A stretch of 64,000 nucleotides of DNA, from assembly GCF_003096035.1 (NCBI RefSeq), contig NZ_CP029186.1, positions 3,640,001 to 3,704,000 of the forward strand, read 5' to 3'. This document shows positions 1-64,000 of this stretch, piece after piece. The notes below the pieces were generated by a model, which saw only the letters and a list, made by a program, of their open reading frames with translations, did not search any database and had not been told where the DNA came from. This DNA is from Flavobacterium album. Lineage in GTDB: Bacteria; Bacteroidota; Bacteroidia; Flavobacteriales; Flavobacteriaceae. The position numbers were made by a program, and so were the translations under genes. The number at the start of each line of letters is the position of its first letter. Positions within the stretch are counted from its first letter, which is position 1.

Positions 1-3000
1 CCGGCAAATCCGGAATTCCCTATTGTGGGGATAGGTGCATCGGCCGGCGGCCTTGATGCGTTCAGGCGCGTTGTGCGCAATATTCCGCAGGAAACAGGGA
101 TGGCCTATGTGCTTGTGCAACACCTCGCGCCCGACTATGAAAGCCTTTTGCCTGAATTAATAGCGAAGGAAACCTCACTGCCTGTCTATGAGATTACCGA
201 CGAGATACACCTGGCGCCGGACAGCATTTATATTATCCCCGAAAACAAGATCCTTACCGTAACCGACGGAAAACTAAGGCTGCAGCCCCGTGAAAATAAA
301 AAAGTGCCCAACATGGCTATTGATATTTTCCTTAGCTCGCTGGCCGAGGTACATAAAAGCTTTGCCCGTGGCGTAATCCTCTCGGGATCGGGGTTTGACG
401 GCACGACAGGTTTAAGGGCAATAAAAGAATTTGGCGGCGTTACCTTCGTGCAAAAGCCCGAAACCGCTGCTTTCGACAGCATGCCGCTCAGTGCGATACG
501 CACCGGGGCAGCCGACTTCGTGCTTGCTCCTGAGGAGATACCCGGCAAGCTGCAGGAAATAGACACTGCTTATGATAACAACAGGGCCTATGCCGACAAT
601 GACCAAAGCGGCAAATCTGACGATGAATTTTTCAGGAGCGTGATAAAGCTGCTGCGGCTGCGTACCGGCAATGATTTTTCGCACTACAAGCAGCCCACTA
701 TACGCAGACGCATCGCAAGGCGGATGGTTATCACTAAAAAAGAAGACCCGGAAGCCTACCTTAGCTTTTTGAAGACTGACAAGAAAGAACAGGATGCCTT
801 GTTCGATGATATCCTGATCCCGGTAAGCTACTTTTTCCGTGATTCAAAAATATTCGACCTGCTATGTGAAGAGGCGTTCCCGCATATTCTAAGCAGGAAA
901 GACCCGGAAGACAGTATCCGCGTATGGATAGCAGGCTGCTCTACCGGTGAGGAAGCCTATTCGATGGCAATATGCCTACACGAATTCCTTGCCGATAAAG
1001 CGCCAGGAATAAAAGTACAACTATTTGCGTCTGACATTTCTGAGAATGTGATCGCAAAGGCACGTGCGGGGCTTTACACGTGGTATGACGTGCAGAACGT
1101 ACCCGAACAACGGCTGAAGAATTATTTCACCAAAAGCAACGGTGTATACCATATCAATAAGGAAATACGGGATATGTGCGTATTTGCAGTGCATAATTTT
1201 GTCAAAGATCCGCCGTTTGCAAAAATGGACATTATTTCCTGCAGGAATGTACTGATCTACCTGGATCCGTTCCTGCAAAAGAAAGCCCTTAATACATTCC
1301 ATTATGCGCTGAGGGGCCACGGTGTGCTGTTCCTTGGTAAGTCGGAAAGCGTGGGCTATTCCAACAACCTTTTCGACCCTATAGTAAAGGGACAGAAGAT
1401 CTTTGCCAGGAAGGATACCAAAGACAACCGCCCCCCAATCACTTATGAACGGGGCGAAGCGCCATTGGTATCGGCTTCGTTTACAAACCAGAAGAAAAAA
1501 GGCGGAACAGAGCCCGACTTCCTGAAAAAGGCCAACGAGGTGCTGTTTTCCAAATACACCCCGCCGGGAGTCATTATCAATGAGAATAAGGAAATTGTAC
1601 ATTTCCATGGTGATACCAGCCCGTTCCTGCTGCCGCCACCCGGAAAGCCCAATTTCAATATCTATAAAATGCTTCGTGAAGGCCTTACTTTCGAACTTCG
1701 CAATGCGCTGTTAAAAGCCAAGACCGGTAATGACACGATCAAAAAGGAAAATATTACGCTTAAAGACAAAGAGTACCTGGTAACCCTTGAGATCATCCCG
1801 CTGGATAATGACCTCGAAACGCATTATATGGTACTTTTCCATAAGATCATGGCGGCGGAAGGGCAATCGCGCAGCGCCCAGAAAAAATCGGATGCCGAAC
1901 GCATAAAGATGCTTGAGGCAGAAATAGAGCAGATGCGGGAAGATATCCGACGCGTAACCGAAGACCAGGAAGCCGCCAACGAAGAGCTGCAAAGCGCCAA
2001 TGAGGAATTGCTAAGCAACAGTGAAGAGCTGCAAACCCTTAATATGGAACTGGAAACAGCTGCCGAAGAACTGCAGTCTAATAACGAGGAGCTTATCACG
2101 GTAAACGACGAGCTTATGGACAGGCAGGAGCAGCTTACCGTGGCAAGATTGTATTCAGACGGTATCATAGAGACGATCCGGGAACCACTTATCGTGCTCG
2201 ACCGCGAACTGCGTATTAAGCGGGCGAATGCTGCCTTTTATAAATATTTCCAGGCCGCCTCGGATGAAGCTGATGGAAAAGTGATCTTTGAGGTTAGCCC
2301 TAAGCATTGGAATATAGAAGGCTTACGTACCGTGCTTTCCACCTCTGTGCTGGAAAGGAAAAAAGTGGAAGGACTGGAAGTACGCGTCATATTGCCAGAT
2401 AGTGGCGAAAGGACCATGCTGCTTAACATAAGTCCCATAACCAACGAGAACCTTGAGGAGAACCTTATCCTGCTGGCAATTGAAGATATTACCGACATTA
2501 CCAGGGCAAACATTATGCTGAAGCAAAGCAACAGCGAACTGGAAGAGAACAATAAGGAACTTGCCTCCTTTAGCTATATGGCCAGCCACGACCTGCAGGA
2601 ACCTTTGCGCAAGATACACACCTTCAGCAAGCTTATTAATGACGACGAGGGCAACAGGCTGTCGGGCGACTCCAGGCTGTATCTTGAGCGCATCATGGTT
2701 TCTTCGCGAAGGATGCAGCGGCTTACCGAAGACCTGCTGCGTTATTCGCATATTACATCTGATGACACCAGCGAAATGCAGGATACGAACCTGGATGAGA
2801 TTGTAAAGGAAGCGCTCGATGATATGTCAGGCAAAATAAAAACATGCGGGGCTGACATAGATATTGCTGCACTCCCCACAGTAAAAGCCGTTCCGCTGCT
2901 TATGCGGCAATTATTCCTGAACCTTATAGGCAATTCGTTGAAATACTGCGGCAGCGAAAGGGTTCCCGCGATACGCATATCCTACAGCAGGGTTTCCGGC

Positions 3001-3252
3001 GGAAATGCCGCAGACACCGAAAATCCCGGCGACCTATACAAAATTACCGTGAGCGATAACGGCATAGGTTTCCTCCCGGAGCAGGCCGAACGCATTTTTG
3101 AGCCGTTTCACCGCCTGCACAGCAAGGACAAATTTGAAGGCACAGGAATCGGGCTTGCCATCTGCAAAAAGATAGTGTTGTACCACAACGGATTTATAAC
3201 TGCCGAAAGCCAGCCGGTAGGCGCAGCATTTCATATATACCTTCCTGCTTAA
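1..3252 (+). CDS. CheB-CheR-PAS-histidine kinase fusion (5' partial)
   Basis: A chemotaxis-type multidomain sensor. The reading frame is open from base 1, so the true start lies upstream; the GTG at 25 lies inside the CheB core. Counting codons from base 1: CheB methylesterase at about 9-190, with Ser14 in GASAGG, His41 in VQHLAP and Asp133 in SGSGFDG, so the catalytic triad is intact; CheR methyltransferase at about 205-465 with the SAM loop AGCSTGEE; a Glu/Asn-rich coiled coil at about 630-715; a PAS domain at about 720-830; and a HisKA/HATPase kinase with His863 in SHDLQEP and a C-terminal GTGIGLAI G-box. No receiver is seen on the CheB part. Such fusions are common in Bacteroidetes and usually signal to a separate receiver; the facing gene at 3291-3677 is a candidate partner. 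The signal sensed is unknown. Confidence 0.93.
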   Translation, partial: PANPEFPIVGIGASAGGLDAFRRVVRNIPQETGMAYVLVQHLAPDYESLLPELIAKETSLPVYEITDEIHLAPDSIYIIPENKILTVTDGKLRLQPRENKKVPNMAIDIFLSSLAEVHKSFARGVILSGSGFDGTTGLRAIKEFGGVTFVQKPETAAFDSMPLSAIRTGAADFVLAPEEIPGKLQEIDTAYDNNRAYADNDQSGKSDDEFFRSVIKLLRLRTGNDFSHYKQPTIRRRIARRMVITKKEDPEAYLSFLKTDKKEQDALFDDILIPVSYFFRDSKIFDLLCEEAFPHILSRKDPEDSIRVWIAGCSTGEEAYSMAICLHEFLADKAPGIKVQLFASDISENVIAKARAGLYTWYDVQNVPEQRLKNYFTKSNGVYHINKEIRDMCVFAVHNFVKDPPFAKMDIISCRNVLIYLDPFLQKKALNTFHYALRGHGVLFLGKSESVGYSNNLFDPIVKGQKIFARKDTKDNRPPITYERGEAPLVSASFTNQKKKGGTEPDFLKKANEVLFSKYTPPGVIINENKEIVHFHGDTSPFLLPPPGKPNFNIYKMLREGLTFELRNALLKAKTGNDTIKKENITLKDKEYLVTLEIIPLDNDLETHYMVLFHKIMAAEGQSRSAQKKSDAERIKMLEAEIEQMREDIRRVTEDQEAANEELQSANEELLSNSEELQTLNMELETAAEELQSNNEELITVNDELMDRQEQLTVARLYSDGIIETIREPLIVLDRELRIKRANAAFYKYFQAASDEADGKVIFEVSPKHWNIEGLRTVLSTSVLERKKVEGLEVRVILPDSGERTMLLNISPITNENLEENLILLAIEDITDITRANIMLKQSNSELEENNKELASFSYMASHDLQEPLRKIHTFSKLINDDEGNRLSGDSRLYLERIMVSSRRMQRLTEDLLRYSHITSDDTSEMQDTNLDEIVKEALDDMSGKIKTCGADIDIAALPTVKAVPLLMRQLFLNLIGNSLKYCGSERVPAIRISYSRVSGGNAADTENPGDLYKITVSDNGIGFLPEQAERIFEPFHRLHSKDKFEGTGIGLAICKKIVLYHNGFITAESQPVGAAFHIYLPA

Positions 3253-3290
3253 TTGAACTATAAACAACTTTAAACAGTTCCTCAGGAATA

Positions 3291-3677
3291 CTATGTCTCG
3301 CCTCCGGCAGCCATCTTTTGAAGCATACCGAAAATGGTCTTTTTGAGCAAGGTTACAGAATCGGGCTTTACATAGCATCCGGCTGCACCCAATTTATGGG
3401 CCTCTGCCCTGCACCTTTCAGTTACCGACGATGACAGCACAAAAACCGGTATCTTTGCTATATTCTCTGTAAGCTTGATTTGCCTTAGGCATTCAAGGCC
3501 ATTTACATCCGGCATATTGATATCCAGCAGTACAATATTGGGTAATCCCGTTTTCAGCAATTCTATGCCGTTCCAAATAGTATTGGCATAACTGCATTTT
3601 ATATCCTGCATGCCTTTAATCGCAAGCTGAAGAAAAATAAATTCATCTTCATCATCATCTATTTGTAATATGTGCAT
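3291..3677 (-). CDS. Single-domain response regulator (CheY/Rcp1-like)
   Basis: A 128-residue stand-alone receiver with no output domain. The acidic pocket is the DDDED run at residues 7-11, the phosphoacceptor is Asp52 in LLDINMP, the switch Ser is in LSSS at about 82-84, and the conserved Lys is K104 in VKPD. The shape resembles the receivers that partner phytochrome-like or CheB/CheR-PAS kinases and may pass phosphate on or act on a protein partner. It converges on the kinase at 1-3252 with a 38-bp gap, so the two genes are not co-transcribed, but their proximity suggests one pathway (inference). Start chosen at ATG 3677, directly before the first beta strand. Confidence 0.9.
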   Translation of the reverse strand: MHILQIDDDEDEFIFLQLAIKGMQDIKCSYANTIWNGIELLKTGLPNIVLLDINMPDVNGLECLRQIKLTENIAKIPVFVLSSSVTERCRAEAHKLGAAGCYVKPDSVTLLKKTIFGMLQKMAAGGET

Positions 3678-3981
3678 TTCTATACGATATAGGTTTAATT
3701 GAATTATCGCCTACAGGTAATGCTGCGGGTTGGAATCCGTCAAAAAGAAGTCACTTGCGGACGAGGTAAAAAGCCTCGTTATTAGGGTCAGACACAAATT
3801 TCCGAACTAATTGATGGTGTAACAAATTTTTAAGAACAGCTTAACAAACTTTAACACAAATCGCTAATTATTAAGCTATTATAACATAACTATGTAAATG
3901 CATGGACAAATCTTATAACCATTTGAACAGGTAAATGGGTAGCTTCGTAGGAAAGTATTTATTTAATTAAAAAACATCTCT
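3678..3981. other. Divergent intergenic region, 304 bp
   Basis: Lies between the response regulator (leftward) and the alcohol dehydrogenase (rightward) and must hold both promoters. It is AT-rich toward the dehydrogenase. I found no perfect TAnnTTTG box in either orientation. A small hairpin with a 6-bp stem (acgagg / cctcgt, 3761-3779) is visible. No open frame or RNA gene was recognised. Confidence 0.5.
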
Positions 3982-5151
3982 ATGAAAGCAGCAGTGATTC
4001 ACGGTCCGGGCACGATAACGTGCGACAATATTGACGACCCGAAACTCGAAAACCAGGACGATATCATATTAAAAGTAACTTCAACGGCCATTTGCGGGTC
4101 CGACCTGCACATTTATTCCGGTGGTATCCCACAGCCCAGGCCAATGGTACTTGGCCATGAGTTTATGGGGATCATTGAAGAAGTGGGCAAAGGCGTTACC
4201 CACCTGAGGCCGGGCGACCGCGTTATTGTCCCCTTCCCTATTGCCTGCGGGTCGTGTTTCTTTTGCAACCACGAATTGCCGGGGCATTGTGAGCACAGCA
4301 ACCCGGAAAATTACGGCCCCGAAGGCGGGCTTGTAACAGAGAAAGGCGGCGCACTGTTTGGCTATACCGACCTGTATGGCGGTTATGATGGCGGTCAGGC
4401 ACAGTATGTACGCGTACCGTATGCCAACTTCGGCCCACGCGTAGTCCCTGACAACCTTACCGACGAACAGGTGCTTTTCCTTACCGACATTTTCCCTACC
4501 GGCTATACCGGTGTAGACTGGGGCGAAGTAAAGGGCGGCGAGACCGTAGCGATATTCGGTTCCGGCCCGGTAGGCATCATGGCTGCAAAAAGCGCATGGC
4601 TGCGTGGTGCGAAGCGTGTTGTTATAGTTGATACCCTGCAATACCGCCTTGATAAAGCAATGCAGACCGCAGGATGCGAAACCATATTGTGGGAAGACGG
4701 CGCGAAAGATGTGGTTGAACAGATACGTGCAATGACCGAAGGCCGTGGTGCTGATGTATGCATTGACGCAGTAGGTTTTGAACCCGACCGCAGTTTCCTT
4801 GACAGGGCAAAAGCAACCCTTAATTTTGAAAAAGGTTCGGTGAAAGTGATGGAGGCATGCATGAGCGCGGTTCGAAGGGGCGGCATCGTTTCGGTGCTGG
4901 GTGTTTACCCTGTCAATTATGATAACTTCCCTATAGGCCAGTTCTTTGATAAAGGCATCATCCTGAAAGGCGGGCAGGCGCCTGCGCACAAGCATATCGA
5001 CAAGCTGCTGGGATACGTAAACGAAGGCCGCGTGAAGCTTGATGACATCATTACCCACAGGCTGCCGCTTACCGAAATATCGCACGCCTATGACATCTTT
5101 AAAAAACGTGAGGACGGCTGCGTAAAAGTGGTTCTGGATCCTTGGGCATAA
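3982..5151 (+). CDS. Zinc-dependent alcohol dehydrogenase, formaldehyde dehydrogenase-like
   Basis: A 389-residue medium-chain dehydrogenase (MDR) enzyme. The catalytic zinc site is Cys38 in ICGSD with His59/Glu60 in LGHEF; the structural zinc lobe has Cys89, Cys92, Cys95 and Cys103; the NAD-binding fold carries FGSGPVG at about residue 193. The segment after the structural zinc lobe (about 105-135, Gly/Tyr rich) is longer than in simple alcohol dehydrogenases and matches the formaldehyde dehydrogenase/threonine dehydrogenase branch. It should oxidise an alcohol or hydrated aldehyde with NAD(P); the substrate cannot be told from sequence. It begins a plus-strand run that continues into small stress-type genes and LigD. 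Confidence 0.9.
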   Translation: MKAAVIHGPGTITCDNIDDPKLENQDDIILKVTSTAICGSDLHIYSGGIPQPRPMVLGHEFMGIIEEVGKGVTHLRPGDRVIVPFPIACGSCFFCNHELPGHCEHSNPENYGPEGGLVTEKGGALFGYTDLYGGYDGGQAQYVRVPYANFGPRVVPDNLTDEQVLFLTDIFPTGYTGVDWGEVKGGETVAIFGSGPVGIMAAKSAWLRGAKRVVIVDTLQYRLDKAMQTAGCETILWEDGAKDVVEQIRAMTEGRGADVCIDAVGFEPDRSFLDRAKATLNFEKGSVKVMEACMSAVRRGGIVSVLGVYPVNYDNFPIGQFFDKGIILKGGQAPAHKHIDKLLGYVNEGRVKLDDIITHRLPLTEISHAYDIFKKREDGCVKVVLDPWA

Positions 5152-5238
5152 TCACATTAAACCCCGGCCTATAGTCAGGCCACCATGATAAGCTTTAAGG
5201 ACATTTCTTTATAGCAATAAACTTATAAGATCAAAACT

Positions 5239-5490
5239 ATGAAAAAGCTACGACTGTTTACATTTATATCCTGCGCGATCCTTTTTTCGATGACATCGTG
5301 CCTTGACAATAACAACAAGAACAATAATACAGAAGACCTTCACGAGTCTGACAACGGAAACGATGCGCCGACCTACAATAAAACCAGGGAGGAAATGGAG
5401 GCCGACAGCGCCCAAACCCCGTTGCCGCAAAAACGCGTACCAAAAGACAGTGTGGAGATCATTACCAAAGGGAATGCCTCATCGGAATAG
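5239..5490 (+). CDS. Small lipoprotein, hypothetical
   Basis: An 83-residue protein with a lipoprotein signal: basic start, hydrophobic core, then the lipobox SMTSC with the lipidated Cys at about residue 21. The mature part is short, Asn/Asp/Glu-rich (LDNNNKNNN) and probably disordered, with no recognisable domain. Stop to next start is only 9 bp, so it is probably co-transcribed with the flavodoxin-fold protein and the DUF72 gene. A similar tiny lipoprotein sits at 12107-12334 in the neighbouring cluster. Function unknown. Confidence 0.75.
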   Translation: MKKLRLFTFISCAILFSMTSCLDNNNKNNNTEDLHESDNGNDAPTYNKTREEMEADSAQTPLPQKRVPKDSVEIITKGNASSE

Positions 5491-5499
5491 CAGTAATAT

Positions 5500-6087
5500 A
5501 TGAAAGCAATTATTTTACTGGCTACCCTGAAGGAAAAAGGCTTATCCAACACAGCGGTGCTGACAGAATTTGCATTGGAATACCTGACAAAAGAAAATAT
5601 CGAATGTGAGGTGGTCCGGCTGGCAGAACATAACATTTCGCCGGGATCGTATATTAATGTGGGCACCGGTGATGACTTTCCGGCCATCTACGATAAAATA
5701 CTGGCAGCTGATATTTTGCTCTTTGCCACGCCTATATGGTGGAACAATCATTCTTCGGAACTCCAAAGGGTTATTGAGCGGATGGACGAGGTGTACGACA
5801 TTATCGAGGAAGGCAAGCCCTCTCCACTGAATGGCAAGCTGGGCGGCGTGATCATAACCGGCGATTCGGACGGGGTGGAACATATAACCGGGAACATTGC
5901 CAACTTTTTCTGCTGCATTGGCGTTACTATCCCTGCCTACAGCTCTTTGGGTGTGATATGGGAAGGACACAGCAAACAGAAGAAAACAACCCGTGCTGCG
6001 CTGCTGAAGTACTACAAAAAAGAATATGCGCAGGATGCTGAAGCCATGGCAAAGCAATTTGCGAAAATGCTTACTGCACAAGGATAA
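5500..6087 (+). CDS. Flavodoxin-fold NAD(P)H-dependent FMN reductase family protein
   Basis: A 195-residue flavodoxin-like protein. The N-terminal phosphate-binding loop region (ATLKEKGLSNTAVL) and the FATPIWW motif at about 69-75 are typical of the NADPH-dependent FMN reductase/iron-sulfur flavoprotein group; a further loop at about 120-130 (ITGDSDG) would contact the flavin. Predicted to be a cytoplasmic flavin-dependent reductase, probably dealing with quinones or other redox stress, but the substrate is unknown. It is in the middle of a tight three-gene group (gaps of 9 and 7 bp). Confidence 0.82.
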   Translation: MKAIILLATLKEKGLSNTAVLTEFALEYLTKENIECEVVRLAEHNISPGSYINVGTGDDFPAIYDKILAADILLFATPIWWNNHSSELQRVIERMDEVYDIIEEGKPSPLNGKLGGVIITGDSDGVEHITGNIANFFCCIGVTIPAYSSLGVIWEGHSKQKKTTRAALLKYYKKEYAQDAEAMAKQFAKMLTAQG

Positions 6088-6094
6088 CCTTACC

Positions 6095-6823
6095 ATGGCG
6101 GCAAAACTTTACATAGGGACATCCGGCTGGCATTATAAGCACTGGAAAGGCACTTTTTATCCAGCCGAACTTAAAGCGAAAGAACATTTTGATTATTACA
6201 GCCGGCATTTTGATACCGTTGAGATCAACAACACTTTTTACCGGCTTCCTCCAAAGGAAGTATTTACAAGCTGGAAGGAAAAAGTAGATAAAAGCTTCAT
6301 TTATGTGGTTAAGGCGAGCCGGTTCATCACCCATATGAAGAAGCTGAATGATACCCTGGAAGGCCTGACACGCTTCCTGGAAAATACAGCGTTGCTCGGC
6401 GAAAATCTCGGGCCTATACTCTTTCAGCTGCCACCCGGCTGGGAAATCAATGCCGGACGCCTCGAAAACTTCCTGAAGATATTGCCTAATCATTTCCGGT
6501 ATGTATTCGAATTCCGGAATGCTACGTGGTACCGGGAGGAAATTTACACCCTGTTGGAACAATACAATTGTGCCTTCTGCATTTATGAGCTGGCAGGGCA
6601 CCTGTCACCCGTTATGGTCACAGCAGATTTTGCCTATCTGCGGCTGCACGGCCCCGGCGGCAAATACCAGGGAAGCTATACAGACGACGCGCTGCATAAA
6701 TGGGCCGTACAATGCCGGGAGTGGCTTAATGCCGGGATAGATACCTACGTTTATTTTGACAATGACGAAATGGGCTATGCTGCTTTTAACGCATTGAAGC
6801 TAAAGGAATTATTAGGCAGTTAA
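6095..6823 (+). CDS. DUF72 family protein
   Basis: A 242-residue DUF72 (YecE-like) TIM-barrel protein. Hallmarks: the N-terminal YIGTSGWHYKHWKG stretch, the NNTFYRLP segment around residue 50, EFRNATW near 148 and the C-terminal YFDNDEMGYA. The start was set at ATG 6095, 7 bp after the previous stop, because homologues begin just before the GTSGW motif; a longer frame upstream overlaps the preceding gene. DUF72 proteins have no firmly established reaction. Co-transcription with the flavodoxin-fold gene looks likely; in many bacteria DUF72 genes lie among redox or repair genes, as here. Confidence 0.9.
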   Translation: MAAKLYIGTSGWHYKHWKGTFYPAELKAKEHFDYYSRHFDTVEINNTFYRLPPKEVFTSWKEKVDKSFIYVVKASRFITHMKKLNDTLEGLTRFLENTALLGENLGPILFQLPPGWEINAGRLENFLKILPNHFRYVFEFRNATWYREEIYTLLEQYNCAFCIYELAGHLSPVMVTADFAYLRLHGPGGKYQGSYTDDALHKWAVQCREWLNAGIDTYVYFDNDEMGYAAFNALKLKELLGS

Positions 6824-6894
6824 TCCTGCGTTAATCTTCCTGCAAATTTGCTTTACAAAAAGTAACTTTATACTATTCACTAAAATTTCAGGCT

Positions 6895-7065
6895 ATGCCA
6901 TGGTACAACGGTGATTACCCGCCCTCTTATAAAAACCAGCCGGTGCCGCTACGCGAAAAGGCTGTAGAAATAGCCAATGCCCTTTTAAAAGAGGGTGTGG
7001 AGGAAGGCATTGCGATAGCCACAGGGCTAAAAAGGGCCCGCGAATATTTTGAAGATAAAGAGTAA
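6895..7065 (+). CDS. Small conserved protein of 56 residues
   Basis: Starts MPWYNGDYPPSYKN, followed by an amphipathic helical part (AVEIANALLKEGVEEGIAIA) and ends AREYFEDKE. The pattern MPW...YP.S.KN...A.EIANA..EG.EEG.AIA is one I recognise from small conserved proteins and from the N-terminus of YdaT-like/DUF2188 proteins, of unknown function. It ends 15 bp before ligD, so it may be co-transcribed with it. It is too short for a typical length cut-off, but its composition and conserved pattern make it a real gene. Confidence 0.75.
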   Translation: MPWYNGDYPPSYKNQPVPLREKAVEIANALLKEGVEEGIAIATGLKRAREYFEDKE

Positions 7066-7080
7066 AGTAACATCCCCGTA

Positions 7081-9099
7081 ATGAGAAAGTCAGCTACGAT
7101 ATCCCCTGAAAAAGGCGCTCCTGCAAAAATGCCCACCAATGTAAAGCCCATGCTGGCTACGTTGGTGAAGGAGCCGTTTAACGAACCGGGATGGAGCTAT
7201 GAGGTAAAATGGGACGGGTACAGGGCGCTGGCTTATATCAAAAGCGGGGAAGCAGAACTATTGTCGCGAAATAATAAATCGTTTACCGAAAAATACTATC
7301 CTATCGCCGCAGCCATGGGAAAATGGGATTTTGATGCGGTGCTGGACGGTGAGCTGCTTGTCATCAAAAAAAACGGGAAAGCCGATTTTGGTGCGTTACA
7401 AAACTGGCGCAGTGAAGCGGATGGCGACCTTGTATATTATGCCTTCGACCTGCTGTGGTATGATGGAAAGGACATCACAGGGCTTCCGCTATCGGAAAGG
7501 CAGGCTATCCTGAAAGATATATTGCCTGCGGATGACGACCGCATACGCCTTAGCGAGGTATTTACCAGCGGTGGCCTCGATTTTTTTGCAGCAGCGCAAA
7601 AAATGGGACTGGAAGGAATTATGGCTAAAAAGTCGGATAGCCTGTACACACCTGACAGCCGCTCGAAAGAATGGCTCAAAATAAAGGTGAACCAAAGGCA
7701 GGAAGTTGTTATTGGTGGGTTTACCAACAACGAAGGTTCGTCAAAGCTGTTCAGCTCGCTTTTGCTGGGTGTTTATAAAAACGGGAAGCTGGACTATGTT
7801 GGTAAGGTTGGCACAGGCTTTACTGTGAAAATGCAGAAGGAAATGATGGAGGCTTTCCGCCCGTTTATAACCAAGAAAAGCCCGTTTGCTTATGAACCGG
7901 ATATCAACAAGCCTTCACGGTTCCGCCCCGATCCGCCGAAAGCCGTTGCCACCTGGCTGAAACCAGAACTCGTTTGCGAAGTGAGCTTTACCGAAGTGAC
8001 ATCGGACGGCGTTTTCAGGCATCCATCATTTGAAGGAATGCGTACCGACAAAAGAGCCTCTGAAGTCGTACTGGAAACGGCTGTAGAAACAGAAGACGTA
8101 ACATCTGCAACAAAAAATGGCGATACAGCCCTTGTAAAAGCACCCGAAGCAGCCGATAAGCGTACGCTGCTCAACCCTAATGAAGAATCGCAGGTAAAGG
8201 CCATTAATGGGCATAACCTGAAATTTTCGAACCTCAGCAAAGTGTACTGGCCTGAAGAAGGCTATACCAAACGCGATATGCTGAACTATTATTACCAGGC
8301 TGCCGAGTTTATCCTGCCCTACCTGAAGGACCGCCCGCTGACATTATACCGCTTCCCGAACGGGATTCATGGGAAAAGCTTTTACCAGAAAGACGTAAAA
8401 GGCAAAGCTCCCGAATGGGCAAAAACATTTCCGTATACCACCAGCGATGGCGAGGATAAGGAATTCCTGGTAGGCAGCGACGAGTATACACTGCTGTGGA
8501 TGGCATCGCTGGGGTGCATTGAAATGAATCCCTGGTTCAGCAGGGTGCAGCATCCTGACCATCCCGATTATTGTGTTATCGACCTGGATCCCGCGGACAG
8601 TACAACTTTTGAGCAGGTGGTACAGGCAGCCCTTGAAGTGAAAAAAGTGCTGGACGAAATAGGTGTCCCCGGTTTCCCGAAAACATCCGGGTCAACAGGA
8701 ATACACATTTATATCCCGCTTGGCGCGAAATACACGTATGACGAATCACAGTTGTTCGGAAGGGTGGTCGTCTCCATCGTGCAAAAACGTTTATCGAGCT
8801 TCACCAGCATTGAGCGGCAGATAAAGAACCGGGAAGGCAAGATGTACCTCGACTTTTTGCAGAACCGCCCGAATGCAACGATATCCTGCCCTTATTCCCT
8901 TCGCCCAAAACCGGGAGCAACCGTATCGATGCCATTGCATTGGGAAGAAGTAAAACCGGGACTGTCTATGAAAGATTTTACCATAAAAAATGCTATTGCG
9001 CGGGCACGGGGCGAGGGCGACCTTTTTAAAGGCACGTTTGGGAAAGGTATCGACATGAAAAAAGCCCTGAGCAAAGCGCAGGGCCTTTTGGAAGCGTAG
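7081..9099 (+). CDS. ligD: DNA ligase D, ligase plus polymerase domains only
   Basis: A 672-residue two-domain NHEJ-type protein. The ATP-dependent ligase comes first (about 20-310): nucleotidyl Lys43 in KWDGYR, motif IV-like EGIMAK and motif V-like LKIK, then the OB fold. A low-complexity linker (about 325-370) joins it to a primase-polymerase domain (about 378-665), with metal-binding acids in VIDLDP near 495 and the STGIHIY motif near 540. The N-terminal 3'-phosphoesterase domain of Pseudomonas-type LigD is absent; the protein begins directly before the ligase. No Ku gene occurs in this window. Expected role: end joining of DNA breaks with gap filling. It ends back-to-back with the convergent gene at 9100. 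Confidence 0.93.
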   Translation: MRKSATISPEKGAPAKMPTNVKPMLATLVKEPFNEPGWSYEVKWDGYRALAYIKSGEAELLSRNNKSFTEKYYPIAAAMGKWDFDAVLDGELLVIKKNGKADFGALQNWRSEADGDLVYYAFDLLWYDGKDITGLPLSERQAILKDILPADDDRIRLSEVFTSGGLDFFAAAQKMGLEGIMAKKSDSLYTPDSRSKEWLKIKVNQRQEVVIGGFTNNEGSSKLFSSLLLGVYKNGKLDYVGKVGTGFTVKMQKEMMEAFRPFITKKSPFAYEPDINKPSRFRPDPPKAVATWLKPELVCEVSFTEVTSDGVFRHPSFEGMRTDKRASEVVLETAVETEDVTSATKNGDTALVKAPEAADKRTLLNPNEESQVKAINGHNLKFSNLSKVYWPEEGYTKRDMLNYYYQAAEFILPYLKDRPLTLYRFPNGIHGKSFYQKDVKGKAPEWAKTFPYTTSDGEDKEFLVGSDEYTLLWMASLGCIEMNPWFSRVQHPDHPDYCVIDLDPADSTTFEQVVQAALEVKKVLDEIGVPGFPKTSGSTGIHIYIPLGAKYTYDESQLFGRVVVSIVQKRLSSFTSIERQIKNREGKMYLDFLQNRPNATISCPYSLRPKPGATVSMPLHWEEVKPGLSMKDFTIKNAIARARGEGDLFKGTFGKGIDMKKALSKAQGLLEA

Positions 9100-11322
9100 T
9101 TACCACTCTATTTTTACTTTCGAATCGCCCGGTATGCAGAATTCTACAATATCATTTTCCCTGCCAACAGGGCCTGTTTCCTCATACCTCCCGTTTTGAT
9201 TTACCGAAACTGTAACTGAAGGTACCTTTTGGCCATCGGCTAGTGGTGCAATTACCATACGATAGGTAAAACGGCTGTCTCCACGGGTAGAAAAAGTAAC
9301 GGCATCTCCACTTTTATGAAATTGCGTAGCAGGATATTCATTAAATATCATAAACCCGCCTTTGTCTACTTTATGGTACTGGCGGGGCACTATCCCAAAA
9401 GCAATCCCTGCGCCGTATACTTCCTGCCCTACCTGACCGGACCGGTTCCAGCCATCCTGCAGGTCTTCGAGCGCTATCCAGAGGTTTGGGTCGATCTCGC
9501 CCGTTTTAACATCCTCCCTTTCAGCCAGTACTTCCCGTGGCAGTCGCGGAGGATAATAGTAGGAAACCCTGTGTATCACATATTTTATGCATTCGGCGAG
9601 CAATAGCCGTACAGAAGGCAGGATTTCTTCAACGCCATCTGCTTCCTTCAGGTAGGTATGGATGGCTGCAAATACTTCCTGTTCCTCGTAGGCAGCGGTA
9701 TAAGGCGCATCTTTTAACGGATAAATAGCAAAGAAGGTCTGGTAGTGCTTTGCATTGCCATAATCTGCTTCCCACAATTGTACGTTCTTCATCACTGCTG
9801 CAATGCATACGTAGCTGAGATTGAGGAACAATTCGTCTTTAGTTTCTTTATACAGCCTTAGCAATGCCCCTGCCGAAAAAGCAGTATTATTGGCCTGGTA
9901 AAATACATCGAAGCCAAGGCCGTCAAGTTTCTTCGCCGCCTTAACTGCTTCGTCAAAATATTTTTTGCTGCCGGTGAGCTGCCACACCTGTATCATCAGG
10001 TGCGCATAGGCGCCGGGAACATCTTTTTCGCCCCCCTTACCTTCTTCGGTTTCCTGCTTAAGTACTTCAAGGGTAGCCATCTTATAGAATACCGGCCACT
10101 CGTAATTGAAGTGTTGGGCAACTTTAATTACGTAATCCACAGAATCCATCAATAGCTTCTTAGCGATTTCGTCGCCATCGAGTGCCATGCGCGAAAGGTT
10201 TAGAAGCGGATGGTGCAGGTACCAGGAATCCATCACTTCAGGCTGTTTTTGCTCTTCGCTCCAGTCAAGGTCCTTCTCCTTTGCAGGGAGCCATCGCACC
10301 AGGGTTCCCAACTGCTTGTCATAGAAGTTCTCAAGCCCGTTCTTTAGCGTTTCAATCACCGGGGAATGGTCTTCGCCGCTCCATCGGTCGAAATCCATTA
10401 ATGGAAGCAATACCGCTAACTGCACCATGCTTTCGGGCGGTGTCTTGTAATCGCTTACATAGGCATTCAGGTAGGAGCGCCCATCGGCAAACTGCCAGCA
10501 GCCTTTATGGTTTTGCAGGTCGTTCAGCCCTTTATGCAAAAAATCCGGCCAGTCATGGTATTCAGTATCAGGCCTTGGGAGATATACATAAATGTCGGCC
10601 AGGTGATTCAGGTAGTGTTGCGCCATTTGGTAATTATCCTGCGGAATTTCGTCCGTAAGCAGGATAAAGGCATCCGAGATAATATAGTCCTCACCTTCCT
10701 TTAAAGGCTTGTCAACACTGGTCGCCGGGAGTTTCATTCCAATTTCCGGCCACGAGCCCCCCACCAGGTCGCCCGCCGATGTTTCGGTTTCATTACAATA
10801 TTTATTAAGCGCCGTCAGGTTCTGGAAATAAAAGACTGAACCGGTTTCGGGATTTTCAAGGCTGAAAAATAAATTTCCCGACCGGCTTCCCACCTGGCCG
10901 GCATGCACTGTACCTTTGGTATTCTGTACCCTGCCTGTTTTTGAGAACATGGGCATTATATCGCGGGGCCAGTAGGGCATCAGCAGGTCAAAAGCCGGTG
11001 TAAGGGTTGTAATATAACGGAATATGTTTTTTTCATCGTCCGGGAAAGACAGCGTAACACTAATTTTTCCGGTTGTTCCGGATAGCAAAAATTCAACTTC
11101 GGTATCATCTTCGGTAATGTTGTCTAAATTTAGCACATCATTCGCAGCATAGGCAGCCCTGAAGGCAACGCGGCCCCCATTCGGCCATTCGGCGACGAAC
11201 CACATGCAGTAATCCGCAAGGATCGTTGTTAAACGGTAATCATTTAGTTTGCGCTCAAAAATAATCTTGCCGCCCTCCAGTCTGTCCTGAGAGGTTGCGG
11301 TCCAGGCAGAAATTGGTTTCAT
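9100..11322 (-). CDS. Putative six-hairpin glycosidase-like protein
   Basis: A 740-residue protein that I cannot place in a named family. The first 200 residues are beta-rich; the rest (about 240-640) is a long series of Trp/Tyr-rich helices with repeated patterns (MDSWYLHHPL, AYAHLMIQVWQLTG, AFSAGALLRLYKET) reminiscent of (alpha/alpha) six-hairpin barrels of glycoside hydrolases and epimerases; a beta-rich tail follows. No signal peptide is visible, so it would act in the cytoplasm. It is the last gene of a minus-strand cluster, 19 bp after the short-chain dehydrogenase, suggesting carbohydrate or polyol metabolism, but this is inference. Catalytic residues cannot be assigned. Confidence 0.6.
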   Translation of the reverse strand: MKPISAWTATSQDRLEGGKIIFERKLNDYRLTTILADYCMWFVAEWPNGGRVAFRAAYAANDVLNLDNITEDDTEVEFLLSGTTGKISVTLSFPDDEKNIFRYITTLTPAFDLLMPYWPRDIMPMFSKTGRVQNTKGTVHAGQVGSRSGNLFFSLENPETGSVFYFQNLTALNKYCNETETSAGDLVGGSWPEIGMKLPATSVDKPLKEGEDYIISDAFILLTDEIPQDNYQMAQHYLNHLADIYVYLPRPDTEYHDWPDFLHKGLNDLQNHKGCWQFADGRSYLNAYVSDYKTPPESMVQLAVLLPLMDFDRWSGEDHSPVIETLKNGLENFYDKQLGTLVRWLPAKEKDLDWSEEQKQPEVMDSWYLHHPLLNLSRMALDGDEIAKKLLMDSVDYVIKVAQHFNYEWPVFYKMATLEVLKQETEEGKGGEKDVPGAYAHLMIQVWQLTGSKKYFDEAVKAAKKLDGLGFDVFYQANNTAFSAGALLRLYKETKDELFLNLSYVCIAAVMKNVQLWEADYGNAKHYQTFFAIYPLKDAPYTAAYEEQEVFAAIHTYLKEADGVEEILPSVRLLLAECIKYVIHRVSYYYPPRLPREVLAEREDVKTGEIDPNLWIALEDLQDGWNRSGQVGQEVYGAGIAFGIVPRQYHKVDKGGFMIFNEYPATQFHKSGDAVTFSTRGDSRFTYRMVIAPLADGQKVPSVTVSVNQNGRYEETGPVGRENDIVEFCIPGDSKVKIEW

Positions 11323-11341
11323 AAGGTATCAGTTGTAATGA

Positions 11342-12091
11342 TCATATAACCTGCAGGTGCGGCCTCACTTTCAGCTCCACCACATCGCATCGTTTGGGCT
11401 GGGACAGGCAGTACAGTACGCTCATTGCAATGTCATCGGCAGTGAGCATTTCCAGTGCTTCTATTTTTTTTAGCTTTTCTTCGGTGGACTGTTCCTGCAT
11501 ATCGGTATCTACGGCACCAGGCTCAATAAGCGTAACTTTGATACCGCTCTTGTTGACCTCTTTGCGAAGCGCTTCGGAAAAACCCTGTATACCCGACTTA
11601 GTTGCCACATATACTGTTCCCGTCTCTTCCCGTACATCGGCGCTCATTGAGCCTACATTCACAATATGGCCATCGCCTTCCATACGCTCCAACGCCTCAG
11701 CGCTGCAGGCAATATAGGACATAAGGTTCGTACTGACCACCCGCTGCCATTCTGTATAAGAACCATCCTCAACATTGCCGGCAGAAAGGGCCGCATTATT
11801 GACCAGGATGTCAAGCTTATCAAAATTCCCGTCCACAGCGCTGAACAGGGTGTTAATACCCTCTTCCGTACTAAGGTCGGCTATAACACCATATACCTGG
11901 CCTTTAGCGTCTTTGTGGAGGTCTTTCAGCGCATCCTCCAAGTGCTGCCCGTCCAGGCCGGCTATCATCACATGGGCACCAAGCCTGGCAAGCAGCAACG
12001 CAGCAGCCCTGCCTATTCCTGTTGTCCCACCGGTAATGAGTATCTTCTTACCTTCCACCGATAGCGGGAGATATTCATTAAGTGCATCCAT
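11342..12091 (-). CDS. Short-chain dehydrogenase/reductase (SDR)
   Basis: A 249-residue classical SDR. It has the cofactor loop TGGTTGIGRAAA at about 20-31, the NNAA motif near 97, a catalytic Ser near 148 (NVGSMSADV) and the YVATK (YxxxK) motif near 160. An NAD(P)-dependent alcohol or ketone oxidoreductase of unknown substrate. It lies 15 bp downstream of a small lipoprotein gene and 19 bp upstream of the glycosidase-like gene in the same direction, so an operon is likely. Confidence 0.9.
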   Translation of the reverse strand: MDALNEYLPLSVEGKKILITGGTTGIGRAAALLLARLGAHVMIAGLDGQHLEDALKDLHKDAKGQVYGVIADLSTEEGINTLFSAVDGNFDKLDILVNNAALSAGNVEDGSYTEWQRVVSTNLMSYIACSAEALERMEGDGHIVNVGSMSADVREETGTVYVATKSGIQGFSEALRKEVNKSGIKVTLIEPGAVDTDMQEQSTEEKLKKIEALEMLTADDIAMSVLYCLSQPKRCDVVELKVRPHLQVI

Positions 12092-12106
12092 CTTATCGTG
12101 TTTAGG

Positions 12107-12334
12107 TTATTGTGGCTTCGTTACTGTTGGCGGCGATGCCTGGGTACTATCCGGCGAGACCATTCCCGTGCTGTCCTGTGCCTGAGGTGTTTCAGGCATT
12201 GTACCGCCGCCCGAATGGCTGTCCGTTGTTTCTATCGCATCGTCTTCCATCGGGTCGTTGCCTTTAGGATTATCCTTGCAGGATGCCAGCGCCATAATTG
12301 TAGTGGCGGCAAGCATTAAAGTTAGCTTTTTCAT
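12107..12334 (-). CDS. Small lipoprotein, hypothetical
   Basis: A 75-residue protein with signal sequence MKKLTLMLAATTIMALASC; the lipobox is ALASC with Cys19. The mature part (KDNPKGNDPMEDD...) is acidic, Pro/Thr/Ser-rich and likely disordered. Its composition resembles the lipoprotein at 5239-5490. It sits between the FAD/Rieske enzyme (23 bp upstream) and the SDR (15 bp downstream), all on the minus strand. Function unknown. Confidence 0.72.
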   Translation of the reverse strand: MKKLTLMLAATTIMALASCKDNPKGNDPMEDDAIETTDSHSGGGTMPETPQAQDSTGMVSPDSTQASPPTVTKPQ

Positions 12335-12340
12335 ATACTG

Positions 12341-12370
12341 GTTTATTTATGTTCTGTTTATTTATGTTCT
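12341..12370. repeat. 15-bp perfect tandem duplication over a stop codon
   Basis: The unit gtttatttatgttct occurs twice in a row (12341-12355 and 12356-12370). On the minus strand it spans the last codons and the stop of the FAD/Rieske gene and repeats them, including a second in-frame TAA. Confidence 0.9.
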
Positions 12371-13935
12371 GTTATTTTATGCAGCCCGCAATTGGCAGGG
12401 CCGTTTATTACTTCGCCGTAGGCTGTAAAGCGCGAACCGTGGAGCGGGCAGTCGAATGACTGCTCATCATCGTTCCACTGCAGCACGCCACCCATGTGCG
12501 GGCAAACTGCGGTACAGGTATGCAGTTCGCCATTTTCATCCCTGTAGACCGCAATTTTATCCAGCCCCTTCGAAATGATTGCGCCCTTTCCTGCTGCGAG
12601 TTCTTCAACTTCTTTGATATCGCCCGATGAGATCCAGTCTTTTATCATCCTGTAAGCCATATTGCCTACCTCTTTCATATAATCAATGCCCGTGCGTAAT
12701 GTTATCCTTGAAGGTTCGTACAGCGCGGCATACGGATTCTCTACGCCGTTGATAATATCGTTGGTAATGATACCGCCCAGCGTACCGTGGGTCATTCCGT
12801 TGCCGGAATCGCCCGTTATGATATAAATATTGTCATCACCGGGATTTTTCCCGATGTAGCCTAACGAATCTACGGGCTCCATTACCTGGCCTGACCATTT
12901 GTATTCAATTTCCGAAAAATGAGGAAAATGCTGCATGGTCCAGGCCGTCAGCCTTTCATAACGCTCCGCTTCTGAAATATGTTCCTCTTCCGCCTGTCCG
13001 GTTTTGTGGTCTTCGCCTCCGGAAATAAGCAGGTCGAAGTTATCGTCAAGCGGTTCGAGCCTTACGTAGTGGTACGGCTTGGCAACCCACTTCGACTCCA
13101 TGTTGCCGGTGTCCCACCACATGGCATATGGTAAAATACCTTTCGGCACTTTAGCAGCGATCACGTAGGTACGGTACGGCCATTGTTTAGTATGCATGGT
13201 AAACAGGTCATTCACCGGAGTATTTGTAGCCACAACAATATGGTTTGCCCTGATGGTAAATCCGTTTGCTTTCGCACCGTCTTCAGTAATCTCATCCGCA
13301 TGGGTGTTGGTGTAGATCTCCCCTCCCTTCCTGACAATCGCATCAGCGAGGCCTTTCAGGTATTTAAGGATATGGAACTGCCCCTGGTCAGGGAACCGTA
13401 TCGCCCTTTGGCTGCCTGATGCAATTCCCGGCATTTGGGAAACCATTTCGGTAGGAAGCCCTGCCCTTTGCGTGGCCTCAAGCTCTTTGTCCAGATTTTC
13501 TTCTTTATCAGTAGGATCGGTAAACAGGTATCCGTCTACCCGCTTAAACTGGCAGTCTATATTTTCCAGACTTACCACACTGTTGATCCATTCCAATGCC
13601 TGCTTATGGCTTTTCGCGGCCAGGGAGGCTTTTTCGCGGCCAAAGAATTTTTCGAGGTCATAATACCGGTCATCCAGCGCATAGGAGATCTGGGCAGTTG
13701 TCCTTCCCGTCTCGCCGCTGCCTAAACAGCCGTCTTCAATAAGCACTACCCTCCTGCCCGACGCCGAGAGGCAGTAGGCTGCCGTAAGCCCGGCAATACC
13801 GCCTCCTATAACCAGTACATCGGCCATTACGTCGGTGTCCAGGGTTTTATACTCCAACGGCCTTTGTGAATCATTCCAGTACGAATGATGATTTCCACTC
13901 GTAAATTTATCTTTTATCGGATCTCCGTTTTCCAT
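12358..13935 (-). CDS. FAD-dependent oxidoreductase with C-terminal Rieske domain
   Basis: A 525-residue fusion. The N-terminal DAO-type flavoprotein has the dinucleotide-binding motif VIGGGIAGLTAA at about 41-52 and a typical substrate domain; the C-terminal Rieske [2Fe-2S] domain (about 440-520) has both ligand pairs, CPHMGG and CPLHGSRF. Such fusions occur across bacteria; the electron path would run between the FAD and the cluster, but the substrate is unknown. No export signal is seen. The stop codon lies inside a 15-bp tandem duplication, so the last five codons are repeated just downstream. Probably the second gene of the minus-strand cluster that begins at 14348. Confidence 0.9.
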   Translation of the reverse strand: MENGDPIKDKFTSGNHHSYWNDSQRPLEYKTLDTDVMADVLVIGGGIAGLTAAYCLSASGRRVVLIEDGCLGSGETGRTTAQISYALDDRYYDLEKFFGREKASLAAKSHKQALEWINSVVSLENIDCQFKRVDGYLFTDPTDKEENLDKELEATQRAGLPTEMVSQMPGIASGSQRAIRFPDQGQFHILKYLKGLADAIVRKGGEIYTNTHADEITEDGAKANGFTIRANHIVVATNTPVNDLFTMHTKQWPYRTYVIAAKVPKGILPYAMWWDTGNMESKWVAKPYHYVRLEPLDDNFDLLISGGEDHKTGQAEEEHISEAERYERLTAWTMQHFPHFSEIEYKWSGQVMEPVDSLGYIGKNPGDDNIYIITGDSGNGMTHGTLGGIITNDIINGVENPYAALYEPSRITLRTGIDYMKEVGNMAYRMIKDWISSGDIKEVEELAAGKGAIISKGLDKIAVYRDENGELHTCTAVCPHMGGVLQWNDDEQSFDCPLHGSRFTAYGEVINGPANCGLHKITEHK

Positions 13936-14021
13936 AAGCTAATTTTAAATATGATCAAGAACTGCATTACAGGAACGCTCCTGTTTGGTGAGCCGTACTA
14001 CAATGAAGCGCCCGTCATCAG

Positions 14022-14348
14022 TTATATAATGTCTTTTTCAGGCTCGGCATAATCGCTTATCGGGTGCTGCTGCGTTTGTGGCTGCGGCCTGCTGCCGTAG
14101 TGCTTACTGTGTTTGTCGCTGCCCTCTGTTTTTACCAGCTTGTTGTAAATGCCAAGAAGCAGGAACGGCGCCGCCCATTGCCCTACGAAGAGCGCAGTGT
14201 GCCTTTTGCCAAAGCATTTCAGTGTGGCAGATGCAGCCATAGAGCCAACGGCTGCCCATAAAAACAGGTCGGATGGCAGTTTTGCGGTCTGGTTTTCGAT
14301 GGCTTTTGCAACCGGCCCTTCGGAATGGTCATTTTGGATAATTGACAT
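14022..14348 (-). CDS. Small membrane protein, hypothetical
   Basis: A 108-residue protein with two hydrophobic stretches (about 28-45, LFLWAAVGSMAASATL, and about 51-68, ALFVGQWAAPFLLLGIY) and a polar, Gln/His/Pro-rich tail that is probably cytoplasmic. No family is recognised. It is the first gene of the minus-strand series toward 9100, 86 bp ahead of the FAD/Rieske gene. The length, Bacteroidetes-like composition and position support a real gene. Confidence 0.65.
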   Translation of the reverse strand: MSIIQNDHSEGPVAKAIENQTAKLPSDLFLWAAVGSMAASATLKCFGKRHTALFVGQWAAPFLLLGIYNKLVKTEGSDKHSKHYGSRPQPQTQQHPISDYAEPEKDII

Positions 14349-14551
14349 AGTTTGTTGTTTTTAGGTTTGTAGTACATAAAATTACTCATACTAAAAACAC
14401 GCTGTTTGTACCATTATGTTAATCTGTTGTAATATTGCGTTAAAATGTAGGAATTGCATGAAATTTAGATGCAAATCGATCCCCAAACTATATTACATTC
14501 AGATCACATTATATTACGATTAAATGAATCTGCCGTAACTATGCCCTGAAA

Positions 14552-14588
14552 ACAAAAAAGCCCCTGATCTTTCGAAAAGGGGCTTTAG
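14552..14588 (-). terminator. Rho-independent terminator of the giant T9SS protein gene
   Basis: Stem aaagcccc (14557-14564) pairs with ggggcttt (14579-14586); on the minus strand it is followed by a T run (A run 14554-14559 on the plus strand). It lies 16 bp past the stop codon at 14603. Confidence 0.85.
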
Positions 14589-14602
14589 CCGGTTTAGATA
14601 AA

Positions 14603-17600
14603 CTATCGCTTTATGAATTTTATATGCGCTCCCGAAGCGGAATTTATAAAATACATCCCGGCGCTCAGAGAACCTGTGTCAATAGTATTTACCCCGGATT
14701 TTAATGGCTGGCTGCTAACCGTTTTCCCGGTCATATCGGTTATCACGATCTCAGTGGCCTCTTCGGTCTCAACAAACAATTGGTCTACAACAGGGTTCGG
14801 ATAGACCTTCCAGCCTTTCTTTACAAATGCTTCTGTCCCCAGATCGGTAATTACAACACATTCCGATGTTGCCGAACATCCGTTTTGTGTAACGATAACT
14901 GCATAAGAGCCATTTGCCGTTGCCGTGAAGGATGCTTCTGTAGCGCCATTAATAGGTTGGTTCGCTGTACAGTTGATCCATTGGTAACCTGCCCCTGTAG
15001 CAGCTGCCGTAATAGTAGCGCCTGAAACAGTCAGCGCAGTGTTTACCGAATTTACAACGACCGTCATAGTAGCTGTAGTCGCACACTGGCCTGCGTTTGG
15101 CATGAAGGTGTATGTAGTCGTAGCGGTGTTGTTTATCGCAGGGCTCCAAGTTCCTGTAACGCCATTTATGGAAACCGTTGGCAGTGTGAATGACCCGCCA
15201 GGGCATATTGCCGCAACCTGCGAGAATATCGGCGTTACGTTATTATTTACCGTCACCGTCATAGTAGCTGCAGTAGCACACTGGCCTGCGTTTGGCGTAA
15301 AGGTGTATGTAGTCGTAGCGTTGTTGTTTATCGCAGGGCTCCACGTTCCTGTAATCCCATTGGTTGAAACCGTTGGCAGTGTGAATGACCCGCCCGGGCA
15401 TATCGCCGCAACCTGCGAGAATAGCGGTGTCACGTTATTATTTACCGTCACCGTCATAGTAGCTGTAGTCGCACACTGGCCTCCGTTTGGCGTAAAGGTA
15501 TACGTAGTCGTAGCGTTATTGTTAATCGCCGGGCTCCATGTTCCTGTAATGCCATTGGTTGAAACTGTTGGGAGCGTAAACGACCCACCCGGGCATATTG
15601 CCGCAACTTGGGAGAATACAGGTGTAACGTTGTTATTTACCGTTACCGTCATAGTAGCTGTAGTAGCGCACTGGCCTGCGTTTGGCGTGAAGGTGTATGT
15701 AGTCGTAGCGTTATTGTTTATCGCAGGGCTCCAAGTTCCTGTAACGCCATTTGTAGAGGTAGTTGGCAGTGTGAATGACCCGCCCGGGCATATCGCCGCA
15801 ACCTGCGAGAATGTAGGTATCACATTGTTATTTACCGTTACCGTCATAGTGGCTGTAGTAGCACACTGGCCTGCAGCTGGTGTGAAGGTATAAGTAGTCG
15901 TAGCGTTATTGTTTATCGCAGGGCTCCATGTTCCTGTAACGCCATTTGTAGAGGTAGTTGGCAGTGTGAATGACCCACCAGGGCATATTGCCGCAACCTG
16001 GGAGAATACCGGTGTTATGTTATTATTTACCGTTACCGTCATAGTAGCTGTAGTCGCACACTGGCCTGCATTTGGTGTAAAGGTATACGTAGTCGTAGCG
16101 TTATTGTTGATTGCAGGGCTCCAAGTTCCTGTCACGCCATTTGTAGAGGTAGTTGGCAGTGTGAATGACCCGCCCGGGCATATCGCCGCAACCTGCGAGA
16201 ATGTAGGTATCACATTGTTATTTACCGTTACCGTCATAGTGGCTGTAGTAGCACACTGGCCTGCAGCTGGTGTGAAGGTATAAGTAGTCGTAGCGTTATT
16301 GTTTATCGCAGGGCTCCATGTTCCTGTAACGCCATTTGTAGAGGTAGTTGGCAGTGTGAATGACCCACCAGGGCATATTGCCGCAACCTGGGAGAATGTA
16401 GGTATCACATTGTTATTTACCGTTACCGTCGTAGTAGCTGTAGTCGCACACTGGCCTGCAGCTGGTGTGAAGGTGTACGTGGTCGTAGCGTTATTGTTAA
16501 TTGCAGGGCTCCAAGTCCCTGTAACGCCATTTGTAGAGGTAGTTGGCAGTGTAAACGAACCACCCTGGCATATCGGAGCGACCTGTGTAAATGTTGGCAC
16601 TGTACCCGGGGTTACCGTTACTGTCATTGTAGTGCCAACAGCACATTGCCCTGCATTTGGCTGGAAGACGTATGTTGTTGTGGCATTATTATTTATCGCA
16701 GGGCTCCACGTCCCGGTAATGCCATTAGTTGACGTTGCCGGCAATGTAAATGAGCCTCCCTGGCAAATGGCTGCCACTTGTGTGAATGTCGGTGTGGTAT
16801 TGTTATTTACAGTAACCGTCATCGTAGCAGTAACCGCACACTGGCCTGCATTTGGCGTAAAGGTATAGGTAGTAGTGGCTGTGTTATTCAATGCGGGACT
16901 CCACGTACCCGTAATGCCATTATTTGAAGTTGTTGGTAGTGTGAATGACCCGCCTGAACAGATTGCCGCCACCTGTGTGAACGTTGGCGCTATGTTATTA
17001 TTTACAGTTACCGTCATTGTAGCTGTTGAAGCACACTGGCCTGCATCAGGTGTAAATGTATAGGTTGTAGTGGCTGTAGTGTTCACGGCCGGGCTCCACG
17101 TGCCTGTGATACCATTGGTTGAAGTCGAAGGCAGTGCAAACGATCCCCCTAAACATATTGCCGGAACCTGTGTAAAGGCAGGAGTTACCGGATTGGTAAC
17201 CGTTATGGTTATTGCATTGCTCGTAACGGTTGGTGTAGTCGGGCACAATACACTGCTGGTCATTACAACCGTAACTACAGCGCCGTTAGCCAGCGTGCTT
17301 GTGGTGAATGTAGGGCTGTTCGTTCCAGCATTGTTTCCGTTCACTTTCCATTGGTACTGCGGCGCCCCACCGCCATTAACAGGTGTTGCTGTAAAGGTTA
17401 CCGGGCTGCCACTGCAAACCTGTGTGGCCGAAGCGGCAACGGACACCGAAGCGTTACACGGTTGTATCGCCCCGTAGACGCAAATAGAGAAGTTGTCCGT
17501 AGTAAGCCCCTGATACACATTGAATACCCTGATGTAATATTCCTGGCCCTGCGTAAGGCCGGAAGCCGTACCTGTTTCGCTAAGATTTACCCCAACACTG

Positions 17601-20600
17601 TTGACACAAGCAATAGGAGTACCCGTGCATCCGCCCTGGAACACCTGGAAACCAAGGTCGCGCCCTAACATTGGCCCTATATAAATGGTTGCAGAAGCGC
17701 CTTCGGCTATGAACCTGAACCAAACGTCCTGACCTGCCTGTGGTGCGCAAGAGATTGCCGGGCCATCAAACATTGCGCCGCTAAATGTACCTCCAACCTG
17801 TGAGCAAGTCGTGTTTTGTGTTAAAAGCGTTGCGTTCTGGCAGGTGTCATTTGCCGGTTTCGGATATTTGGTAATGCAGAAGGAAATATTGTCCGAGGAA
17901 TACCCTGTCATATTATGGAAAAATCGAACATAATACGTTTGCCCTACAACGAAGTTATTATTGATGTAATATTCCGATGTATTGCTGCCAAAGTTGTTTA
18001 CGCATGCCATTGGGGTACCCGAGCAGCTTCCTTCAAAGATCTGGAAACCGGGGTTAAAGAAAGAAACCGGGTTAAGATAGATGCTGTAGGTTTGCTCAGT
18101 AGCCACAAATTTATACCAAATGTCCTGCGACGTAGTACCTGCCGGGCAGGCAGCCGGCCCATCAAGTGTCGACCCTATGAATGTTCCTCCCACATAAGAG
18201 CAGGTTGTACCTGGGAATACTTCTGTTGCATTCGCGCAAAGGTCGTTAGCAGGTGTTGGGTATTTGGTAAGGCATATCCTGAAATTGCTGAGGGGAAGGA
18301 TGTTGGTAGCATTAAACACCCTGATATAATATTCCTGGCCCGGAATAAAATCATTACTATAGTAGCTCTCAAATGCACCTGCCGCACCCGAATTTACACA
18401 GGCAACCACTGTACCGTTACATCCGCCCTGTATAATTTCAAAGCCGTGGTTCAGGCTGGTGATCATGTCGAGCGTAATGCTGTTGGTAACATCGGTCGCG
18501 ATAAACTTGTACCATACGTCCTGCTGGGTTCCCGTGGCACATGCAGGTATGGCACCATCCATCATAGAACCGCTAAAAGTGCCTGTTATATAGTTGCAGG
18601 CTGTACCCGGCGTAAGCTGTACGGCATTAGCGCAAAGATCGTTGGCCGGTGGCGGGTATTTTATAATACATACCTGGAAATTTCTTGTATCCAGTGAGCT
18701 TAATGGATTAATAACCCGGATGTAGTATTCCTGGCCGATAACGAAATCACTGGCAAAGTAATACTCAGCAGTATCATTAGAATAGAAATTTTTACAGGAT
18801 ACCAGCGTCCCGTTGCAACCGCCCTGATATAGCTCAAAAGCTACATTTACATTGGTTGCACCGTCAACATCAATTTCCATCATCTTGTCGGTAGCGGTAA
18901 ACTTGTACCAAACATCCTGCGATGCGTTTACAGCACATCCAGGGACTCCGCCATCTTTTAGCGACCCGCTAAAGGTACCCGAAGTATTTGTACAGGTAAG
19001 CCCCGGGGTCAGCTGTATGGCATTGGCGCACAGGTCATTTGCCGGTGGCGGGTATTTTATAATACATACCTGGAAATTTCTTGTATCCAGTGAGCTTAAT
19101 GGGTTAATCACCCGGATATAGTATTCCTGCCCGATAACAAAATCACTTGCGAAGTAATACTCAGCAGTATCATTGGAATAGAAATTTTTACAGGATATCA
19201 GCGTCCCGTTGCAGCCGCCCTGGTACAGCTCAAAAGCAACATTTACATTGGATGCTCCGTCAACGTCAATTTCCATCATCTTGTCGGTAGCGGTAAACTT
19301 GTACCAAACATCCTGCGATGCGTTTACAGCACATCCGGGGACTCCGCCATCTTTTAGCGCCCCGCTAAAGGTACCCGAAGTATTTGTGCAGGTAAGTCCC
19401 GGGGTCAACTGTATGGCATTAGCGCACAGGTCATTTGCCGGTGGAGGGTATTTGGTAACACAGATCTGGAAGCTGCGCGTCTGCAATGCAGACGATGCGT
19501 TGAAAACCCGTACATAATATTCCTGCCCTACGATAAAGTTATTGTTGAAATAATTTTCTCCCCAACCGTCAGGATAATTGTTAACACAGGTGATAAGGGT
19601 GCCATTGCATCCTCCCTGGTAAAGCTCGAAACCATGGTTAAGGTCCGACGTTTGGTTAATACCTACACTCATAGTTACATCGGTAGCGGTAAACTTGTAC
19701 CAAACATCCTGCGATGCGTTTGCAGCACATCCAGGGACACCGCCATCTTTTAGCGACCCGCTGAATGTCCCTGAAGTATATGTACAGGTCGTACCCGGGG
19801 TCAGCTGTTGTGCATTGGCACAAAGGTCGTTTGCCGGGGTTGGGTATTTGGTAACACAGATCTGGAAGCTGCGCGTCTGCAATGCAGACGATGCGTTAAA
19901 AACCCGTACATAGTATTCCTGCCCTACAATAAAGTTGTTGTTGAAATAATTTTCTCCCCAACCTTCAGGATAACTGTTTACACAGGTGATAAGGGTGCCA
20001 TTGCATCCTCCCTGGTAAAGCTCGAAACCATGGTTAAGGTCCGACGTTTGGTTAATACCTACACTCATGGTTACATCGGTAGCGGTAAACTTGTACCAAA
20101 CATCCTGAGATGCGTTTGCAGCACATCCAGGGACTCCGCCATCTTTTAGCGACCCGCTGAATGTCCCTGTAGTATATGTACAGGTCGTACCCGGGGTTAG
20201 CTGTTGAGCATTGGCGCAAAGGTCGTTGGCCGGCGTCGGGTATTTGGTAACACATATCTGGAAATTGCGCGTCTGCAATGCAGACGATGCGTTGAAAACA
20301 CGCACATAATATTCCTGCCCTACAATAAAGTTGTTGTTGAAATAATTTTCTCCCCAACCTTCAGGATAACTGTTTACACAGGTAATAAGGGTGCCATTGC
20401 ATCCTCCCTGATAAAGCTCGAAACCATGGTTAAGGTCCGACGTTTGGTTAACACCTACACTCATAGTTACATCGGTAGCGGTAAACTTGTACCAAACATC
20501 CTGCGATGCGTTTGCAGCACATCCAGGGACACCGCCATCTTTTAGCGACCCGCTGAATGTCCCTGTAGTATATGTACAGGCAGTACCCGGGGTCAGCTGT

Positions 20601-21112
20601 TGAGCATTCGTGCAAAGATCGTTGGCCGGGGTTGGGTATTTGGTAACACATATCTGGAATGTAGATGTGGCAGCTGTGCCGACATTGAATACGCGAATAT
20701 GATATTCCTGTCCTACAATGAAGTTGTTATTAAAGTAGTTTTCCCCCCATCCTGACGGATAGGCATTTGTACAAGCAACCTGTGTACCGCTGCATCCACC
20801 CTGATAGATTTCAAAACCGTGATTGAGGCTGGAATTTGCATTCAACCCTACAGACATTGTAACATCGGTAGCAGTAAATTTGTACCAGACATCCTGCGAT
20901 GCACCCGAAGAACAGGATGGCCCCACTCCCGTTATGGTTGCACCATTGAAGGTTCCTGTAGTATAACTACAGGTTGTGCCGGGCGTGAGCGGGATAGCAT
21001 CCGCACACAGGTCATTAATGGGAGGTACAAGCACTGTTGATGTATCAGCCGCTATTGCCCTACCGCAAATCATTGACATGAAAATGAGAAATAAAAAGAA
21101 ATAGTTTTTCAT
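14603..21112 (-). CDS. Giant repeat-built surface protein with T9SS sorting domain
   Basis: A 2169-residue secreted protein. Order: signal peptide (1-21, ending GRAIA); nine tandem modules of about 130 residues (about 30-1215) that start NDLCxNA, carry QDVWYKF and GQEYYIRVFN and hold paired Cys; one Ig/PKD-like domain (about 1215-1310); eleven copies of a 65-residue Ig-like module (GGSFTLPxxSTNGxTGTWSP...), about 1310-2025; one more domain; and a C-terminal T9SS type A sorting domain (WKVYPNP ... FIKR, about 2090-2169). Expected to cross the outer membrane by type IX secretion and be anchored at the surface, perhaps as an adhesin; function not proven. Some modules are almost identical at DNA level, indicating recent duplication. 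A -7 box lies at 21141-21148. Confidence 0.92.
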   Translation of the reverse strand: MKNYFFLFLIFMSMICGRAIAADTSTVLVPPINDLCADAIPLTPGTTCSYTTGTFNGATITGVGPSCSSGASQDVWYKFTATDVTMSVGLNANSSLNHGFEIYQGGCSGTQVACTNAYPSGWGENYFNNNFIVGQEYHIRVFNVGTAATSTFQICVTKYPTPANDLCTNAQQLTPGTACTYTTGTFSGSLKDGGVPGCAANASQDVWYKFTATDVTMSVGVNQTSDLNHGFELYQGGCNGTLITCVNSYPEGWGENYFNNNFIVGQEYYVRVFNASSALQTRNFQICVTKYPTPANDLCANAQQLTPGTTCTYTTGTFSGSLKDGGVPGCAANASQDVWYKFTATDVTMSVGINQTSDLNHGFELYQGGCNGTLITCVNSYPEGWGENYFNNNFIVGQEYYVRVFNASSALQTRSFQICVTKYPTPANDLCANAQQLTPGTTCTYTSGTFSGSLKDGGVPGCAANASQDVWYKFTATDVTMSVGINQTSDLNHGFELYQGGCNGTLITCVNNYPDGWGENYFNNNFIVGQEYYVRVFNASSALQTRSFQICVTKYPPPANDLCANAIQLTPGLTCTNTSGTFSGALKDGGVPGCAVNASQDVWYKFTATDKMMEIDVDGASNVNVAFELYQGGCNGTLISCKNFYSNDTAEYYFASDFVIGQEYYIRVINPLSSLDTRNFQVCIIKYPPPANDLCANAIQLTPGLTCTNTSGTFSGSLKDGGVPGCAVNASQDVWYKFTATDKMMEIDVDGATNVNVAFELYQGGCNGTLVSCKNFYSNDTAEYYFASDFVIGQEYYIRVINPLSSLDTRNFQVCIIKYPPPANDLCANAVQLTPGTACNYITGTFSGSMMDGAIPACATGTQQDVWYKFIATDVTNSITLDMITSLNHGFEIIQGGCNGTVVACVNSGAAGAFESYYSNDFIPGQEYYIRVFNATNILPLSNFRICLTKYPTPANDLCANATEVFPGTTCSYVGGTFIGSTLDGPAACPAGTTSQDIWYKFVATEQTYSIYLNPVSFFNPGFQIFEGSCSGTPMACVNNFGSNTSEYYINNNFVVGQTYYVRFFHNMTGYSSDNISFCITKYPKPANDTCQNATLLTQNTTCSQVGGTFSGAMFDGPAISCAPQAGQDVWFRFIAEGASATIYIGPMLGRDLGFQVFQGGCTGTPIACVNSVGVNLSETGTASGLTQGQEYYIRVFNVYQGLTTDNFSICVYGAIQPCNASVSVAASATQVCSGSPVTFTATPVNGGGAPQYQWKVNGNNAGTNSPTFTTSTLANGAVVTVVMTSSVLCPTTPTVTSNAITITVTNPVTPAFTQVPAICLGGSFALPSTSTNGITGTWSPAVNTTATTTYTFTPDAGQCASTATMTVTVNNNIAPTFTQVAAICSGGSFTLPTTSNNGITGTWSPALNNTATTTYTFTPNAGQCAVTATMTVTVNNNTTPTFTQVAAICQGGSFTLPATSTNGITGTWSPAINNNATTTYVFQPNAGQCAVGTTMTVTVTPGTVPTFTQVAPICQGGSFTLPTTSTNGVTGTWSPAINNNATTTYTFTPAAGQCATTATTTVTVNNNVIPTFSQVAAICPGGSFTLPTTSTNGVTGTWSPAINNNATTTYTFTPAAGQCATTATMTVTVNNNVIPTFSQVAAICPGGSFTLPTTSTNGVTGTWSPAINNNATTTYTFTPNAGQCATTATMTVTVNNNITPVFSQVAAICPGGSFTLPTTSTNGVTGTWSPAINNNATTTYTFTPAAGQCATTATMTVTVNNNVIPTFSQVAAICPGGSFTLPTTSTNGVTGTWSPAINNNATTTYTFTPNAGQCATTATMTVTVNNNVTPVFSQVAAICPGGSFTLPTVSTNGITGTWSPAINNNATTTYTFTPNGGQCATTATMTVTVNNNVTPLFSQVAAICPGGSFTLPTVSTNGITGTWSPAINNNATTTYTFTPNAGQCATAATMTVTVNNNVTPIFSQVAAICPGGSFTLPTVSINGVTGTWSPAINNTATTTYTFMPNAGQCATTATMTVVVNSVNTALTVSGATITAAATGAGYQWINCTANQPINGATEASFTATANGSYAVIVTQNGCSATSECVVITDLGTEAFVKKGWKVYPNPVVDQLFVETEEATEIVITDMTGKTVSSQPLKSGVNTIDTGSLSAGMYFINSASGAHIKFIKR
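15043..17187 (-). repeat. Eleven tandem 195-bp Ig-like coding repeats
   Basis: The 65-residue module repeats with a strict 195-bp period. The five or six copies nearest the 3' end are the most alike. A perfect 264-bp match exists between 15744-16007 and 16134-16397, offset by 390 bp, which is two units. The edges given are approximate. Confidence 0.9.
17470..21030 (-). repeat. Nine tandem coding repeats of about 395 bp
   Basis: Each copy encodes a Cys-containing module beginning NDLCANA. Copies 2, 3 and 4 from the N-terminus are nearly identical, as are copies 5 and 6, while copies 1, 8 and 9 at the edges are more diverged. Edges are approximate. Confidence 0.88.
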
Positions 21113-21140
21113 ATGATTGGTTATAATATTATCCAGGCTG

Positions 21141-21148
21141 CAAACATA
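21141..21148 (-). promoter_or_regulatory. -7 box (TATGTTTG) for the giant T9SS protein gene
   Basis: Perfect match to the Bacteroidetes -7 consensus TAnnTTTG, read on the minus strand, about 29 bp upstream of the ATG at 21112. No clear TTG -33 element at the usual spacing. Confidence 0.5.
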
Positions 21149-21212
21149 AGAACCAGCATTATTTCAGCCGTACAGCCATGTTGCACGTTTGTGTACTATT
21201 GTTGCATTGTTA

Positions 21213-23876
21213 TTAAATCTGCTGATCTTTAGCAAATTGGCTGGGGCTTTTACCAAAGTGTTCCGTGAAAGATTTTGTGAAATACGACTGGCTGCTGAAG
21301 CCGCATTTGTAAGCGATCTCAGAAATATTGCCATCGTTGGCCAACAAAAGGTCTTTGGCTTTTTCGAGGCGGACCATACGGATAAAGTTGGTCGTAGAGA
21401 AGCCTGTCAACGCAGTAAGCTTCCTGTGCAGCTGGCTCCGGCTCACAGCCATGTCGTCGGACAATTCGTTAACCGAATAGTCAGTGTTGTCTATATTTTC
21501 AACAATACAGGCCGTCACTTTATTCACATAGGCATTATCACTTTTGATGCGCTCCTCGAATGTTTTTGGGGACTTGATGGAAGCTTGGTAAGCTTCCTTA
21601 TTGCGCTGTATCGTGGTAAACAGGTTACGGATGGTAAGCTTCAGCTCATCCGGCGAGAAAGGTTTGGCAATATAAGCGTCCGCACCATACCCAAGGCCTT
21701 CAAGGCGGCTTTCGAGCGATGCCTTAGCCGAGAAAAGCACGACCGGAAGGTGATTTGCCAATTCATCTGAGCGTATTTCTTTCAGTAATCCTATGCCGTC
21801 TTTTTCGGGCATCATGATATCCGAAAGCACGATATCCGGCAATTCTTCGCGGATGAGGTCGATAGCCTCCTGTCCGTTCCTGGCATGGATAACCCTGAAG
21901 TTTTCCTGCAGTACCGATATGGTGAAGGCAGCCGTGTCCGGGTCGTCTTCCGCCAGCAGCAGTGTTGGTACGCCTTCCTGCTGTGCCACCGGAACTGTAG
22001 CAATATCCTGTTCCTGTACGGGGATGGATACCTTGAATGAGGTGCCCGAAGGATTGCTTTCCATCTGTATCGTTCCCTGTGCCAGCTCGACCAGTTCTTT
22101 TACTAATGATAATCCGATGCCGGTCCCGTTCGTTCCCGCAGCATATTTGCCCCTGAAAAAACGGCGGAATACTTTTTTCTGTTCCTTTTCAGGGATACCC
22201 GGCCCGTTGTCTTTTATCTCTAATACAAGGTTCCTACTTTTTATTTCCGACTTAACATGGATTTCCGATCCTTTAGGGCAATATTTTACGGCATTCCCTA
22301 TGAGGTTGGATAGTATCTTTTCCAAAGCGTTCGATGGGAAGGAATAATTGCCGCCAAGGTTATTCTTATCGTTAATGATGTGTTTGTTATCCGATTCGGC
22401 TTCGCCTTCAAAGCTGCTTACGATATCATCGATAAAGTCGCCTATGCTGCCCGTAGTATGATTGAGCCTGAAACTGCCTTTGCCAAGCTTAGATGCATCC
22501 AGCAGCTCATCGACCAGGCATATTAGTTTTTTCGAGTTACGTTCCATCAGCAGCAGCTGTTCAGCGTTTTTAACACCCGGCTCCTGCTTCATTACCTGTA
22601 TAGGGCCTTCAATGAGTGTGAGCGGTGTCCTTATCTCATGGAATATGTTCTCGAACATCTTCAGCTTCTCCTGCTCAAATTGCTGCGTTATCTTTCTTCT
22701 CTGGAAAAGAAGGTAAAAGATAAAACCCGCAATGAGCAGCAGTAAAAATGCGCCGAACAGTATAAGGTTGCGCTGGTTTTTCCCCCGTTCGATCTCCTGC
22801 TTGTTCAGCTGGAGCTCCTTTTCCTTTTTTTCGCTTTGGTACCTTATCTCAAGTTCATCAACTTCTTTCTGCTTTTGTACTGAGAACAGTCGCTGGCGTG
22901 CCTCGCTTTCCAGTTTTTTGTAGTAGTAAGCGTTCTTAAAGTCGCCTACAGATTCATAAGCAAGGCCTAAACGGTCATACAAAGCAGGCTTGAATTGGTC
23001 TTCGGGGCGTTTGTCGTTGACAGCAATGGCCTTTTTCATGTATTCAATCGCGCCCGCATAATTTTTATTTTCCAAATTGTAATCACCTATGTTCTGGTAG
23101 GCAGTCATCTGGTTTACAAGGTCGTTATGCCTGATTGCAAAGTCCAGGCTTTTTTCGTAATAGTAAACGCATGAATCCGGCTTAACGGTTTGGTAAGCTG
23201 CGCCAAGGGAATTGTAAACGGTTGCCAGGTATTCGGGCTGTTTTTTCTTTAAAAGTGTCTTTTCCGCCTCTTTAAGGGTTTTTACCGCTTCTTTAGGTGA
23301 GCCGGTAGAGATTTGAAGGATGGCAAGATTTGTAGTGATAAGCGCATAATATTGGTAATCGTTCCCATCTTTCTTGGCCTGTGCCGCAAGTTTCAGGTAT
23401 TCCTCAGCCTTTTTTGGATTGTTTTGGTAAAAATAACAAACTCCTATCCCGTTGTAGATCGTACCTGCCAATGATTTTTCCTTATGCTTCTCGGCAAGCG
23501 CAAGCCCTTTCAGGTAAAAGGAAATGGCTTCCTTCATTTTGTTCTGCTTTTGATAGGCTTCCCCTATTTTGGCATACGACCTTATAACTACAACATGATT
23601 ATTGTTTCTACGCCCGATTTCGATAGCCTTGTGCGAATAATATATCGCTGAATCAGGGTTTTGCCCCAGATAATAGGTTGCCATCTCTACATTTAGCTCA
23701 CCCCTTCGCAAATCATTGGCATCTTTCATTAAATTCCGGATGGAATCTGCGGTATTCTGGCTAAAGGCTTTGTAAGGTGACAGGGTTAAGATTACCGCAA
23801 AAAGGAGTAAGACAAGATTCCCTCCTATTTTATAGCCGCGCGGCTTTATACTCAAAGTGTTATATTTAACTGACAT
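21213..23876 (-). CDS. TPR hybrid sensor kinase/receiver/AraC regulator
   Basis: An 887-residue one-protein phosphorelay. A signal/anchor (about 18-40) precedes a TPR sensor domain (about 60-330), a coiled coil and a transmembrane helix (370-391). Then come HisKA with His413 in FHEIRTPL, HATPase with the N-box near 524-528 and GTGIGLS near 584, a receiver with Asp686 in LSDIMMP and Lys738, and an AraC-type HTH (about 785-885). All catalytic residues are present. TPR sensors of this kind replace the propeller sensor of classic Bacteroides HTCS proteins. The ligand is unknown. It is transcribed in the same direction as, and directly upstream of, the giant T9SS gene, with about 100 bp between them, so it could control that gene (inference). 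Confidence 0.94.
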   Translation of the reverse strand: MSVKYNTLSIKPRGYKIGGNLVLLLFAVILTLSPYKAFSQNTADSIRNLMKDANDLRRGELNVEMATYYLGQNPDSAIYYSHKAIEIGRRNNNHVVVIRSYAKIGEAYQKQNKMKEAISFYLKGLALAEKHKEKSLAGTIYNGIGVCYFYQNNPKKAEEYLKLAAQAKKDGNDYQYYALITTNLAILQISTGSPKEAVKTLKEAEKTLLKKKQPEYLATVYNSLGAAYQTVKPDSCVYYYEKSLDFAIRHNDLVNQMTAYQNIGDYNLENKNYAGAIEYMKKAIAVNDKRPEDQFKPALYDRLGLAYESVGDFKNAYYYKKLESEARQRLFSVQKQKEVDELEIRYQSEKKEKELQLNKQEIERGKNQRNLILFGAFLLLLIAGFIFYLLFQRRKITQQFEQEKLKMFENIFHEIRTPLTLIEGPIQVMKQEPGVKNAEQLLLMERNSKKLICLVDELLDASKLGKGSFRLNHTTGSIGDFIDDIVSSFEGEAESDNKHIINDKNNLGGNYSFPSNALEKILSNLIGNAVKYCPKGSEIHVKSEIKSRNLVLEIKDNGPGIPEKEQKKVFRRFFRGKYAAGTNGTGIGLSLVKELVELAQGTIQMESNPSGTSFKVSIPVQEQDIATVPVAQQEGVPTLLLAEDDPDTAAFTISVLQENFRVIHARNGQEAIDLIREELPDIVLSDIMMPEKDGIGLLKEIRSDELANHLPVVLFSAKASLESRLEGLGYGADAYIAKPFSPDELKLTIRNLFTTIQRNKEAYQASIKSPKTFEERIKSDNAYVNKVTACIVENIDNTDYSVNELSDDMAVSRSQLHRKLTALTGFSTTNFIRMVRLEKAKDLLLANDGNISEIAYKCGFSSQSYFTKSFTEHFGKSPSQFAKDQQI

Positions 23877-23902
23877 ATGGCTGGTTTCCGTGATTTTTTT
23901 TG

Positions 23903-23931
23903 CAAATATATAATAAGTCGTTATCCAACAA
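23903..23931 (-). promoter_or_regulatory. Promoter of the TPR hybrid regulator gene
   Basis: On the minus strand a TTG (plus 23929-23931) is followed after 18 nt by TATATTTG (plus 23903-23910), fitting the Bacteroidetes -33/-7 promoter. The -7 box ends 26 bp before the ATG at 23876. Confidence 0.7.
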
Positions 23932-24084
23932 GCTTGTATTTACACTATTTGCTAACACTTTGTTAAATAGTTATCGCTTATTCCCACTCGAAATCTTTTT
24001 ACTAATCCAACAACCGTTAAATTTCTTACAAACAACGCCTTTTAGAAAAATACAGTTTGTAACTTTATATAAAAGTGTATTGTA

Positions 24085-25128
24085 ATGAAACAGCCCTTAC
24101 TGGCATTTAACGATAAAGGCATATACTGCGCCGCAGCCGATGTATACCTGGACCCGTGGCGGGCAGTTCCAAAGGCCATTATTACGCACGGGCACAGCGA
24201 TCACTCCCGCTGGGGGCATGGCAGCTATATCACCCATCACCTCAACGTACCCATTATAAAGCACAGGCTGGGTGACATTAACGTGGCCGGTAAGGACTGG
24301 GGCGAGACCTTTACTATAAATGGCGTAAAATTCAGCTTTCATCCTGCGGGGCATATTGTGGGCAGCGCGCAGGTACGGGTAGAGCACAAAGGGGAAGTTT
24401 GGGTATTTACGGGCGATTACAAAACCGAGGATGACGGGATTTCCACCCCTTATGAAGTGGTGAAATGCCACACCTTTATTACTGAAAACACCTTTGGCCT
24501 CCCCTGCTTTAAATGGCAGCCACAGGCAGAAGTAATGGCCGAGGTGAATGCCTGGTGGTCGCAAAACCGCGCCGAAGGTCAAACCTCCATTCTGTTTGGC
24601 TACACACTGGGCAAGGCACAGCGCCTGCTAAAGCACCTCGACCCGTCTATAGGCCCGATATTTACCCACGGGGCCGTAGAGAACATGACACGGGTTATCC
24701 GGCAAATGGTGGATATGCCCGAAACTACACTCATAACCCGCGATACCAAAAAAGAAGAACTACAGGGCAGTATTATACTTGCGCCCCCATCGGCACACGG
24801 CAGTACGTGGATACGACGTTTCACTCCTTATGTAACGGGTTCTGCAAGCGGCTGGATGGCTTTTCGCGGGGCACGAAGGCGCAGGGCTATTGACAAGGGA
24901 TTTGTAATGAGTGACCATTGCGACTGGGCAGGCCTGCTGGAAAGCATACAGGCTACCGGCGCCGAAAAGATAATCTGCACCCATGGTTATAGTGATATTT
25001 TTAGCACTTACCTTAGGGAACTGGGCTATGATGCGCGCACCGAGCATACACAATACGAAGGAGACGAAGGCGAAACCGACACCATGGAGCCGGATGAATT
25101 CACAACTGAGGAAGGAGGCGAATCATGA
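24085..25128 (+). CDS. Ligase-associated DNA exonuclease, metallo-beta-lactamase/beta-CASP
   Basis: A 347-residue nuclease of the metallo-beta-lactamase/beta-CASP type, like mRNA 3'-end processing factors and SNM1. The metal motif is THGHSDHSRWGHG at about 34-46; others are GDYKTEDDG near 110, a Ser/His-containing beta-CASP part, SDHCDW near 275 and THGYSD near 296. In the known ligase-associated DNA repair cluster this protein precedes an ATP-dependent ligase, and here it overlaps the ligase gene by 4 bp (ATGA), indicating translational coupling. Likely trims DNA ends before sealing. An imperfect -7 box (TAACTTTA) starts at 24060. Confidence 0.92.
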   Translation: MKQPLLAFNDKGIYCAAADVYLDPWRAVPKAIITHGHSDHSRWGHGSYITHHLNVPIIKHRLGDINVAGKDWGETFTINGVKFSFHPAGHIVGSAQVRVEHKGEVWVFTGDYKTEDDGISTPYEVVKCHTFITENTFGLPCFKWQPQAEVMAEVNAWWSQNRAEGQTSILFGYTLGKAQRLLKHLDPSIGPIFTHGAVENMTRVIRQMVDMPETTLITRDTKKEELQGSIILAPPSAHGSTWIRRFTPYVTGSASGWMAFRGARRRRAIDKGFVMSDHCDWAGLLESIQATGAEKIICTHGYSDIFSTYLRELGYDARTEHTQYEGDEGETDTMEPDEFTTEEGGES

Positions 25129-26729
25129 AGAATTTTGCCGAACTCATAAAAACACTCGACAGCAGCAACAAAACTAATGTAAAGGTTGATGCGCTTACAC
25201 AATACTTCCGCACTGCGGGAGATACTGACAAGGTGTGGACGATAGCTATACTCTCCCACCGCAGGCCGCCACGCCCGGTAAATACCAACCTGCTGCGCAT
25301 GTGGGCGGCAGAGCTTGCTAACATCCCGTTGTGGCTGTTTGAGGATTCCTACCACATTGTGGGCGACCTGGCCGAAACAATTGCACTGATTATCCCAACC
25401 TCTAAAGACCATAGCGAAAAAACGCTGACGGAATTTGTGGAGGAAATGATCACACTGAAACGAAAAACAGATACCGAAAAGAAAGAGTACCTGCATACCA
25501 ACTGGCTTTCGCTAAATTATTATGAGCGATTTGTGTTTACCAAGCTGATAACAGGCAGTTTCCGCATCGGCGTAAGCCAAAAACTGATGACCCGCGCGCT
25601 GAGCAAGGCCACCGGCGTAAATGAAGATGTACTTGCCTATAAGCTCATGGGTGAATGGGATCCGGCACGGATAAGCTTTGAGAAATTAGTGCTTACCGAA
25701 AAGGAAGATGATAACCTGAGCCGCCCCTACCCTTTTTACCTGGCCTATGCCGTAGAGGGTGAGCCTGAGGACCTGGGCGATGTAGCGCAATGGAGCGCCG
25801 AGCATAAATGGGACGGCATCCGCAGCCAGACGATCATCCGAAACGGGCAGCTTTATGTGTGGAGCCGGGGCGAAGAGCTGGTTACAGATAAGTACCCGGA
25901 GTTCAACAGTTTTCTGGGCGTAATCCCTGATGGAACTGTAATAGACGGCGAAATACTGCCATGGATTGATGGCGGCATCGGCTTGTTCAACGACCTGCAA
26001 ACACGTATCGGCCGCAAGGTAGTTTCGCCTGCGCTGCTAAAGAAAACCCCGGTTGTAATCCGTGCCTACGACCTTTTGGAATGGGAAGGCCGGGATATAC
26101 GCACACTGCCTTATACGGAACGCCGTGAGCTTTTGGAACAACTGTTTGAGCAGATAAAAGACTACCAACTGCCGTTGCAGCTTTCGGAACGGATAAAGCT
26201 AAACGACTGGGATGAAGCCCTGCACGAAAAAGCCAAAGCCCGCGAGCTGCGAAGTGAAGGCCTTATGTTTAAGCGAAATGACTCTGCTTATGGGGTGGGC
26301 CGTAAAAAAGGCGACTGGTGGAAATGGAAGCTCGACCCTTTCAGCATTGATGCCGTTCTTACCTATGCCATGCGGGGCAGCGGCCGCCGTGCCACCCTGT
26401 TTACCGATTATACTTTCGCCCTTTGGCAAACCAATGAGGATGGCACAAAAGAACTGGTGACGTTTGCAAAAGCGTATTCCGGGCTGACCGATGCCGAATT
26501 CCGCATGGTTGATGACTACATCAAAAAAAATACGCTCGACCGTTTTGGCCCGGTGCGCAGCGTAACGCCAAAACTGGTATTTGAAATTGGCTTTGAGGGC
26601 ATTGCTTTTTCAGGCAGGCACAAAAGTGGCGTGGCAACGCGTTTTCCGCGGATACTGCGCTGGCGGCATGATAAAACCATTGAAGAGGCAAACAGCATAG
26701 ACGATTTAAAAGACATGATACCAAAATAG
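25125..26729 (+). CDS. ATP-dependent DNA ligase of the ligase-associated repair cluster
   Basis: A 534-residue ligase. An N-terminal helical DNA-binding domain (about 1-190) precedes the adenylation domain with nucleotidyl Lys228 in HKWDGIR, motif III-like DGEILPW near 275, motif IV-like SEGLMFK and motif V-like WWKWKLDP, then an OB fold ending about residue 520. This resembles archaeal/eukaryotic-type ligase I rather than LigD. The ATG lies inside the stop of the nuclease gene. It seals nicks with ATP and, with its neighbours, forms a repair set; a second, unrelated ATP ligase (ligD) lies 16 kb away. Confidence 0.94.
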   Translation: MKNFAELIKTLDSSNKTNVKVDALTQYFRTAGDTDKVWTIAILSHRRPPRPVNTNLLRMWAAELANIPLWLFEDSYHIVGDLAETIALIIPTSKDHSEKTLTEFVEEMITLKRKTDTEKKEYLHTNWLSLNYYERFVFTKLITGSFRIGVSQKLMTRALSKATGVNEDVLAYKLMGEWDPARISFEKLVLTEKEDDNLSRPYPFYLAYAVEGEPEDLGDVAQWSAEHKWDGIRSQTIIRNGQLYVWSRGEELVTDKYPEFNSFLGVIPDGTVIDGEILPWIDGGIGLFNDLQTRIGRKVVSPALLKKTPVVIRAYDLLEWEGRDIRTLPYTERRELLEQLFEQIKDYQLPLQLSERIKLNDWDEALHEKAKARELRSEGLMFKRNDSAYGVGRKKGDWWKWKLDPFSIDAVLTYAMRGSGRRATLFTDYTFALWQTNEDGTKELVTFAKAYSGLTDAEFRMVDDYIKKNTLDRFGPVRSVTPKLVFEIGFEGIAFSGRHKSGVATRFPRILRWRHDKTIEEANSIDDLKDMIPK

Positions 26730-26764
26730 GCCGTTTAACCGAATTTAAATAAATGTCTATTATG

Positions 26765-26935
26765 AATTTAACCACATAACTTGTCCCGCCAATTGCGGGA
26801 GGCACATAGTTTTAGAAGGAATATAAAGCTCAATTAATTGACACAGAGCATGAAGCTTCGCTTCACTATGTGTGAATATGTTTCCTTTATCGACAATAAA
26901 TAACTATGAAACCTATGTATCTATGTGGTTAATTT
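26765..26935. repeat. Intergenic inverted-repeat element
   Basis: The outer arms ttaaccacata (26768-26778) and tatgtggttaa (26922-26932) are inverted. Inside are a short hairpin tcccgc/gcggga (26784-26800) and a second set of related arms (cacatagt near 26813; actatgtgtg near 26865). The phrase ctatgtatctatgtggtt is of a kind I recognise from intergenic repeats of Flavobacterium genomes. It separates the ligase and helicase genes. Confidence 0.6.
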
Positions 26936-26957
26936 AAATTTAGGTATTCACTAAATA

Positions 26958-26965
26958 TATTTTTG
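26958..26965 (+). promoter_or_regulatory. -7 box (TATTTTTG) for the helicase gene
   Basis: Perfect TAnnTTTG match 21 bp before the ATG at 26987, just after the repeat element. This would let the helicase gene be transcribed separately from the ligase gene. No TTG at the usual distance. Confidence 0.45.
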
Positions 26966-26986
26966 GCAACCAAACTATAAACAAAC

Positions 26987-29446
26987 ATGAACAGGGAACA
27001 GCTTTTCGGCATTGCTACAGACTGGTTTACCAACCGGGGGTGGAAACCGTTCCCATTCCAGACACAAACATGGACGGCTTTTCTACAGGGGAAGCACGGC
27101 CTGCTGAACGCCCCTACCGGCAGCGGGAAAACGTATGCTCTGTGGATGCCCATCGTGCTCGACTATATAAAAAGCAACCCTGACTATAAGACCAAACACA
27201 AACCCGGGCTTAAAGCCATCTGGATAACACCGCTGCGGGCACTTTCAGTAGAAATAAAGCAGGCGGCAGAACGTGTAGCCAATGAGCTTGAAACGGGAAT
27301 GACGGTAGGCGTTCGTACGGGCGACACTTCATCTTCAGAAAGGACGAAGCAGAAAACCAAAATGCCCGACCTGCTTATCACCACGCCCGAAAGCATGCAG
27401 CTGATGCTTGCCTCTAAAGATTATGCCTCAGTATTTAAAACCTGTCGCGCCATAGTTATAGACGAATGGCACGAACTCCTGGGAACCAAGCGCGGCGTGC
27501 AGGTGGAACTTGCCCTCAGCCGGTTAAAAACAGTCGCTCCAAAAATGCGTATCTGGGGGATATCGGCTACTATTGGTAACTTGCAGCAGGCTATGGAAGT
27601 GCTGCTGGGCCCGCGATCTGAAGCTTTGGAAAATTCCTCAATGATAAGGGCGCACATCAACAAAAAGATAAATGTTATTTCTGCGATCCCCGAAAAAATG
27701 GATGCCTACCCCTGGCGCGGACACATGGGGCTCCATCTGGTTAAAGAGGTAGCAGACATCATTAATAAAAGCCGGACTACCCTGATATTCTGCAATACGC
27801 GTTCGCAGTGCGAACTATGGTTCCAGGCGCTGCTTGCCAAATATCCCGAATTTGCCGGGGAACTCGCCATGCACCATGGAAGTATTGCCCGCGAAACCAG
27901 GCAGTGGGTAGAACAGGCGATACGCGATGAGCAGCTGAGAGCAGTGGTTTGTACGTCCAGCCTTGACCTGGGCGTTGACTTCGCACCGGTGGAAACTGTA
28001 ATACAGATAGGCGGTCCGAAAGGGGTAGCGCGCTTTTTGCAGCGGGCAGGGCGCAGCGGCCACCGCCCCGGACAGGAAAGCAATATCTACTTTCTGGCAA
28101 CCCATGCTATAGAGCTGGTTGAAGCCAGTGCCCTGCGCCGCGCCGTTCAGGAAACCGTGGTGGAAGACCGCGTACCTTACCTTAACAGCTGGGATGTGCT
28201 GGTGCAATACCTTGTTACCCTTGCCGTGAGCGATGGCTTTTACAGTGATGCTATTTTTAAGGAAGTGCAAAGCACCTTTTGCTATCAGGGCATGACGGCA
28301 GAAGACTGGCAGTTCTGCCTCAATTTTATTACCCGTGGCAGCCAGAGCCTGCAGGCGTATGACGAATATAAAAAGGTAGAGATCGAACCCGATGGGAAAT
28401 TTAAGGTAAACAGCCGGCAGGTTGCGCTGCGCCACCGGATGCAGATAGGAACTATTGTAGGCGATTCTGTAATGAATGTAAAGTTTTTAGGCGGTGGCTA
28501 CATTGGCAGTGTCGAAGAATGGTTCGTCTCCAAGCTGAATCCTGGCGATGTATTTATATTCGCGGGCCGCAAGCTGGAGCTGTCACGCATACGAAATATG
28601 GAAGTGCTGGTACGCATGGCAAGCCCGTCAGCAAAAGCTGTCCACGCCAGCTGGATGGGTGGCCGGCTCACGTTGTCCAGCCAGATGAGTGAACTTATAC
28701 GCGAGGAATTATATGCCGCAAATACGGATGATATGAGCTATGAGCTGAAATCGCTTGGGCCCATGTTCGCCCGCCAACGGAAAGAAAGCATCGTGCCTGC
28801 CGCGAGCCAGTTCCTTATAGAAACGTTTAAGACACGTGAAGGCTACCATGCTATTTTTTACCCTTTCGAGGGGCGGTATGTACACGAAGCCTTAGCCAGT
28901 ATTATGGCCTATCGCATCAGCCTGCTGAGCCCGATAACATTTTCCCTGGCCTATAATGATTATGGGTTTGAACTGCTCTCTGACACGGAAATAGATATGC
29001 AGCAGGTTCTTGACAACGACTTGTTTTCGCCGGTTCACCTCCATGCCGACCTGCAGCACAGCCTCAACGCGACCGAAATGGCCAGGCGGAAATTTCGCGA
29101 TATTGCCGTGATAGCAGGGTTGGTATTTACCGGATATCCCGGCAAGGTGGTCAAAACCAAGCACCTTCAAAGCAGCAGCCAGCTTATCTTTGAAGTGTTC
29201 CGGGATTATGAGCCCAATAACCTTTTATTCCAGCAGGCCTACCGCGAAACTTTTGAACACCAGTTGGAAGAAGGCAGGCTGCTGATCGCACTTGAGCGGA
29301 TAGCACAGCAGGAAATTGTGTGGAAGCGCTGTGACAAGCCCACGCCATTCAGCTTCCCCATCATAACGGACAGGCTGCGCGAACGCTTATCCAGCGAGAC
29401 CCTTGCCGAAAGGATAAAGAAAATGACGGCAAGCTATATGAAATAA
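26987..29446 (+). CDS. Ligase-associated DEXH-box helicase (Lhr-like)
   Basis: An 819-residue superfamily 2 helicase. Motif I is APTGSGKTYA (about 42-51), motif II DEWHE (about 155), motif III SATIGN (about 190) and motif VI QRAGRSGHRPGQ (about 352); the C-terminal half is the winged-helix/DUF4145-like Lhr core extension. This is the third member of the ligase-associated DNA damage set and is much shorter than full-length Lhr (over 1400 residues), as expected for this subfamily. Likely unwinds or remodels DNA or DNA-RNA hybrids for end processing. Confidence 0.94.
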   Translation: MNREQLFGIATDWFTNRGWKPFPFQTQTWTAFLQGKHGLLNAPTGSGKTYALWMPIVLDYIKSNPDYKTKHKPGLKAIWITPLRALSVEIKQAAERVANELETGMTVGVRTGDTSSSERTKQKTKMPDLLITTPESMQLMLASKDYASVFKTCRAIVIDEWHELLGTKRGVQVELALSRLKTVAPKMRIWGISATIGNLQQAMEVLLGPRSEALENSSMIRAHINKKINVISAIPEKMDAYPWRGHMGLHLVKEVADIINKSRTTLIFCNTRSQCELWFQALLAKYPEFAGELAMHHGSIARETRQWVEQAIRDEQLRAVVCTSSLDLGVDFAPVETVIQIGGPKGVARFLQRAGRSGHRPGQESNIYFLATHAIELVEASALRRAVQETVVEDRVPYLNSWDVLVQYLVTLAVSDGFYSDAIFKEVQSTFCYQGMTAEDWQFCLNFITRGSQSLQAYDEYKKVEIEPDGKFKVNSRQVALRHRMQIGTIVGDSVMNVKFLGGGYIGSVEEWFVSKLNPGDVFIFAGRKLELSRIRNMEVLVRMASPSAKAVHASWMGGRLTLSSQMSELIREELYAANTDDMSYELKSLGPMFARQRKESIVPAASQFLIETFKTREGYHAIFYPFEGRYVHEALASIMAYRISLLSPITFSLAYNDYGFELLSDTEIDMQQVLDNDLFSPVHLHADLQHSLNATEMARRKFRDIAVIAGLVFTGYPGKVVKTKHLQSSSQLIFEVFRDYEPNNLLFQQAYRETFEHQLEEGRLLIALERIAQQEIVWKRCDKPTPFSFPIITDRLRERLSSETLAERIKKMTASYMK

Positions 29447-29548
29447 AGATTTTTTTTGCCACGAATTACACGAATTTTCACAAATTGCGTTTCTCAGAAA
29501 GAGTGGAAAAATTAGTGGAAATTTGTGTAATTCGTGGCTAAATCTTTT
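29447..29548. repeat. Long imperfect palindrome, gccacgaattacac family
   Basis: The left arm starts aaagattttttt then gccacgaattacac (29458-29471); the right arm ends gtgtaattcgtggc (29525-29538) then taaatcttt. The arms pair over roughly 40 bp with few mismatches. It begins directly after the helicase stop codon. A degenerate half copy occurs at 57997-58032. It may also act as a transcription terminator. Confidence 0.8.
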
Positions 29549-29604
29549 GGTGCGTCTGCCCTGATAATGGATAGCATATTATTCAAACTTCCAAAACATA
29601 GTGG

Positions 29605-29612
29605 TATTTTTG
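29605..29612 (+). promoter_or_regulatory. -7 box (TATTTTTG) for pdeM
   Basis: Perfect TAnnTTTG match only 4 bp before the ATG at 29617, so transcription would start at or close to the start codon (near-leaderless mRNA), unless the true start is further in. No TTG at the usual distance. Confidence 0.4.
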
Positions 29613-29616
29613 CAGC

Positions 29617-30258
29617 ATGACATTGGAGGTTTCGATAAACAATCACGATTTTGTATTGCATTGCTCCGGCGCAATGTATTGGATCCAAAAAAAGATGCTG
29701 CTAATCAGTGACGCGCATTTGGGCAAAGTATCGCACTTTCGCAAGCATGGGGCCGCTATACCGGGCGGCATCATCCATAAAAATTTTATAAAGCTCGACG
29801 AGGCGATACATCACTTCAATCCCGAAAGTATTTGTTTTTTGGGCGACCTTTTTCACAGCGAATTAAATAACGAATGGCAGTTATTCCAAAACTGGGTAGT
29901 CCGGACTAACATTCCTATTGTATTAGTTGCCGGTAATCACGACATCATCAATCCTGCTAAATATCACGACATCAACATTCAGATTGTTAGCGATTGGGAA
30001 CTCGACGGCGTACTGCTTACCCATTATCCTGAAATTCGCGAAGGCTTTTTTACATTGTGCGGGCACATACATCCTGCCGTGGAATTACGCGGGGCGGGGC
30101 GGCAGTATTTGAAGCTTCCCTGCTTCTTTAAGTCCCATGGGCAAATGATATTACCTGCGTTTGGCGAATTTACGGGTACCTATGTTATGCAGCCGCTGCA
30201 GGACGATGTAGTTTATGCCATAATAAAAGATGCTGTTATTAAAGTCGCATTCGATTAA
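29617..30258 (+). CDS. pdeM: Ligase-associated metallophosphoesterase PdeM
   Basis: A 213-residue calcineurin-like phosphoesterase. Metal motifs are DAHLGKVSHF (about 32-41), GDLFHSE (about 76), GNHD (about 105) and GHIHPA (about 149). In the known four-gene cluster this is the endonuclease/phosphoesterase partner of the ligase, nuclease and Lhr-like helicase. It is separated from the helicase gene by the palindromic element at 29447-29548 and has its own -7 box, so it is probably a separate transcript. Confidence 0.92.
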   Translation: MTLEVSINNHDFVLHCSGAMYWIQKKMLLISDAHLGKVSHFRKHGAAIPGGIIHKNFIKLDEAIHHFNPESICFLGDLFHSELNNEWQLFQNWVVRTNIPIVLVAGNHDIINPAKYHDINIQIVSDWELDGVLLTHYPEIREGFFTLCGHIHPAVELRGAGRQYLKLPCFFKSHGQMILPAFGEFTGTYVMQPLQDDVVYAIIKDAVIKVAFD

Positions 30259-30294
30259 TAAAGTTTTCATAATCAGACCTGCCAAATTATTCTC

Positions 30295-30302
30295 TAACTT
30301 TG
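30295..30302 (+). promoter_or_regulatory. -7 box (TAACTTTG) upstream of the ABC exporter gene
   Basis: Perfect TAnnTTTG match 85 bp before the ATG at 30388. No TTG at the usual distance; a leader of roughly 80 nt would follow. Confidence 0.4.
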
Positions 30303-30387
30303 ATCTTTATTTAATCATTTTCCGGTCAGGGAAAATACTTCATAATAATCCCTGTTATCCATTAATTCCAAGTTTTGACAAACACTC

Positions 30388-32148
30388 ATGAAAATATTAT
30401 TCCGTTATTTAAAACAGTATAAAGCTACTGTATTGCTTGCATTGGCGCTGGCAACCATTAACCAGATCTTTTCGCTTTTAGACCCTTTTATCTTCCAAAA
30501 AATCATTGATGACGTAGCCACGGTATACAGGGCAGAAAACCATACTGTGAACCAGTTCTTTATGGCGATACTTCCTTTATCGGCTGCATCAGTGGGGGTT
30601 GCGTTTGTAAGCCGCATCGCCAAGAATTTCCAGGATTATTATATCAGCACCATCACACAACGCGTTGGCGCGCAGATATATGCCGATGGTATCAGCCACT
30701 CGCTACTGCTTCCTTTCGAATCTTTTGAAGACCAGCGTTCGGGGGAGACTTTGGGCATCCTTCAAAAGGTGCGTACCGATGTGGAGAAGATCATCCTTAC
30801 GGGCATAAACATCCTGTTTCAGTCGGTTATAGCACTAATATTCATATCCATTTATGCCTTTACGGTGCATTGGGCCATCCTGCCTTTGTTTCTTGCCACA
30901 GGTCCGCTGATTGCCTGGATAAGTTCTGTACTGAGCAAAAAGATCAAGACCATACAGGTGCAGATCGTAAAACAGTCTACCGGCCTGGCGGGATCTACAA
31001 CAGAATCATTGCGGAATATCGAGCTCGTAAAATCGTTAGGGCTAGCAAAACAGGAAATAGCCCACCTTAATGCTACAACGCAGAAAATACTTAAGCTGGA
31101 GCTCAAAAAGGTGAAATATGTACGCTCCATGTCGTTCATACAGGGCACCTGCGTAAATTTACTGCGTACACTGATGGTACTTGTACTTATTTACCTTATC
31201 TACCAGGGCAAGATCACGTTGGGGCAATTCTATACGCTTAACATCTATTCGTTCTTCCTGTTCGGGCCGCTACAGGAGATCGGCAATGTAGTGAATACCT
31301 ACCGCGAAGTGGAAGTATCACTGCAAAATTTCGACGACATCTTTAAAATACCTGTAGAAGAAAAGCCGAAGAACCCGCACCCTATCATCAATATCGACAC
31401 CCTTGAATTCGAAAATGTAAAATTCAGGCACCAGTCGGCTAATAAAGATGCCCTTAAAAATATCAGCTTTAAAGCACAGCGTGGCGAAACACTTGCTTTC
31501 GTCGGACCGTCAGGCTCGGGTAAATCGACCCTTGTAAAATTGCTGGTAGGCCTGTACCGCCCTAAAGAAGGAAAGATATTGTATAACGGCCATAATTATG
31601 ACGAGATCGACTTCGACCAGCTTCGGGAGCGTATCGGCTTTGTTACACAGGACACGCAGCTGTTCTCCGGTACGATACGGGAAAACCTGCTGTTCGTAAA
31701 CCCGTCAGCTACCGATGAGCAATGCCTTGAGGTTCTCCGGCAGGCTGCCTGCCACACGTTGCTCGACAGGGCCGAAAATGGGCTGGACACTATTATTGGC
31801 GAAGGCGGCGTAAAAGTATCGGGTGGTGAAAAGCAGCGCCTGAGCATCGCACGTGCGTTACTGCGCAACCCTAACCTTCTGGTATTTGACGAGGCGACTT
31901 CATCACTCGATTCCCTTACGGAGGAGGAGATCTCCGAAACCATACGCGAGGTATCTATCGATAAGACCCACCTTACCATTGTTATTGCGCACCGCCTCAG
32001 CACCATCATGCACGCCACCAATATCTTCGTTTTAGAAAAAGGGAATATCGTGGAAAGCGGGTCGCATAACGATCTTATAAACCTTAAGGGACTATACTAC
32101 GCGCTCTGGAGGCAGCAGATTGGTGAGAGGGAAAAATCGGAGCATTAA
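30388..32148 (+). CDS. ABC exporter, fused permease/ATPase (MsbA-like)
   Basis: A 586-residue half transporter. The N-terminal six-helix ABC membrane domain (about 10-305) is followed by the ATPase (about 335-580): Walker A GPSGSGKST near 373, Q-loop TQDTQL near 420, signature SGGEKQR near 477, Walker B LLVFDEAT near 497 and H-loop AHRLST near 532. All motifs are intact, so it should work as a homodimer exporting a lipid, drug or peptide; the substrate is not evident. It ends at the perfect terminator hairpin at 32211-32246. Confidence 0.93.
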   Translation: MKILFRYLKQYKATVLLALALATINQIFSLLDPFIFQKIIDDVATVYRAENHTVNQFFMAILPLSAASVGVAFVSRIAKNFQDYYISTITQRVGAQIYADGISHSLLLPFESFEDQRSGETLGILQKVRTDVEKIILTGINILFQSVIALIFISIYAFTVHWAILPLFLATGPLIAWISSVLSKKIKTIQVQIVKQSTGLAGSTTESLRNIELVKSLGLAKQEIAHLNATTQKILKLELKKVKYVRSMSFIQGTCVNLLRTLMVLVLIYLIYQGKITLGQFYTLNIYSFFLFGPLQEIGNVVNTYREVEVSLQNFDDIFKIPVEEKPKNPHPIINIDTLEFENVKFRHQSANKDALKNISFKAQRGETLAFVGPSGSGKSTLVKLLVGLYRPKEGKILYNGHNYDEIDFDQLRERIGFVTQDTQLFSGTIRENLLFVNPSATDEQCLEVLRQAACHTLLDRAENGLDTIIGEGGVKVSGGEKQRLSIARALLRNPNLLVFDEATSSLDSLTEEEISETIREVSIDKTHLTIVIAHRLSTIMHATNIFVLEKGNIVESGSHNDLINLKGLYYALWRQQIGEREKSEH

Positions 32149-32210
32149 GAGTTTTGCATCTGACATATGAGCCGTTATCCATGCTGGATAATTCGCCAAA
32201 ATGGTATAAA

Positions 32211-32246
32211 TAAAATGAGCCCGGTAAAAATACCGGGCTCATTTTA
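32211..32246. terminator. Bidirectional terminator hairpin
   Basis: A perfect 16-bp stem (32211-32226 with 32231-32246) and a 4-nt loop, with GC core gagcccgg and U/A-rich ends on both sides. It lies between the converging ABC exporter and the DUF3857 operon and can stop transcription from both. Confidence 0.92.
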
Positions 32247-32275
32247 TCTACGCTGACTTGTGAAACAAGCCACAC

Positions 32276-34249
32276 TTATTTATTCAGGATAACAACAATT
32301 TTATTGAAATCGGCAGCAGCATTGATCACTGCACGATAGGCCTCGAAATTTTCCATAGGGTAATTAAGGATATTGTAATATTCCGTATTTTCTACAATGA
32401 TCTCATTGCCTTTTTTCTCGTACTTGCTGATAAATGCAGCTTCAGTCTTACCATTCACGGCTAAAGTTTTATCCATGTTGAATTTATCAAGGTTTTTAAC
32501 CGTAGCGCCATCCGGCAGGATAATCTTTATTTTGCGCGTGTAAGAGTGCGGATGGTTTATCTCTACAGGAAGTACCCTCTTGTTTTCCTGGTAAAGCTCC
32601 ATTTGTTTGCCTATAGTCTGCCCTACAGAGAATAAATAGTTTTCGCCAGCCTTGTGTATAAGGTCTTTACCATCAAAAGTAATATCCATAATAAACGGCT
32701 TTTTACCGATAAAATCCACGCCGTCATTTGTAGTTGTAAGTGTTTTATACTCCGTCTCTACCGTATAATTCTCGGCAATGCTTTTAAGTACAGTCTTATA
32801 ATTCTCAGCCGGTGCAAAATCTTTTATCGGCTGGAAATTCAATGCTGAATACCCGCCGAATTGTATTTTACTTGTCACCATCGGATTTTCCATGTCTTTA
32901 GAAAAATCGACAGTGATATCCATAATGTCATGCGTTATGTCAGCGCCGGGAATCTCAATCATGGCCACTTCACCTATGCCCATTTTGGTACCTGCAAAAG
33001 CTTTTTCTTTTATAAATAACCCGTTTGTTCCTGCCAGTTCTTCAGGTATAAGCGGTATCCTGTATTCTACTTCCAATGGTGTCATGTATTTTTTGATCGA
33101 CGGGAAATAAAACAGCAGCTCGTCCAGGTTTTCGTAGCTTTCAAAATCTTTGTCAAATGCCACCTTGTAACGGCTGGATGTCAGCACAAGGTTATTCTCT
33201 ACACCCATTGTTGTAAATACCGCAATGTACAGCCTTAAAATATCCGTCTGGTTGGCCTGTTTTGACTTTATGATATCCTGAAGCGATTCCTGTCCATCAA
33301 TATACCTTTTGTAGGTTATGGTTTTTTTTATCTTATTTTCGATATTCCAAACCTGTTCCTGCAAATCAGACGATTTGGCTATGCCCTTACAAAAATCGGC
33401 TATGGCATTTTGGTCTTTTTTACTATATTCAGGATGAAACCTGTCGTACAGGTTGGTAGAAAACTCTTTAAAACTGAAAAGGTTTTTTGTGCCGTTTGCT
33501 AAATTCTCATCCAGTTTATATCGAAAACGCTTAATATTGCTGTTCCAGTTCGAATACTTTTCGTCATCGTTCAGGGCAGGCGTATCGGTATCACTTACAG
33601 TTAGTGTATTTAATTTTGCCGATGGCGCCTTTTGGGTAATAACCGCTTCAGGAAGCCCATTATAGCTTTTAGTACGGAAAACCAGGTGATCCGGATAAAT
33701 CAGCTGGAATTCACTCTTGGCAATTGGGTATTCATCCTGTAACTTGATTGTCCGCCCTTTTAGTTCAGGAGTTTCTTCAAGTATGAATATGGTTTCTATG
33801 ACTGCTCCTTTCTCGAGGCCGTTTACTGCAAAATATTTGTATTTGACACCTCTTTCTTCGTCAGTCTCTTCTTTGATATCGCCTTTTTTAAGTTCGATCA
33901 CTTTACCGCTTTTCAACAATACACGCGCCTTGGTAGCAATTACATTTTCATTAGAACCGTATGGAATATATATCCTGTTATTACGCTCTACCGCATCATC
34001 GCTGTTTATATATATTTTTTCGTGCGACAGATAATATTGCAACGCCCCGTTCTTGCCCGGAACAAGCTCTATCTTAATATTACGCTCGAGTATCGCTTCT
34101 TTTTCATCTTTGTATTTGGCCGGGATTTCCGGTTTTGTTTGCTTCTCATCCCAATTGTAATTTTTAAAAGAACAGTCCTGGGCATAGCTGTAACCACAGC
34201 ATAGGACAAAAAGCAATAATGCAGTTTTTATTCTGAGGGTCAAATTCAT
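32276..34249 (-). CDS. DUF3857/transglutaminase-like protein without catalytic residues
   Basis: A 657-residue exported protein: signal peptide (about 1-24, ending GYSYA), a DUF3857 domain (about 60-210) and a transglutaminase-like domain (about 265-400). The expected Cys motif GDCKD is replaced by ANQTD in the helix beginning SKQANQTDI, and neither the His motif (NH) nor the FLDxT Asp motif can be found, so the enzyme is probably dead. The ATG at 34249 overlaps the upstream stop by 4 bp (ATGA); an earlier in-frame ATG at 34312 would add residues before the signal peptide and was rejected. Last gene of the three-gene operon from 39412. May act as a binding partner of the active paralogue upstream. 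Confidence 0.85.
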   Translation of the reverse strand: MNLTLRIKTALLLFVLCCGYSYAQDCSFKNYNWDEKQTKPEIPAKYKDEKEAILERNIKIELVPGKNGALQYYLSHEKIYINSDDAVERNNRIYIPYGSNENVIATKARVLLKSGKVIELKKGDIKEETDEERGVKYKYFAVNGLEKGAVIETIFILEETPELKGRTIKLQDEYPIAKSEFQLIYPDHLVFRTKSYNGLPEAVITQKAPSAKLNTLTVSDTDTPALNDDEKYSNWNSNIKRFRYKLDENLANGTKNLFSFKEFSTNLYDRFHPEYSKKDQNAIADFCKGIAKSSDLQEQVWNIENKIKKTITYKRYIDGQESLQDIIKSKQANQTDILRLYIAVFTTMGVENNLVLTSSRYKVAFDKDFESYENLDELLFYFPSIKKYMTPLEVEYRIPLIPEELAGTNGLFIKEKAFAGTKMGIGEVAMIEIPGADITHDIMDITVDFSKDMENPMVTSKIQFGGYSALNFQPIKDFAPAENYKTVLKSIAENYTVETEYKTLTTTNDGVDFIGKKPFIMDITFDGKDLIHKAGENYLFSVGQTIGKQMELYQENKRVLPVEINHPHSYTRKIKIILPDGATVKNLDKFNMDKTLAVNGKTEAAFISKYEKKGNEIIVENTEYYNILNYPMENFEAYRAVINAAADFNKIVVILNK

Positions 34250-36180
34250 TTTTCGATAAGTATTAAGGTTTGTGTATAGGCGCTTTTGAGTTTTTTTATG
34301 GTCTCCGTCCATAATGCAAAGTCGGCTTTTTCCAGCAATATCTTTTTAATCTGTATTTTTGCAGCCAGCGATATGATTCCCCCGCTGTTGGTATATTTAA
34401 AATCGGCTTTCATTACATCATTATCAAGGCTGAAATTGTCAGGCAGATATTTTACCGAATAATTTTTTGGGATCTCCAGGTTATAAATGACATTTTCTGA
34501 TGAGAGATAATCCAGGTCATAAGACGTTACACGATCCGGCTCTAGTGTAAGCTTTTCGTAAGTGTGATCCATACAAAGGTTTATATACAGCTCCTTATCT
34601 ACCTGTATGGCATAATCGTCAAGCTCAAAATTAAAATTAACCTGATAAGGCTTGTCGCGGTCTTGTATATTTGCTTCGGTATAGTCTTTAAGATAAAACT
34701 TATTGCTCCCCATCAGGACAAGGCTTTTTATCATTTCGAAACGAGTTTTCCCTGAAGCATCGCCAAGCTGTGATAAAATATTGCTTCTTGAATAGCCACT
34801 GTAACTGAATGCCCCCGAACCTACGATTTTTTCCTTATCAAGGCTCAGCTTTATAACTCCGGCAGCTTCATTATTTTCGGCTGCGACAACAGGAACGCGG
34901 ATAATTTTATAGGTATCCCCATTGCTGATAAGGACTTCTTTCCCCTGGATAAACGCTGTAGGGATGCCGTATCGGGTTTCGCGATCGGTGGCATCAAGAA
35001 ATATATAATTGCCATTATCATTATATACGGCTATCATGTGGTTGTCTACCGCTGGCGTAGAAAGCTCTTCATAAGAATACGGTATATCGCGCGTGCCAAC
35101 CCAGGAAACAGTAACATTTTTAACTCCTGCATAATGGGCCATAGCGCTTGTAATGCTGGCCATGTCTTTACAGTCGCCAAACTTACGCTTGCATACCAAC
35201 GCTGCTTCGCGCGGGATAAAGCCTTCATACCCATTTTCGAAAGCGATGTACTTAATATTGTCCTTCACCCAGTAGAAGATCTTTTTTACTTTTTCGTTAT
35301 CCACTGTAAGGCCGGCTACAAGCTCCGCAGTGATAGCTTTAAGTTCTGTATCTTCCGTTTTATTGAGGTTTTTTGTAAATGCTTTGTAGTAATCATAGAG
35401 TTTTTCAGTGTTGTCCAGTACATTTATTTTTTTGGAATCTACTGTATAATCTTTCACATAAATGTTGATGTGCGGTATAAAATAGCGGAAACCTGGATTA
35501 TTAGGTTCCATTTTTATTGCTTTTACATTTTTTAGCGTCCAGCGGTATATAAACTTGCCTTTCTTTTCAGACTTGGAAAATTCTATGGTGTTATCAGGGT
35601 CGTTAAAAATACGGTAGCCGATGGTTATGTCTTTGTCTGCACGTACTTCAAGGGTAGAATCGAGCATAGGGTAGCCGCTGCCAAAAATATAGCTTTGCAG
35701 CAAAAACGGGTCTAAAAATTCGGTCTGTACCGAATATACTTTCCTCGCTCCCGCTTCCAGGTTGGGGAAAATGAGCTGGCGTTCCTTAACATCATTATAA
35801 AAAACACCATTTTGCCTTGACTGTTTTTCGTTGGTTTGCGTAACCTTGATTTTGCGCTCTTTGCCTTTGTCATTAACTATTGAGAAAGCCTCATATTCCT
35901 TCAGCTTAACCAATTCTGAATATGAAAAATCTTCTTCATTGTTCTGGATGCCATTTTCTGACATGATCATCGATTCGTAATATTTACTGCGCAGCACACG
36001 CAGCTTTTTGTCTTCTACAAAAATATCATACGAGCTCTTATCACTAATGATCAGCTCATTAACATCAGCGTACATTTTCTTGTATTCTGAAAACGAGCCC
36101 GGTTTTTCCTGTGCTGATGCCTGCAATGCCAGAAGCGGCAAAAGCACCATAAGAAATTTATTTAATCTCGACAAGTACAT
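34246..36180 (-). CDS. DUF3857/transglutaminase domain protein, active-type
   Basis: A 644-residue exported protein: signal peptide (about 1-24, ending QASAQ), DUF3857 (about 65-225) and a transglutaminase core (about 290-410) with the full triad: Cys in FGDCKD, His in DNHMIAV and Asp in FLDATD. A beta-rich C-terminal domain follows. Transglutaminase-like enzymes of this kind may cross-link, cleave or transfer amide groups in the periplasm; no substrate is known. The start was set at ATG 36180 because the signal peptide begins there; it overlaps the preceding MORN-protein gene by 23 bp, and 4 bp overlap exists with the next gene, so all three are translationally coupled. Confidence 0.88.
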   Translation of the reverse strand: MYLSRLNKFLMVLLPLLALQASAQEKPGSFSEYKKMYADVNELIISDKSSYDIFVEDKKLRVLRSKYYESMIMSENGIQNNEEDFSYSELVKLKEYEAFSIVNDKGKERKIKVTQTNEKQSRQNGVFYNDVKERQLIFPNLEAGARKVYSVQTEFLDPFLLQSYIFGSGYPMLDSTLEVRADKDITIGYRIFNDPDNTIEFSKSEKKGKFIYRWTLKNVKAIKMEPNNPGFRYFIPHINIYVKDYTVDSKKINVLDNTEKLYDYYKAFTKNLNKTEDTELKAITAELVAGLTVDNEKVKKIFYWVKDNIKYIAFENGYEGFIPREAALVCKRKFGDCKDMASITSAMAHYAGVKNVTVSWVGTRDIPYSYEELSTPAVDNHMIAVYNDNGNYIFLDATDRETRYGIPTAFIQGKEVLISNGDTYKIIRVPVVAAENNEAAGVIKLSLDKEKIVGSGAFSYSGYSRSNILSQLGDASGKTRFEMIKSLVLMGSNKFYLKDYTEANIQDRDKPYQVNFNFELDDYAIQVDKELYINLCMDHTYEKLTLEPDRVTSYDLDYLSSENVIYNLEIPKNYSVKYLPDNFSLDNDVMKADFKYTNSGGIISLAAKIQIKKILLEKADFALWTETIKKLKSAYTQTLILIEK

Positions 36181-39100
36181 CTGAATCATAGCGTTTAGTC
36201 TGGGATACTGTCCCGTTAGTATATACCTTGCAAAGGCCGTGCATCTGGTCATTTTTGTATTCGGCTGTCACCCACGGCCTGCCGTCTTCTTTAAAAAATT
36301 CCTGAAGGCCTTCAAAAGATGAATTTTTAAAATTTTCTTTCTTGTATATTTTGCCGTTGGCATAATATTCTATGCGGGTGCCGTTCAAGAGGCCTTTATC
36401 ATAGTTACTTTCATACTCCGGTTTTCCGTCAGGGCTGCTGATCATAAATTTCCCATCAAGGTTGCCATTTAAGTAATTAACTTCCATCGCATTTTTCCCG
36501 TTAGCGTAAACCGATACGATCTTGGCAGTCTGGCCGGTAATTGGCTTTTTTTCAGATAACTTTCCATCCTTGCCTAACGCTATGTAATAAATCAGCTGGT
36601 TACGCCTGTAACCCAATATGAGTATATTATCCCCTTCAAGATTATAATATTTTACTTCCCCTTCTATTTCCTCGTCATACTGGGTAGTTTCAGAGAATTT
36701 ATTTTTATTGCTGTAATAACGTGTAGTTGTCCCCGTATTATTGCCAAAAAGATAGGTGTCCGCTAACCTGAGGTTACCTGCAATATCATAAATTTTACTT
36801 ATGCCATTCTCGCGCCCTGCATAATACTCCTTGTCTAACAAAGGCGCTCCTGTAGGGCCGTTTTTAAGGTACCTGCCATGCCTGCTTCCATTTGCATAGT
36901 TGCACTGAATGTACACATTGCCTGTTTTATCTTTAATAGTATAGCTGCCGTTCAGCATTCCGTTAGCTAATGTGTATTCATGTACCAAAGTGCCTTTATA
37001 GTAAAGGTTCTTAATTTTGCTGCTGTTATTGGTATAGTCTACTTCATTTTCTTTTTTACCGTCAGTATCAAAGGTTTCTATCTTTACTTCAACACCCGCC
37101 TTGTAGGTAGTGATTTCGCTTGGATTTCCATTTTGCCAGTAATCATATCTTTTCGAATATAATACATCATTTAAATAAAAACTCTCAGACGAAACTTTTC
37201 CGTCATGATAAAAGGTTTTTGCCGGGCCGCTTGCCTTTCCGTGATTGTAATAATAAGTACCCGAAAGGATGCCATAATCATACCTTTCATAGATACCCTG
37301 CAGTGAGTCGTTTACATAGTTAGCTATGCTGGCCAGCCTGCCGTCATCATTGTAACCGAATGATTTGCCGGACTGCAGCCCATTTTGGTAACTTTCTTTG
37401 CTCCTTAAAATACCGGTGCTGTAAAAATAATCCCATTCGCCTATTTTTTTGCCCTTTTCATATTTGCCGGCGGTAATTGTCATCCCTTCAAGCGTTTTAA
37501 TAGTGTATGTGCCTTTATTTACCGGGACTTCTGAAGGTTTTGTGTTACCGGCCGTATATTGGAGGCCCGACCTGATCTCATTAGCCTTATAATTTTCCTG
37601 AAAATAGAGTTCGCTATTACTATTGTAGTAGTTATAGCCGGATGCATTACCGTCTTTATCATAGGTAACTTCATAGGATTTTTTGCCATTAGCAAAATTA
37701 ACGACACCTTTTGTAGGAATATTGTTTACAAAAGTGGTTTCTTCCTGAATGGTACCGTTTGGAAAATACTTTTTAAATGGTGAAGAAATGATGCCTGCTT
37801 GATAGTCAAGTTCTGATTTTACAACTTTGCCATTGTAGTATTCCATCGATTTACCTTCGCGTTTATCCATAACAAATGAGTCTTCGCTGGATATGTTGCC
37901 TGCTTTATCATAAGCAATATATTTACCGTTAAGCTTGCCATTGGAATAATTTTCCTCCGTTTTCTTAGTGCCGTTTTCATAAAGGCAGATCAAGGTTCCC
38001 TCACGCTCACCGTTAACAAAATTTCCTTCGCAGGCTTTACCTCCATTCAGGTAATATGATGTGCAGATACCATGAAGCTTGTCATCTTTATAATTTTCTA
38101 CCAGTTCGATATTGCCGTTCTCAAAATAGGTTGTCCTTTTGCCGTTGAGCTTGCCATTTGTAAAGTATTTTTCTTCAGTAACATTCCCTTTTGAATTATA
38201 ATATTTCTGCAGGCCTTCAACTTCGTCATTTACAAAGTTTAGTTCCGATATCATGTTACCATTGGAGTTAAGTACTTTATACTTACCTTCTTTTTTGCCA
38301 TTTACCACTTTACCCAAAAGATACGGTTTCCCATTTTGGAGGTATACCACTACCTCTTCCTGTTTTCCAAAAAGGTCTACTTTACGCTTTGCAAAAACAT
38401 CCCAGAAATCGTTGGCAATATAGCCGTCAGTAAAAGCCTGCATCTTCTTATTCTGCGATGTAAGCTTTTTACCCAGCTTTTCTTTAAGGCTCATCAAAAT
38501 ATAATAAGAGAATCCTTCAAACTGCTTCTTTTTCGACATGTCCGCTAGCCACGGAATATAGGTAGTTTCAAAAAAACCGTTTTGTATTTTGTGCTCAGGC
38601 GCATAATCTATTATTGCCTGTACCTGGCGGATGATTATATCATCAAATTCCGAGTTTACTTTATAAACGCTCTTTAACGGCAGTGAGTTCCTGAGGATGA
38701 CGTCAATGTCTTCAAAATTATCACCTCCCGCCCTCGAAAACGTAAGTTTGCTTTTATCCAGATAGTTATCTGCAAATTTCTTATTCAGCTTACTTATAAT
38801 CTCTGGGCCGGCAGAACTCTCCGGAGCCAGCGTAAGATAGGCCAGTAAAGCCATGGTGCCTTCTACAGCACGCCCGTCTTCCAGCGCTATAAGGCCTAAA
38901 AGGTAATGTGACCCCAGATGGTTTGGGTTAATGGTAATGGCTTTTTCAAGCAGGTCGACACTTTTTTGCCGCTCTTCTTTCCGTACATAAAGCAATGCCA
39001 TGTTGTACAGCAGGGAGCTTGAATTTGGGAATAATTTCTGGGCTTCCAAAAACATCTTCTCAGACTTCTCATATTCTTTGCGGTCACTTAAAAAGTTACC

Positions 39101-39412
39101 ATAAGACATATAAAAATCAGGCACTTCGGCCATATATCCTTTTGCAAAAGCATTTTCGTAAAACGCATTAGCGGCCTCTTTATCTTCGCTTGCAGCAAGA
39201 GCTATGGCTTTTTCATATTGTGCGGTGTAATAATTCGGATCATTTGTAACGAGCTTATCAAATTGCTTAACTGCCTCAGCATACTTTTGTTCGTCATACA
39301 ACCTGATGCCTTCAGCAAGAAATGCGCTACCATCATAAACAGCTGAATAGTCTACCTGGGCGTAGGCTGTGCTGCAAAGCCCAAGAACAAGGGCTGCCAT
39401 TATGTTTTTCAT
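36158..39412 (-). CDS. TPR and MORN-repeat protein, exported
   Basis: A 1084-residue protein. Signal peptide (about 1-19, ending TAYAQ), then TPR-like helices (about 30-190) and a long array of MORN_2/YwqK-type repeats (about 370-1075) with the recurring pattern NGxxxxxxxYxNGKxxG; well over 20 copies. MORN-variant repeats build extended beta sheets that bind lipids or proteins. The start was set at ATG 39412: the signal peptide starts there and a -7 box lies 19 bp upstream, while the longer frame from 39511 starts before that box. First gene of the operon with the two DUF3857/transglutaminase proteins, so it probably serves as an envelope scaffold for them (inference). Confidence 0.88.
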   Translation of the reverse strand: MKNIMAALVLGLCSTAYAQVDYSAVYDGSAFLAEGIRLYDEQKYAEAVKQFDKLVTNDPNYYTAQYEKAIALAASEDKEAANAFYENAFAKGYMAEVPDFYMSYGNFLSDRKEYEKSEKMFLEAQKLFPNSSSLLYNMALLYVRKEERQKSVDLLEKAITINPNHLGSHYLLGLIALEDGRAVEGTMALLAYLTLAPESSAGPEIISKLNKKFADNYLDKSKLTFSRAGGDNFEDIDVILRNSLPLKSVYKVNSEFDDIIIRQVQAIIDYAPEHKIQNGFFETTYIPWLADMSKKKQFEGFSYYILMSLKEKLGKKLTSQNKKMQAFTDGYIANDFWDVFAKRKVDLFGKQEEVVVYLQNGKPYLLGKVVNGKKEGKYKVLNSNGNMISELNFVNDEVEGLQKYYNSKGNVTEEKYFTNGKLNGKRTTYFENGNIELVENYKDDKLHGICTSYYLNGGKACEGNFVNGEREGTLICLYENGTKKTEENYSNGKLNGKYIAYDKAGNISSEDSFVMDKREGKSMEYYNGKVVKSELDYQAGIISSPFKKYFPNGTIQEETTFVNNIPTKGVVNFANGKKSYEVTYDKDGNASGYNYYNSNSELYFQENYKANEIRSGLQYTAGNTKPSEVPVNKGTYTIKTLEGMTITAGKYEKGKKIGEWDYFYSTGILRSKESYQNGLQSGKSFGYNDDGRLASIANYVNDSLQGIYERYDYGILSGTYYYNHGKASGPAKTFYHDGKVSSESFYLNDVLYSKRYDYWQNGNPSEITTYKAGVEVKIETFDTDGKKENEVDYTNNSSKIKNLYYKGTLVHEYTLANGMLNGSYTIKDKTGNVYIQCNYANGSRHGRYLKNGPTGAPLLDKEYYAGRENGISKIYDIAGNLRLADTYLFGNNTGTTTRYYSNKNKFSETTQYDEEIEGEVKYYNLEGDNILILGYRRNQLIYYIALGKDGKLSEKKPITGQTAKIVSVYANGKNAMEVNYLNGNLDGKFMISSPDGKPEYESNYDKGLLNGTRIEYYANGKIYKKENFKNSSFEGLQEFFKEDGRPWVTAEYKNDQMHGLCKVYTNGTVSQTKRYDSDVLVEIK

Positions 39413-39430
39413 GGGGGAATAATATTTTTC

Positions 39431-39438
39431 CAAATATA
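39431..39438 (-). promoter_or_regulatory. -7 box (TATATTTG) of the MORN/transglutaminase operon
   Basis: Perfect TAnnTTTG match on the minus strand, 19 bp before the ATG at 39412. It supports that start codon over the upstream one at 39511. No TTG at 18-19 nt. Confidence 0.55.
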
Positions 39439-39588
39439 ATTTTTTTAACAAACACACAGCGCCCTTCTTAAAGTTTTCTAAAAATTTTTTAAAGCATGAC
39501 ACCAAAAACATTTACAGAACTAAACTAATAAGTTATAATTTAATGAATATAAAACACATACGATACCAACGTGGTTTAAAAAAAATAC

Positions 39589-39596
39589 TATTTTTG
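39589..39596 (+). promoter_or_regulatory. -7 box (TATTTTTG) for the methyltransferase gene
   Basis: Perfect TAnnTTTG match 21 bp before the ATG at 39618. No clear -33 element. Confidence 0.5.
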
Positions 39597-39617
39597 GAAT
39601 AACTTCAATCTTTTACT

Positions 39618-41225
39618 ATGGCCGATAAATCCCAACTAAGAAGTTCTATTTTCAGGCATCTTGATGGCCTTGCTGTGGCACCGGTAGCAATTGCCCTCAG
39701 GAAAAAAGGAGTTTTAGAATTCATACTTGACAAAAAGCAGGCACAATTAGCAGACCTTACAGCTGTTTTTAAAGCTAATGAAGGCTACCTGAATGTAGGC
39801 CTGAGGATACTGGCTTCACAGGGATTTTTAGGTTACGAAGTGAATAACGCCACACAGGAGATCACGGTTTCAGTAAATGAAAAGACACCGATAGCCTTTC
39901 CGCTGTTCTATCTTTATGAAGATGTCGTGGACCTGCTTCAATTCTCAACACAGTTCCATCCAAGGCTTTTTGAGGATGCGCCGTTCGAAAAGCTAAACCT
40001 CATCTTTGAGAAATATAAGAAGAATTACGGGATAGAATTTTCCGAAGACAACTTTGTTAAGGATATACAGAACCAGATATTAAAACATATTGAGGGCTAC
40101 CTCATCGGGCCCACAATTGTACGCCTGGCAATGAACGGAATGTTCCATAAATATTTTATGGAGACCTCTTTCAGGCCCGAAGAATTCCATAAGTCTCCTG
40201 AGAACTTTAAAAAGATACTCGACTTCTTTGTACACCTCGGGTGGTTTCTTGAGAAAAACGGCAACTACCAATTTACAGAAACCGGCCTGTTCTATGCCAA
40301 AAGAGCCAGCGCTTATGGCGTTACCGTTTCATATCTGCCGACATTTGCCCGGATCGAGGAACTGATTTTTGGTGACCCGTCTGTTTTACGGTTGGTGGCT
40401 GACGGGGAGAATGAGATCCACGTTGACCGCGAAATGAATGTTTGGGGAAGCGGGGGCGCGCACGATACTTACTTTAAAGTGGTAGATGAGATCATTGTCA
40501 GGCTCTTTAACCTGCCGATCGAAGAACAGCCTAAAGGCATCCTGGATATGGGCTGTGGCAACGGCGCTTTCCTGCAGCATATTTTTGAAGTGATCGACAG
40601 GCAGACTTTACGTGGTAAAATGCTGGATGATTATCCGCTGTTCCTTGTTGGAGCAGATTATAACCAGGCAGCCCTGAAAGTCACAAGGGCTAACCTCATA
40701 AAGGCTGATATCTGGGCCAAGGTTATCTGGGGCGATATAGGCCGCCCGGATTTGCTTTCGGACGACTTGCGGGAAAATTATAATATCGACCTGAAAGACC
40801 TGCTTAACGTGCGCACTTTCCTTGACCACAACCGGATATGGGAAGACCCGAAACATATTAAGGAAGGCAGGGTAAGCAAGTCTACCGGGGCATTTGCCTA
40901 CCGGGGCAGAAGGATCAGCAACAACATGGTAGAAGATAACCTGCTGGAGCATTTGCAAAAATGGTCGCCGTATGTACGCAAGTTCGGCCTCCTGCTAATC
41001 GAATTGCATACCATAAACCCGAAACTTACTGCTGACAACATTGGGAAAACCCCAGCAACGGCTTATGATGCCACACACGGTTTTTCCGACCAGTATATTG
41101 TTGAGATAGATGTCTTCAATAGTGTTGCTGCAGAAGCCGGATTATTCCCGGACCCTGCCATATTCAGGAGGTTCCCGGATGCGGATATAGCAACGGTAAG
41201 CATCAATCTATTGAAAGGAAATTGA
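39618..41225 (+). CDS. Large class I SAM-dependent methyltransferase
   Basis: A 535-residue protein. The N-terminal 280 residues are helical and include winged-helix-like segments (VAPVAIALRKKGVLEFI; FFVHLGWFLEKNGNYQFTE), typical of dimerisation domains of O-methyltransferases. The SAM domain begins near 308 with ILDMGCGNGAF, followed by an acidic GADYNQAA and VIWGDIG. An insert (about 395-440) precedes the last strands. The arrangement recalls polyketide-associated (AprA-type) methyltransferases, but no other biosynthetic gene is nearby. Substrate unknown. Transcribed alone, divergent from the MORN operon and followed by a palindromic element. Confidence 0.8.
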   Translation: MADKSQLRSSIFRHLDGLAVAPVAIALRKKGVLEFILDKKQAQLADLTAVFKANEGYLNVGLRILASQGFLGYEVNNATQEITVSVNEKTPIAFPLFYLYEDVVDLLQFSTQFHPRLFEDAPFEKLNLIFEKYKKNYGIEFSEDNFVKDIQNQILKHIEGYLIGPTIVRLAMNGMFHKYFMETSFRPEEFHKSPENFKKILDFFVHLGWFLEKNGNYQFTETGLFYAKRASAYGVTVSYLPTFARIEELIFGDPSVLRLVADGENEIHVDREMNVWGSGGAHDTYFKVVDEIIVRLFNLPIEEQPKGILDMGCGNGAFLQHIFEVIDRQTLRGKMLDDYPLFLVGADYNQAALKVTRANLIKADIWAKVIWGDIGRPDLLSDDLRENYNIDLKDLLNVRTFLDHNRIWEDPKHIKEGRVSKSTGAFAYRGRRISNNMVEDNLLEHLQKWSPYVRKFGLLLIELHTINPKLTADNIGKTPATAYDATHGFSDQYIVEIDVFNSVAAEAGLFPDPAIFRRFPDADIATVSINLLKGN

Positions 41226-41246
41226 TCTTTATATAATAAAAAGAAA

Positions 41247-41352
41247 TGTCTCAAAAATATTTGTCATTCTGACGAAGGAAGAATCTCATATCTATAAAAA
41301 CCTGAGATTCTTCACTTCATTACATTTCGTTCAGAATGACACTTTTGAGACA
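41247..41352. repeat. Palindromic intergenic element, gtcattctga family
   Basis: Left arm tgtctcaaaa ... gtcattctgac ... gaagaatctca; right arm tgagattcttc ... tcagaatgac acttttgagaca. The arms pair over most of their length with small bulges. The core gtcattctgacgaaggaagaatct is similar to a repeat I know from many Bacteroidetes genomes. It fills most of the gap between the convergent methyltransferase and monooxygenase genes and could terminate both. Confidence 0.82.
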
Positions 41353-41362
41353 GTTTTATATA

Positions 41363-42370
41363 TCATAATTCCTTCATAATTTCAGACAGTATCCTATACG
41401 ATTTTACCCTGTCCTGATGGTTATGCATATTGCTTACTACCATCACTTCATCTACGCCTGTATCGTCCAGGAATTTTTTCAGCTGTTTGGCTACCGCTTC
41501 TTTCCTGCCGACAAACGAATATTTCAGCATTTCGCGAACCGCCGGGTTATGCTGTATCATCATCAGTTCATCGGTCATTTCCATGGGTGGCTGCAACGGC
41601 TGTCGTTTTCCTGTCAGTATCCCCAGGAACATCCGGATTACTGAGGTGAAATTCCTCTCTGCCTCGTCATCGGTATCGGCTGCAATAACATTGATACCAG
41701 CAATAGTATAAGGTTTATCAAGGTATTGGGAAGGCTGGAATTCCCTGCGATAAATGTCCAATGCCTCGAGCAGCAGCCCTGTAGCAAAGTGGCTGGCAAA
41801 AGCATACGGAAGCCCCATTTTTGCGGCAAGATGGGCACTGTCCAGGCTTGAGCCAAGGATGTATATTGGCACGTTAATGCCCTCAGCAACTACCGCCCGC
41901 ACCTGCTCCCATTCATTTTCTTCCGAAAAATACGTTTGTATCTGCTGTATCTCCCCGGGAAAATTGTTCACTGCCTGCATCCTGTCACTGCGTATGGCAT
42001 GTGCCGTAATCTGGTCGGTTCCCGGCGCCCTTCCCAATCCCAGGTCGATGCGGTTGGGGTACAGCCTGCCCAGCGTGCCGAATTGCTCTGCCACAATAAG
42101 GGGCGAATGGTTGGGCAGCATGATACCTCCGGACCCTACCTTTATCTTTGTGGTATGCCCTGCTATGTTGCCAATAAGCACCGAAGTAGCCACACTGGCA
42201 ACATGCACCATATTGTGGTGCTCTGCCAGCCAAAACCGGGTATATCCCATCTCTTCCGCCTTTTGGGCAAGCTCGGCGCTGTTTTTAAGTGTCTGCTCTA
42301 TTGTAACTCCTTCTGACACAATGGCAAGTTCCAGTACGGAGTAAGCTATTTTCTTTTTTGTTGTTTCCAT
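41363..42370 (-). CDS. LLM-class flavin-dependent monooxygenase
   Basis: A 335-residue luciferase-like TIM-barrel protein. Family marks: RFWLAEHHN at about 41-49, the GSGGIMLPNHSPL stretch near 78-90, the RIDLGLGRAPGTD stretch near 107-119 and YILGSSLDSA near 169. It would use reduced FMN and oxygen on an unknown small molecule. It is the last gene of the methionine sulfoxide reductase operon (18-bp gap), consistent with an oxidative-stress or sulfur-related role. Confidence 0.9.
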   Translation of the reverse strand: METTKKKIAYSVLELAIVSEGVTIEQTLKNSAELAQKAEEMGYTRFWLAEHHNMVHVASVATSVLIGNIAGHTTKIKVGSGGIMLPNHSPLIVAEQFGTLGRLYPNRIDLGLGRAPGTDQITAHAIRSDRMQAVNNFPGEIQQIQTYFSEENEWEQVRAVVAEGINVPIYILGSSLDSAHLAAKMGLPYAFASHFATGLLLEALDIYRREFQPSQYLDKPYTIAGINVIAADTDDEAERNFTSVIRMFLGILTGKRQPLQPPMEMTDELMMIQHNPAVREMLKYSFVGRKEAVAKQLKKFLDDTGVDEVMVVSNMHNHQDRVKSYRILSEIMKEL

Positions 42371-42388
42371 AATTATATTCCGCCTTAC

Positions 42389-42895
42389 TTATGTAAGGTG
42401 CTGTAGCTTATCGTGATCCGCTGCATTCAAGAACCGTTCCATGATAAGCTTCAGTTTTGGGTTAATGTAAAGTTCGCAAAAAGGTTTTGTCGGATCGCTG
42501 AAATAGTAGTCCAGCAGCTCCTGCCTGCTCCGGGTAAAGGACACAAAAGGAAGTACCCGGGTGATCAAAGGCTTATCGAATTCAGGCTGCAAAGCCCTGA
42601 TAATATCAAGTGCCTGCCGCCTGTCCCCTTCATTAAAAGTATAAACCGCCGACCTGTATTTATCCCTCATCGGGTGCATCGAGGTACTGCTGTGGGTATA
42701 TAGATGGATGGCAATAAGCGTTTCGAAAGGCATTATATCATCTTCATAAGTGACAATTACGCCTTCTGAAAGTGATGAATTTTCGCCATCTGAGGCAATC
42801 CATCCCTGCTCAACCGACACGATTCCTTTCAATGAAGAAAAAACCGCTTCGGTACACCAATGGCACCCACCTCCAAAACCCGCCTGCTTACTCAT
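42389..42895 (-). CDS. Divergent short MsrA-like protein
   Basis: A 168-residue paralogue of peptide methionine sulfoxide reductase A. It keeps the catalytic loop GGCHWCTEAVF (about 8-18), a conserved DxxxFxxLxxIHLYTHxST block and KYRSAVY, but lacks the GYxGG motif and the SGxTGHAE segment found in normal MsrA, including in the neighbouring gene. It is about 10 residues short of a standard MsrA core and overlaps the 3' end of the MsrB-MsrA gene by 8 bp. Either a reduced enzyme with changed specificity or a regulator. Confidence 0.82.
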   Translation of the reverse strand: MSKQAGFGGGCHWCTEAVFSSLKGIVSVEQGWIASDGENSSLSEGVIVTYEDDIMPFETLIAIHLYTHSSTSMHPMRDKYRSAVYTFNEGDRRQALDIIRALQPEFDKPLITRVLPFVSFTRSRQELLDYYFSDPTKPFCELYINPKLKLIMERFLNAADHDKLQHLT

Positions 42896-43883
42896 CCGCT
42901 TTTACTTTCTGCGTATCTTTCAGCTTGCTTTTAAAAAGCTCCTTAAACTTCTTCAGCTTAGGGTCGATAACCGCCTGGCAATAGCCCTGCTCTGCGTTGT
43001 TAGCATAATAATCCTGGTGGTAAGCTTCCGCTTTATATAACTGTTCAAATGGAGCAATTTCTGTTACTATTGGGTCTCCGTAAGCGGGCTGCATCTCACC
43101 GATCACACTTTGCACAATGCCTTTCTCCTTTTCATTCCTGTAAAAGATAACACTGCGGTATTGTGTCCCGGCATCGGCGCCCTGCCTGTTAAGCGTTGTA
43201 GGATTGTGCGTACTGAGATGTATCCGCAGCAGATCGGCATACGATATCTCATCAGGATCATAGGTAACCTCGATTACTTCGGCGTGGCCTGTCATACCGC
43301 TGCAAACTTCCCTGTAGGTAGGGTTATCAATGTTGCCGCCGCTGTACCCGCTTTCCACACGGCTAACGCCTTTAAGCAAAGTAAACACTGCCTCAGTACA
43401 CCAGAAACAACCGCCGCCAAACGTTGCTTTCCTTTCATTGCTTTCTACTTTTTTCAGGGCTACGGCATTCATACAATACCTCAGCCCGCCTGGTTTAGGC
43501 CCGTCAGGAAAAACATGTCCCAGGTGGGCATCGCAGGTATTGCATACCGTTTCTACGCGCACCATACCATGGCTCACATCTTTATTATACGCAATAGCAT
43601 TCTCTGTTACCGGCTGCGTAAAGGAAGGCCATCCGGTACCGCTTTCAAATTTTTCAGCGGCATCAAAAAGCAATGTACCGCAACATACGCAGGCATACTT
43701 GCCCGGCTCGAATAAAGAGCACATTTCCGAACTGAACGAGCGCTCCGTACCCTTCAAACGTGTTATCCTGAATTGCTCGGGAGTTAAAAGCCGCTGCCAC
43801 TCCTCATTGGTTTTTACAACTTTTTCAGTTGGCATAGGGTTGCCGTTATTGGCAAATTTTACAATATCAATCCACTTAAGCAT
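42888..43883 (-). CDS. msrBA: Bifunctional methionine sulfoxide reductase MsrB-MsrA
   Basis: A 331-residue fusion in MsrB-MsrA order. MsrB (about 20-145) has zinc CxxC pairs (CVCC near 61-64, CNTC near 117-120), the GTGWPSF motif and the catalytic Cys in RYCMN. MsrA (about 160-320) has GGCFWCTEAVF, VESGYSGG and SGMTGHAEV. It reduces both R- and S-sulfoxides of methionine. No signal peptide is seen, so it is cytoplasmic. First gene of a three-gene operon with a divergent MsrA-like protein and a flavin monooxygenase. An internal ATG (MPTEKV, near residue 17) is an alternative start. Confidence 0.93.
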   Translation of the reverse strand: MLKWIDIVKFANNGNPMPTEKVVKTNEEWQRLLTPEQFRITRLKGTERSFSSEMCSLFEPGKYACVCCGTLLFDAAEKFESGTGWPSFTQPVTENAIAYNKDVSHGMVRVETVCNTCDAHLGHVFPDGPKPGGLRYCMNAVALKKVESNERKATFGGGCFWCTEAVFTLLKGVSRVESGYSGGNIDNPTYREVCSGMTGHAEVIEVTYDPDEISYADLLRIHLSTHNPTTLNRQGADAGTQYRSVIFYRNEKEKGIVQSVIGEMQPAYGDPIVTEIAPFEQLYKAEAYHQDYYANNAEQGYCQAVIDPKLKKFKELFKSKLKDTQKVKADE

Positions 43884-44054
43884 ACTAAATCCTTTCTTTA
43901 ATGTATTTTCTATTATTACAGTTATAAAAAGCGTGCCAAAAGGATTACTTAGGAGTAATCGGCTCTTTTGTCAGGTTATTGCACCTTAGAGGCTAATAAT
44001 TGATATTGTAATATGTATTAATGCATAACACATTAATTTGCAGAGTGACAGGAG

Positions 44055-45761
44055 TTACTCCCTTCTGTTTTTTTGTGCTTTAAATTTCATTACATCTTTG
44101 CTTAATGACGTGTCTTTAGGGTTAAAGCCCATAAGTTCGGAAGCTATGAACGGATTGGCTTCTATAGACCCGGCTATGATTTCATATGCTATTTCCCTGA
44201 CAGGTACCTGCAGGGATTCATGCTTGTGGAATTCGATCTTAATAACCTGCAAAAATGCCTCCATCCTGCTGTCTTCAAGCTCATTGGCATAAAAGCGCTT
44301 TATCTCGCCGGCAAGCACATCAACGTTATCAATGTTGGCAAAATAGTTATTGAGGCAATTGTGTGCGTCGAACTTTTTGTGCCAGCCTTCCAGCAGCAAT
44401 TCCTGCGCCTTTAAAGGCTGGCCCATTTTCTTCCGATAAATAAGCGATGCTTTTACAAACTGGTTATTTTTTACATAATCTTCGGCAACCATTGCATAAT
44501 AGCGGCTGGCTTCGGCCTCGTTGTTCAGGGCCGCATAAAGCTCTGCAACTTTTTCAGTTTTCTCCAGTTCTTTGTAAATATCTATCGCTTTGGCATACAG
44601 CCTGCCTTTTTCAAAACATTCCGCAGCGCGCGGCTTGTCTTTGCAATACTTTAGGTAAATAGCACCAGCCTCGCCATAATATCCGCCATCTTCCAAAACC
44701 TGTGCTGCCCCGTAATTGTCCTTCAGTAATTTCAAGTACACCCCTGCAGCCTTTTGGTATTCCTTTTGGGCAATGAAATCTTCGGCCAGTTGCTCATAAC
44801 GGTTTCTAAGAATAGAAAATTTGTCATGGTCAATAGTTGCAGAAAGGCCTCCGCCTGTACGCCCTGTTCTCTTATCATTTTTAAAAGCTGAATAAAGGAA
44901 CCTCCCTATAAAAACAAAGAGTATAAAAGGAAAAGATGAAGATACCTTACCACTAAATACCAAGCCAAGAAGGAATACCGCCCCCAGTATGACACCAACT
45001 ACATATAGCAATGTCCTAAGGTCTGATCCGGGGCTTAACATACCACTACCGGTTTTGCCAAATTTGAACCTGCCGCCCCCTCCTCCACGGGAACTGCCGA
45101 TACTATCCAGGGGGATGCCCAGCTTCAGGGCTTCTTCCGGATGCTTTTCCAGGTATTTAAGCAACTTATCTATTTCCTTCTGGTTGCCCTTCATGACCTT
45201 ATCGATGTTAAAAGGCAGCTTACCCGAATCCGGCTTCTCAACCTGGCCTTCTATGACCTCCGCCAGTTTTGCCTCATCGGCCTCGATACTTAAAGACCGG
45301 ATAAATCGGGGTATATACACCCCTTTTGAAGGCACTGTTATTTCTGCCTCCTTAAGTTCCGGCATTGCTATAAGCGCGTCCCAATCAATTTCTTCTGTAA
45401 GCTCGATCAGCCCTGTTTCCTGATGTATGACATAAGCGGCGGCGGTAAACTCGCTGTTCCATTCTGCAGAACTCAGACCGGGGGATATGATGGTATTCTC
45501 AGGGATAAAAAGCACATTATTCACACACTGCATAAAATTGTGTTTCCCTATATCGTTAACCTTCGTTCCGCCTCTCGGCACTACAAGGCAGCCGAAAAGC
45601 TCATTAGCAGCTGAGCCGGGAAGCGCATACATGGAAATATTTTCCGGCTCCAGTCCCATCCTATAGATCTCCTTCAGCCATACACCGGCATCGGCGCCTT
45701 TAATGAGCACGGCAGACCTTGAATAACTGTTTTTATGATACGGCCTGATCTTAAGCTCCAT
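44055..45761 (-). CDS. Membrane TPR component of the MoxR-vWA-propeller operon
   Basis: A 568-residue protein with three parts: a soluble N-terminal alpha/beta part (about 1-225) ending in a Gly-rich linker (GGGGG at 226-230), two transmembrane helices (about 250-270 and 277-293), and a TPR-like helical part (about 320-520) with repeats such as EDFIAQKEYQKAAGVYLKL and CFEKGRLYAKAIDIYKEL. No enzyme motif is seen. It is the last gene of the five-gene operon and overlaps the previous gene by 11 bp. As the only membrane member it could anchor the complex or carry out its output. Family resemblance to bpX0-like components is from memory and unverified. Confidence 0.8.
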   Translation of the reverse strand: MELKIRPYHKNSYSRSAVLIKGADAGVWLKEIYRMGLEPENISMYALPGSAANELFGCLVVPRGGTKVNDIGKHNFMQCVNNVLFIPENTIISPGLSSAEWNSEFTAAAYVIHQETGLIELTEEIDWDALIAMPELKEAEITVPSKGVYIPRFIRSLSIEADEAKLAEVIEGQVEKPDSGKLPFNIDKVMKGNQKEIDKLLKYLEKHPEEALKLGIPLDSIGSSRGGGGGRFKFGKTGSGMLSPGSDLRTLLYVVGVILGAVFLLGLVFSGKVSSSFPFILFVFIGRFLYSAFKNDKRTGRTGGGLSATIDHDKFSILRNRYEQLAEDFIAQKEYQKAAGVYLKLLKDNYGAAQVLEDGGYYGEAGAIYLKYCKDKPRAAECFEKGRLYAKAIDIYKELEKTEKVAELYAALNNEAEASRYYAMVAEDYVKNNQFVKASLIYRKKMGQPLKAQELLLEGWHKKFDAHNCLNNYFANIDNVDVLAGEIKRFYANELEDSRMEAFLQVIKIEFHKHESLQVPVREIAYEIIAGSIEANPFIASELMGFNPKDTSLSKDVMKFKAQKNRRE

Positions 45762-48165
45762 GGTTCAGGATGGTATTAATAAAGGGTTGAAAATATTTGG
45801 CATCAAAATCATCTATTGCTATATATTCGGTCCCTTTAGTGTCGTTATAATAATCGTCGCTTCCCACAAAACAGGTATCTGTAGCCATAGCCAGCGGGAC
45901 ATGCAGTGTGGTAGGCATATAAATTGCCGGTATATCAGGATTGCTGCTCTTCAAAGTAAGAATGCCAAATCCGTCAGAATATACCGCACTGCCATCAGGG
46001 AAAACAAATCTTTTGCTTTTCCATTCATACACTGCCTGTACAGCAACTTCAAAAACCCTGTTACCGGTCAGGATTATACTGCCATGATACACAGAGGGAT
46101 CGTTTATATTCAAACGGTGCTTATTGATCTGGAGCTGTCCCTGTTTCGTTATGCACAAAGGCATAAAATTCTGAAGTACGCTTTTATATGTAAATATGTT
46201 ATTAAACCTTTCTATTTTCTTTTTAGTATCTGTAAATCGCTGCAGTATCCCATCCGGGGGCAAGGCGCGCCTCACGTCCAGCTCAGTATCCCTTACGGAA
46301 AGAAGTAAATATTCTTCTGCTGCTTCATTAAAGAGGTAAAAGCCATCATCCTCAACTATAGAATAACCGGAAACCCCGCCAATCAGCGAAACACCTTTTT
46401 TATGGTATTCCCTTGTATTAAGGTTGAGCATAGAAACATACATTGCTTTGGGATAAAATGCCGCCAGAATGTACTCCCCATACTCATTAACCTGAAGGGC
46501 ATAAAGGCCATTCTGGTTTACAGAAAGGTCGTGCAGCAGCAATTCGGCGCCTTTATGCATTTTAAAATAGTGTCCTTTGTTTTCCGGCAGGGTTACACTA
46601 ATCCTGAAAAAAGTACCGGCATTGGTCAACAGAAAGAATTCATCATCCCGAAGGGCAAATACCGCCAGGTGACTTTTAGGCGGAGGCACGAGAATGGGAT
46701 AATTTATTTCGGGGACTGTACTGTCCCTTCCTGTAGTATGTTTCGACGGTGGTGATTTTTTTCCCGCAGGCTTTTTAGCCCATAGCTCTTCCAGCGGCAG
46801 CCAGATGTGCTGTATGAGTTTCCTGCTGCGGTTCTGTACCCTATAGAAATTGAGGCTGCCCCCTGCTTCTGTGGTAATTATATACTTAACCTTATCGTAG
46901 TTATCGCTTAATGCGCGCTGCATATCTGCTGCCGCAAGGGCATCTTCGGTAGTGATAAGGAATACCTCCGAATGTTTTACATCAGTATTTTCATCCAGTA
47001 TGGCGCAGAGTGCAGGGGCAGCATGGAGCTGTGACCCTAAATTATTGAGGCCATCGATAACATCCTCTACGGTTTCCGCACTTATCTCTTTGTAACCATT
47101 GCCGATGACAAATATCCTGCATTCGATATCCGTCCTGGGATGTTTGGCTATTGCAAGTGCCGATGCGAATGCCAGTATTTTTGGTATTCCCCAGTTTTTC
47201 AGGGAACAGTCTATGAGCAGCAGCCGCACAAATTTATCCGACTCCGGCGGTACCTCACGCTTTATATAAAGCGCTTCGTTATTGGCTATGCGCGACATAA
47301 AAACATCATCGTCATACGCAAACTCAGAAATGAGCAGCTTATCAAAGTCGCCCTTATTGGTAAGATCGGACACCCCGCCCAAAGGCTGGTGGCTTGGCGC
47401 GGAATGATGCAGCGGAATATTGAGTCCGCCCCAAATGCGGTGTATCAGGCTGCCTACAGGAAACGTTTTAGGCTCATCAATGAGCTGGTCTGTAAAACTG
47501 CCCGATACTTGTACAGGCTGCTGCTCTGCTATCTTTTCATCCAGCACTGGCAATTCCGGCACACCGCTTATGGCGGCCAGCAAGGCTTGGTGTGTTGGAT
47601 ATTTTACATTTAAATGTGCAAATACATTAATGTCTTTCTTAAGTGTCGCTTCGCTCAGGGGCAGTTTTTTTGCACATTCTACAAGCAGGTGTTTATGCTC
47701 CCTGTAATGCTGCATTATGGTTTTGGCATTCCTTTCCGAAACCCGGTTATGGCAATCTTTAAAAATGGCCTGCAGCAGCTCTTTTCGCTTATCGCCCTCC
47801 CTGAATTCCGAAGGCAGCTCACTGAGGGTAGTTAAAAAATTCCGCGCATAGCTAAACCCTCTCGGGTATACGGTTTCCCTTGTAACGCTTTTGCTGTTGT
47901 TGACGATCTCAAAAACCTTTGCGAGCGAATCTTTCCCGTTATGGTTGGTTGCTATGAGCGCCAGGAGAAACGACCCGAATGGCGGCAAACCGTCAGGCGA
48001 AAGCAGCTCAAGCGTTTCCATGACAAAACGCTCGTAGGCAATAGTGCTGCCACCCGGTATAGTAAGGGCCTCAAAAACGTTATCGGGAGAAAAAACCTCG
48101 GTTTCCCACACCCAAAAATAGTTGTCGTATGATTGGAAATACTCCTTAATATCCATTTTGCCCAA
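45751..48165 (-). CDS. vWA/beta-propeller fusion of the MoxR operon
   Basis: An 804-residue protein. Residues 1-230 are helical; 313-435 look like a vWA domain with the metal-site loop LLLIDCSLK (Asp319, Cys320, Ser321, Lys323), in which the last Ser of DxSxS is Lys, followed by FLITTED near 402-408; a Pro-rich linker (about 465-490) leads to a C-terminal beta-propeller (about 495-800) of repeated four-strand units (e.g. ALRDDEFFLLTNAGTFFRIS, GFYLFNEAAEEYLLLS). Known families: MoxR ATPases act with vWA proteins as chaperone-like remodellers. Here the vWA and propeller are fused. The start at 48165 overlaps the previous gene by 20 bp; ATG 48156 is an alternative. Confidence 0.82.
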   Translation of the reverse strand: MGKMDIKEYFQSYDNYFWVWETEVFSPDNVFEALTIPGGSTIAYERFVMETLELLSPDGLPPFGSFLLALIATNHNGKDSLAKVFEIVNNSKSVTRETVYPRGFSYARNFLTTLSELPSEFREGDKRKELLQAIFKDCHNRVSERNAKTIMQHYREHKHLLVECAKKLPLSEATLKKDINVFAHLNVKYPTHQALLAAISGVPELPVLDEKIAEQQPVQVSGSFTDQLIDEPKTFPVGSLIHRIWGGLNIPLHHSAPSHQPLGGVSDLTNKGDFDKLLISEFAYDDDVFMSRIANNEALYIKREVPPESDKFVRLLLIDCSLKNWGIPKILAFASALAIAKHPRTDIECRIFVIGNGYKEISAETVEDVIDGLNNLGSQLHAAPALCAILDENTDVKHSEVFLITTEDALAAADMQRALSDNYDKVKYIITTEAGGSLNFYRVQNRSRKLIQHIWLPLEELWAKKPAGKKSPPSKHTTGRDSTVPEINYPILVPPPKSHLAVFALRDDEFFLLTNAGTFFRISVTLPENKGHYFKMHKGAELLLHDLSVNQNGLYALQVNEYGEYILAAFYPKAMYVSMLNLNTREYHKKGVSLIGGVSGYSIVEDDGFYLFNEAAEEYLLLSVRDTELDVRRALPPDGILQRFTDTKKKIERFNNIFTYKSVLQNFMPLCITKQGQLQINKHRLNINDPSVYHGSIILTGNRVFEVAVQAVYEWKSKRFVFPDGSAVYSDGFGILTLKSSNPDIPAIYMPTTLHVPLAMATDTCFVGSDDYYNDTKGTEYIAIDDFDAKYFQPFINTILNHGA

Positions 48166-48892
48166 TAGTGTATGTTAAACGGAATGAGCTTATGGAGAGC
48201 GGCATGAAAGCTTCTTTTTCTATAGGAATGTACGAATTGTCCTTATGCCATAGAATCATCATCGAGTTACCAGGGTCTATCTGCTGCATTAGCTTTTTGG
48301 CAAGCAATGGCAATTCAAAATCAAAACCGGCAGGCAGCAGGAAATCGTTATACATCCAGTAAGATGCGCCGGCCACGGGCAGCAATGGTGTACCCGCTAT
48401 GAGCACCTCATCGTTCACGCCCACCCATTGTAACCCGGCGAGCCGCACTTTGGGCGCTGTGTTAATGTAATCTCCTGCCGCTGTTCTTTCGGCAAGCACG
48501 GCATATACCGGCTGTTCTTTTTGTGATGGTACTATCCTGATGCCGATCTTTTGGCTGATGCCAAAGTAGTTATGGTTAAATAACGGAAGTTTCACCGGAA
48601 GCGCATAGGTCAATGGCGACCACAGCAAATTGTGGGGCATTTTCCGTACCGGCAAAAGGCTGCCCTTCAAAAACAACAGCCCGTCCTTCGCATAATAGAC
48701 CCTGCTGTAGGGCAAACCTTTAATAATGGCGCTTTCGGCCTGCTCCGGAGTGATATCCTTAACCCAAAGCGATCTTTCATCAAAAGCGGCCTTCAGGTTA
48801 TCCCAATGCCTTATTTGCCCTAATAATTCCTTATGGGCAGCGGGTATCTCCAGCAAATGATCTGTTACAGGGTTTGCAGTATAGTTTGCCAT
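48146..48892 (-). CDS. Beta-rich accessory protein of the MoxR operon
   Basis: A 248-residue protein with no motif of a known enzyme and no export signal. The first 60 residues are helical (LLEIPAAHKELLGQIRHWDNL); the middle is beta-rich with Pro-rich turns (PVRKMPHNLLWSPLTYALPV); one Trp/Tyr motif, SYWMYNDFLLPAG, is near 175. The gene lies between the MoxR and vWA/propeller genes, overlapping them by 28 and 20 bp, so it is translated with them. I infer an adaptor between MoxR and the vWA protein; related proteins are, from memory, called bpX components. Confidence 0.72.
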   Translation of the reverse strand: MANYTANPVTDHLLEIPAAHKELLGQIRHWDNLKAAFDERSLWVKDITPEQAESAIIKGLPYSRVYYAKDGLLFLKGSLLPVRKMPHNLLWSPLTYALPVKLPLFNHNYFGISQKIGIRIVPSQKEQPVYAVLAERTAAGDYINTAPKVRLAGLQWVGVNDEVLIAGTPLLPVAGASYWMYNDFLLPAGFDFELPLLAKKLMQQIDPGNSMMILWHKDNSYIPIEKEAFMPLSISSFRLTYTIGQNGY

Positions 48893-49995
48893 AAGGCCTC
48901 GATCTCGCGTTGAATATATTGTTTTTGCTCGCCGTTAGCTATCCAGTCACACCTTGTCTGCAGGTACCTTAGCTTGTCTTTTATCACGTTCTTTTCTTCA
49001 AAAGAAAGCGAACTGTCCTGCCATCTTTCGGCAAGGAGCTTAACGTCCTTTATCACTTCTTCAGGGTTCGGGGCTTTATTGAACGCAGCCTGCGGATGGC
49101 TTGCCGGATTGGTATCCTTTTCAATAACCGCGTTTATTATGCTTTCCAGCACTTCTATCTGCTCTTCGGTGTCCCATATATACTTGAGCACCCACAAGTC
49201 AGAAAGTGTTGCCTCCATGCGGCCGCACATCAGTGCGCTTGCCGCAATAAGGTTCTGCAGTTTTACAGCCCTCCTGTCGGAAACTTTAATCCCGGTGTTC
49301 CTGAGGTTGTGCACCAGGTCTACATAAGGCTGGCGTATGCCCGTGAGGTCTACCTCCCTGCATGCTGCCTGGAGTTCTTTAATTTCGTCGGCATCTATGG
49401 TGGCCAGGTCGTCAGAAAGCCGGTTTTCCAGCTTCCAGCCTGCCAGCAATACTTCGTGAAGCTGATCGGGGTCTACATAATCACATTTTATACGGATCAG
49501 GAAACGATCCAGCAGGGCGTTCAGTGCCTCATCTTCGGGAAGGACATTGCTTGCCCCTACAAACATCAGGGCGGGAAGCTTCCTGGTCTCTTTACCCCTC
49601 CTGAATATCTTTTCATTGAGCGCCATCAGAAGGCTGTTGAGTATTGCTGAGTTGGCATTGAATATTTCATCAAGGAATACCATTGACGCTTCAGGCATCA
49701 TACCTTCGGTGTTTGTAACCAGTTCCCCATCTTTCAGTTTCCTGATATCGAAAGGCCCGAATATTTCGTTAGGCTCGGTAAACCGGGTAAGCAGGTATTC
49801 AAAATTCCTGCCTTGCACTATCCTGTCGGATAACGCTCTTACAATAGCGCTTTTTGCCGTTCCCGGAGGCCCCAGCAAAAAGGCATTCTCCCTGGCTATA
49901 AGGCCTATTCCCAAAAGGTCTATAATTTCGTTCTTGCCTATAAAAGTGCTTTTAAGCTGCGATAAGGCGTTGTTTAATTTTTGTGCCGTAGCCAT
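48865..49995 (-). CDS. MoxR-family AAA+ ATPase
   Basis: A 376-residue AAA+ ATPase. Walker A is GPPGTAKS with Lys48; Walker B is MVFLDE with Asp109/Glu110; sensor 1 is GASN with Asn150; the Arg-finger region DRFLIRI holds Arg164 and Arg168. The C-terminal lid (about 190-300) is followed by a helical tail (about 310-376) that is longer than in the simplest MoxR proteins. It should form a hexamer that remodels a vWA-bound client using ATP. It stands 43 bp downstream of the 209-residue gene and overlaps the next gene. Confidence 0.9.
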   Translation of the reverse strand: MATAQKLNNALSQLKSTFIGKNEIIDLLGIGLIARENAFLLGPPGTAKSAIVRALSDRIVQGRNFEYLLTRFTEPNEIFGPFDIRKLKDGELVTNTEGMMPEASMVFLDEIFNANSAILNSLLMALNEKIFRRGKETRKLPALMFVGASNVLPEDEALNALLDRFLIRIKCDYVDPDQLHEVLLAGWKLENRLSDDLATIDADEIKELQAACREVDLTGIRQPYVDLVHNLRNTGIKVSDRRAVKLQNLIAASALMCGRMEATLSDLWVLKYIWDTEEQIEVLESIINAVIEKDTNPASHPQAAFNKAPNPEEVIKDVKLLAERWQDSSLSFEEKNVIKDKLRYLQTRCDWIANGEQKQYIQREIEALWQTILQTL

Positions 49996-50038
49996 GCGTG
50001 TATATAAAGAAATGCCCTAAACAGGCGTAATTAATTAG

Positions 50039-50668
50039 TTATTGAAATTCGCGCCAAAAATCGTTTTTATAGTCGCCCATATTGGCCAGCAGGGCGCTTT
50101 TGATTGTAGCTTCATCTGCCCATTTGGCTGCTTTCCTTTCGGTTATCCTGTCGAGGTAAAGCTGCCTGAGGCAATCGTTATCCATGGCAGCCGCCAGATT
50201 TGCTGCGGAGGGGCCTTCATCGGTACCAATGGCAGAATAGTGGAAATCTTTGAGGTAAGCGTTTAAGATCGTTATTAACGGGTCGTTGACATCTACCTTT
50301 TCGAGTGCGTGCTTTATGGAGGGCAGGAAACGCAGGCACAGGTCTGCCGACAGCATTGCAGAAGCATCTATGCCGCCGCTGTATGGAGGCAAAAGTGACT
50401 TAAGCTCTGTTGCCTTATCCTCACGGTAGAGGAATAGTTGGGCAGCACCGTATACTGTTTTGGCAGCCCATAGTGCAGCATTTGGCGAAAATGGAGGAGC
50501 TGTAAAGGGATAATCCGTGGCCTCCCTTTCATATTCGCCCTCCAAAAACGCGATAACGTCCTGCTCTTCCCTGTAAGGTATCGGCGCCAGCCTGTTGTAG
50601 AGTATGATATGCTCTACAGTGCGCAAATGATATAAAGTTTCAAGAAAAGGCCTGTCGGGCTGGTTCAT
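50039..50668 (-). CDS. Helical protein opening the MoxR operon
   Basis: A 209-residue all-helical protein with no recognised catalytic motif. Notable features: an N-terminal segment LYHLRTVEHIILYNRLAPIPYREE, a central helix FSPNAALWAAKTVYGAAQLFLYR and a C-terminal part with several short helices. No signal peptide or membrane helix. As first gene of the operon, 43 bp ahead of moxR, it is probably a dedicated partner; in MoxR-vWA-beta-propeller ternary systems small helical bpX proteins occupy this position (family knowledge from memory, not searched). Confidence 0.7.
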   Translation of the reverse strand: MNQPDRPFLETLYHLRTVEHIILYNRLAPIPYREEQDVIAFLEGEYEREATDYPFTAPPFSPNAALWAAKTVYGAAQLFLYREDKATELKSLLPPYSGGIDASAMLSADLCLRFLPSIKHALEKVDVNDPLITILNAYLKDFHYSAIGTDEGPSAANLAAAMDNDCLRQLYLDRITERKAAKWADEATIKSALLANMGDYKNDFWREFQ

Positions 50669-50702
50669 AGCAAGTACTGCCTGAATATAACAGGCCTATC
50701 CG

Positions 50703-50710
50703 CAAAGTTA
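50703..50710 (-). promoter_or_regulatory. -7 box (TAACTTTG) of the MoxR-vWA-propeller operon
   Basis: Perfect TAnnTTTG match on the minus strand, 34 bp before the ATG at 50668. No TTG at the usual distance. It is the only such box I found ahead of the five genes, in line with a single transcript. Confidence 0.5.
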
Positions 50711-50793
50711 TGATAAAAAATGAAACTGCCTGTATGTGTTTTCGCCATGCTATTATTTAAATATAAAATACAAGAACTGCATTATGCTGTGCC

Positions 50794-51792
50794 CTACTCC
50801 TTAAACTCATCATCAACAGCCTCGCGCAAATCATACAGGAGCCATTGTTTGGCAAGAACGGCATTTTTTTGGGACCTTAATAATGCGATAAAATCTTCGA
50901 CGCCAACAGGCTCATTGCCATTGCCATGAATCAGGACAATACTACCCGCCTGTGCGTGCTGCCCTTTCGCCAGCCATGCATCGCTGCCGACTGGAATAAG
51001 CCCGTAACCGGTTACGCGCCCTACGATGGCATTATCCGAAACAAGGCCCGGAAAGCGGAAGAAGACTGAAGGCAGCAACCCACGCTCCAGCATGGAGATC
51101 TCGGTGCCGAGTATTTCAAAATCAAGGTCAGTTCCCGGCTCAAGAAGGAAATTATCCTTCAGTGGTATTTTAGGGTCAAAATGGTGGTTATAGGTGTGGT
51201 TTACCCATGTAATAGTAATATCGCCTGAAGTTACAAGGCCTTTGAGCCATTGGATGTCTTCCGCATGCGTGAGCATAAACTTGCCGCTAACCGATAGCGC
51301 TACAGGTACAGGCTTTTCTATCTTTTGGAACTCTGTAATGAGCGAGGTGAAAACGATCCTGTCCAATGGCTTGTGCGAAGGGCAAAGGTCGATGGTCAGT
51401 GTTACACCATGTTCTTTTGGAAAGCCATGGATGATCCCTGCATCCTGCAAAGCAAACGACTGTTTCTTTGCAGTGAGAATGGCCTTAACGTAGGGTGTAT
51501 CCTTGTATTTTGATAAAAGCTCTGACCAGTTGAGCGGGCTTGCAACTATATTTTTGGAAGGAACCATTTGTGTCTCCAGTGCTTGGGGATCGACAGCGAG
51601 ATAGCTTTCAATACTGTTCCTGGTAAATTTCCTGAGAAAGATAAGGTCGCGTGTTCCGTACTTGCCGTAGCCGTAAAAAGCTTTGTAATTCCCTATCGTT
51701 TCCTGTGCGCCTGCGAGATTGCCTGTTAAAATAACGACCGCTATGATGAAAGAATGAAATATGCGTGGCATCAGCCTGTACGTGCTTTTCAT
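50794..51792 (-). CDS. Polysaccharide deacetylase-like protein, exported
   Basis: A 332-residue protein with signal peptide (about 1-29, ending NLAGA). The NodB-like fold covers about 125-310. The expected TFDDGP motif reads TIDLCP, so the catalytic-base Asp is kept while the second, metal-binding Asp is Leu; the metal motif HTYNH is intact, as are FRFPG (motif 3) and LIHGNG (motif 5). The enzyme may still bind zinc through the two His residues. It would act on a cell-envelope or extracellular glycan. It lies 7 bp after the amidohydrolase-type gene, so they are co-transcribed. Confidence 0.83.
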   Translation of the reverse strand: MKSTYRLMPRIFHSFIIAVVILTGNLAGAQETIGNYKAFYGYGKYGTRDLIFLRKFTRNSIESYLAVDPQALETQMVPSKNIVASPLNWSELLSKYKDTPYVKAILTAKKQSFALQDAGIIHGFPKEHGVTLTIDLCPSHKPLDRIVFTSLITEFQKIEKPVPVALSVSGKFMLTHAEDIQWLKGLVTSGDITITWVNHTYNHHFDPKIPLKDNFLLEPGTDLDFEILGTEISMLERGLLPSVFFRFPGLVSDNAIVGRVTGYGLIPVGSDAWLAKGQHAQAGSIVLIHGNGNEPVGVEDFIALLRSQKNAVLAKQWLLYDLREAVDDEFKE

Positions 51793-51799
51793 ATGTACA

Positions 51800-53521
51800 T
51801 CAGTTATTTATTAAATTGAGGTAGCTTCTCGGGTTCCGGCGCGCTATCAGGTCGAATTCTTCGCTGCTAAGGCCCGCAATGGTATCGGAGAGTATCTGCT
51901 TTTCAGATTTATGGTTGCGCACCACATAAAAGTCAGTACCAAATAATACCCGGCTCCTCAGTTTGGTATTGTCGTGTTTCAGCGTCGACTTTAGCAAAGA
52001 ATGGATGGCATTGTCATGGGCAATGTAGCTGATATCGGCATATACGTTGTCAAACTGGAGCATCATACTGCATATTATGGAGTACCAGTCGCAGCCTTTC
52101 CATAACTGCTCGATCTTGCCATCGGTTCTTTTGCCGGTTTTGCTTTTCAAAAAAGTGATTCCTACCGTTGGGTTCTTAAGCACCTGGCTGCTGTAGAGGT
52201 CGCGGTCAAGCTCAAAGAATCGGTGCCATTCGTCCTCGCCGCCAAAATGGGCAAAGCATATTTTAAGCCTTGAAAGGTTATGGGTAAGAGTCGTGTTTTC
52301 ATCGGTATAGCCAAACACTTTGTGCAGGCCGGGCGCCTTTTGCACAACTTTTCGCAGCAACTCTTCTTCCAACAGGCAAAGGTAATTTAGCGGATGCGTG
52401 AAATTAACGCTGAAATCTTTATTCGAGGTCTCAGGCAATAGCAGCGGAATGTATTTTCCTTTGCCATTGGCCTGCTGAAAAATAGGGTGCCTGTCCCATT
52501 GCTTTTCTTTTTTGCCGCGATAAAAAATGGTTCCCCTAATGCAGTGCGTCATGATCGGGATGTTGTTCTCCTGTGCATACAGCCACAGTACCAAAAGCCG
52601 CTCATCAAACGGGTAATAGCCCAATGCGGGATATATCTTGAAACCTGAAAAGCCGTTTTCCTCTACATATGTTTTTACTACGCAGGGCTCTAAAACAATC
52701 CTATCGTTGGCAATGGTATATTTAAAGAAATTCTCATCATCGGCCATCCTTCTGGGATCGACGAACAGGAACGGGTAGATAACATCCTTCAGTATCTTTT
52801 TCATTTTCCTGAGGTCTTCCATCTGGGTGTAAAAATCGGTCGTGACTTTTCCCGCTCCCATATATTCCATATCCATAGGCAGTATTACAAAGGATGTCTT
52901 TGACGGATACTGGTCCCTCAGCCTGCGGAATATCCCTGCCTGTGTGGTATAAAATGCAAAGCGACCAATGGTGAGGTAACGCAGTACCAGCTCTTTGGTG
53001 CCTTTTCCCGGTAGCGACCTGAAAACCGACCAGCCTTTTTTGAGGAGAAAGAACAAGAGGTTTCTGCCGGTAGGGAAAAACAGCCAGAACGCCAGCACCG
53101 TAAGGATTTCAGGGAATGTTTTTTTATGCCACAGCAATATATGGTAACTGATGAGCCAGGCTTTAATTTGGGGCAGCACATCCGGAAAAATCATATACGC
53201 AATATGCAGCAACAGCCACAGGCCTAACGCCCAATAGAAGAGTGATAAAACGGCAGACCGTGCAATTCCCATACGGATATGATAAAGTGCAATTGCCAGC
53301 CGTTTGTACCAGGGCTTAAATTGCCAGCGATAAGGCCCTTTATACCATTTCCGGAATAAGGTTACGATCCATTTCAGGGAGAGAATGCGATACAGTACAC
53401 CCCAAAAGATGCCCGAAACGAATGTTTTTGCCAAATATGGCGGCACATGGTCGGCCGTAAAAATATGGGTATGGCAATTGATCATCGGCAGTTCTTCGCC
53501 TCCGGCTTCCCTTGTTTCCAT
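51800..53521 (-). CDS. Amidohydrolase-family protein with inserted membrane segments
   Basis: A 573-residue protein. Metal-dependent hydrolase marks run through the chain: HTH in INCHTHIF near residue 16, GFKIYPALGYYPFD near 292, IMTHC near 325, ICFAHFGG near 424 and LFGTDFY near 538. Between the first motif and the second lie three or four strongly hydrophobic stretches (about 33-56, 85-112 and 140-167), absent from ordinary soluble amidohydrolases, so the barrel appears interrupted by a membrane domain right after its first strand. The reaction is unknown (decarboxylase or hydrolase of the amidohydrolase_2 type). Co-transcribed with the deacetylase-like gene. Confidence 0.82.
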   Translation of the reverse strand: METREAGGEELPMINCHTHIFTADHVPPYLAKTFVSGIFWGVLYRILSLKWIVTLFRKWYKGPYRWQFKPWYKRLAIALYHIRMGIARSAVLSLFYWALGLWLLLHIAYMIFPDVLPQIKAWLISYHILLWHKKTFPEILTVLAFWLFFPTGRNLLFFLLKKGWSVFRSLPGKGTKELVLRYLTIGRFAFYTTQAGIFRRLRDQYPSKTSFVILPMDMEYMGAGKVTTDFYTQMEDLRKMKKILKDVIYPFLFVDPRRMADDENFFKYTIANDRIVLEPCVVKTYVEENGFSGFKIYPALGYYPFDERLLVLWLYAQENNIPIMTHCIRGTIFYRGKKEKQWDRHPIFQQANGKGKYIPLLLPETSNKDFSVNFTHPLNYLCLLEEELLRKVVQKAPGLHKVFGYTDENTTLTHNLSRLKICFAHFGGEDEWHRFFELDRDLYSSQVLKNPTVGITFLKSKTGKRTDGKIEQLWKGCDWYSIICSMMLQFDNVYADISYIAHDNAIHSLLKSTLKHDNTKLRSRVLFGTDFYVVRNHKSEKQILSDTIAGLSSEEFDLIARRNPRSYLNLINN

Positions 53522-53626
53522 AATGGTATTTGGTTTAAAGCATAGTAAAAATAGTAATAAAGAAGTTAACTGTTTGGTTTTTTTGATATACCTTTAATGT
53601 AAGCTGCTCACCCAAAAGAATTTTTT

Positions 53627-53998
53627 ATGCATACAGGATCAGACATAAGGGAAGTTGTTTTAAAATACACACTCGACACATCGGATGACATCGCGCTAAA
53701 TTGCGACCACTGGACTGCAACCGATTTTGCCGGTGCCATAGATTCGGGATTACTAAAGTATGAAGGCTGGAGCCCAATGGGATCTCCGGATAGTGCCTCT
53801 ACCGGAGGCGCTATAACCGTATTTATTTCCATAAGCATTGAAACTGACGACCCTGTCCTGCAGGAAGAGGACTTCACCAGCGGGCTCATCGATGCCTTCC
53901 AGATTGGGGCATGCGTCATCAGCCACAACGATGATCATACTGTAAATGTAACCGTGCGGGGCATCATAAGGGACCATACTATTCACCGGCAGGAATGA
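53627..53998 (+). CDS. Hypothetical protein, 123 residues
   Basis: Not recognised. A soluble, acidic protein without signal peptide or membrane helix; beta strands are likely at about 8-15 (EVVLKYTL), 62-73 (AITVFISISIE) and 104-112 (TVNVTVRGI). It stands alone on the plus strand between two leftward genes, and its stop is followed by the terminator of the next gene. Composition is like that of its neighbours. Confidence 0.6.
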   Translation: MHTGSDIREVVLKYTLDTSDDIALNCDHWTATDFAGAIDSGLLKYEGWSPMGSPDSASTGGAITVFISISIETDDPVLQEEDFTSGLIDAFQIGACVISHNDDHTVNVTVRGIIRDHTIHRQE

Positions 53999-54018
53999 CC
54001 CCTGTTTGACGGCGGGAT

Positions 54019-54045
54019 AAAAAAAGGGGAAGCCGCAGCTTCCCC
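54019..54045 (-). terminator. Terminator of the SIMPL-domain gene
   Basis: Stem ggggaagc (54026-54033) pairs with gcttcccc (54038-54045) around a cgca loop; the A run 54019-54025 forms the T tract on the minus strand. It lies 22 bp after the stop at 54067. Confidence 0.85.
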
Positions 54046-54066
54046 TATATCTATATTCCATCCTGC

Positions 54067-54750
54067 TTATTGCAAGGCGTAGCTGATGTTCACATTGGCC
54101 GTAACTATCATCTCACCAACGGCAAGTGTCTGCCTTTCTGCGCCGTCCATGGCTTTGTTCATCATCATCATTGGGGCAGGCGGATAATAGGTCTGTGTGT
54201 TATCGGTAACCAATAGTGCCTTGCCTGTTTTCTGTCCCAGCGCTGCAGTATAGTCATCTGCTTTCTTTTTCGCATTGGCTACAGCCAAAACCCTTGCCTC
54301 GCTTTCGTATTGCGCCTGTTTCGATGTCCTGAATTCAACACCATTTACCGTGTTGGCACCTGCATCTACAACACCCATCATAAGGGCATCGTATTTTGTA
54401 AGGTCTTTCAGGTGGATAACAACGGTCTGCGAAGCTACGTAGCTGTATTTCTTTTTGTCATAGTCGTAATTCCTGTTCAGGCTCACCCTTTTTGTCTGGT
54501 AATCTTTTTCGGGCAGCTTGGCATTCTTCAGGTATTTCAGGATGGCATCAATAGCAGCGTCATTCTTTTTCTTTACGTCGGCAGCATCGGCCCCCGTGTT
54601 TTCAACGCCTATGGTTATTACGGCCTCATCCGGTACAACAGATACCCTGCCTTCGCCTGATACGTTTATCTGTGGAGGCTGGTTTTGCTGGATCTGGGCG
54701 TTTGTCATCGTACTTACGAACACAAACAATACTAATGCAATTTTTTTCAT
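54067..54750 (-). CDS. SIMPL (DUF541) domain protein, exported
   Basis: A 227-residue protein with signal peptide (about 1-19, ending TNAQ). The SIMPL/DUF541 domain follows: INVSGEGRVSVVPDEAVI at about 29-46, the YQTKRVSLNRNYDYDKKKY block near 105-120 and a helix with ARVLAVANAKKKADDYTAALG near 150-170. SIMPL proteins are periplasmic or outer-membrane-facing and of poorly known function, often linked to oxidative stress. Single gene with its own terminator. Confidence 0.9.
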   Translation of the reverse strand: MKKIALVLFVFVSTMTNAQIQQNQPPQINVSGEGRVSVVPDEAVITIGVENTGADAADVKKKNDAAIDAILKYLKNAKLPEKDYQTKRVSLNRNYDYDKKKYSYVASQTVVIHLKDLTKYDALMMGVVDAGANTVNGVEFRTSKQAQYESEARVLAVANAKKKADDYTAALGQKTGKALLVTDNTQTYYPPAPMMMMNKAMDGAERQTLAVGEMIVTANVNISYALQ

Positions 54751-54816
54751 GGTAATTTTGTTTTTGATTTTATGATTTGTCTGTAAGATTCCAAAATGCG
54801 TGCCAATTATTGCTGT

Positions 54817-55452
54817 TTACAGCTTTCCCATCTTCGCCATTACGAATAAAATCACGATAGGCACAGCAAGCAGTATGACTACCAAGGTGTTATCATATAT
54901 CATGTATGGCATTCTTGACAGCGCAATTGCATAACCGCCAATGGCCCCTCCGAAGTGGGCCGTGTGGCCAATGTTGTCATTTTTGGCTTTCATACCATAT
55001 ATGGAAAAAAGCAGGTAAATTATCCCGAAAATGTAGCCCGGAATAAAGAAATTTATTTTCCTGTCGGGATCAATCAATATCGATGCAAAGAGCACCCCTA
55101 CAACAGCTCCGGAAGCCCCTATTGCCCTGTAAGAATAGTCGTTTTTATGAAAATATAATGTAAGCAGGCTACCGGATATAAGGCTTGTAAAATATACCAG
55201 TAAAAAACCAATAACACCAAATTTGAAAATCACGACAGGTGCAAAAAAGAAAAGGGTAACCATGTTAAAGATAAGATGCGTAGGGTTCGCGTGCAGGAAT
55301 GCCGATGTAAACATCCTGTATTGCTCTCCTGCCCTTATGCTGCCGACATGAAATTCGTATTTTTTGAAAAAGGAATAATCACCGAAAGCCTTATAGCTTA
55401 CAATTGCATTTATGGCAATGATAGCCACCAAAACCAAATCTATATCTCCCAT
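54817..55452 (-). CDS. Rhomboid family intramembrane serine protease
   Basis: A 211-residue integral membrane protein with about six hydrophobic helices. The catalytic Ser is in GASGAVVG (about 113-120) and the His in HTAHFGGAIGG (about 162-172); the N-terminal HANPTHLIFNM (about 52-62) matches the rhomboid loop/helix with its conserved His and Asn. Cleaves membrane proteins within the bilayer; no substrate can be assigned. Transcribed away from the acyltransferase gene. Confidence 0.9.
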   Translation of the reverse strand: MGDIDLVLVAIIAINAIVSYKAFGDYSFFKKYEFHVGSIRAGEQYRMFTSAFLHANPTHLIFNMVTLFFFAPVVIFKFGVIGFLLVYFTSLISGSLLTLYFHKNDYSYRAIGASGAVVGVLFASILIDPDRKINFFIPGYIFGIIYLLFSIYGMKAKNDNIGHTAHFGGAIGGYAIALSRMPYMIYDNTLVVILLAVPIVILFVMAKMGKL

Positions 55453-55539
55453 ATATTTTTAATAAAGCGTAAAATTAGCCAATCCTGTTGTTATTTCCCA
55501 TCCAAATTACCTTACAAACTCCAAATAAATAATAAAAAG

Positions 55540-55547
55540 TATATTTG
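55540..55547 (+). promoter_or_regulatory. -7 box (TATATTTG) that decides the acyltransferase start
   Basis: Perfect TAnnTTTG match ending 12 bp before ATG 55560. An in-frame TTG at 55545 lies inside the box, so it cannot be the start; ATG 55560 is used. Confidence 0.55.
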
Positions 55548-55559
55548 CATAAAAAAAGG

Positions 55560-56459
55560 ATGCAGCTTTTAGCATATATATTTAGCTACCCGTTTTTCTG
55601 GCTTATTTCGCTGCTGCCGTTCCGGGTACTTTATTTCCTTTCTGACATTACGTATGTAGTTACCTACAGGATCATCGGCTACCGCAAATCTGTAGTGCGC
55701 CACAACCTGGCTCTTGCCCTGCCCCACCTTACTGAAAAAGAACGCAGGGAAGTAGAAAAAAAATCATACCGCCATTTTTGCGATACCTTTTTTGAAATAG
55801 CGAAGTCGCTCACCATTACCGATAAAGAAATACGCAAAAGGTTTACCTTCACCAACATCGAAGTGGCCCACGAATATGAAGACAAGGGCAAAAGCGTTGT
55901 CCTTTTCACCGGACATTATGCCAGCTATGAATGGCTGCTATCTATGAATATGTACTTTAAATCCTTTAAAGGCATCGGAATCTATAAAATAGTAAAAAAC
56001 AAATACTTTGATGCACTGGTTAAAAAAATGCGCGGCCGGTATGGCGCAGAACTGATCGGCACCAAGAACATTATCCCGGCTATGCGCCAAAACAACAGGA
56101 AAGGCATCAAAGGGTTTTATGGCTTCATCAGCGACCAGTCGCCCAAAAAAAGCAGTATTATTTATTATGGCAAGTTTTTTGGCATTACAGTGCCCATGCA
56201 GGTTGGTGGGGAGATGCTGGCAAAGAAGCTGGATATGAACGCCATGTTTGCCCGTATCGACAAAACAGGCCGTGGGTATTATGAATGTACTTTTATTCCG
56301 TTGCCTGGCAGCCCGAAAGATTATCCCAATTATGAGATAACCGACTGGTTTATGAAATTGCTGGAAGACCAGATCAGGGAAAAGCCCGAGTATTACTTAT
56401 GGACGCATAAAAGGTTCAAGCATCGCCTCGACGATACTACAGCTCAAACCAACCCTTGA
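55560..56459 (+). CDS. Lipid A biosynthesis acyltransferase (LpxL/HtrB family)
   Basis: A 299-residue membrane-anchored acyltransferase. An N-terminal hydrophobic anchor (about 1-40) precedes the catalytic HxxxxD-type motif GHYASYEW (about 116-123), then RQNNRKGIKGFYGFISDQSP (about 175-195) and a C-terminal region with YLWTHKRFKHR. It adds a secondary acyl chain to the lipid A precursor at the inner membrane. The ATG at 55560 was chosen over the TTG at 55545 because a -7 box overlaps the latter. The last 23 bp overlap the convergent aminotransferase gene. Confidence 0.92.
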   Translation: MQLLAYIFSYPFFWLISLLPFRVLYFLSDITYVVTYRIIGYRKSVVRHNLALALPHLTEKERREVEKKSYRHFCDTFFEIAKSLTITDKEIRKRFTFTNIEVAHEYEDKGKSVVLFTGHYASYEWLLSMNMYFKSFKGIGIYKIVKNKYFDALVKKMRGRYGAELIGTKNIIPAMRQNNRKGIKGFYGFISDQSPKKSSIIYYGKFFGITVPMQVGGEMLAKKLDMNAMFARIDKTGRGYYECTFIPLPGSPKDYPNYEITDWFMKLLEDQIREKPEYYLWTHKRFKHRLDDTTAQTNP

Positions 56460-57933
56460 TCATTTCGCCTGCATCTGCCTTCGAATTTACATGGCTGAAT
56501 TCGTTACTTGCATTGTTGTATTTATAATCCTTTGCCCACTCTGTGTGGTTTTCTGCCAGTGCCGCAATGCTGTCGCATACATATTGTATCTCTGCATTGG
56601 TAGTTGTCGGATGGATCGACATACGTATCCAGCCCGGTTTCTGGATCAGGTCGCCGGCCGTGATCTTATCAGTGAGGTAATTTGACATTTCCTGATCTAC
56701 ATGCAGCAGGTAATGCCCATAAGTTCCCGCACAGCTGCAGCCCCCACGGGTTTGTATACCAAAACGATCATTGAGGAGCTTTACCCCAAGGTTAAAATGA
56801 AGCCCGTCTATGTAAAAGGATATTACGCCAAGTCTGTTTTTATGCTGTGGTGCAAGTATGTTTAAATTTGGGATGTTGCCAAGTCTTTCGAAAATATAGT
56901 CAATGATCTCTTTTTCCCTTTCCAGGATATTAACTACGCCCATCTGCTCTTTGAGCTTTATAGCAAGAGCTGTTTTTATAACCTGCAGGAATCCGGGAGT
57001 ACCGCCGTCTTCACGCTCTTCTATATCATCTACATATTTGTGCTCGCCCCAAGGGTTGGTCCAGCTTACGGTACCACCGCCCGGATGGTCGGGCACCATA
57101 TTTTTATAAAGCTTTTTATTGAATACCAAGACGCCCGAAGTGCCGGGGCCGCCAAGGAATTTATGGGGCGAAAAGAAAACGGCATCAAGGTAGGCCTCTT
57201 CATCAGCAGGGTGCATGTCGATATTTACATAAGGCGCTGAGCAGGCGAAATCTACAAAACAGACACCATTATATTGGTGTACCATTTTTGCTATTTCGTG
57301 GTATGGAGTTTTGATGCCTGTAACATTAGAGCATGCCGTAACCGATGCTATCTTAAGCGTGCGGTCTTTATATTGTTCAAGCAGCTCCTTTAAGCTGTCA
57401 AGGCATATGAGCCCTTCGGGACAGGCGGGTATCACTACAACATGGGCAATGGTTTCCAGCCATGATGTCTGATTGGAATGATGCTCCATATGCGAAACGA
57501 ACACCACAGGCCTTTTCTCTTCGGGGATAGTAGTGAATGCCCTGAGGTTTTCGGGAACTTTCAGGCCAAGGATGCGCTGGAACTTATTTACAACACCGGT
57601 CATACCCGAGCCTGTAGTAATAAGGATATCATCGTTGCTCGCATTTACATGGTGCTTTATGATGTGCTTGGCTTCGTGGTAAGCATTGGTCATTGCCGTG
57701 CCCGATACGGTAGTCTCGGTATGCGTATTGGCTACAAAAGGGCCAAAATCGTTCAGGAGCTTTTCTTCAATCGGGCGATAAAGCCTGCCGCTGGCGGTCC
57801 AGTCGGTATAAACAATTTCCTGTTTGCCGAATGGCGAAACGAACTCCTGCCCTATCCCGACAATGTTTTGCCTGAATTTGTCGAAGTAGTGTTCCAACTC
57901 GCTTTTTAGCATGGTATCTGCAGCCTGTAACAT
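56437..57933 (-). CDS. Class V aminotransferase (cysteine desulfurase-like)
   Basis: A 498-residue PLP enzyme. The Schiff-base Lys is in FFSPHKFLGG (about 254-263); an N-terminal TASGRLYRP segment, a SHMEHHSN motif (about 148-155, His that stacks on PLP) and a C-terminal GGCSCAG with Cys near 410 are visible. The Cys in the last motif matches the catalytic loop of cysteine desulfurases, though the enzyme is about 90 residues longer than SufS/IscS and lacks nearby Fe-S assembly genes. Substrate uncertain. Overlaps the end of the acyltransferase gene by 23 bp. Confidence 0.87.
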   Translation of the reverse strand: MLQAADTMLKSELEHYFDKFRQNIVGIGQEFVSPFGKQEIVYTDWTASGRLYRPIEEKLLNDFGPFVANTHTETTVSGTAMTNAYHEAKHIIKHHVNASNDDILITTGSGMTGVVNKFQRILGLKVPENLRAFTTIPEEKRPVVFVSHMEHHSNQTSWLETIAHVVVIPACPEGLICLDSLKELLEQYKDRTLKIASVTACSNVTGIKTPYHEIAKMVHQYNGVCFVDFACSAPYVNIDMHPADEEAYLDAVFFSPHKFLGGPGTSGVLVFNKKLYKNMVPDHPGGGTVSWTNPWGEHKYVDDIEEREDGGTPGFLQVIKTALAIKLKEQMGVVNILEREKEIIDYIFERLGNIPNLNILAPQHKNRLGVISFYIDGLHFNLGVKLLNDRFGIQTRGGCSCAGTYGHYLLHVDQEMSNYLTDKITAGDLIQKPGWIRMSIHPTTTNAEIQYVCDSIAALAENHTEWAKDYKYNNASNEFSHVNSKADAGEMIKGWFEL

Positions 57934-57956
57934 AGTGTTGCGTGTTTAAGTCCCTG

Positions 57957-57964
57957 CAAATTTA
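57957..57964 (-). promoter_or_regulatory. -7 box (TAAATTTG) for the class V aminotransferase gene
   Basis: Perfect TAnnTTTG match on the minus strand, 23 bp before the ATG at 57933. Confidence 0.5.
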
Positions 57965-57996
57965 TTAAAGAAACCGATTGAAATATGAATAGTATT

Positions 57997-58032
57997 GATT
58001 TTTTGCCACGAATTGCACTTATTCACAAATTA
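57997..58032. repeat. Partial copy of the gccacgaatt palindrome
   Basis: gattttttgccacgaatt, then gcacttattcacaaatt, matches the left arm of the element at 29447-29548 in order and spacing. The right arm is missing or degenerated. It lies between the aminotransferase and porin genes. Confidence 0.6.
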
Positions 58033-58080
58033 ATATGAAAAACGTGATTATTTGCTGCTCTTTGTAAAATACCCAAAAAC

Positions 58081-59304
58081 CTATATTCCCATCTCCACCT
58101 GAAATCGGATATACCAGTTTTGCTTTGATGTGTTATCCAAATAGGTCATGTCGTCAAGGGTAAATTCCATTTGGGCCTTGAAGGCATGTTCCCATACATA
58201 TTTTGTAACACCAATGCTGTATTCTTTAGTGTCGGGTGCAAGGGCGGCAATATCCCTGTTAACCTTTTGGGTAGAAAACCGCCCAATTATCTCGTAATTC
58301 GAAGGGAAAAGGTAACTCAGCTGGTAGTCGAAACCACTACCGGTAAAGATGTATTTAATATCAGTAGCATCATTTGGATTAAAGGTTATCGGGTCATGCG
58401 CCGACCGTTTCATGTAAGCTGCCATAGCTGCCCACCCGTTATATTTCATCATGGCATCCAGGAAGGTTGTTTTCATATCCTTTTTCTCAAAAAGGTCATC
58501 GCCCAGCTGGCCTCCTGTCCTCCTCGCTTTGTTGTTGTATTGATACGCGCCGGAAACCATCAGTTTAGGCGTTGTTTCCCTTTTAAGGTCACCTTCAAAA
58601 AAAGCTCCGTCTTTTGTAAATGAACCGAAAGGGTACAGCTCGACCTTACCGGTATAGGCCAACCCGTTATCAGGCTTATCGGTAGAGTTCCGGCCCTCGC
58701 CTGTTGTTATAGCGGTCCTGAAGTTGTAGGAGAATTTATCGGGATGCTCATTTTGGTTGTGTACCTGGAAACCAAAATCCCTGTCGATATTAAATTTGGC
58801 ATTGTTGATAGTCCTGTCGGTAAGCTGCAGCCCTCCCGAAGAATTGACCCTTTGGCGGTTGCCCGGCAATTTGGTTTGCCCAAAGCCTATGTTCCAATGT
58901 TTATTCGGACGATAGAAGATTACGGCATCACGAATTATATTAAGGTTCTCACCTTCTTTGATCTCCCCTACATCACCGGGTGCAAAAGACAGCTGAATAG
59001 CATAGATGAACCGCGGATCTCCCACATAACCGTCAAAACGAAGGCGAAGGCGGCGTACCTGCCCGTCAATCGCAGCTTCCTCACCCTCTTCCTGCATATA
59101 TGTTGCCCTGTTCTGGATCCTGAAGCGGATATTGAACTGGAAGATACTGTCGGGCGAGGTTATCCCCAAACCCTTACCATAATTATAGTAGGGCAGCGCC
59201 GAAAGCTTCAAATCATTATCTTTGGTCGTCCTTTTGATATCGATCTGTGCAAATGCGTCTGTGAGACAGAAGAACAACAGGATTAAGAGTACATTTTTTT
59301 TCAT
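58081..59304 (-). CDS. Outer-membrane porin, phosphate-selective (OprO/OprP) type
   Basis: A 407-residue exported beta-barrel. Signal peptide (about 1-19, ending DAFAQ). The chain alternates strands and loops, with the pattern RRLRLRFDGYVGDPRFIYAIQLSF near 85-108 that is characteristic of phosphate-selective porin O/P family members, and ends in an aromatic-rich terminal strand NWYIRFQVEMGI. Probably allows diffusion of phosphate or other anions; selectivity is not inferable. Divergent from prmA. Confidence 0.88.
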   Translation of the reverse strand: MKKNVLLILLFFCLTDAFAQIDIKRTTKDNDLKLSALPYYNYGKGLGITSPDSIFQFNIRFRIQNRATYMQEEGEEAAIDGQVRRLRLRFDGYVGDPRFIYAIQLSFAPGDVGEIKEGENLNIIRDAVIFYRPNKHWNIGFGQTKLPGNRQRVNSSGGLQLTDRTINNAKFNIDRDFGFQVHNQNEHPDKFSYNFRTAITTGEGRNSTDKPDNGLAYTGKVELYPFGSFTKDGAFFEGDLKRETTPKLMVSGAYQYNNKARRTGGQLGDDLFEKKDMKTTFLDAMMKYNGWAAMAAYMKRSAHDPITFNPNDATDIKYIFTGSGFDYQLSYLFPSNYEIIGRFSTQKVNRDIAALAPDTKEYSIGVTKYVWEHAFKAQMEFTLDDMTYLDNTSKQNWYIRFQVEMGI

Positions 59305-59462
59305 CGGGTGCCTTTTTTATAATTAAGTTCAATATTGTACAACACAGAAATATTCGCTTTTGGTGAATTGGCAATTGTTACCAAATTGTTTTATTTCAAA
59401 AAGCTCTGTAAAGTTTGCGCAAACTTAATATTAAATCCACCCATCCAATGTTACGTAAATAT

Positions 59463-59470
59463 TACCTTTG
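59463..59470 (+). promoter_or_regulatory. -7 box (TACCTTTG) for prmA-clpS
   Basis: Perfect TAnnTTTG match 15 bp before the ATG at 59486. It overlaps an in-frame TTG at 59468, which speaks against that as a start. Confidence 0.55.
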
Positions 59471-59485
59471 CAAAAAATTAAAGTT

Positions 59486-60319
59486 ATGTCGAACATTTAT
59501 ATCGGCTATTATTTCACTATCGAGCCTAAAGAACCGGGAGCGGAAATACTGATGGCTGAGCTGGGAGAAACCCCTTTTGAAAGTTTTATAGAAACCGAAG
59601 AAGGCCTGTCTGCCTATGTACAAAAGGACTTTTGGAACGAAAACATCCTTGACGGAATCTACATTTTGGGATCAGATGAATTCAGGATAAGCTATACTTT
59701 CGAAGAAATCGAGCAGGTGAACTGGAACGAGGAGTGGGAAAAGAATTTTGAACCGATAGAGGTTGACAACACCTGCCGGGTAAGGGCACCTTTCCATGAA
59801 AAGAAGGACGTGAAGTACGATATCGTGATCGAGCCTAAGATGAGCTTCGGCACAGGGCACCATGAAACAACTTTCATGATGATACAGCACCTGCTTGAAA
59901 CAGATGTTGAAGGGAAGAAAACGCTCGATATGGGGTGCGGCACTGCAATTTTAGCAATACTTGCCGAAATGAAAGGCGCACAACCTATAGATGCCATAGA
60001 CATCGACAACTGGTGCTACCTTAACTCTATTGAGAATGCAGAGCGGAATAACTGCCACCACATCAGTGTTTATGAAGGCGATGCTGCGTTACTGGAGGGT
60101 AAAAAATATGATGTTATCATAGCCAACATTAACCGCAACATATTACTGAACGATATGCAGGCGTATATGGACTGCCTTAATGCCGGCGGCACACTGTTAT
60201 TGAGCGGATTTTACGAAGAAGACATTCCTGCGATCGATGCATCATGTACCGAAAAAGGCCTTACCTTTGTAAAAAAATTTAGCAGGAACAATTGGGTTTC
60301 TCTAAAATATGTAAATTAG
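59486..60319 (+). CDS. prmA: Ribosomal protein L11 methyltransferase
   Basis: A 277-residue enzyme that methylates ribosomal protein L11. An N-terminal substrate-binding domain (about 1-115) is followed by the SAM domain: the motif preceding it is MSFGTGHHETT (about 124-134), SAM loop LDMGCGTAILAI (about 147-158) and the NPPY-like IANINRN (about 208-214). The start was set at ATG 59486. It is followed 22 bp later by clpS, the usual pairing in Bacteroidetes. Confidence 0.94.
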   Translation: MSNIYIGYYFTIEPKEPGAEILMAELGETPFESFIETEEGLSAYVQKDFWNENILDGIYILGSDEFRISYTFEEIEQVNWNEEWEKNFEPIEVDNTCRVRAPFHEKKDVKYDIVIEPKMSFGTGHHETTFMMIQHLLETDVEGKKTLDMGCGTAILAILAEMKGAQPIDAIDIDNWCYLNSIENAERNNCHHISVYEGDAALLEGKKYDVIIANINRNILLNDMQAYMDCLNAGGTLLLSGFYEEDIPAIDASCTEKGLTFVKKFSRNNWVSLKYVN

Positions 60320-60341
60320 CATTCAGATTAACAGATTGAAT

Positions 60342-60617
60342 ATGAGTACACAGGAAAAAGTTTTAGAAGAAGTATTAGTTGAAGAACTCACTTCGCTGAA
60401 TAACGAGATCATATTGTATAACGATGAATTGAATACGTTTGACCACGTTATAAATACGCTGATAAAAGTTTGCAGCCATACGGCAGAACAGGCAGAGCAA
60501 TGCTCCCTCATTGTCCATTATAATGGCAAATGCACGGTCAAGACCGGCGAATATAAAGAGCTGAAACCGCAGTGTACCCAACTGCTCGAGGCAGGATTAA
60601 GTGCGGAAATAGTGTAA
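60342..60617 (+). CDS. clpS: ClpS, ClpA/ClpC protease adaptor
   Basis: A 91-residue ClpS. Core motifs: ILYNDELNTFDHVINTL at about 25-41, where the Asn-Asp and acidic pocket bind N-degron residues, AEQCSLIVHYNGKC near 54-68 and LLEAGLSAEIV at the end. It hands N-end rule substrates to the Clp ATPase. Start at ATG 60342 (an upstream TTG in frame adds two residues and was not used). Same strand as prmA with a 22-bp gap; ends at a strong terminator. Confidence 0.93.
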   Translation: MSTQEKVLEEVLVEELTSLNNEIILYNDELNTFDHVINTLIKVCSHTAEQAEQCSLIVHYNGKCTVKTGEYKELKPQCTQLLEAGLSAEIV

Positions 60618-60621
60618 TAAA

Positions 60622-60647
60622 AAAAGGATGCCGGCTGGCATCCTTTT
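60622..60647. terminator. Bidirectional terminator after clpS
   Basis: Stem aaaaggatgcc (60622-60632) pairs with ggcatcctttt (60637-60647) around a ggct loop, with A/T runs on both sides. It serves both clpS and the convergent lipoprotein gene at 60668. Confidence 0.9.
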
Positions 60648-60667
60648 TTGCTTTAGCACGGGGGCTA

Positions 60668-61204
60668 TTATTTTTCATATACATACTTTATGCTGCCTGA
60701 CCTGTATATAGCTGCGCCGGCATTATTTCTATCGGGATATTGAGAGAAAATGTTGTCATCCTCCCACGATAGCCTGTTACCCTGCTTGGTAAGCGTAAGG
60801 GTAACATCGTTGTTGTTCTCGCCTTCGTAGGTAACAGCAATAATAGCAGTTGTACCACTTCCTTCAACTATTTCCCAGGTACCTGTATAGGTAACATCTT
60901 CAGCACAACCTGCAGTACCTTCCGTTTCATTAACAAGGATTGCGGTGGCTACATACGTAAAAGTATTATCAGCCCTTAGCGTGATTTTTCCGTTGTTATA
61001 ACATGAAGATTCTTTCATCTGGTCAATGTTCGAATCACCATCTTCGTCGAAATCCGTTGCTTCGCCTGTATTTACTTCTTTGAGGTTATATGTTCCCTCA
61101 ATACGCGATTCATTGTTGTTGCTGTCATTGTCATCGTCACTGCATGAAGTGAATCCCAATCCCGCTATTACAAGCGAGCACATTAATAAATTGATCTTTT
61201 TCAT
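60668..61204 (-). CDS. Lipocalin-like lipoprotein
   Basis: A 178-residue lipoprotein. The signal peptide ends in the lipobox GFTSC (lipidated Cys at about 21), followed by an acidic SDDDNDS run, which resembles the surface-export signal described for lipoproteins in Capnocytophaga and Flavobacterium. The mature protein has a lipocalin-like pattern: EGTYNLKEV near 36-44, TFTYVATAI near 82-90, GTWEIVE near 107-113. The ligand is unknown. A -7 box lies at 61232-61239. Confidence 0.82.
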   Translation of the reverse strand: MKKINLLMCSLVIAGLGFTSCSDDDNDSNNNESRIEGTYNLKEVNTGEATDFDEDGDSNIDQMKESSCYNNGKITLRADNTFTYVATAILVNETEGTAGCAEDVTYTGTWEIVEGSGTTAIIAVTYEGENNNDVTLTLTKQGNRLSWEDDNIFSQYPDRNNAGAAIYRSGSIKYVYEK

Positions 61205-61747
61205 TTTACATTAATTAAGTTGTTAATGCCGCAAAACTATTCCCCTATCCCGTTAATAAAAATTTAAAAACAGTTAATTAAATTTACTTTAACACCGGAC
61301 TGTCTTATAATTTGTCTGTAAGTCATTAAACAACAACACACTTACAGAGAACTGCATAAAATGTAACCTATAGCTTACAATAAGCACATTTTAACAACGA
61401 TTTTAACAGAATTAACATTTAAAACCTCCTGTTCCACAAGTCATAATACTAAATTCATCATCCTAATGCATATATTACACTTGTTGCGTCGATCATTTCA
61501 CTACAACAAAATTTATTTTATACTTAAATTAACTATACATTACCACAACATATCGTTATAGATGCGAAAAAAAACAGGCAAATTGAATTCTTCAAATCCA
61601 TCAAAAAGACTGTATTAATTGAGATTTGTACAATTCAGGATATGAAAATTATAACGTTAAATAATTGTATAGTTTCTATATACCTGCGAAAACGAAATAG
61701 TATATGATATAATTACTATTTTGGCTGAAAATTAAAATTTATCAATC
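61205..61747. other. AT-rich intergenic region, 543 bp
   Basis: The largest gap in the window, strongly AT-rich. The left edge holds the lipoprotein promoter; the rest is upstream of the two-repeat T9SS gene. I found no open frame, tRNA, terminator or clear repeat in it, and no perfect -7 box near the T9SS start (a near match TACTATTTTG precedes the ATG by about 30 bp). It could hold regulator sites or a small RNA, which I cannot see. Confidence 0.6.
61232..61239 (-). promoter_or_regulatory. -7 box (TAGTTTTG) for the lipocalin-like lipoprotein gene
   Basis: Perfect TAnnTTTG match on the minus strand, 27 bp before the ATG at 61204. No TTG at the usual distance. Confidence 0.45.
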
Positions 61748-63184
61748 ATGAAAAAATCTTTACTCTCAAATTTTTTAAAGGGAGCGGCGTTATTAGGGAT
61801 TACCTTACTATCCGGTAATGTAAAGGCACAAACACAGTTAACTGTAGATGCCAATGCAGCTTATATTGGATATGTAAACATCTTTGAAAATAATGCCGGC
61901 CAGGGTTATTTATGGGGAAGCCCATGGGGTGTTGCAGACCTAAAAACAGTGGTAAATACTGCTGATAATACGCTCTCATTATATCCAAATTACAATCTCT
62001 ATGGTACAGGAGACGATCCAACATACTGGACCAACGGCGATATGGGTAATAAGATTGTTGAAGCAAGCACTTATATAGAAGACAATAATCTTTTGGGACA
62101 AAATATCGTATTTAGTGGAAACGTAAATAGCAACAACCTTGCAGCCGGTTATACAGGAACAGCATTTATCAAAGTTTTGGATGCCGGATATGCCATGTTA
62201 AGCTACCAGACAGCAGAACTTGATGCAGGAAATTTTACTATCACTACTAATGTAGCTGATTTTCCTGCAGGAGCTCACGTACAATATGGCTTTGCAATAA
62301 GGGGACTTAATGGTAATCCTGCAATGGAAGCTGCCAACGGTAAAGTTGTAGTTACAGCAGGAGCTCCTGTAATCGAAGAGCCGGGTAATGATGCGACAAT
62401 TGTTACTGTAGATACAGCTGCAGCACAAATTGGGTATGTAAATGTTTTTGAAAACAATGCCGGACAAGGCTACCTTTGGGGAAGTCCTTGGGGTGTTGCG
62501 GACCTTAAAAGTGTAATCAATACTACTGACAACCAGATATCGCTATATCCGAACTACAATCTTTACGGAACAGGTGATGATCCTGCTTATTGGACCAACG
62601 GGGACTTAGGTAACAAAATATTAGAAGCAAGCACCTATGTAGAGGATAATTCACTGCTTGGACACACCATAACATTTAACGGAAACACAATCAGCAATAC
62701 ACTTGTTGCCGGTTATGAGGCGCTTGTTTTTATAAAAGTAATGGATGCCGGTTATGCCACACTTGACTATGTACATGAGCCGCTTGTTGCAGGCACAGCA
62801 TTTAGCGTGACATCTCATGCTGAATCTTTCCCAACTGCCGCACACATACAATATGGATTTTCTGTTAAAGGCCTGAATGGCAATCCTGCAATGGAAGCTG
62901 CCAACGGTTATGCAGTAGTTGGCGCCGCTACAGCAGGTGTAAAAGATTTCTCTAAAAACACTGTTGTAATGTTCCCTAACCCTGCAAGCAACGTGCTTAA
63001 CTTCGCTTCTGAAAATGCAATCGATGGCATTCAGGTATACAACGTTATGGGCCAGAAAGTAATTGATGCAAAACCTGCGCAAACTAATGCTTCTGTGGAT
63101 GTATCAGGCCTTACAAACGGTGTTTACATTGTAAATACTACAATAAACGGCAAACAAAGCTCTGCCCGTTTTATTAAACAATAA
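61748..63184 (+). CDS. Two-repeat secreted protein with T9SS sorting domain
   Basis: A 478-residue exported protein: signal peptide (about 1-27, ending VKAQ), two long tandem repeats of about 175 residues (about 31-205 and 220-395) sharing the patterns GYVNxFENNAGQGYLWGSPWG, YPNYNLYGTGDDP and NGNPAMEAANG, and a T9SS type A sorting domain (about 405-478, MFPNPASN ... ARFIKQ). The repeats resemble no domain I can name; Trp/Tyr-rich loops suggest glycan or surface binding. Composition is more AT-rich than most neighbours. It has a strong downstream terminator at 63214-63248. Confidence 0.87.
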   Translation: MKKSLLSNFLKGAALLGITLLSGNVKAQTQLTVDANAAYIGYVNIFENNAGQGYLWGSPWGVADLKTVVNTADNTLSLYPNYNLYGTGDDPTYWTNGDMGNKIVEASTYIEDNNLLGQNIVFSGNVNSNNLAAGYTGTAFIKVLDAGYAMLSYQTAELDAGNFTITTNVADFPAGAHVQYGFAIRGLNGNPAMEAANGKVVVTAGAPVIEEPGNDATIVTVDTAAAQIGYVNVFENNAGQGYLWGSPWGVADLKSVINTTDNQISLYPNYNLYGTGDDPAYWTNGDLGNKILEASTYVEDNSLLGHTITFNGNTISNTLVAGYEALVFIKVMDAGYATLDYVHEPLVAGTAFSVTSHAESFPTAAHIQYGFSVKGLNGNPAMEAANGYAVVGAATAGVKDFSKNTVVMFPNPASNVLNFASENAIDGIQVYNVMGQKVIDAKPAQTNASVDVSGLTNGVYIVNTTINGKQSSARFIKQ

Positions 63185-63213
63185 TTTCATATATTTTCTA
63201 AGTTCATGTTGAT

Positions 63214-63248
63214 AAAGCCGCCCATAGTGTTTTGGGCGGCTTTTTTTT
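63214..63248 (+). terminator. Terminator of the two-repeat T9SS gene
   Basis: Stem aaagccgccc (63214-63223) pairs with gggcggcttt (63234-63243) and is followed by a run of eight T, ending at 63248. Confidence 0.93.
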
Positions 63249-63328
63249 ACCTCGACGATGCACCGCAATCGTTTTTGAGGTTGTATATTCGCGTTTTACC
63301 CATCTATAACTAACCAAACTACCACATT

Positions 63329-64000
63329 TTGATAAAAAAGGCAATCCTCTTACTACTGTTTTCCCTCGCAGGATTTGCGCAGGAACTGCCGCCTATATTA
63401 AAATATACGCCCGAAATTTACAATGCGGGCAACCAAAACTGGATGATCAGCCAGGACAGCGGCAACTTTATGTACTTTGCCAACAATGAAGGCCTGCTCG
63501 AATTTAACGGGTCGGAATGGACATTGTACCCATCCCCTAACGAAACCATACTGCGTTCGGTAAAGGTTATAAACAACCGTATATATACCGGATGCTATAT
63601 GGAATTCGGGTACTGGCAAAGGCAGCCTGACGGCAAGCTTAAGTACTTTTCGCTAAGCAAATCCATCAAGAAAGATATACTTGATGATGAACAGTTCTGG
63701 AACATCGTCCAGTACGACCGCTGGGTAATTTTCCAGTCGCTGAGCCAGATATTCATTTACGATACAAAGACCCAAAAGTACCGTATCATTAAGCCTAAAA
63801 CAGGCGTAAATAAAATTTTCACGGTTGAAAATACCATAATGTACCAAACATTTGGCGAAGGGCTTTTTGAAATCGAGAACGGCAGAAGCAAGCTTATAAG
63901 CAATGACGCAATGTTCATTAAAAACAAGATCGTAAACATATTCCACGTCAATGATGGTTTACTCCTGCAAACGCAGTTCAATGGCTTTTTAGAATATAAA
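63329..64000 (+). CDS. Propeller-type sensor/regulator, N-terminal part (3' partial)
   Basis: The frame starts at TTG 63329 and stays open to the end of the window (224 codons). It encodes a signal peptide (IKKAILLLLFSLAGFAQ) and then repeated short beta units (NNEGLLEFNGSEW, FGYWQRQPDG, FGEGLFEIENG) of the two-component regulator propeller (Reg_prop/Y_Y_Y) type. In Flavobacteriaceae such proteins usually continue into a Tyr-rich domain, a membrane helix and a LuxR HTH or a histidine kinase. The TTG start fits because no ATG precedes the signal peptide in frame. The output part is outside the window. Confidence 0.8.
   Translation, partial: MIKKAILLLLFSLAGFAQELPPILKYTPEIYNAGNQNWMISQDSGNFMYFANNEGLLEFNGSEWTLYPSPNETILRSVKVINNRIYTGCYMEFGYWQRQPDGKLKYFSLSKSIKKDILDDEQFWNIVQYDRWVIFQSLSQIFIYDTKTQKYRIIKPKTGVNKIFTVENTIMYQTFGEGLFEIENGRSKLISNDAMFIKNKIVNIFHVNDGLLLQTQFNGFLEYK

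Follow-up and report, generated by a model that had tools for sequence, protein, structure and literature searches.

A complete MoxR-vWA-beta-propeller (bpX) system in Flavobacterium album, probably horizontally acquired and read as a putative membrane-anchored ATP-driven remodeller

The closest described relatives of the locus reported here are the MoxR-vWA-beta-propeller (bpX) systems of Kaur et al. 2020 (PMC7159879), for which passages of that paper propose a role in biological conflict. According to these passages, the ATPase 'often' carries a GXXXTAKS P-loop, the propeller has approximately four blades, and an N-terminal helical region (bpX0) and a C-terminal beta region (bpX1) occur in about 62% of the vWA components. 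The third component is described there as 'typically' carrying C-terminal TPRs and a C-terminal propeller, and its N-terminus as highly variable, in a set of systems wider than the 19 compared here. For the FtsH type of ternary system, the same passages note that the GxxxTAKS P-loop is often present too and that the vWA domain is divergent. Among the open-licence PMC papers listed, no experimental work on any bpX system, no client for one and no link between bpX and RNA repair was recognised, in agreement with the original prediction that this kind of system has little or no experimental description.

The locus consists of five minus-strand open reading frames at positions 44055-50668 of the window, which is the whole 64-kb stretch of DNA that was analysed (Table 1; the fourth protein would be 804 aa from a TTG start). 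The ORFs match, one family assignment each and all far above the cut-off, the Pfam families bpX4, bpMoxR, bpX2, bpX0 plus bpX1, and bpX3. On these sequence matches it is near certain that the locus is a complete MoxR-vWA-beta-propeller ternary system, and it belongs to subsystem 4 as passages of Kaur et al. 2020 (PMC7159879) describe it. The predicted arrangement of five minus-strand genes in tight order is therefore borne out in coordinates and strand, the MoxR AAA+ ATPase is confirmed (PF20030, E 2.6e-102), and every partner protein matches its own bpX family.

The bpX4 and MoxR genes are separated by 43 bp, and the MoxR-bpX2 and vWA-bpX3/TPR junctions overlap by 28 bp and 11 bp, as had been predicted. 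A further overlap of 20 bp had been claimed at the bpX2-vWA junction, and this is obtained only with the TTG start. In an alignment of 19 relatives, their first residues coincide with the ATG at 48156. This ATG is the most likely start of the vWA gene, and the overlap is corrected to 11 bp. The promoter box claimed ahead of the first gene is present, but TAACTTTG is found three times in the 64-kb window versus 3.3 times expected by chance, and no -33 TTG partner was seen by eye, so the box is weak promoter evidence. The F. album genome has one bpX locus: bpMoxR is found once at E 1e-20, and the three other genome matches of the window's ATPase are weak (21-28% identity). Just downstream of the locus (42389-43883), a methionine sulfoxide reductase gene fuses SelR and PMSR, and a second ORF, MsrA-like by eye, comes after it. 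Just upstream (50794-51792) is the gene for a 332 aa protein with no Pfam match at E 1; of the 198 other genomes of the genus, only 3 hold a homologue at E 1e-40.

Table 1. Features of the bpX locus, in window coordinates
Feature	Position	Strand	Basis or remark
TAACTTTG, possible Bacteroidota -7 box	50703..50710	-	34 bp before first ATG
bpX4 (PF19920), 209 aa, first gene of operon	50039..50668	-	Pfam E 5.8e-78
bpMoxR AAA+ ATPase (PF20030, AAA_5, AAA_lid_8), 376 aa	48865..49995	-	Pfam E 2.6e-102
P-loop GPPGTAKS, GXXXTAKS variant of MoxR-vWA-beta-propeller subsystem	49849..49872	-	read from translation
bpX2 (PF19918), 248 aa	48146..48892	-	Pfam E 5.6e-89
vWA/propeller protein, 801 aa from conserved ATG (bpX0, predicted vWA and beta-propeller, bpX1)	45751..48156	-	Pfam and predicted model
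bpX0 domain, residues 36-194, helical in model	47575..48051	-	Pfam E 9.1e-46
Conserved segment before vWA fold, residues 221-308, candidate MoxR-docking element	47233..47496	-	mostly low pLDDT
Predicted vWA domain with incomplete MIDAS, residues 309-460	46777..47232	-	predicted structure
Predicted beta-propeller region, residues 485-714	46015..46704	-	Foldseek and VIA matches to propellers
bpX1 domain, residues 715-796	45769..46014	-	Pfam E 1.5e-26
bpX3-membrane-helical repeat protein, 568 aa	44055..45761	-	Pfam bpX3 E 2.8e-57
bpX3 domain, residues 2-171	45249..45758	-	Pfam
Two hydrophobic segments (from ~residues 252 and 277), possible membrane hairpin	44889..45014	-	Kyte-Doolittle 2.74 and 1.81
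TPR-like helical repeat region, ~residues 311-560	44082..44831	-	pattern by eye

Conservation is assessed on 20 systems (11 from a search of the genus and 9 from a phylum sample) together with the best 80 of 174 relatives, which leave 90 distinct systems once those with identical vWA proteins are removed. Gene order is the same in 90 of these 90 and all five families are present in 87, the exceptions (L045, L059 and L119) lying on short or cut contigs; the five predicted genes are thus conserved together. The GxxxTAKS P-loop recurs in 89 of the 90 distinct relatives from this set. The slot between bpX4 and MoxR, short in the window, exceeds 500 bp in 17 of 89 systems drawn from the same 20 and best 80 of 174, and there it holds extra genes for a protein of ~174-199 aa (DUF4919 in the one scanned) and a hydrophobic protein of 232-241 aa (no Pfam match in the one scanned). 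These slot genes are sometimes duplicated, with examples at L055:4421-7437, L060:5233-7519 and L098:1018-2333.

The distribution of the system differs between genera. In Flavobacterium it is sporadic, with bpX4 in 12 of 199 genomes, and of 149 genomes sampled across the family 1 has bpMoxR at E 1e-20, whereas 108 of 118 Chryseobacterium genomes carry bpX2, which makes it near-core in that genus (one of the 108 copies is broken by stops). Across a phylum sample of 395 genomes from 170 genera, bpX2 occurs in 10 genomes of only two genera. Relatives are also found in Emticicia, Taibaiella, Epilithonimonas, Glaciecola and others, within genome samples that are not exhaustive, and the system of the gammaproteobacterium Glaciecola has all five families.

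The ATPase scores 340.6 bits against PF20030 (cut-off 27). All NCBIfam matches of the locus fall below their cut-offs, and the best for bpMoxR is RavA, at 192.4 bits against the 681 required of an equivalog. The original prediction called bpX2 beta-rich, which is roughly right; its predicted model is of the alpha+beta type (mean pLDDT 84.1, pTM 0.60) and has no match in the PDB at E<=0.001. In the 801 aa protein, Pfam identifies bpX0 and bpX1 and gives no vWA or propeller match, so the assignment of these two folds is made from the predicted structure, in which residues 306-453 match vWA domains; this model supports the vWA/propeller fusion proposed earlier. The vWA model is closest to the MIDAS domain of midasin, in a tie with other vWA domains including that of Ro60. 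Its motif reads DxSxK in the window copy, and a complete MIDAS (DxSxS plus the strand-4 Asp) is absent: in 41 of 41 cases the third position is K, R, I or M and residue 403 is not Asp.

Mean identities among 19 systems show where this machine varies. The propeller is the most variable folded region of the system, and bpX3 is not: at 53% it resembles other parts such as the TPR region (58%), and the vWA domain stands at 57%. The segment before the vWA fold reaches 83% mean pairwise identity and is a candidate MoxR-docking element. The window copy has no L7/L12-like insert in its propeller. By contrast, the propeller protein of L029 (10628-13165) and many other Flavobacterium vWA proteins contain an inserted domain that resembles ribosomal L7/L12 (PF00542).

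The operon had been predicted to end in a membrane protein, and its last product does contain two hydrophobic segments, the second of which is weaker in the window copy; two such segments also occur in 14 of 14 other fused last proteins compared. The repeat region gives only weak matches (Pfam SNAP, 0.14; NCBIfam SgmX, 0.0018), none of them to a TPR family at a significant level, and Pfam finds no C-terminal propeller in this protein. Among the 90 systems (20 plus the best 80 of 174 relatives), the last protein is encoded by two or more ORFs, bpX3-membrane and membrane-TPR, in 64, mainly from Chryseobacterium. The two parts are fused in the window, and one Flavobacterium locus (L041) has them apart.

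By analogy with RavA-ViaA or midasin, the complete and probably transferred system is read here as a membrane-anchored ATP-driven remodeller, at a probability of roughly 0.62. The MoxR ring, hexameric by analogy, would bind the vWA protein, with the nearly invariant stretch ahead of the vWA fold as a possible docking site, and the variable propeller would recognise a client, either a protein or an RNP. Anchorage at the inner membrane would come from the bpX3-membrane-TPR protein, whose bpX3 domain and repeats would face the same side, and bpX2 and bpX4 would serve as constant adaptors. ATP hydrolysis would then remodel or release the client, as it does in RavA-ViaA and midasin.

The history of the window copy is approached with a tree of the MoxR, bpX2 and vWA proteins from 38 systems, namely the window and 37 hand-chosen loci of the 80, built by a quick search under LG+G4. 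In this tree the window and Emticicia form a pair (SH-aLRT 100; 70% identity), which lies next to F. zepuense and F. rakeshii and apart from the other Flavobacterium rows. Since the nearest relative found is in Emticicia and not in Flavobacterium, the sequences indicate that the window copy was probably acquired horizontally; the tree program flags its amino-acid make-up as unusual, with the warning that this does not by itself prove transfer. The 245-kb plasmid NZ_CP115397.1 of Hymenobacter yonginensis (L222) also carries a five-gene bpX system in which every family is represented, and a site-specific integrase gene lies ~8 kb upstream of it. The third component of this plasmid system is 959 aa long.

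Insertion sites were compared between eight Flavobacterium stretches without bpX and L029. Two of the eight (L178 and L182) have an exonuclease gene (c2) and gene c15 only 57-59 bp apart where L029 has the five-gene module between them, so at the c2-c15 site the bpX module is gained or lost as a whole. In L181 two other genes lie between c2 and c15, and the remaining five stretches are without c2 or c15 in that arrangement. Three further families are found repeatedly in the vicinity of Flavobacterium systems (flanks of L028, L038, L039, L051, L052, L058, L068 and L090): by eye, c27 looks like a reverse transcriptase, c22 like a SWIM zinc-finger protein and c24 like a WGR/HEAT protein. Family c27 also appears in a Cytophagales bin.

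These observations bear on the proposal in passages of PMC7159879 of a conflict system against phages or other invaders, in which the machine would sense infection and the membrane protein would be the effector. This role is possible but somewhat unlikely. It would suit the sporadic occurrence in Flavobacterium and across the family, the clean insertion of the module in some genomes, the plasmid copy, the likely transfer across orders and phyla and the neighbours that by eye resemble SWIM, WGR and reverse transcriptase proteins. However, a near-core gene set such as bpX in Chryseobacterium is less patchy than defence systems usually are, and one neighbour family (c0) is shared beside 53 of the 101 stretches compared. 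Moreover, no effector is recognisable in the locus, bpX3 is not hypervariable in the 19 systems, four of the proteins have no PADLOC match at E 0.01 and MoxR has a weak AAA one, and bpX2 has no match in the phage collection.

Many bpX copies in Flavobacterium and Chryseobacterium adjoin RNA-repair and tRNA genes, and the same flanking families recur in both genera on different sides of bpX. Flavobacterium copies are often preceded by genes for an RLIG1-like ligase, a 261 aa protein (resembling ATP-grasp by eye and without a Pfam match), a Band_7 protein, a calcineurin-like phosphoesterase and an RNase_T exonuclease. Chryseobacterium has several of these families on the opposite flank of bpX, together with RNase H-like, cREC_REC (cyclic-phosphate-processing receiver), ATP-grasp and Rnl2-type ligase genes, all of these Pfam names being taken from the representatives scanned. 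A TROVE protein gene is found near the Taibaiella system and an endonuclease V near that of Glaciecola, the cluster of which also has a member beside L041. The RLIG1-like gene is present in 9 of 12 bpX-positive versus 6 of 187 bpX-negative Flavobacterium genomes (Fisher 9e-10, ignoring shared descent; the 15 matches include a partial one and another with a stop), and the Band_7 gene in 8 of 12 versus 42 of 187 (0.002, again ignoring descent). For Rnl2_C in Chryseobacterium the counts are 83 of 108 versus 1 of 10 (5e-5, likewise blind to shared descent), and it lies at most 16 kb from bpX2 in 78 of the 83 (median 11.5 kb).

At least three tRNA genes lie nearby in 56 of the 64 systems with a split last gene versus 11 of the 26 others (20 plus the best 80 of 174), and tRNA arrays stand between bpX and the RNA-repair genes at L043:15578-17200, L046:2097-4405, L053:16527-18220 and other Chryseobacterium loci. 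In the complete Chryseobacterium genome of L046, each of the 15 array tRNAs shares 52-73% identity with its closest counterpart among the 45 housekeeping tRNAs fetched, which are part of the full set, and for 13 of the 15 that counterpart has the same anticodon. By sequence, the array resembles a second tRNA set. Burroughs and Aravind reportedly described bacterial RNA-repair systems in 2016. That work is cited in PMC7159879 and PMC7824862, whose passages on it make no link between bpX and RNA repair. A useful parallel is the Anabaena tRNA array that, in passages of PMC10272220, is induced by translational stress.

Together with the near-core presence of bpX in Chryseobacterium, this neighbourhood puts forward a role in stress or RNA damage as a serious rival to conflict. 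The bpX machine would then be part of a response to translation damage and deal with damaged tRNA or ribosome-related RNPs, alongside RNA ligases, enzymes that process RNA ends and extra tRNAs, a role judged unlikely as it stands. The repair-gene neighbourhoods with tRNA genes in the same stretches, the co-occurrence with RLIG1-like and Rnl2_C genes, the divergence of the array tRNAs in one genome, the tied likeness of the vWA fold to Ro60 and midasin and the TROVE gene of Taibaiella all point towards it. This support comes from the neighbourhoods of relatives and not from the window copy, beside which the RNA-repair island present in many relatives was not found. The 64-kb window contains no tRNA gene, its 42 ORFs have no match at E 1e-4 among 290 island proteins, and the F. 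album genome has no RLIG1-like (E 1e-10) or Band_7 (E 1e-30) gene; its one Rnl2-like ligase stands alone elsewhere. The flanks compared in the Emticicia and F. zepuense systems share no family with the island, no island family is named within 14 kb on the Hymenobacter plasmid, and the flanks of all three hold no tRNA genes. The island also occurs without bpX, and the counts, which ignore shared descent, may reflect only two to four independent associations. A fuller version, in which bpX systems are midasin/Ro60-like membrane-anchored remodellers of a translation-damage response and not primarily phage-sensing effectors, is quite doubtful. The RNA ligases would in that case repair ends, a divergent second tRNA set would sustain translation, and bare copies such as that of the window would act with repair genes elsewhere or in a related role.

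Genes of the xanthine-dehydrogenase type lie beside the Emticicia system (L048:14413-17060) and near the Hymenobacter plasmid system (L222:5000-9157). They would fit a chaperone for metalloenzyme maturation, by analogy with CoxD-CoxE in the maturation of carbon monoxide dehydrogenase. Such a role is very improbable: at E 1e-5 the two Emticicia proteins have no counterpart among the other flanking ORFs of the systems retrieved, and no such family is found among the three flanking window genes scanned.

New here are the contrast between sporadic and near-core distribution, the RNA-repair and tRNA neighbourhood, the midasin-like predicted vWA fold and the variability of the propeller. Chryseobacterium, in which bpX is near-universal, provides a handle for genetics, and the recurrent neighbourhood of RNA ligases and tRNA arrays names a testable class of client. 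A system classed under conflict can thus be near-core in one genus and scattered and probably transferred in another genus of the same order.

Among known systems, the remodeller reading draws on RavA-ViaA, CoxD-CoxE and midasin, each of which pairs a MoxR-clade ATPase with a vWA protein. The RavA model is the best-scoring NCBIfam model for bpMoxR, and the midasin MIDAS domain ranks first, in its tie, for the vWA model. The window system differs from all three in adding a propeller, bpX0 to bpX4 and membrane parts, and in its incomplete MIDAS. The likeness to bacterial RNA-repair systems lies in the RNA ligases, cREC_REC, TROVE and tRNA genes that neighbour related bpX systems and not the window copy. 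With the VMAP, iSTAND and FtsH ternary systems, as passages of Kaur et al. 2020 present them, the locus has the MoxR-vWA core in common, and no VMAP, STAND or FtsH match was found among eight proteins scanned in or beside it. From subsystem 4, in the passages of PMC7159879 that describe it, the window copy departs in the absence of the L7/L12 insert noted there for several Bacteroidetes, in a third component with no C-terminal propeller recognised by Pfam, and in a clade whose most variable folded region, among the 19 systems, is the propeller of the vWA protein and not the N-terminus of the third component. The bpX0 and bpX1 regions, the N-terminal globular domain of the third component and its membrane segment are all found in the window copy, and with the same passages of PMC7159879 it shares the five proteins, the domain order, the GxxxTAKS P-loop, the divergent vWA domain, the membrane-spanning third component and the extra conserved genes.
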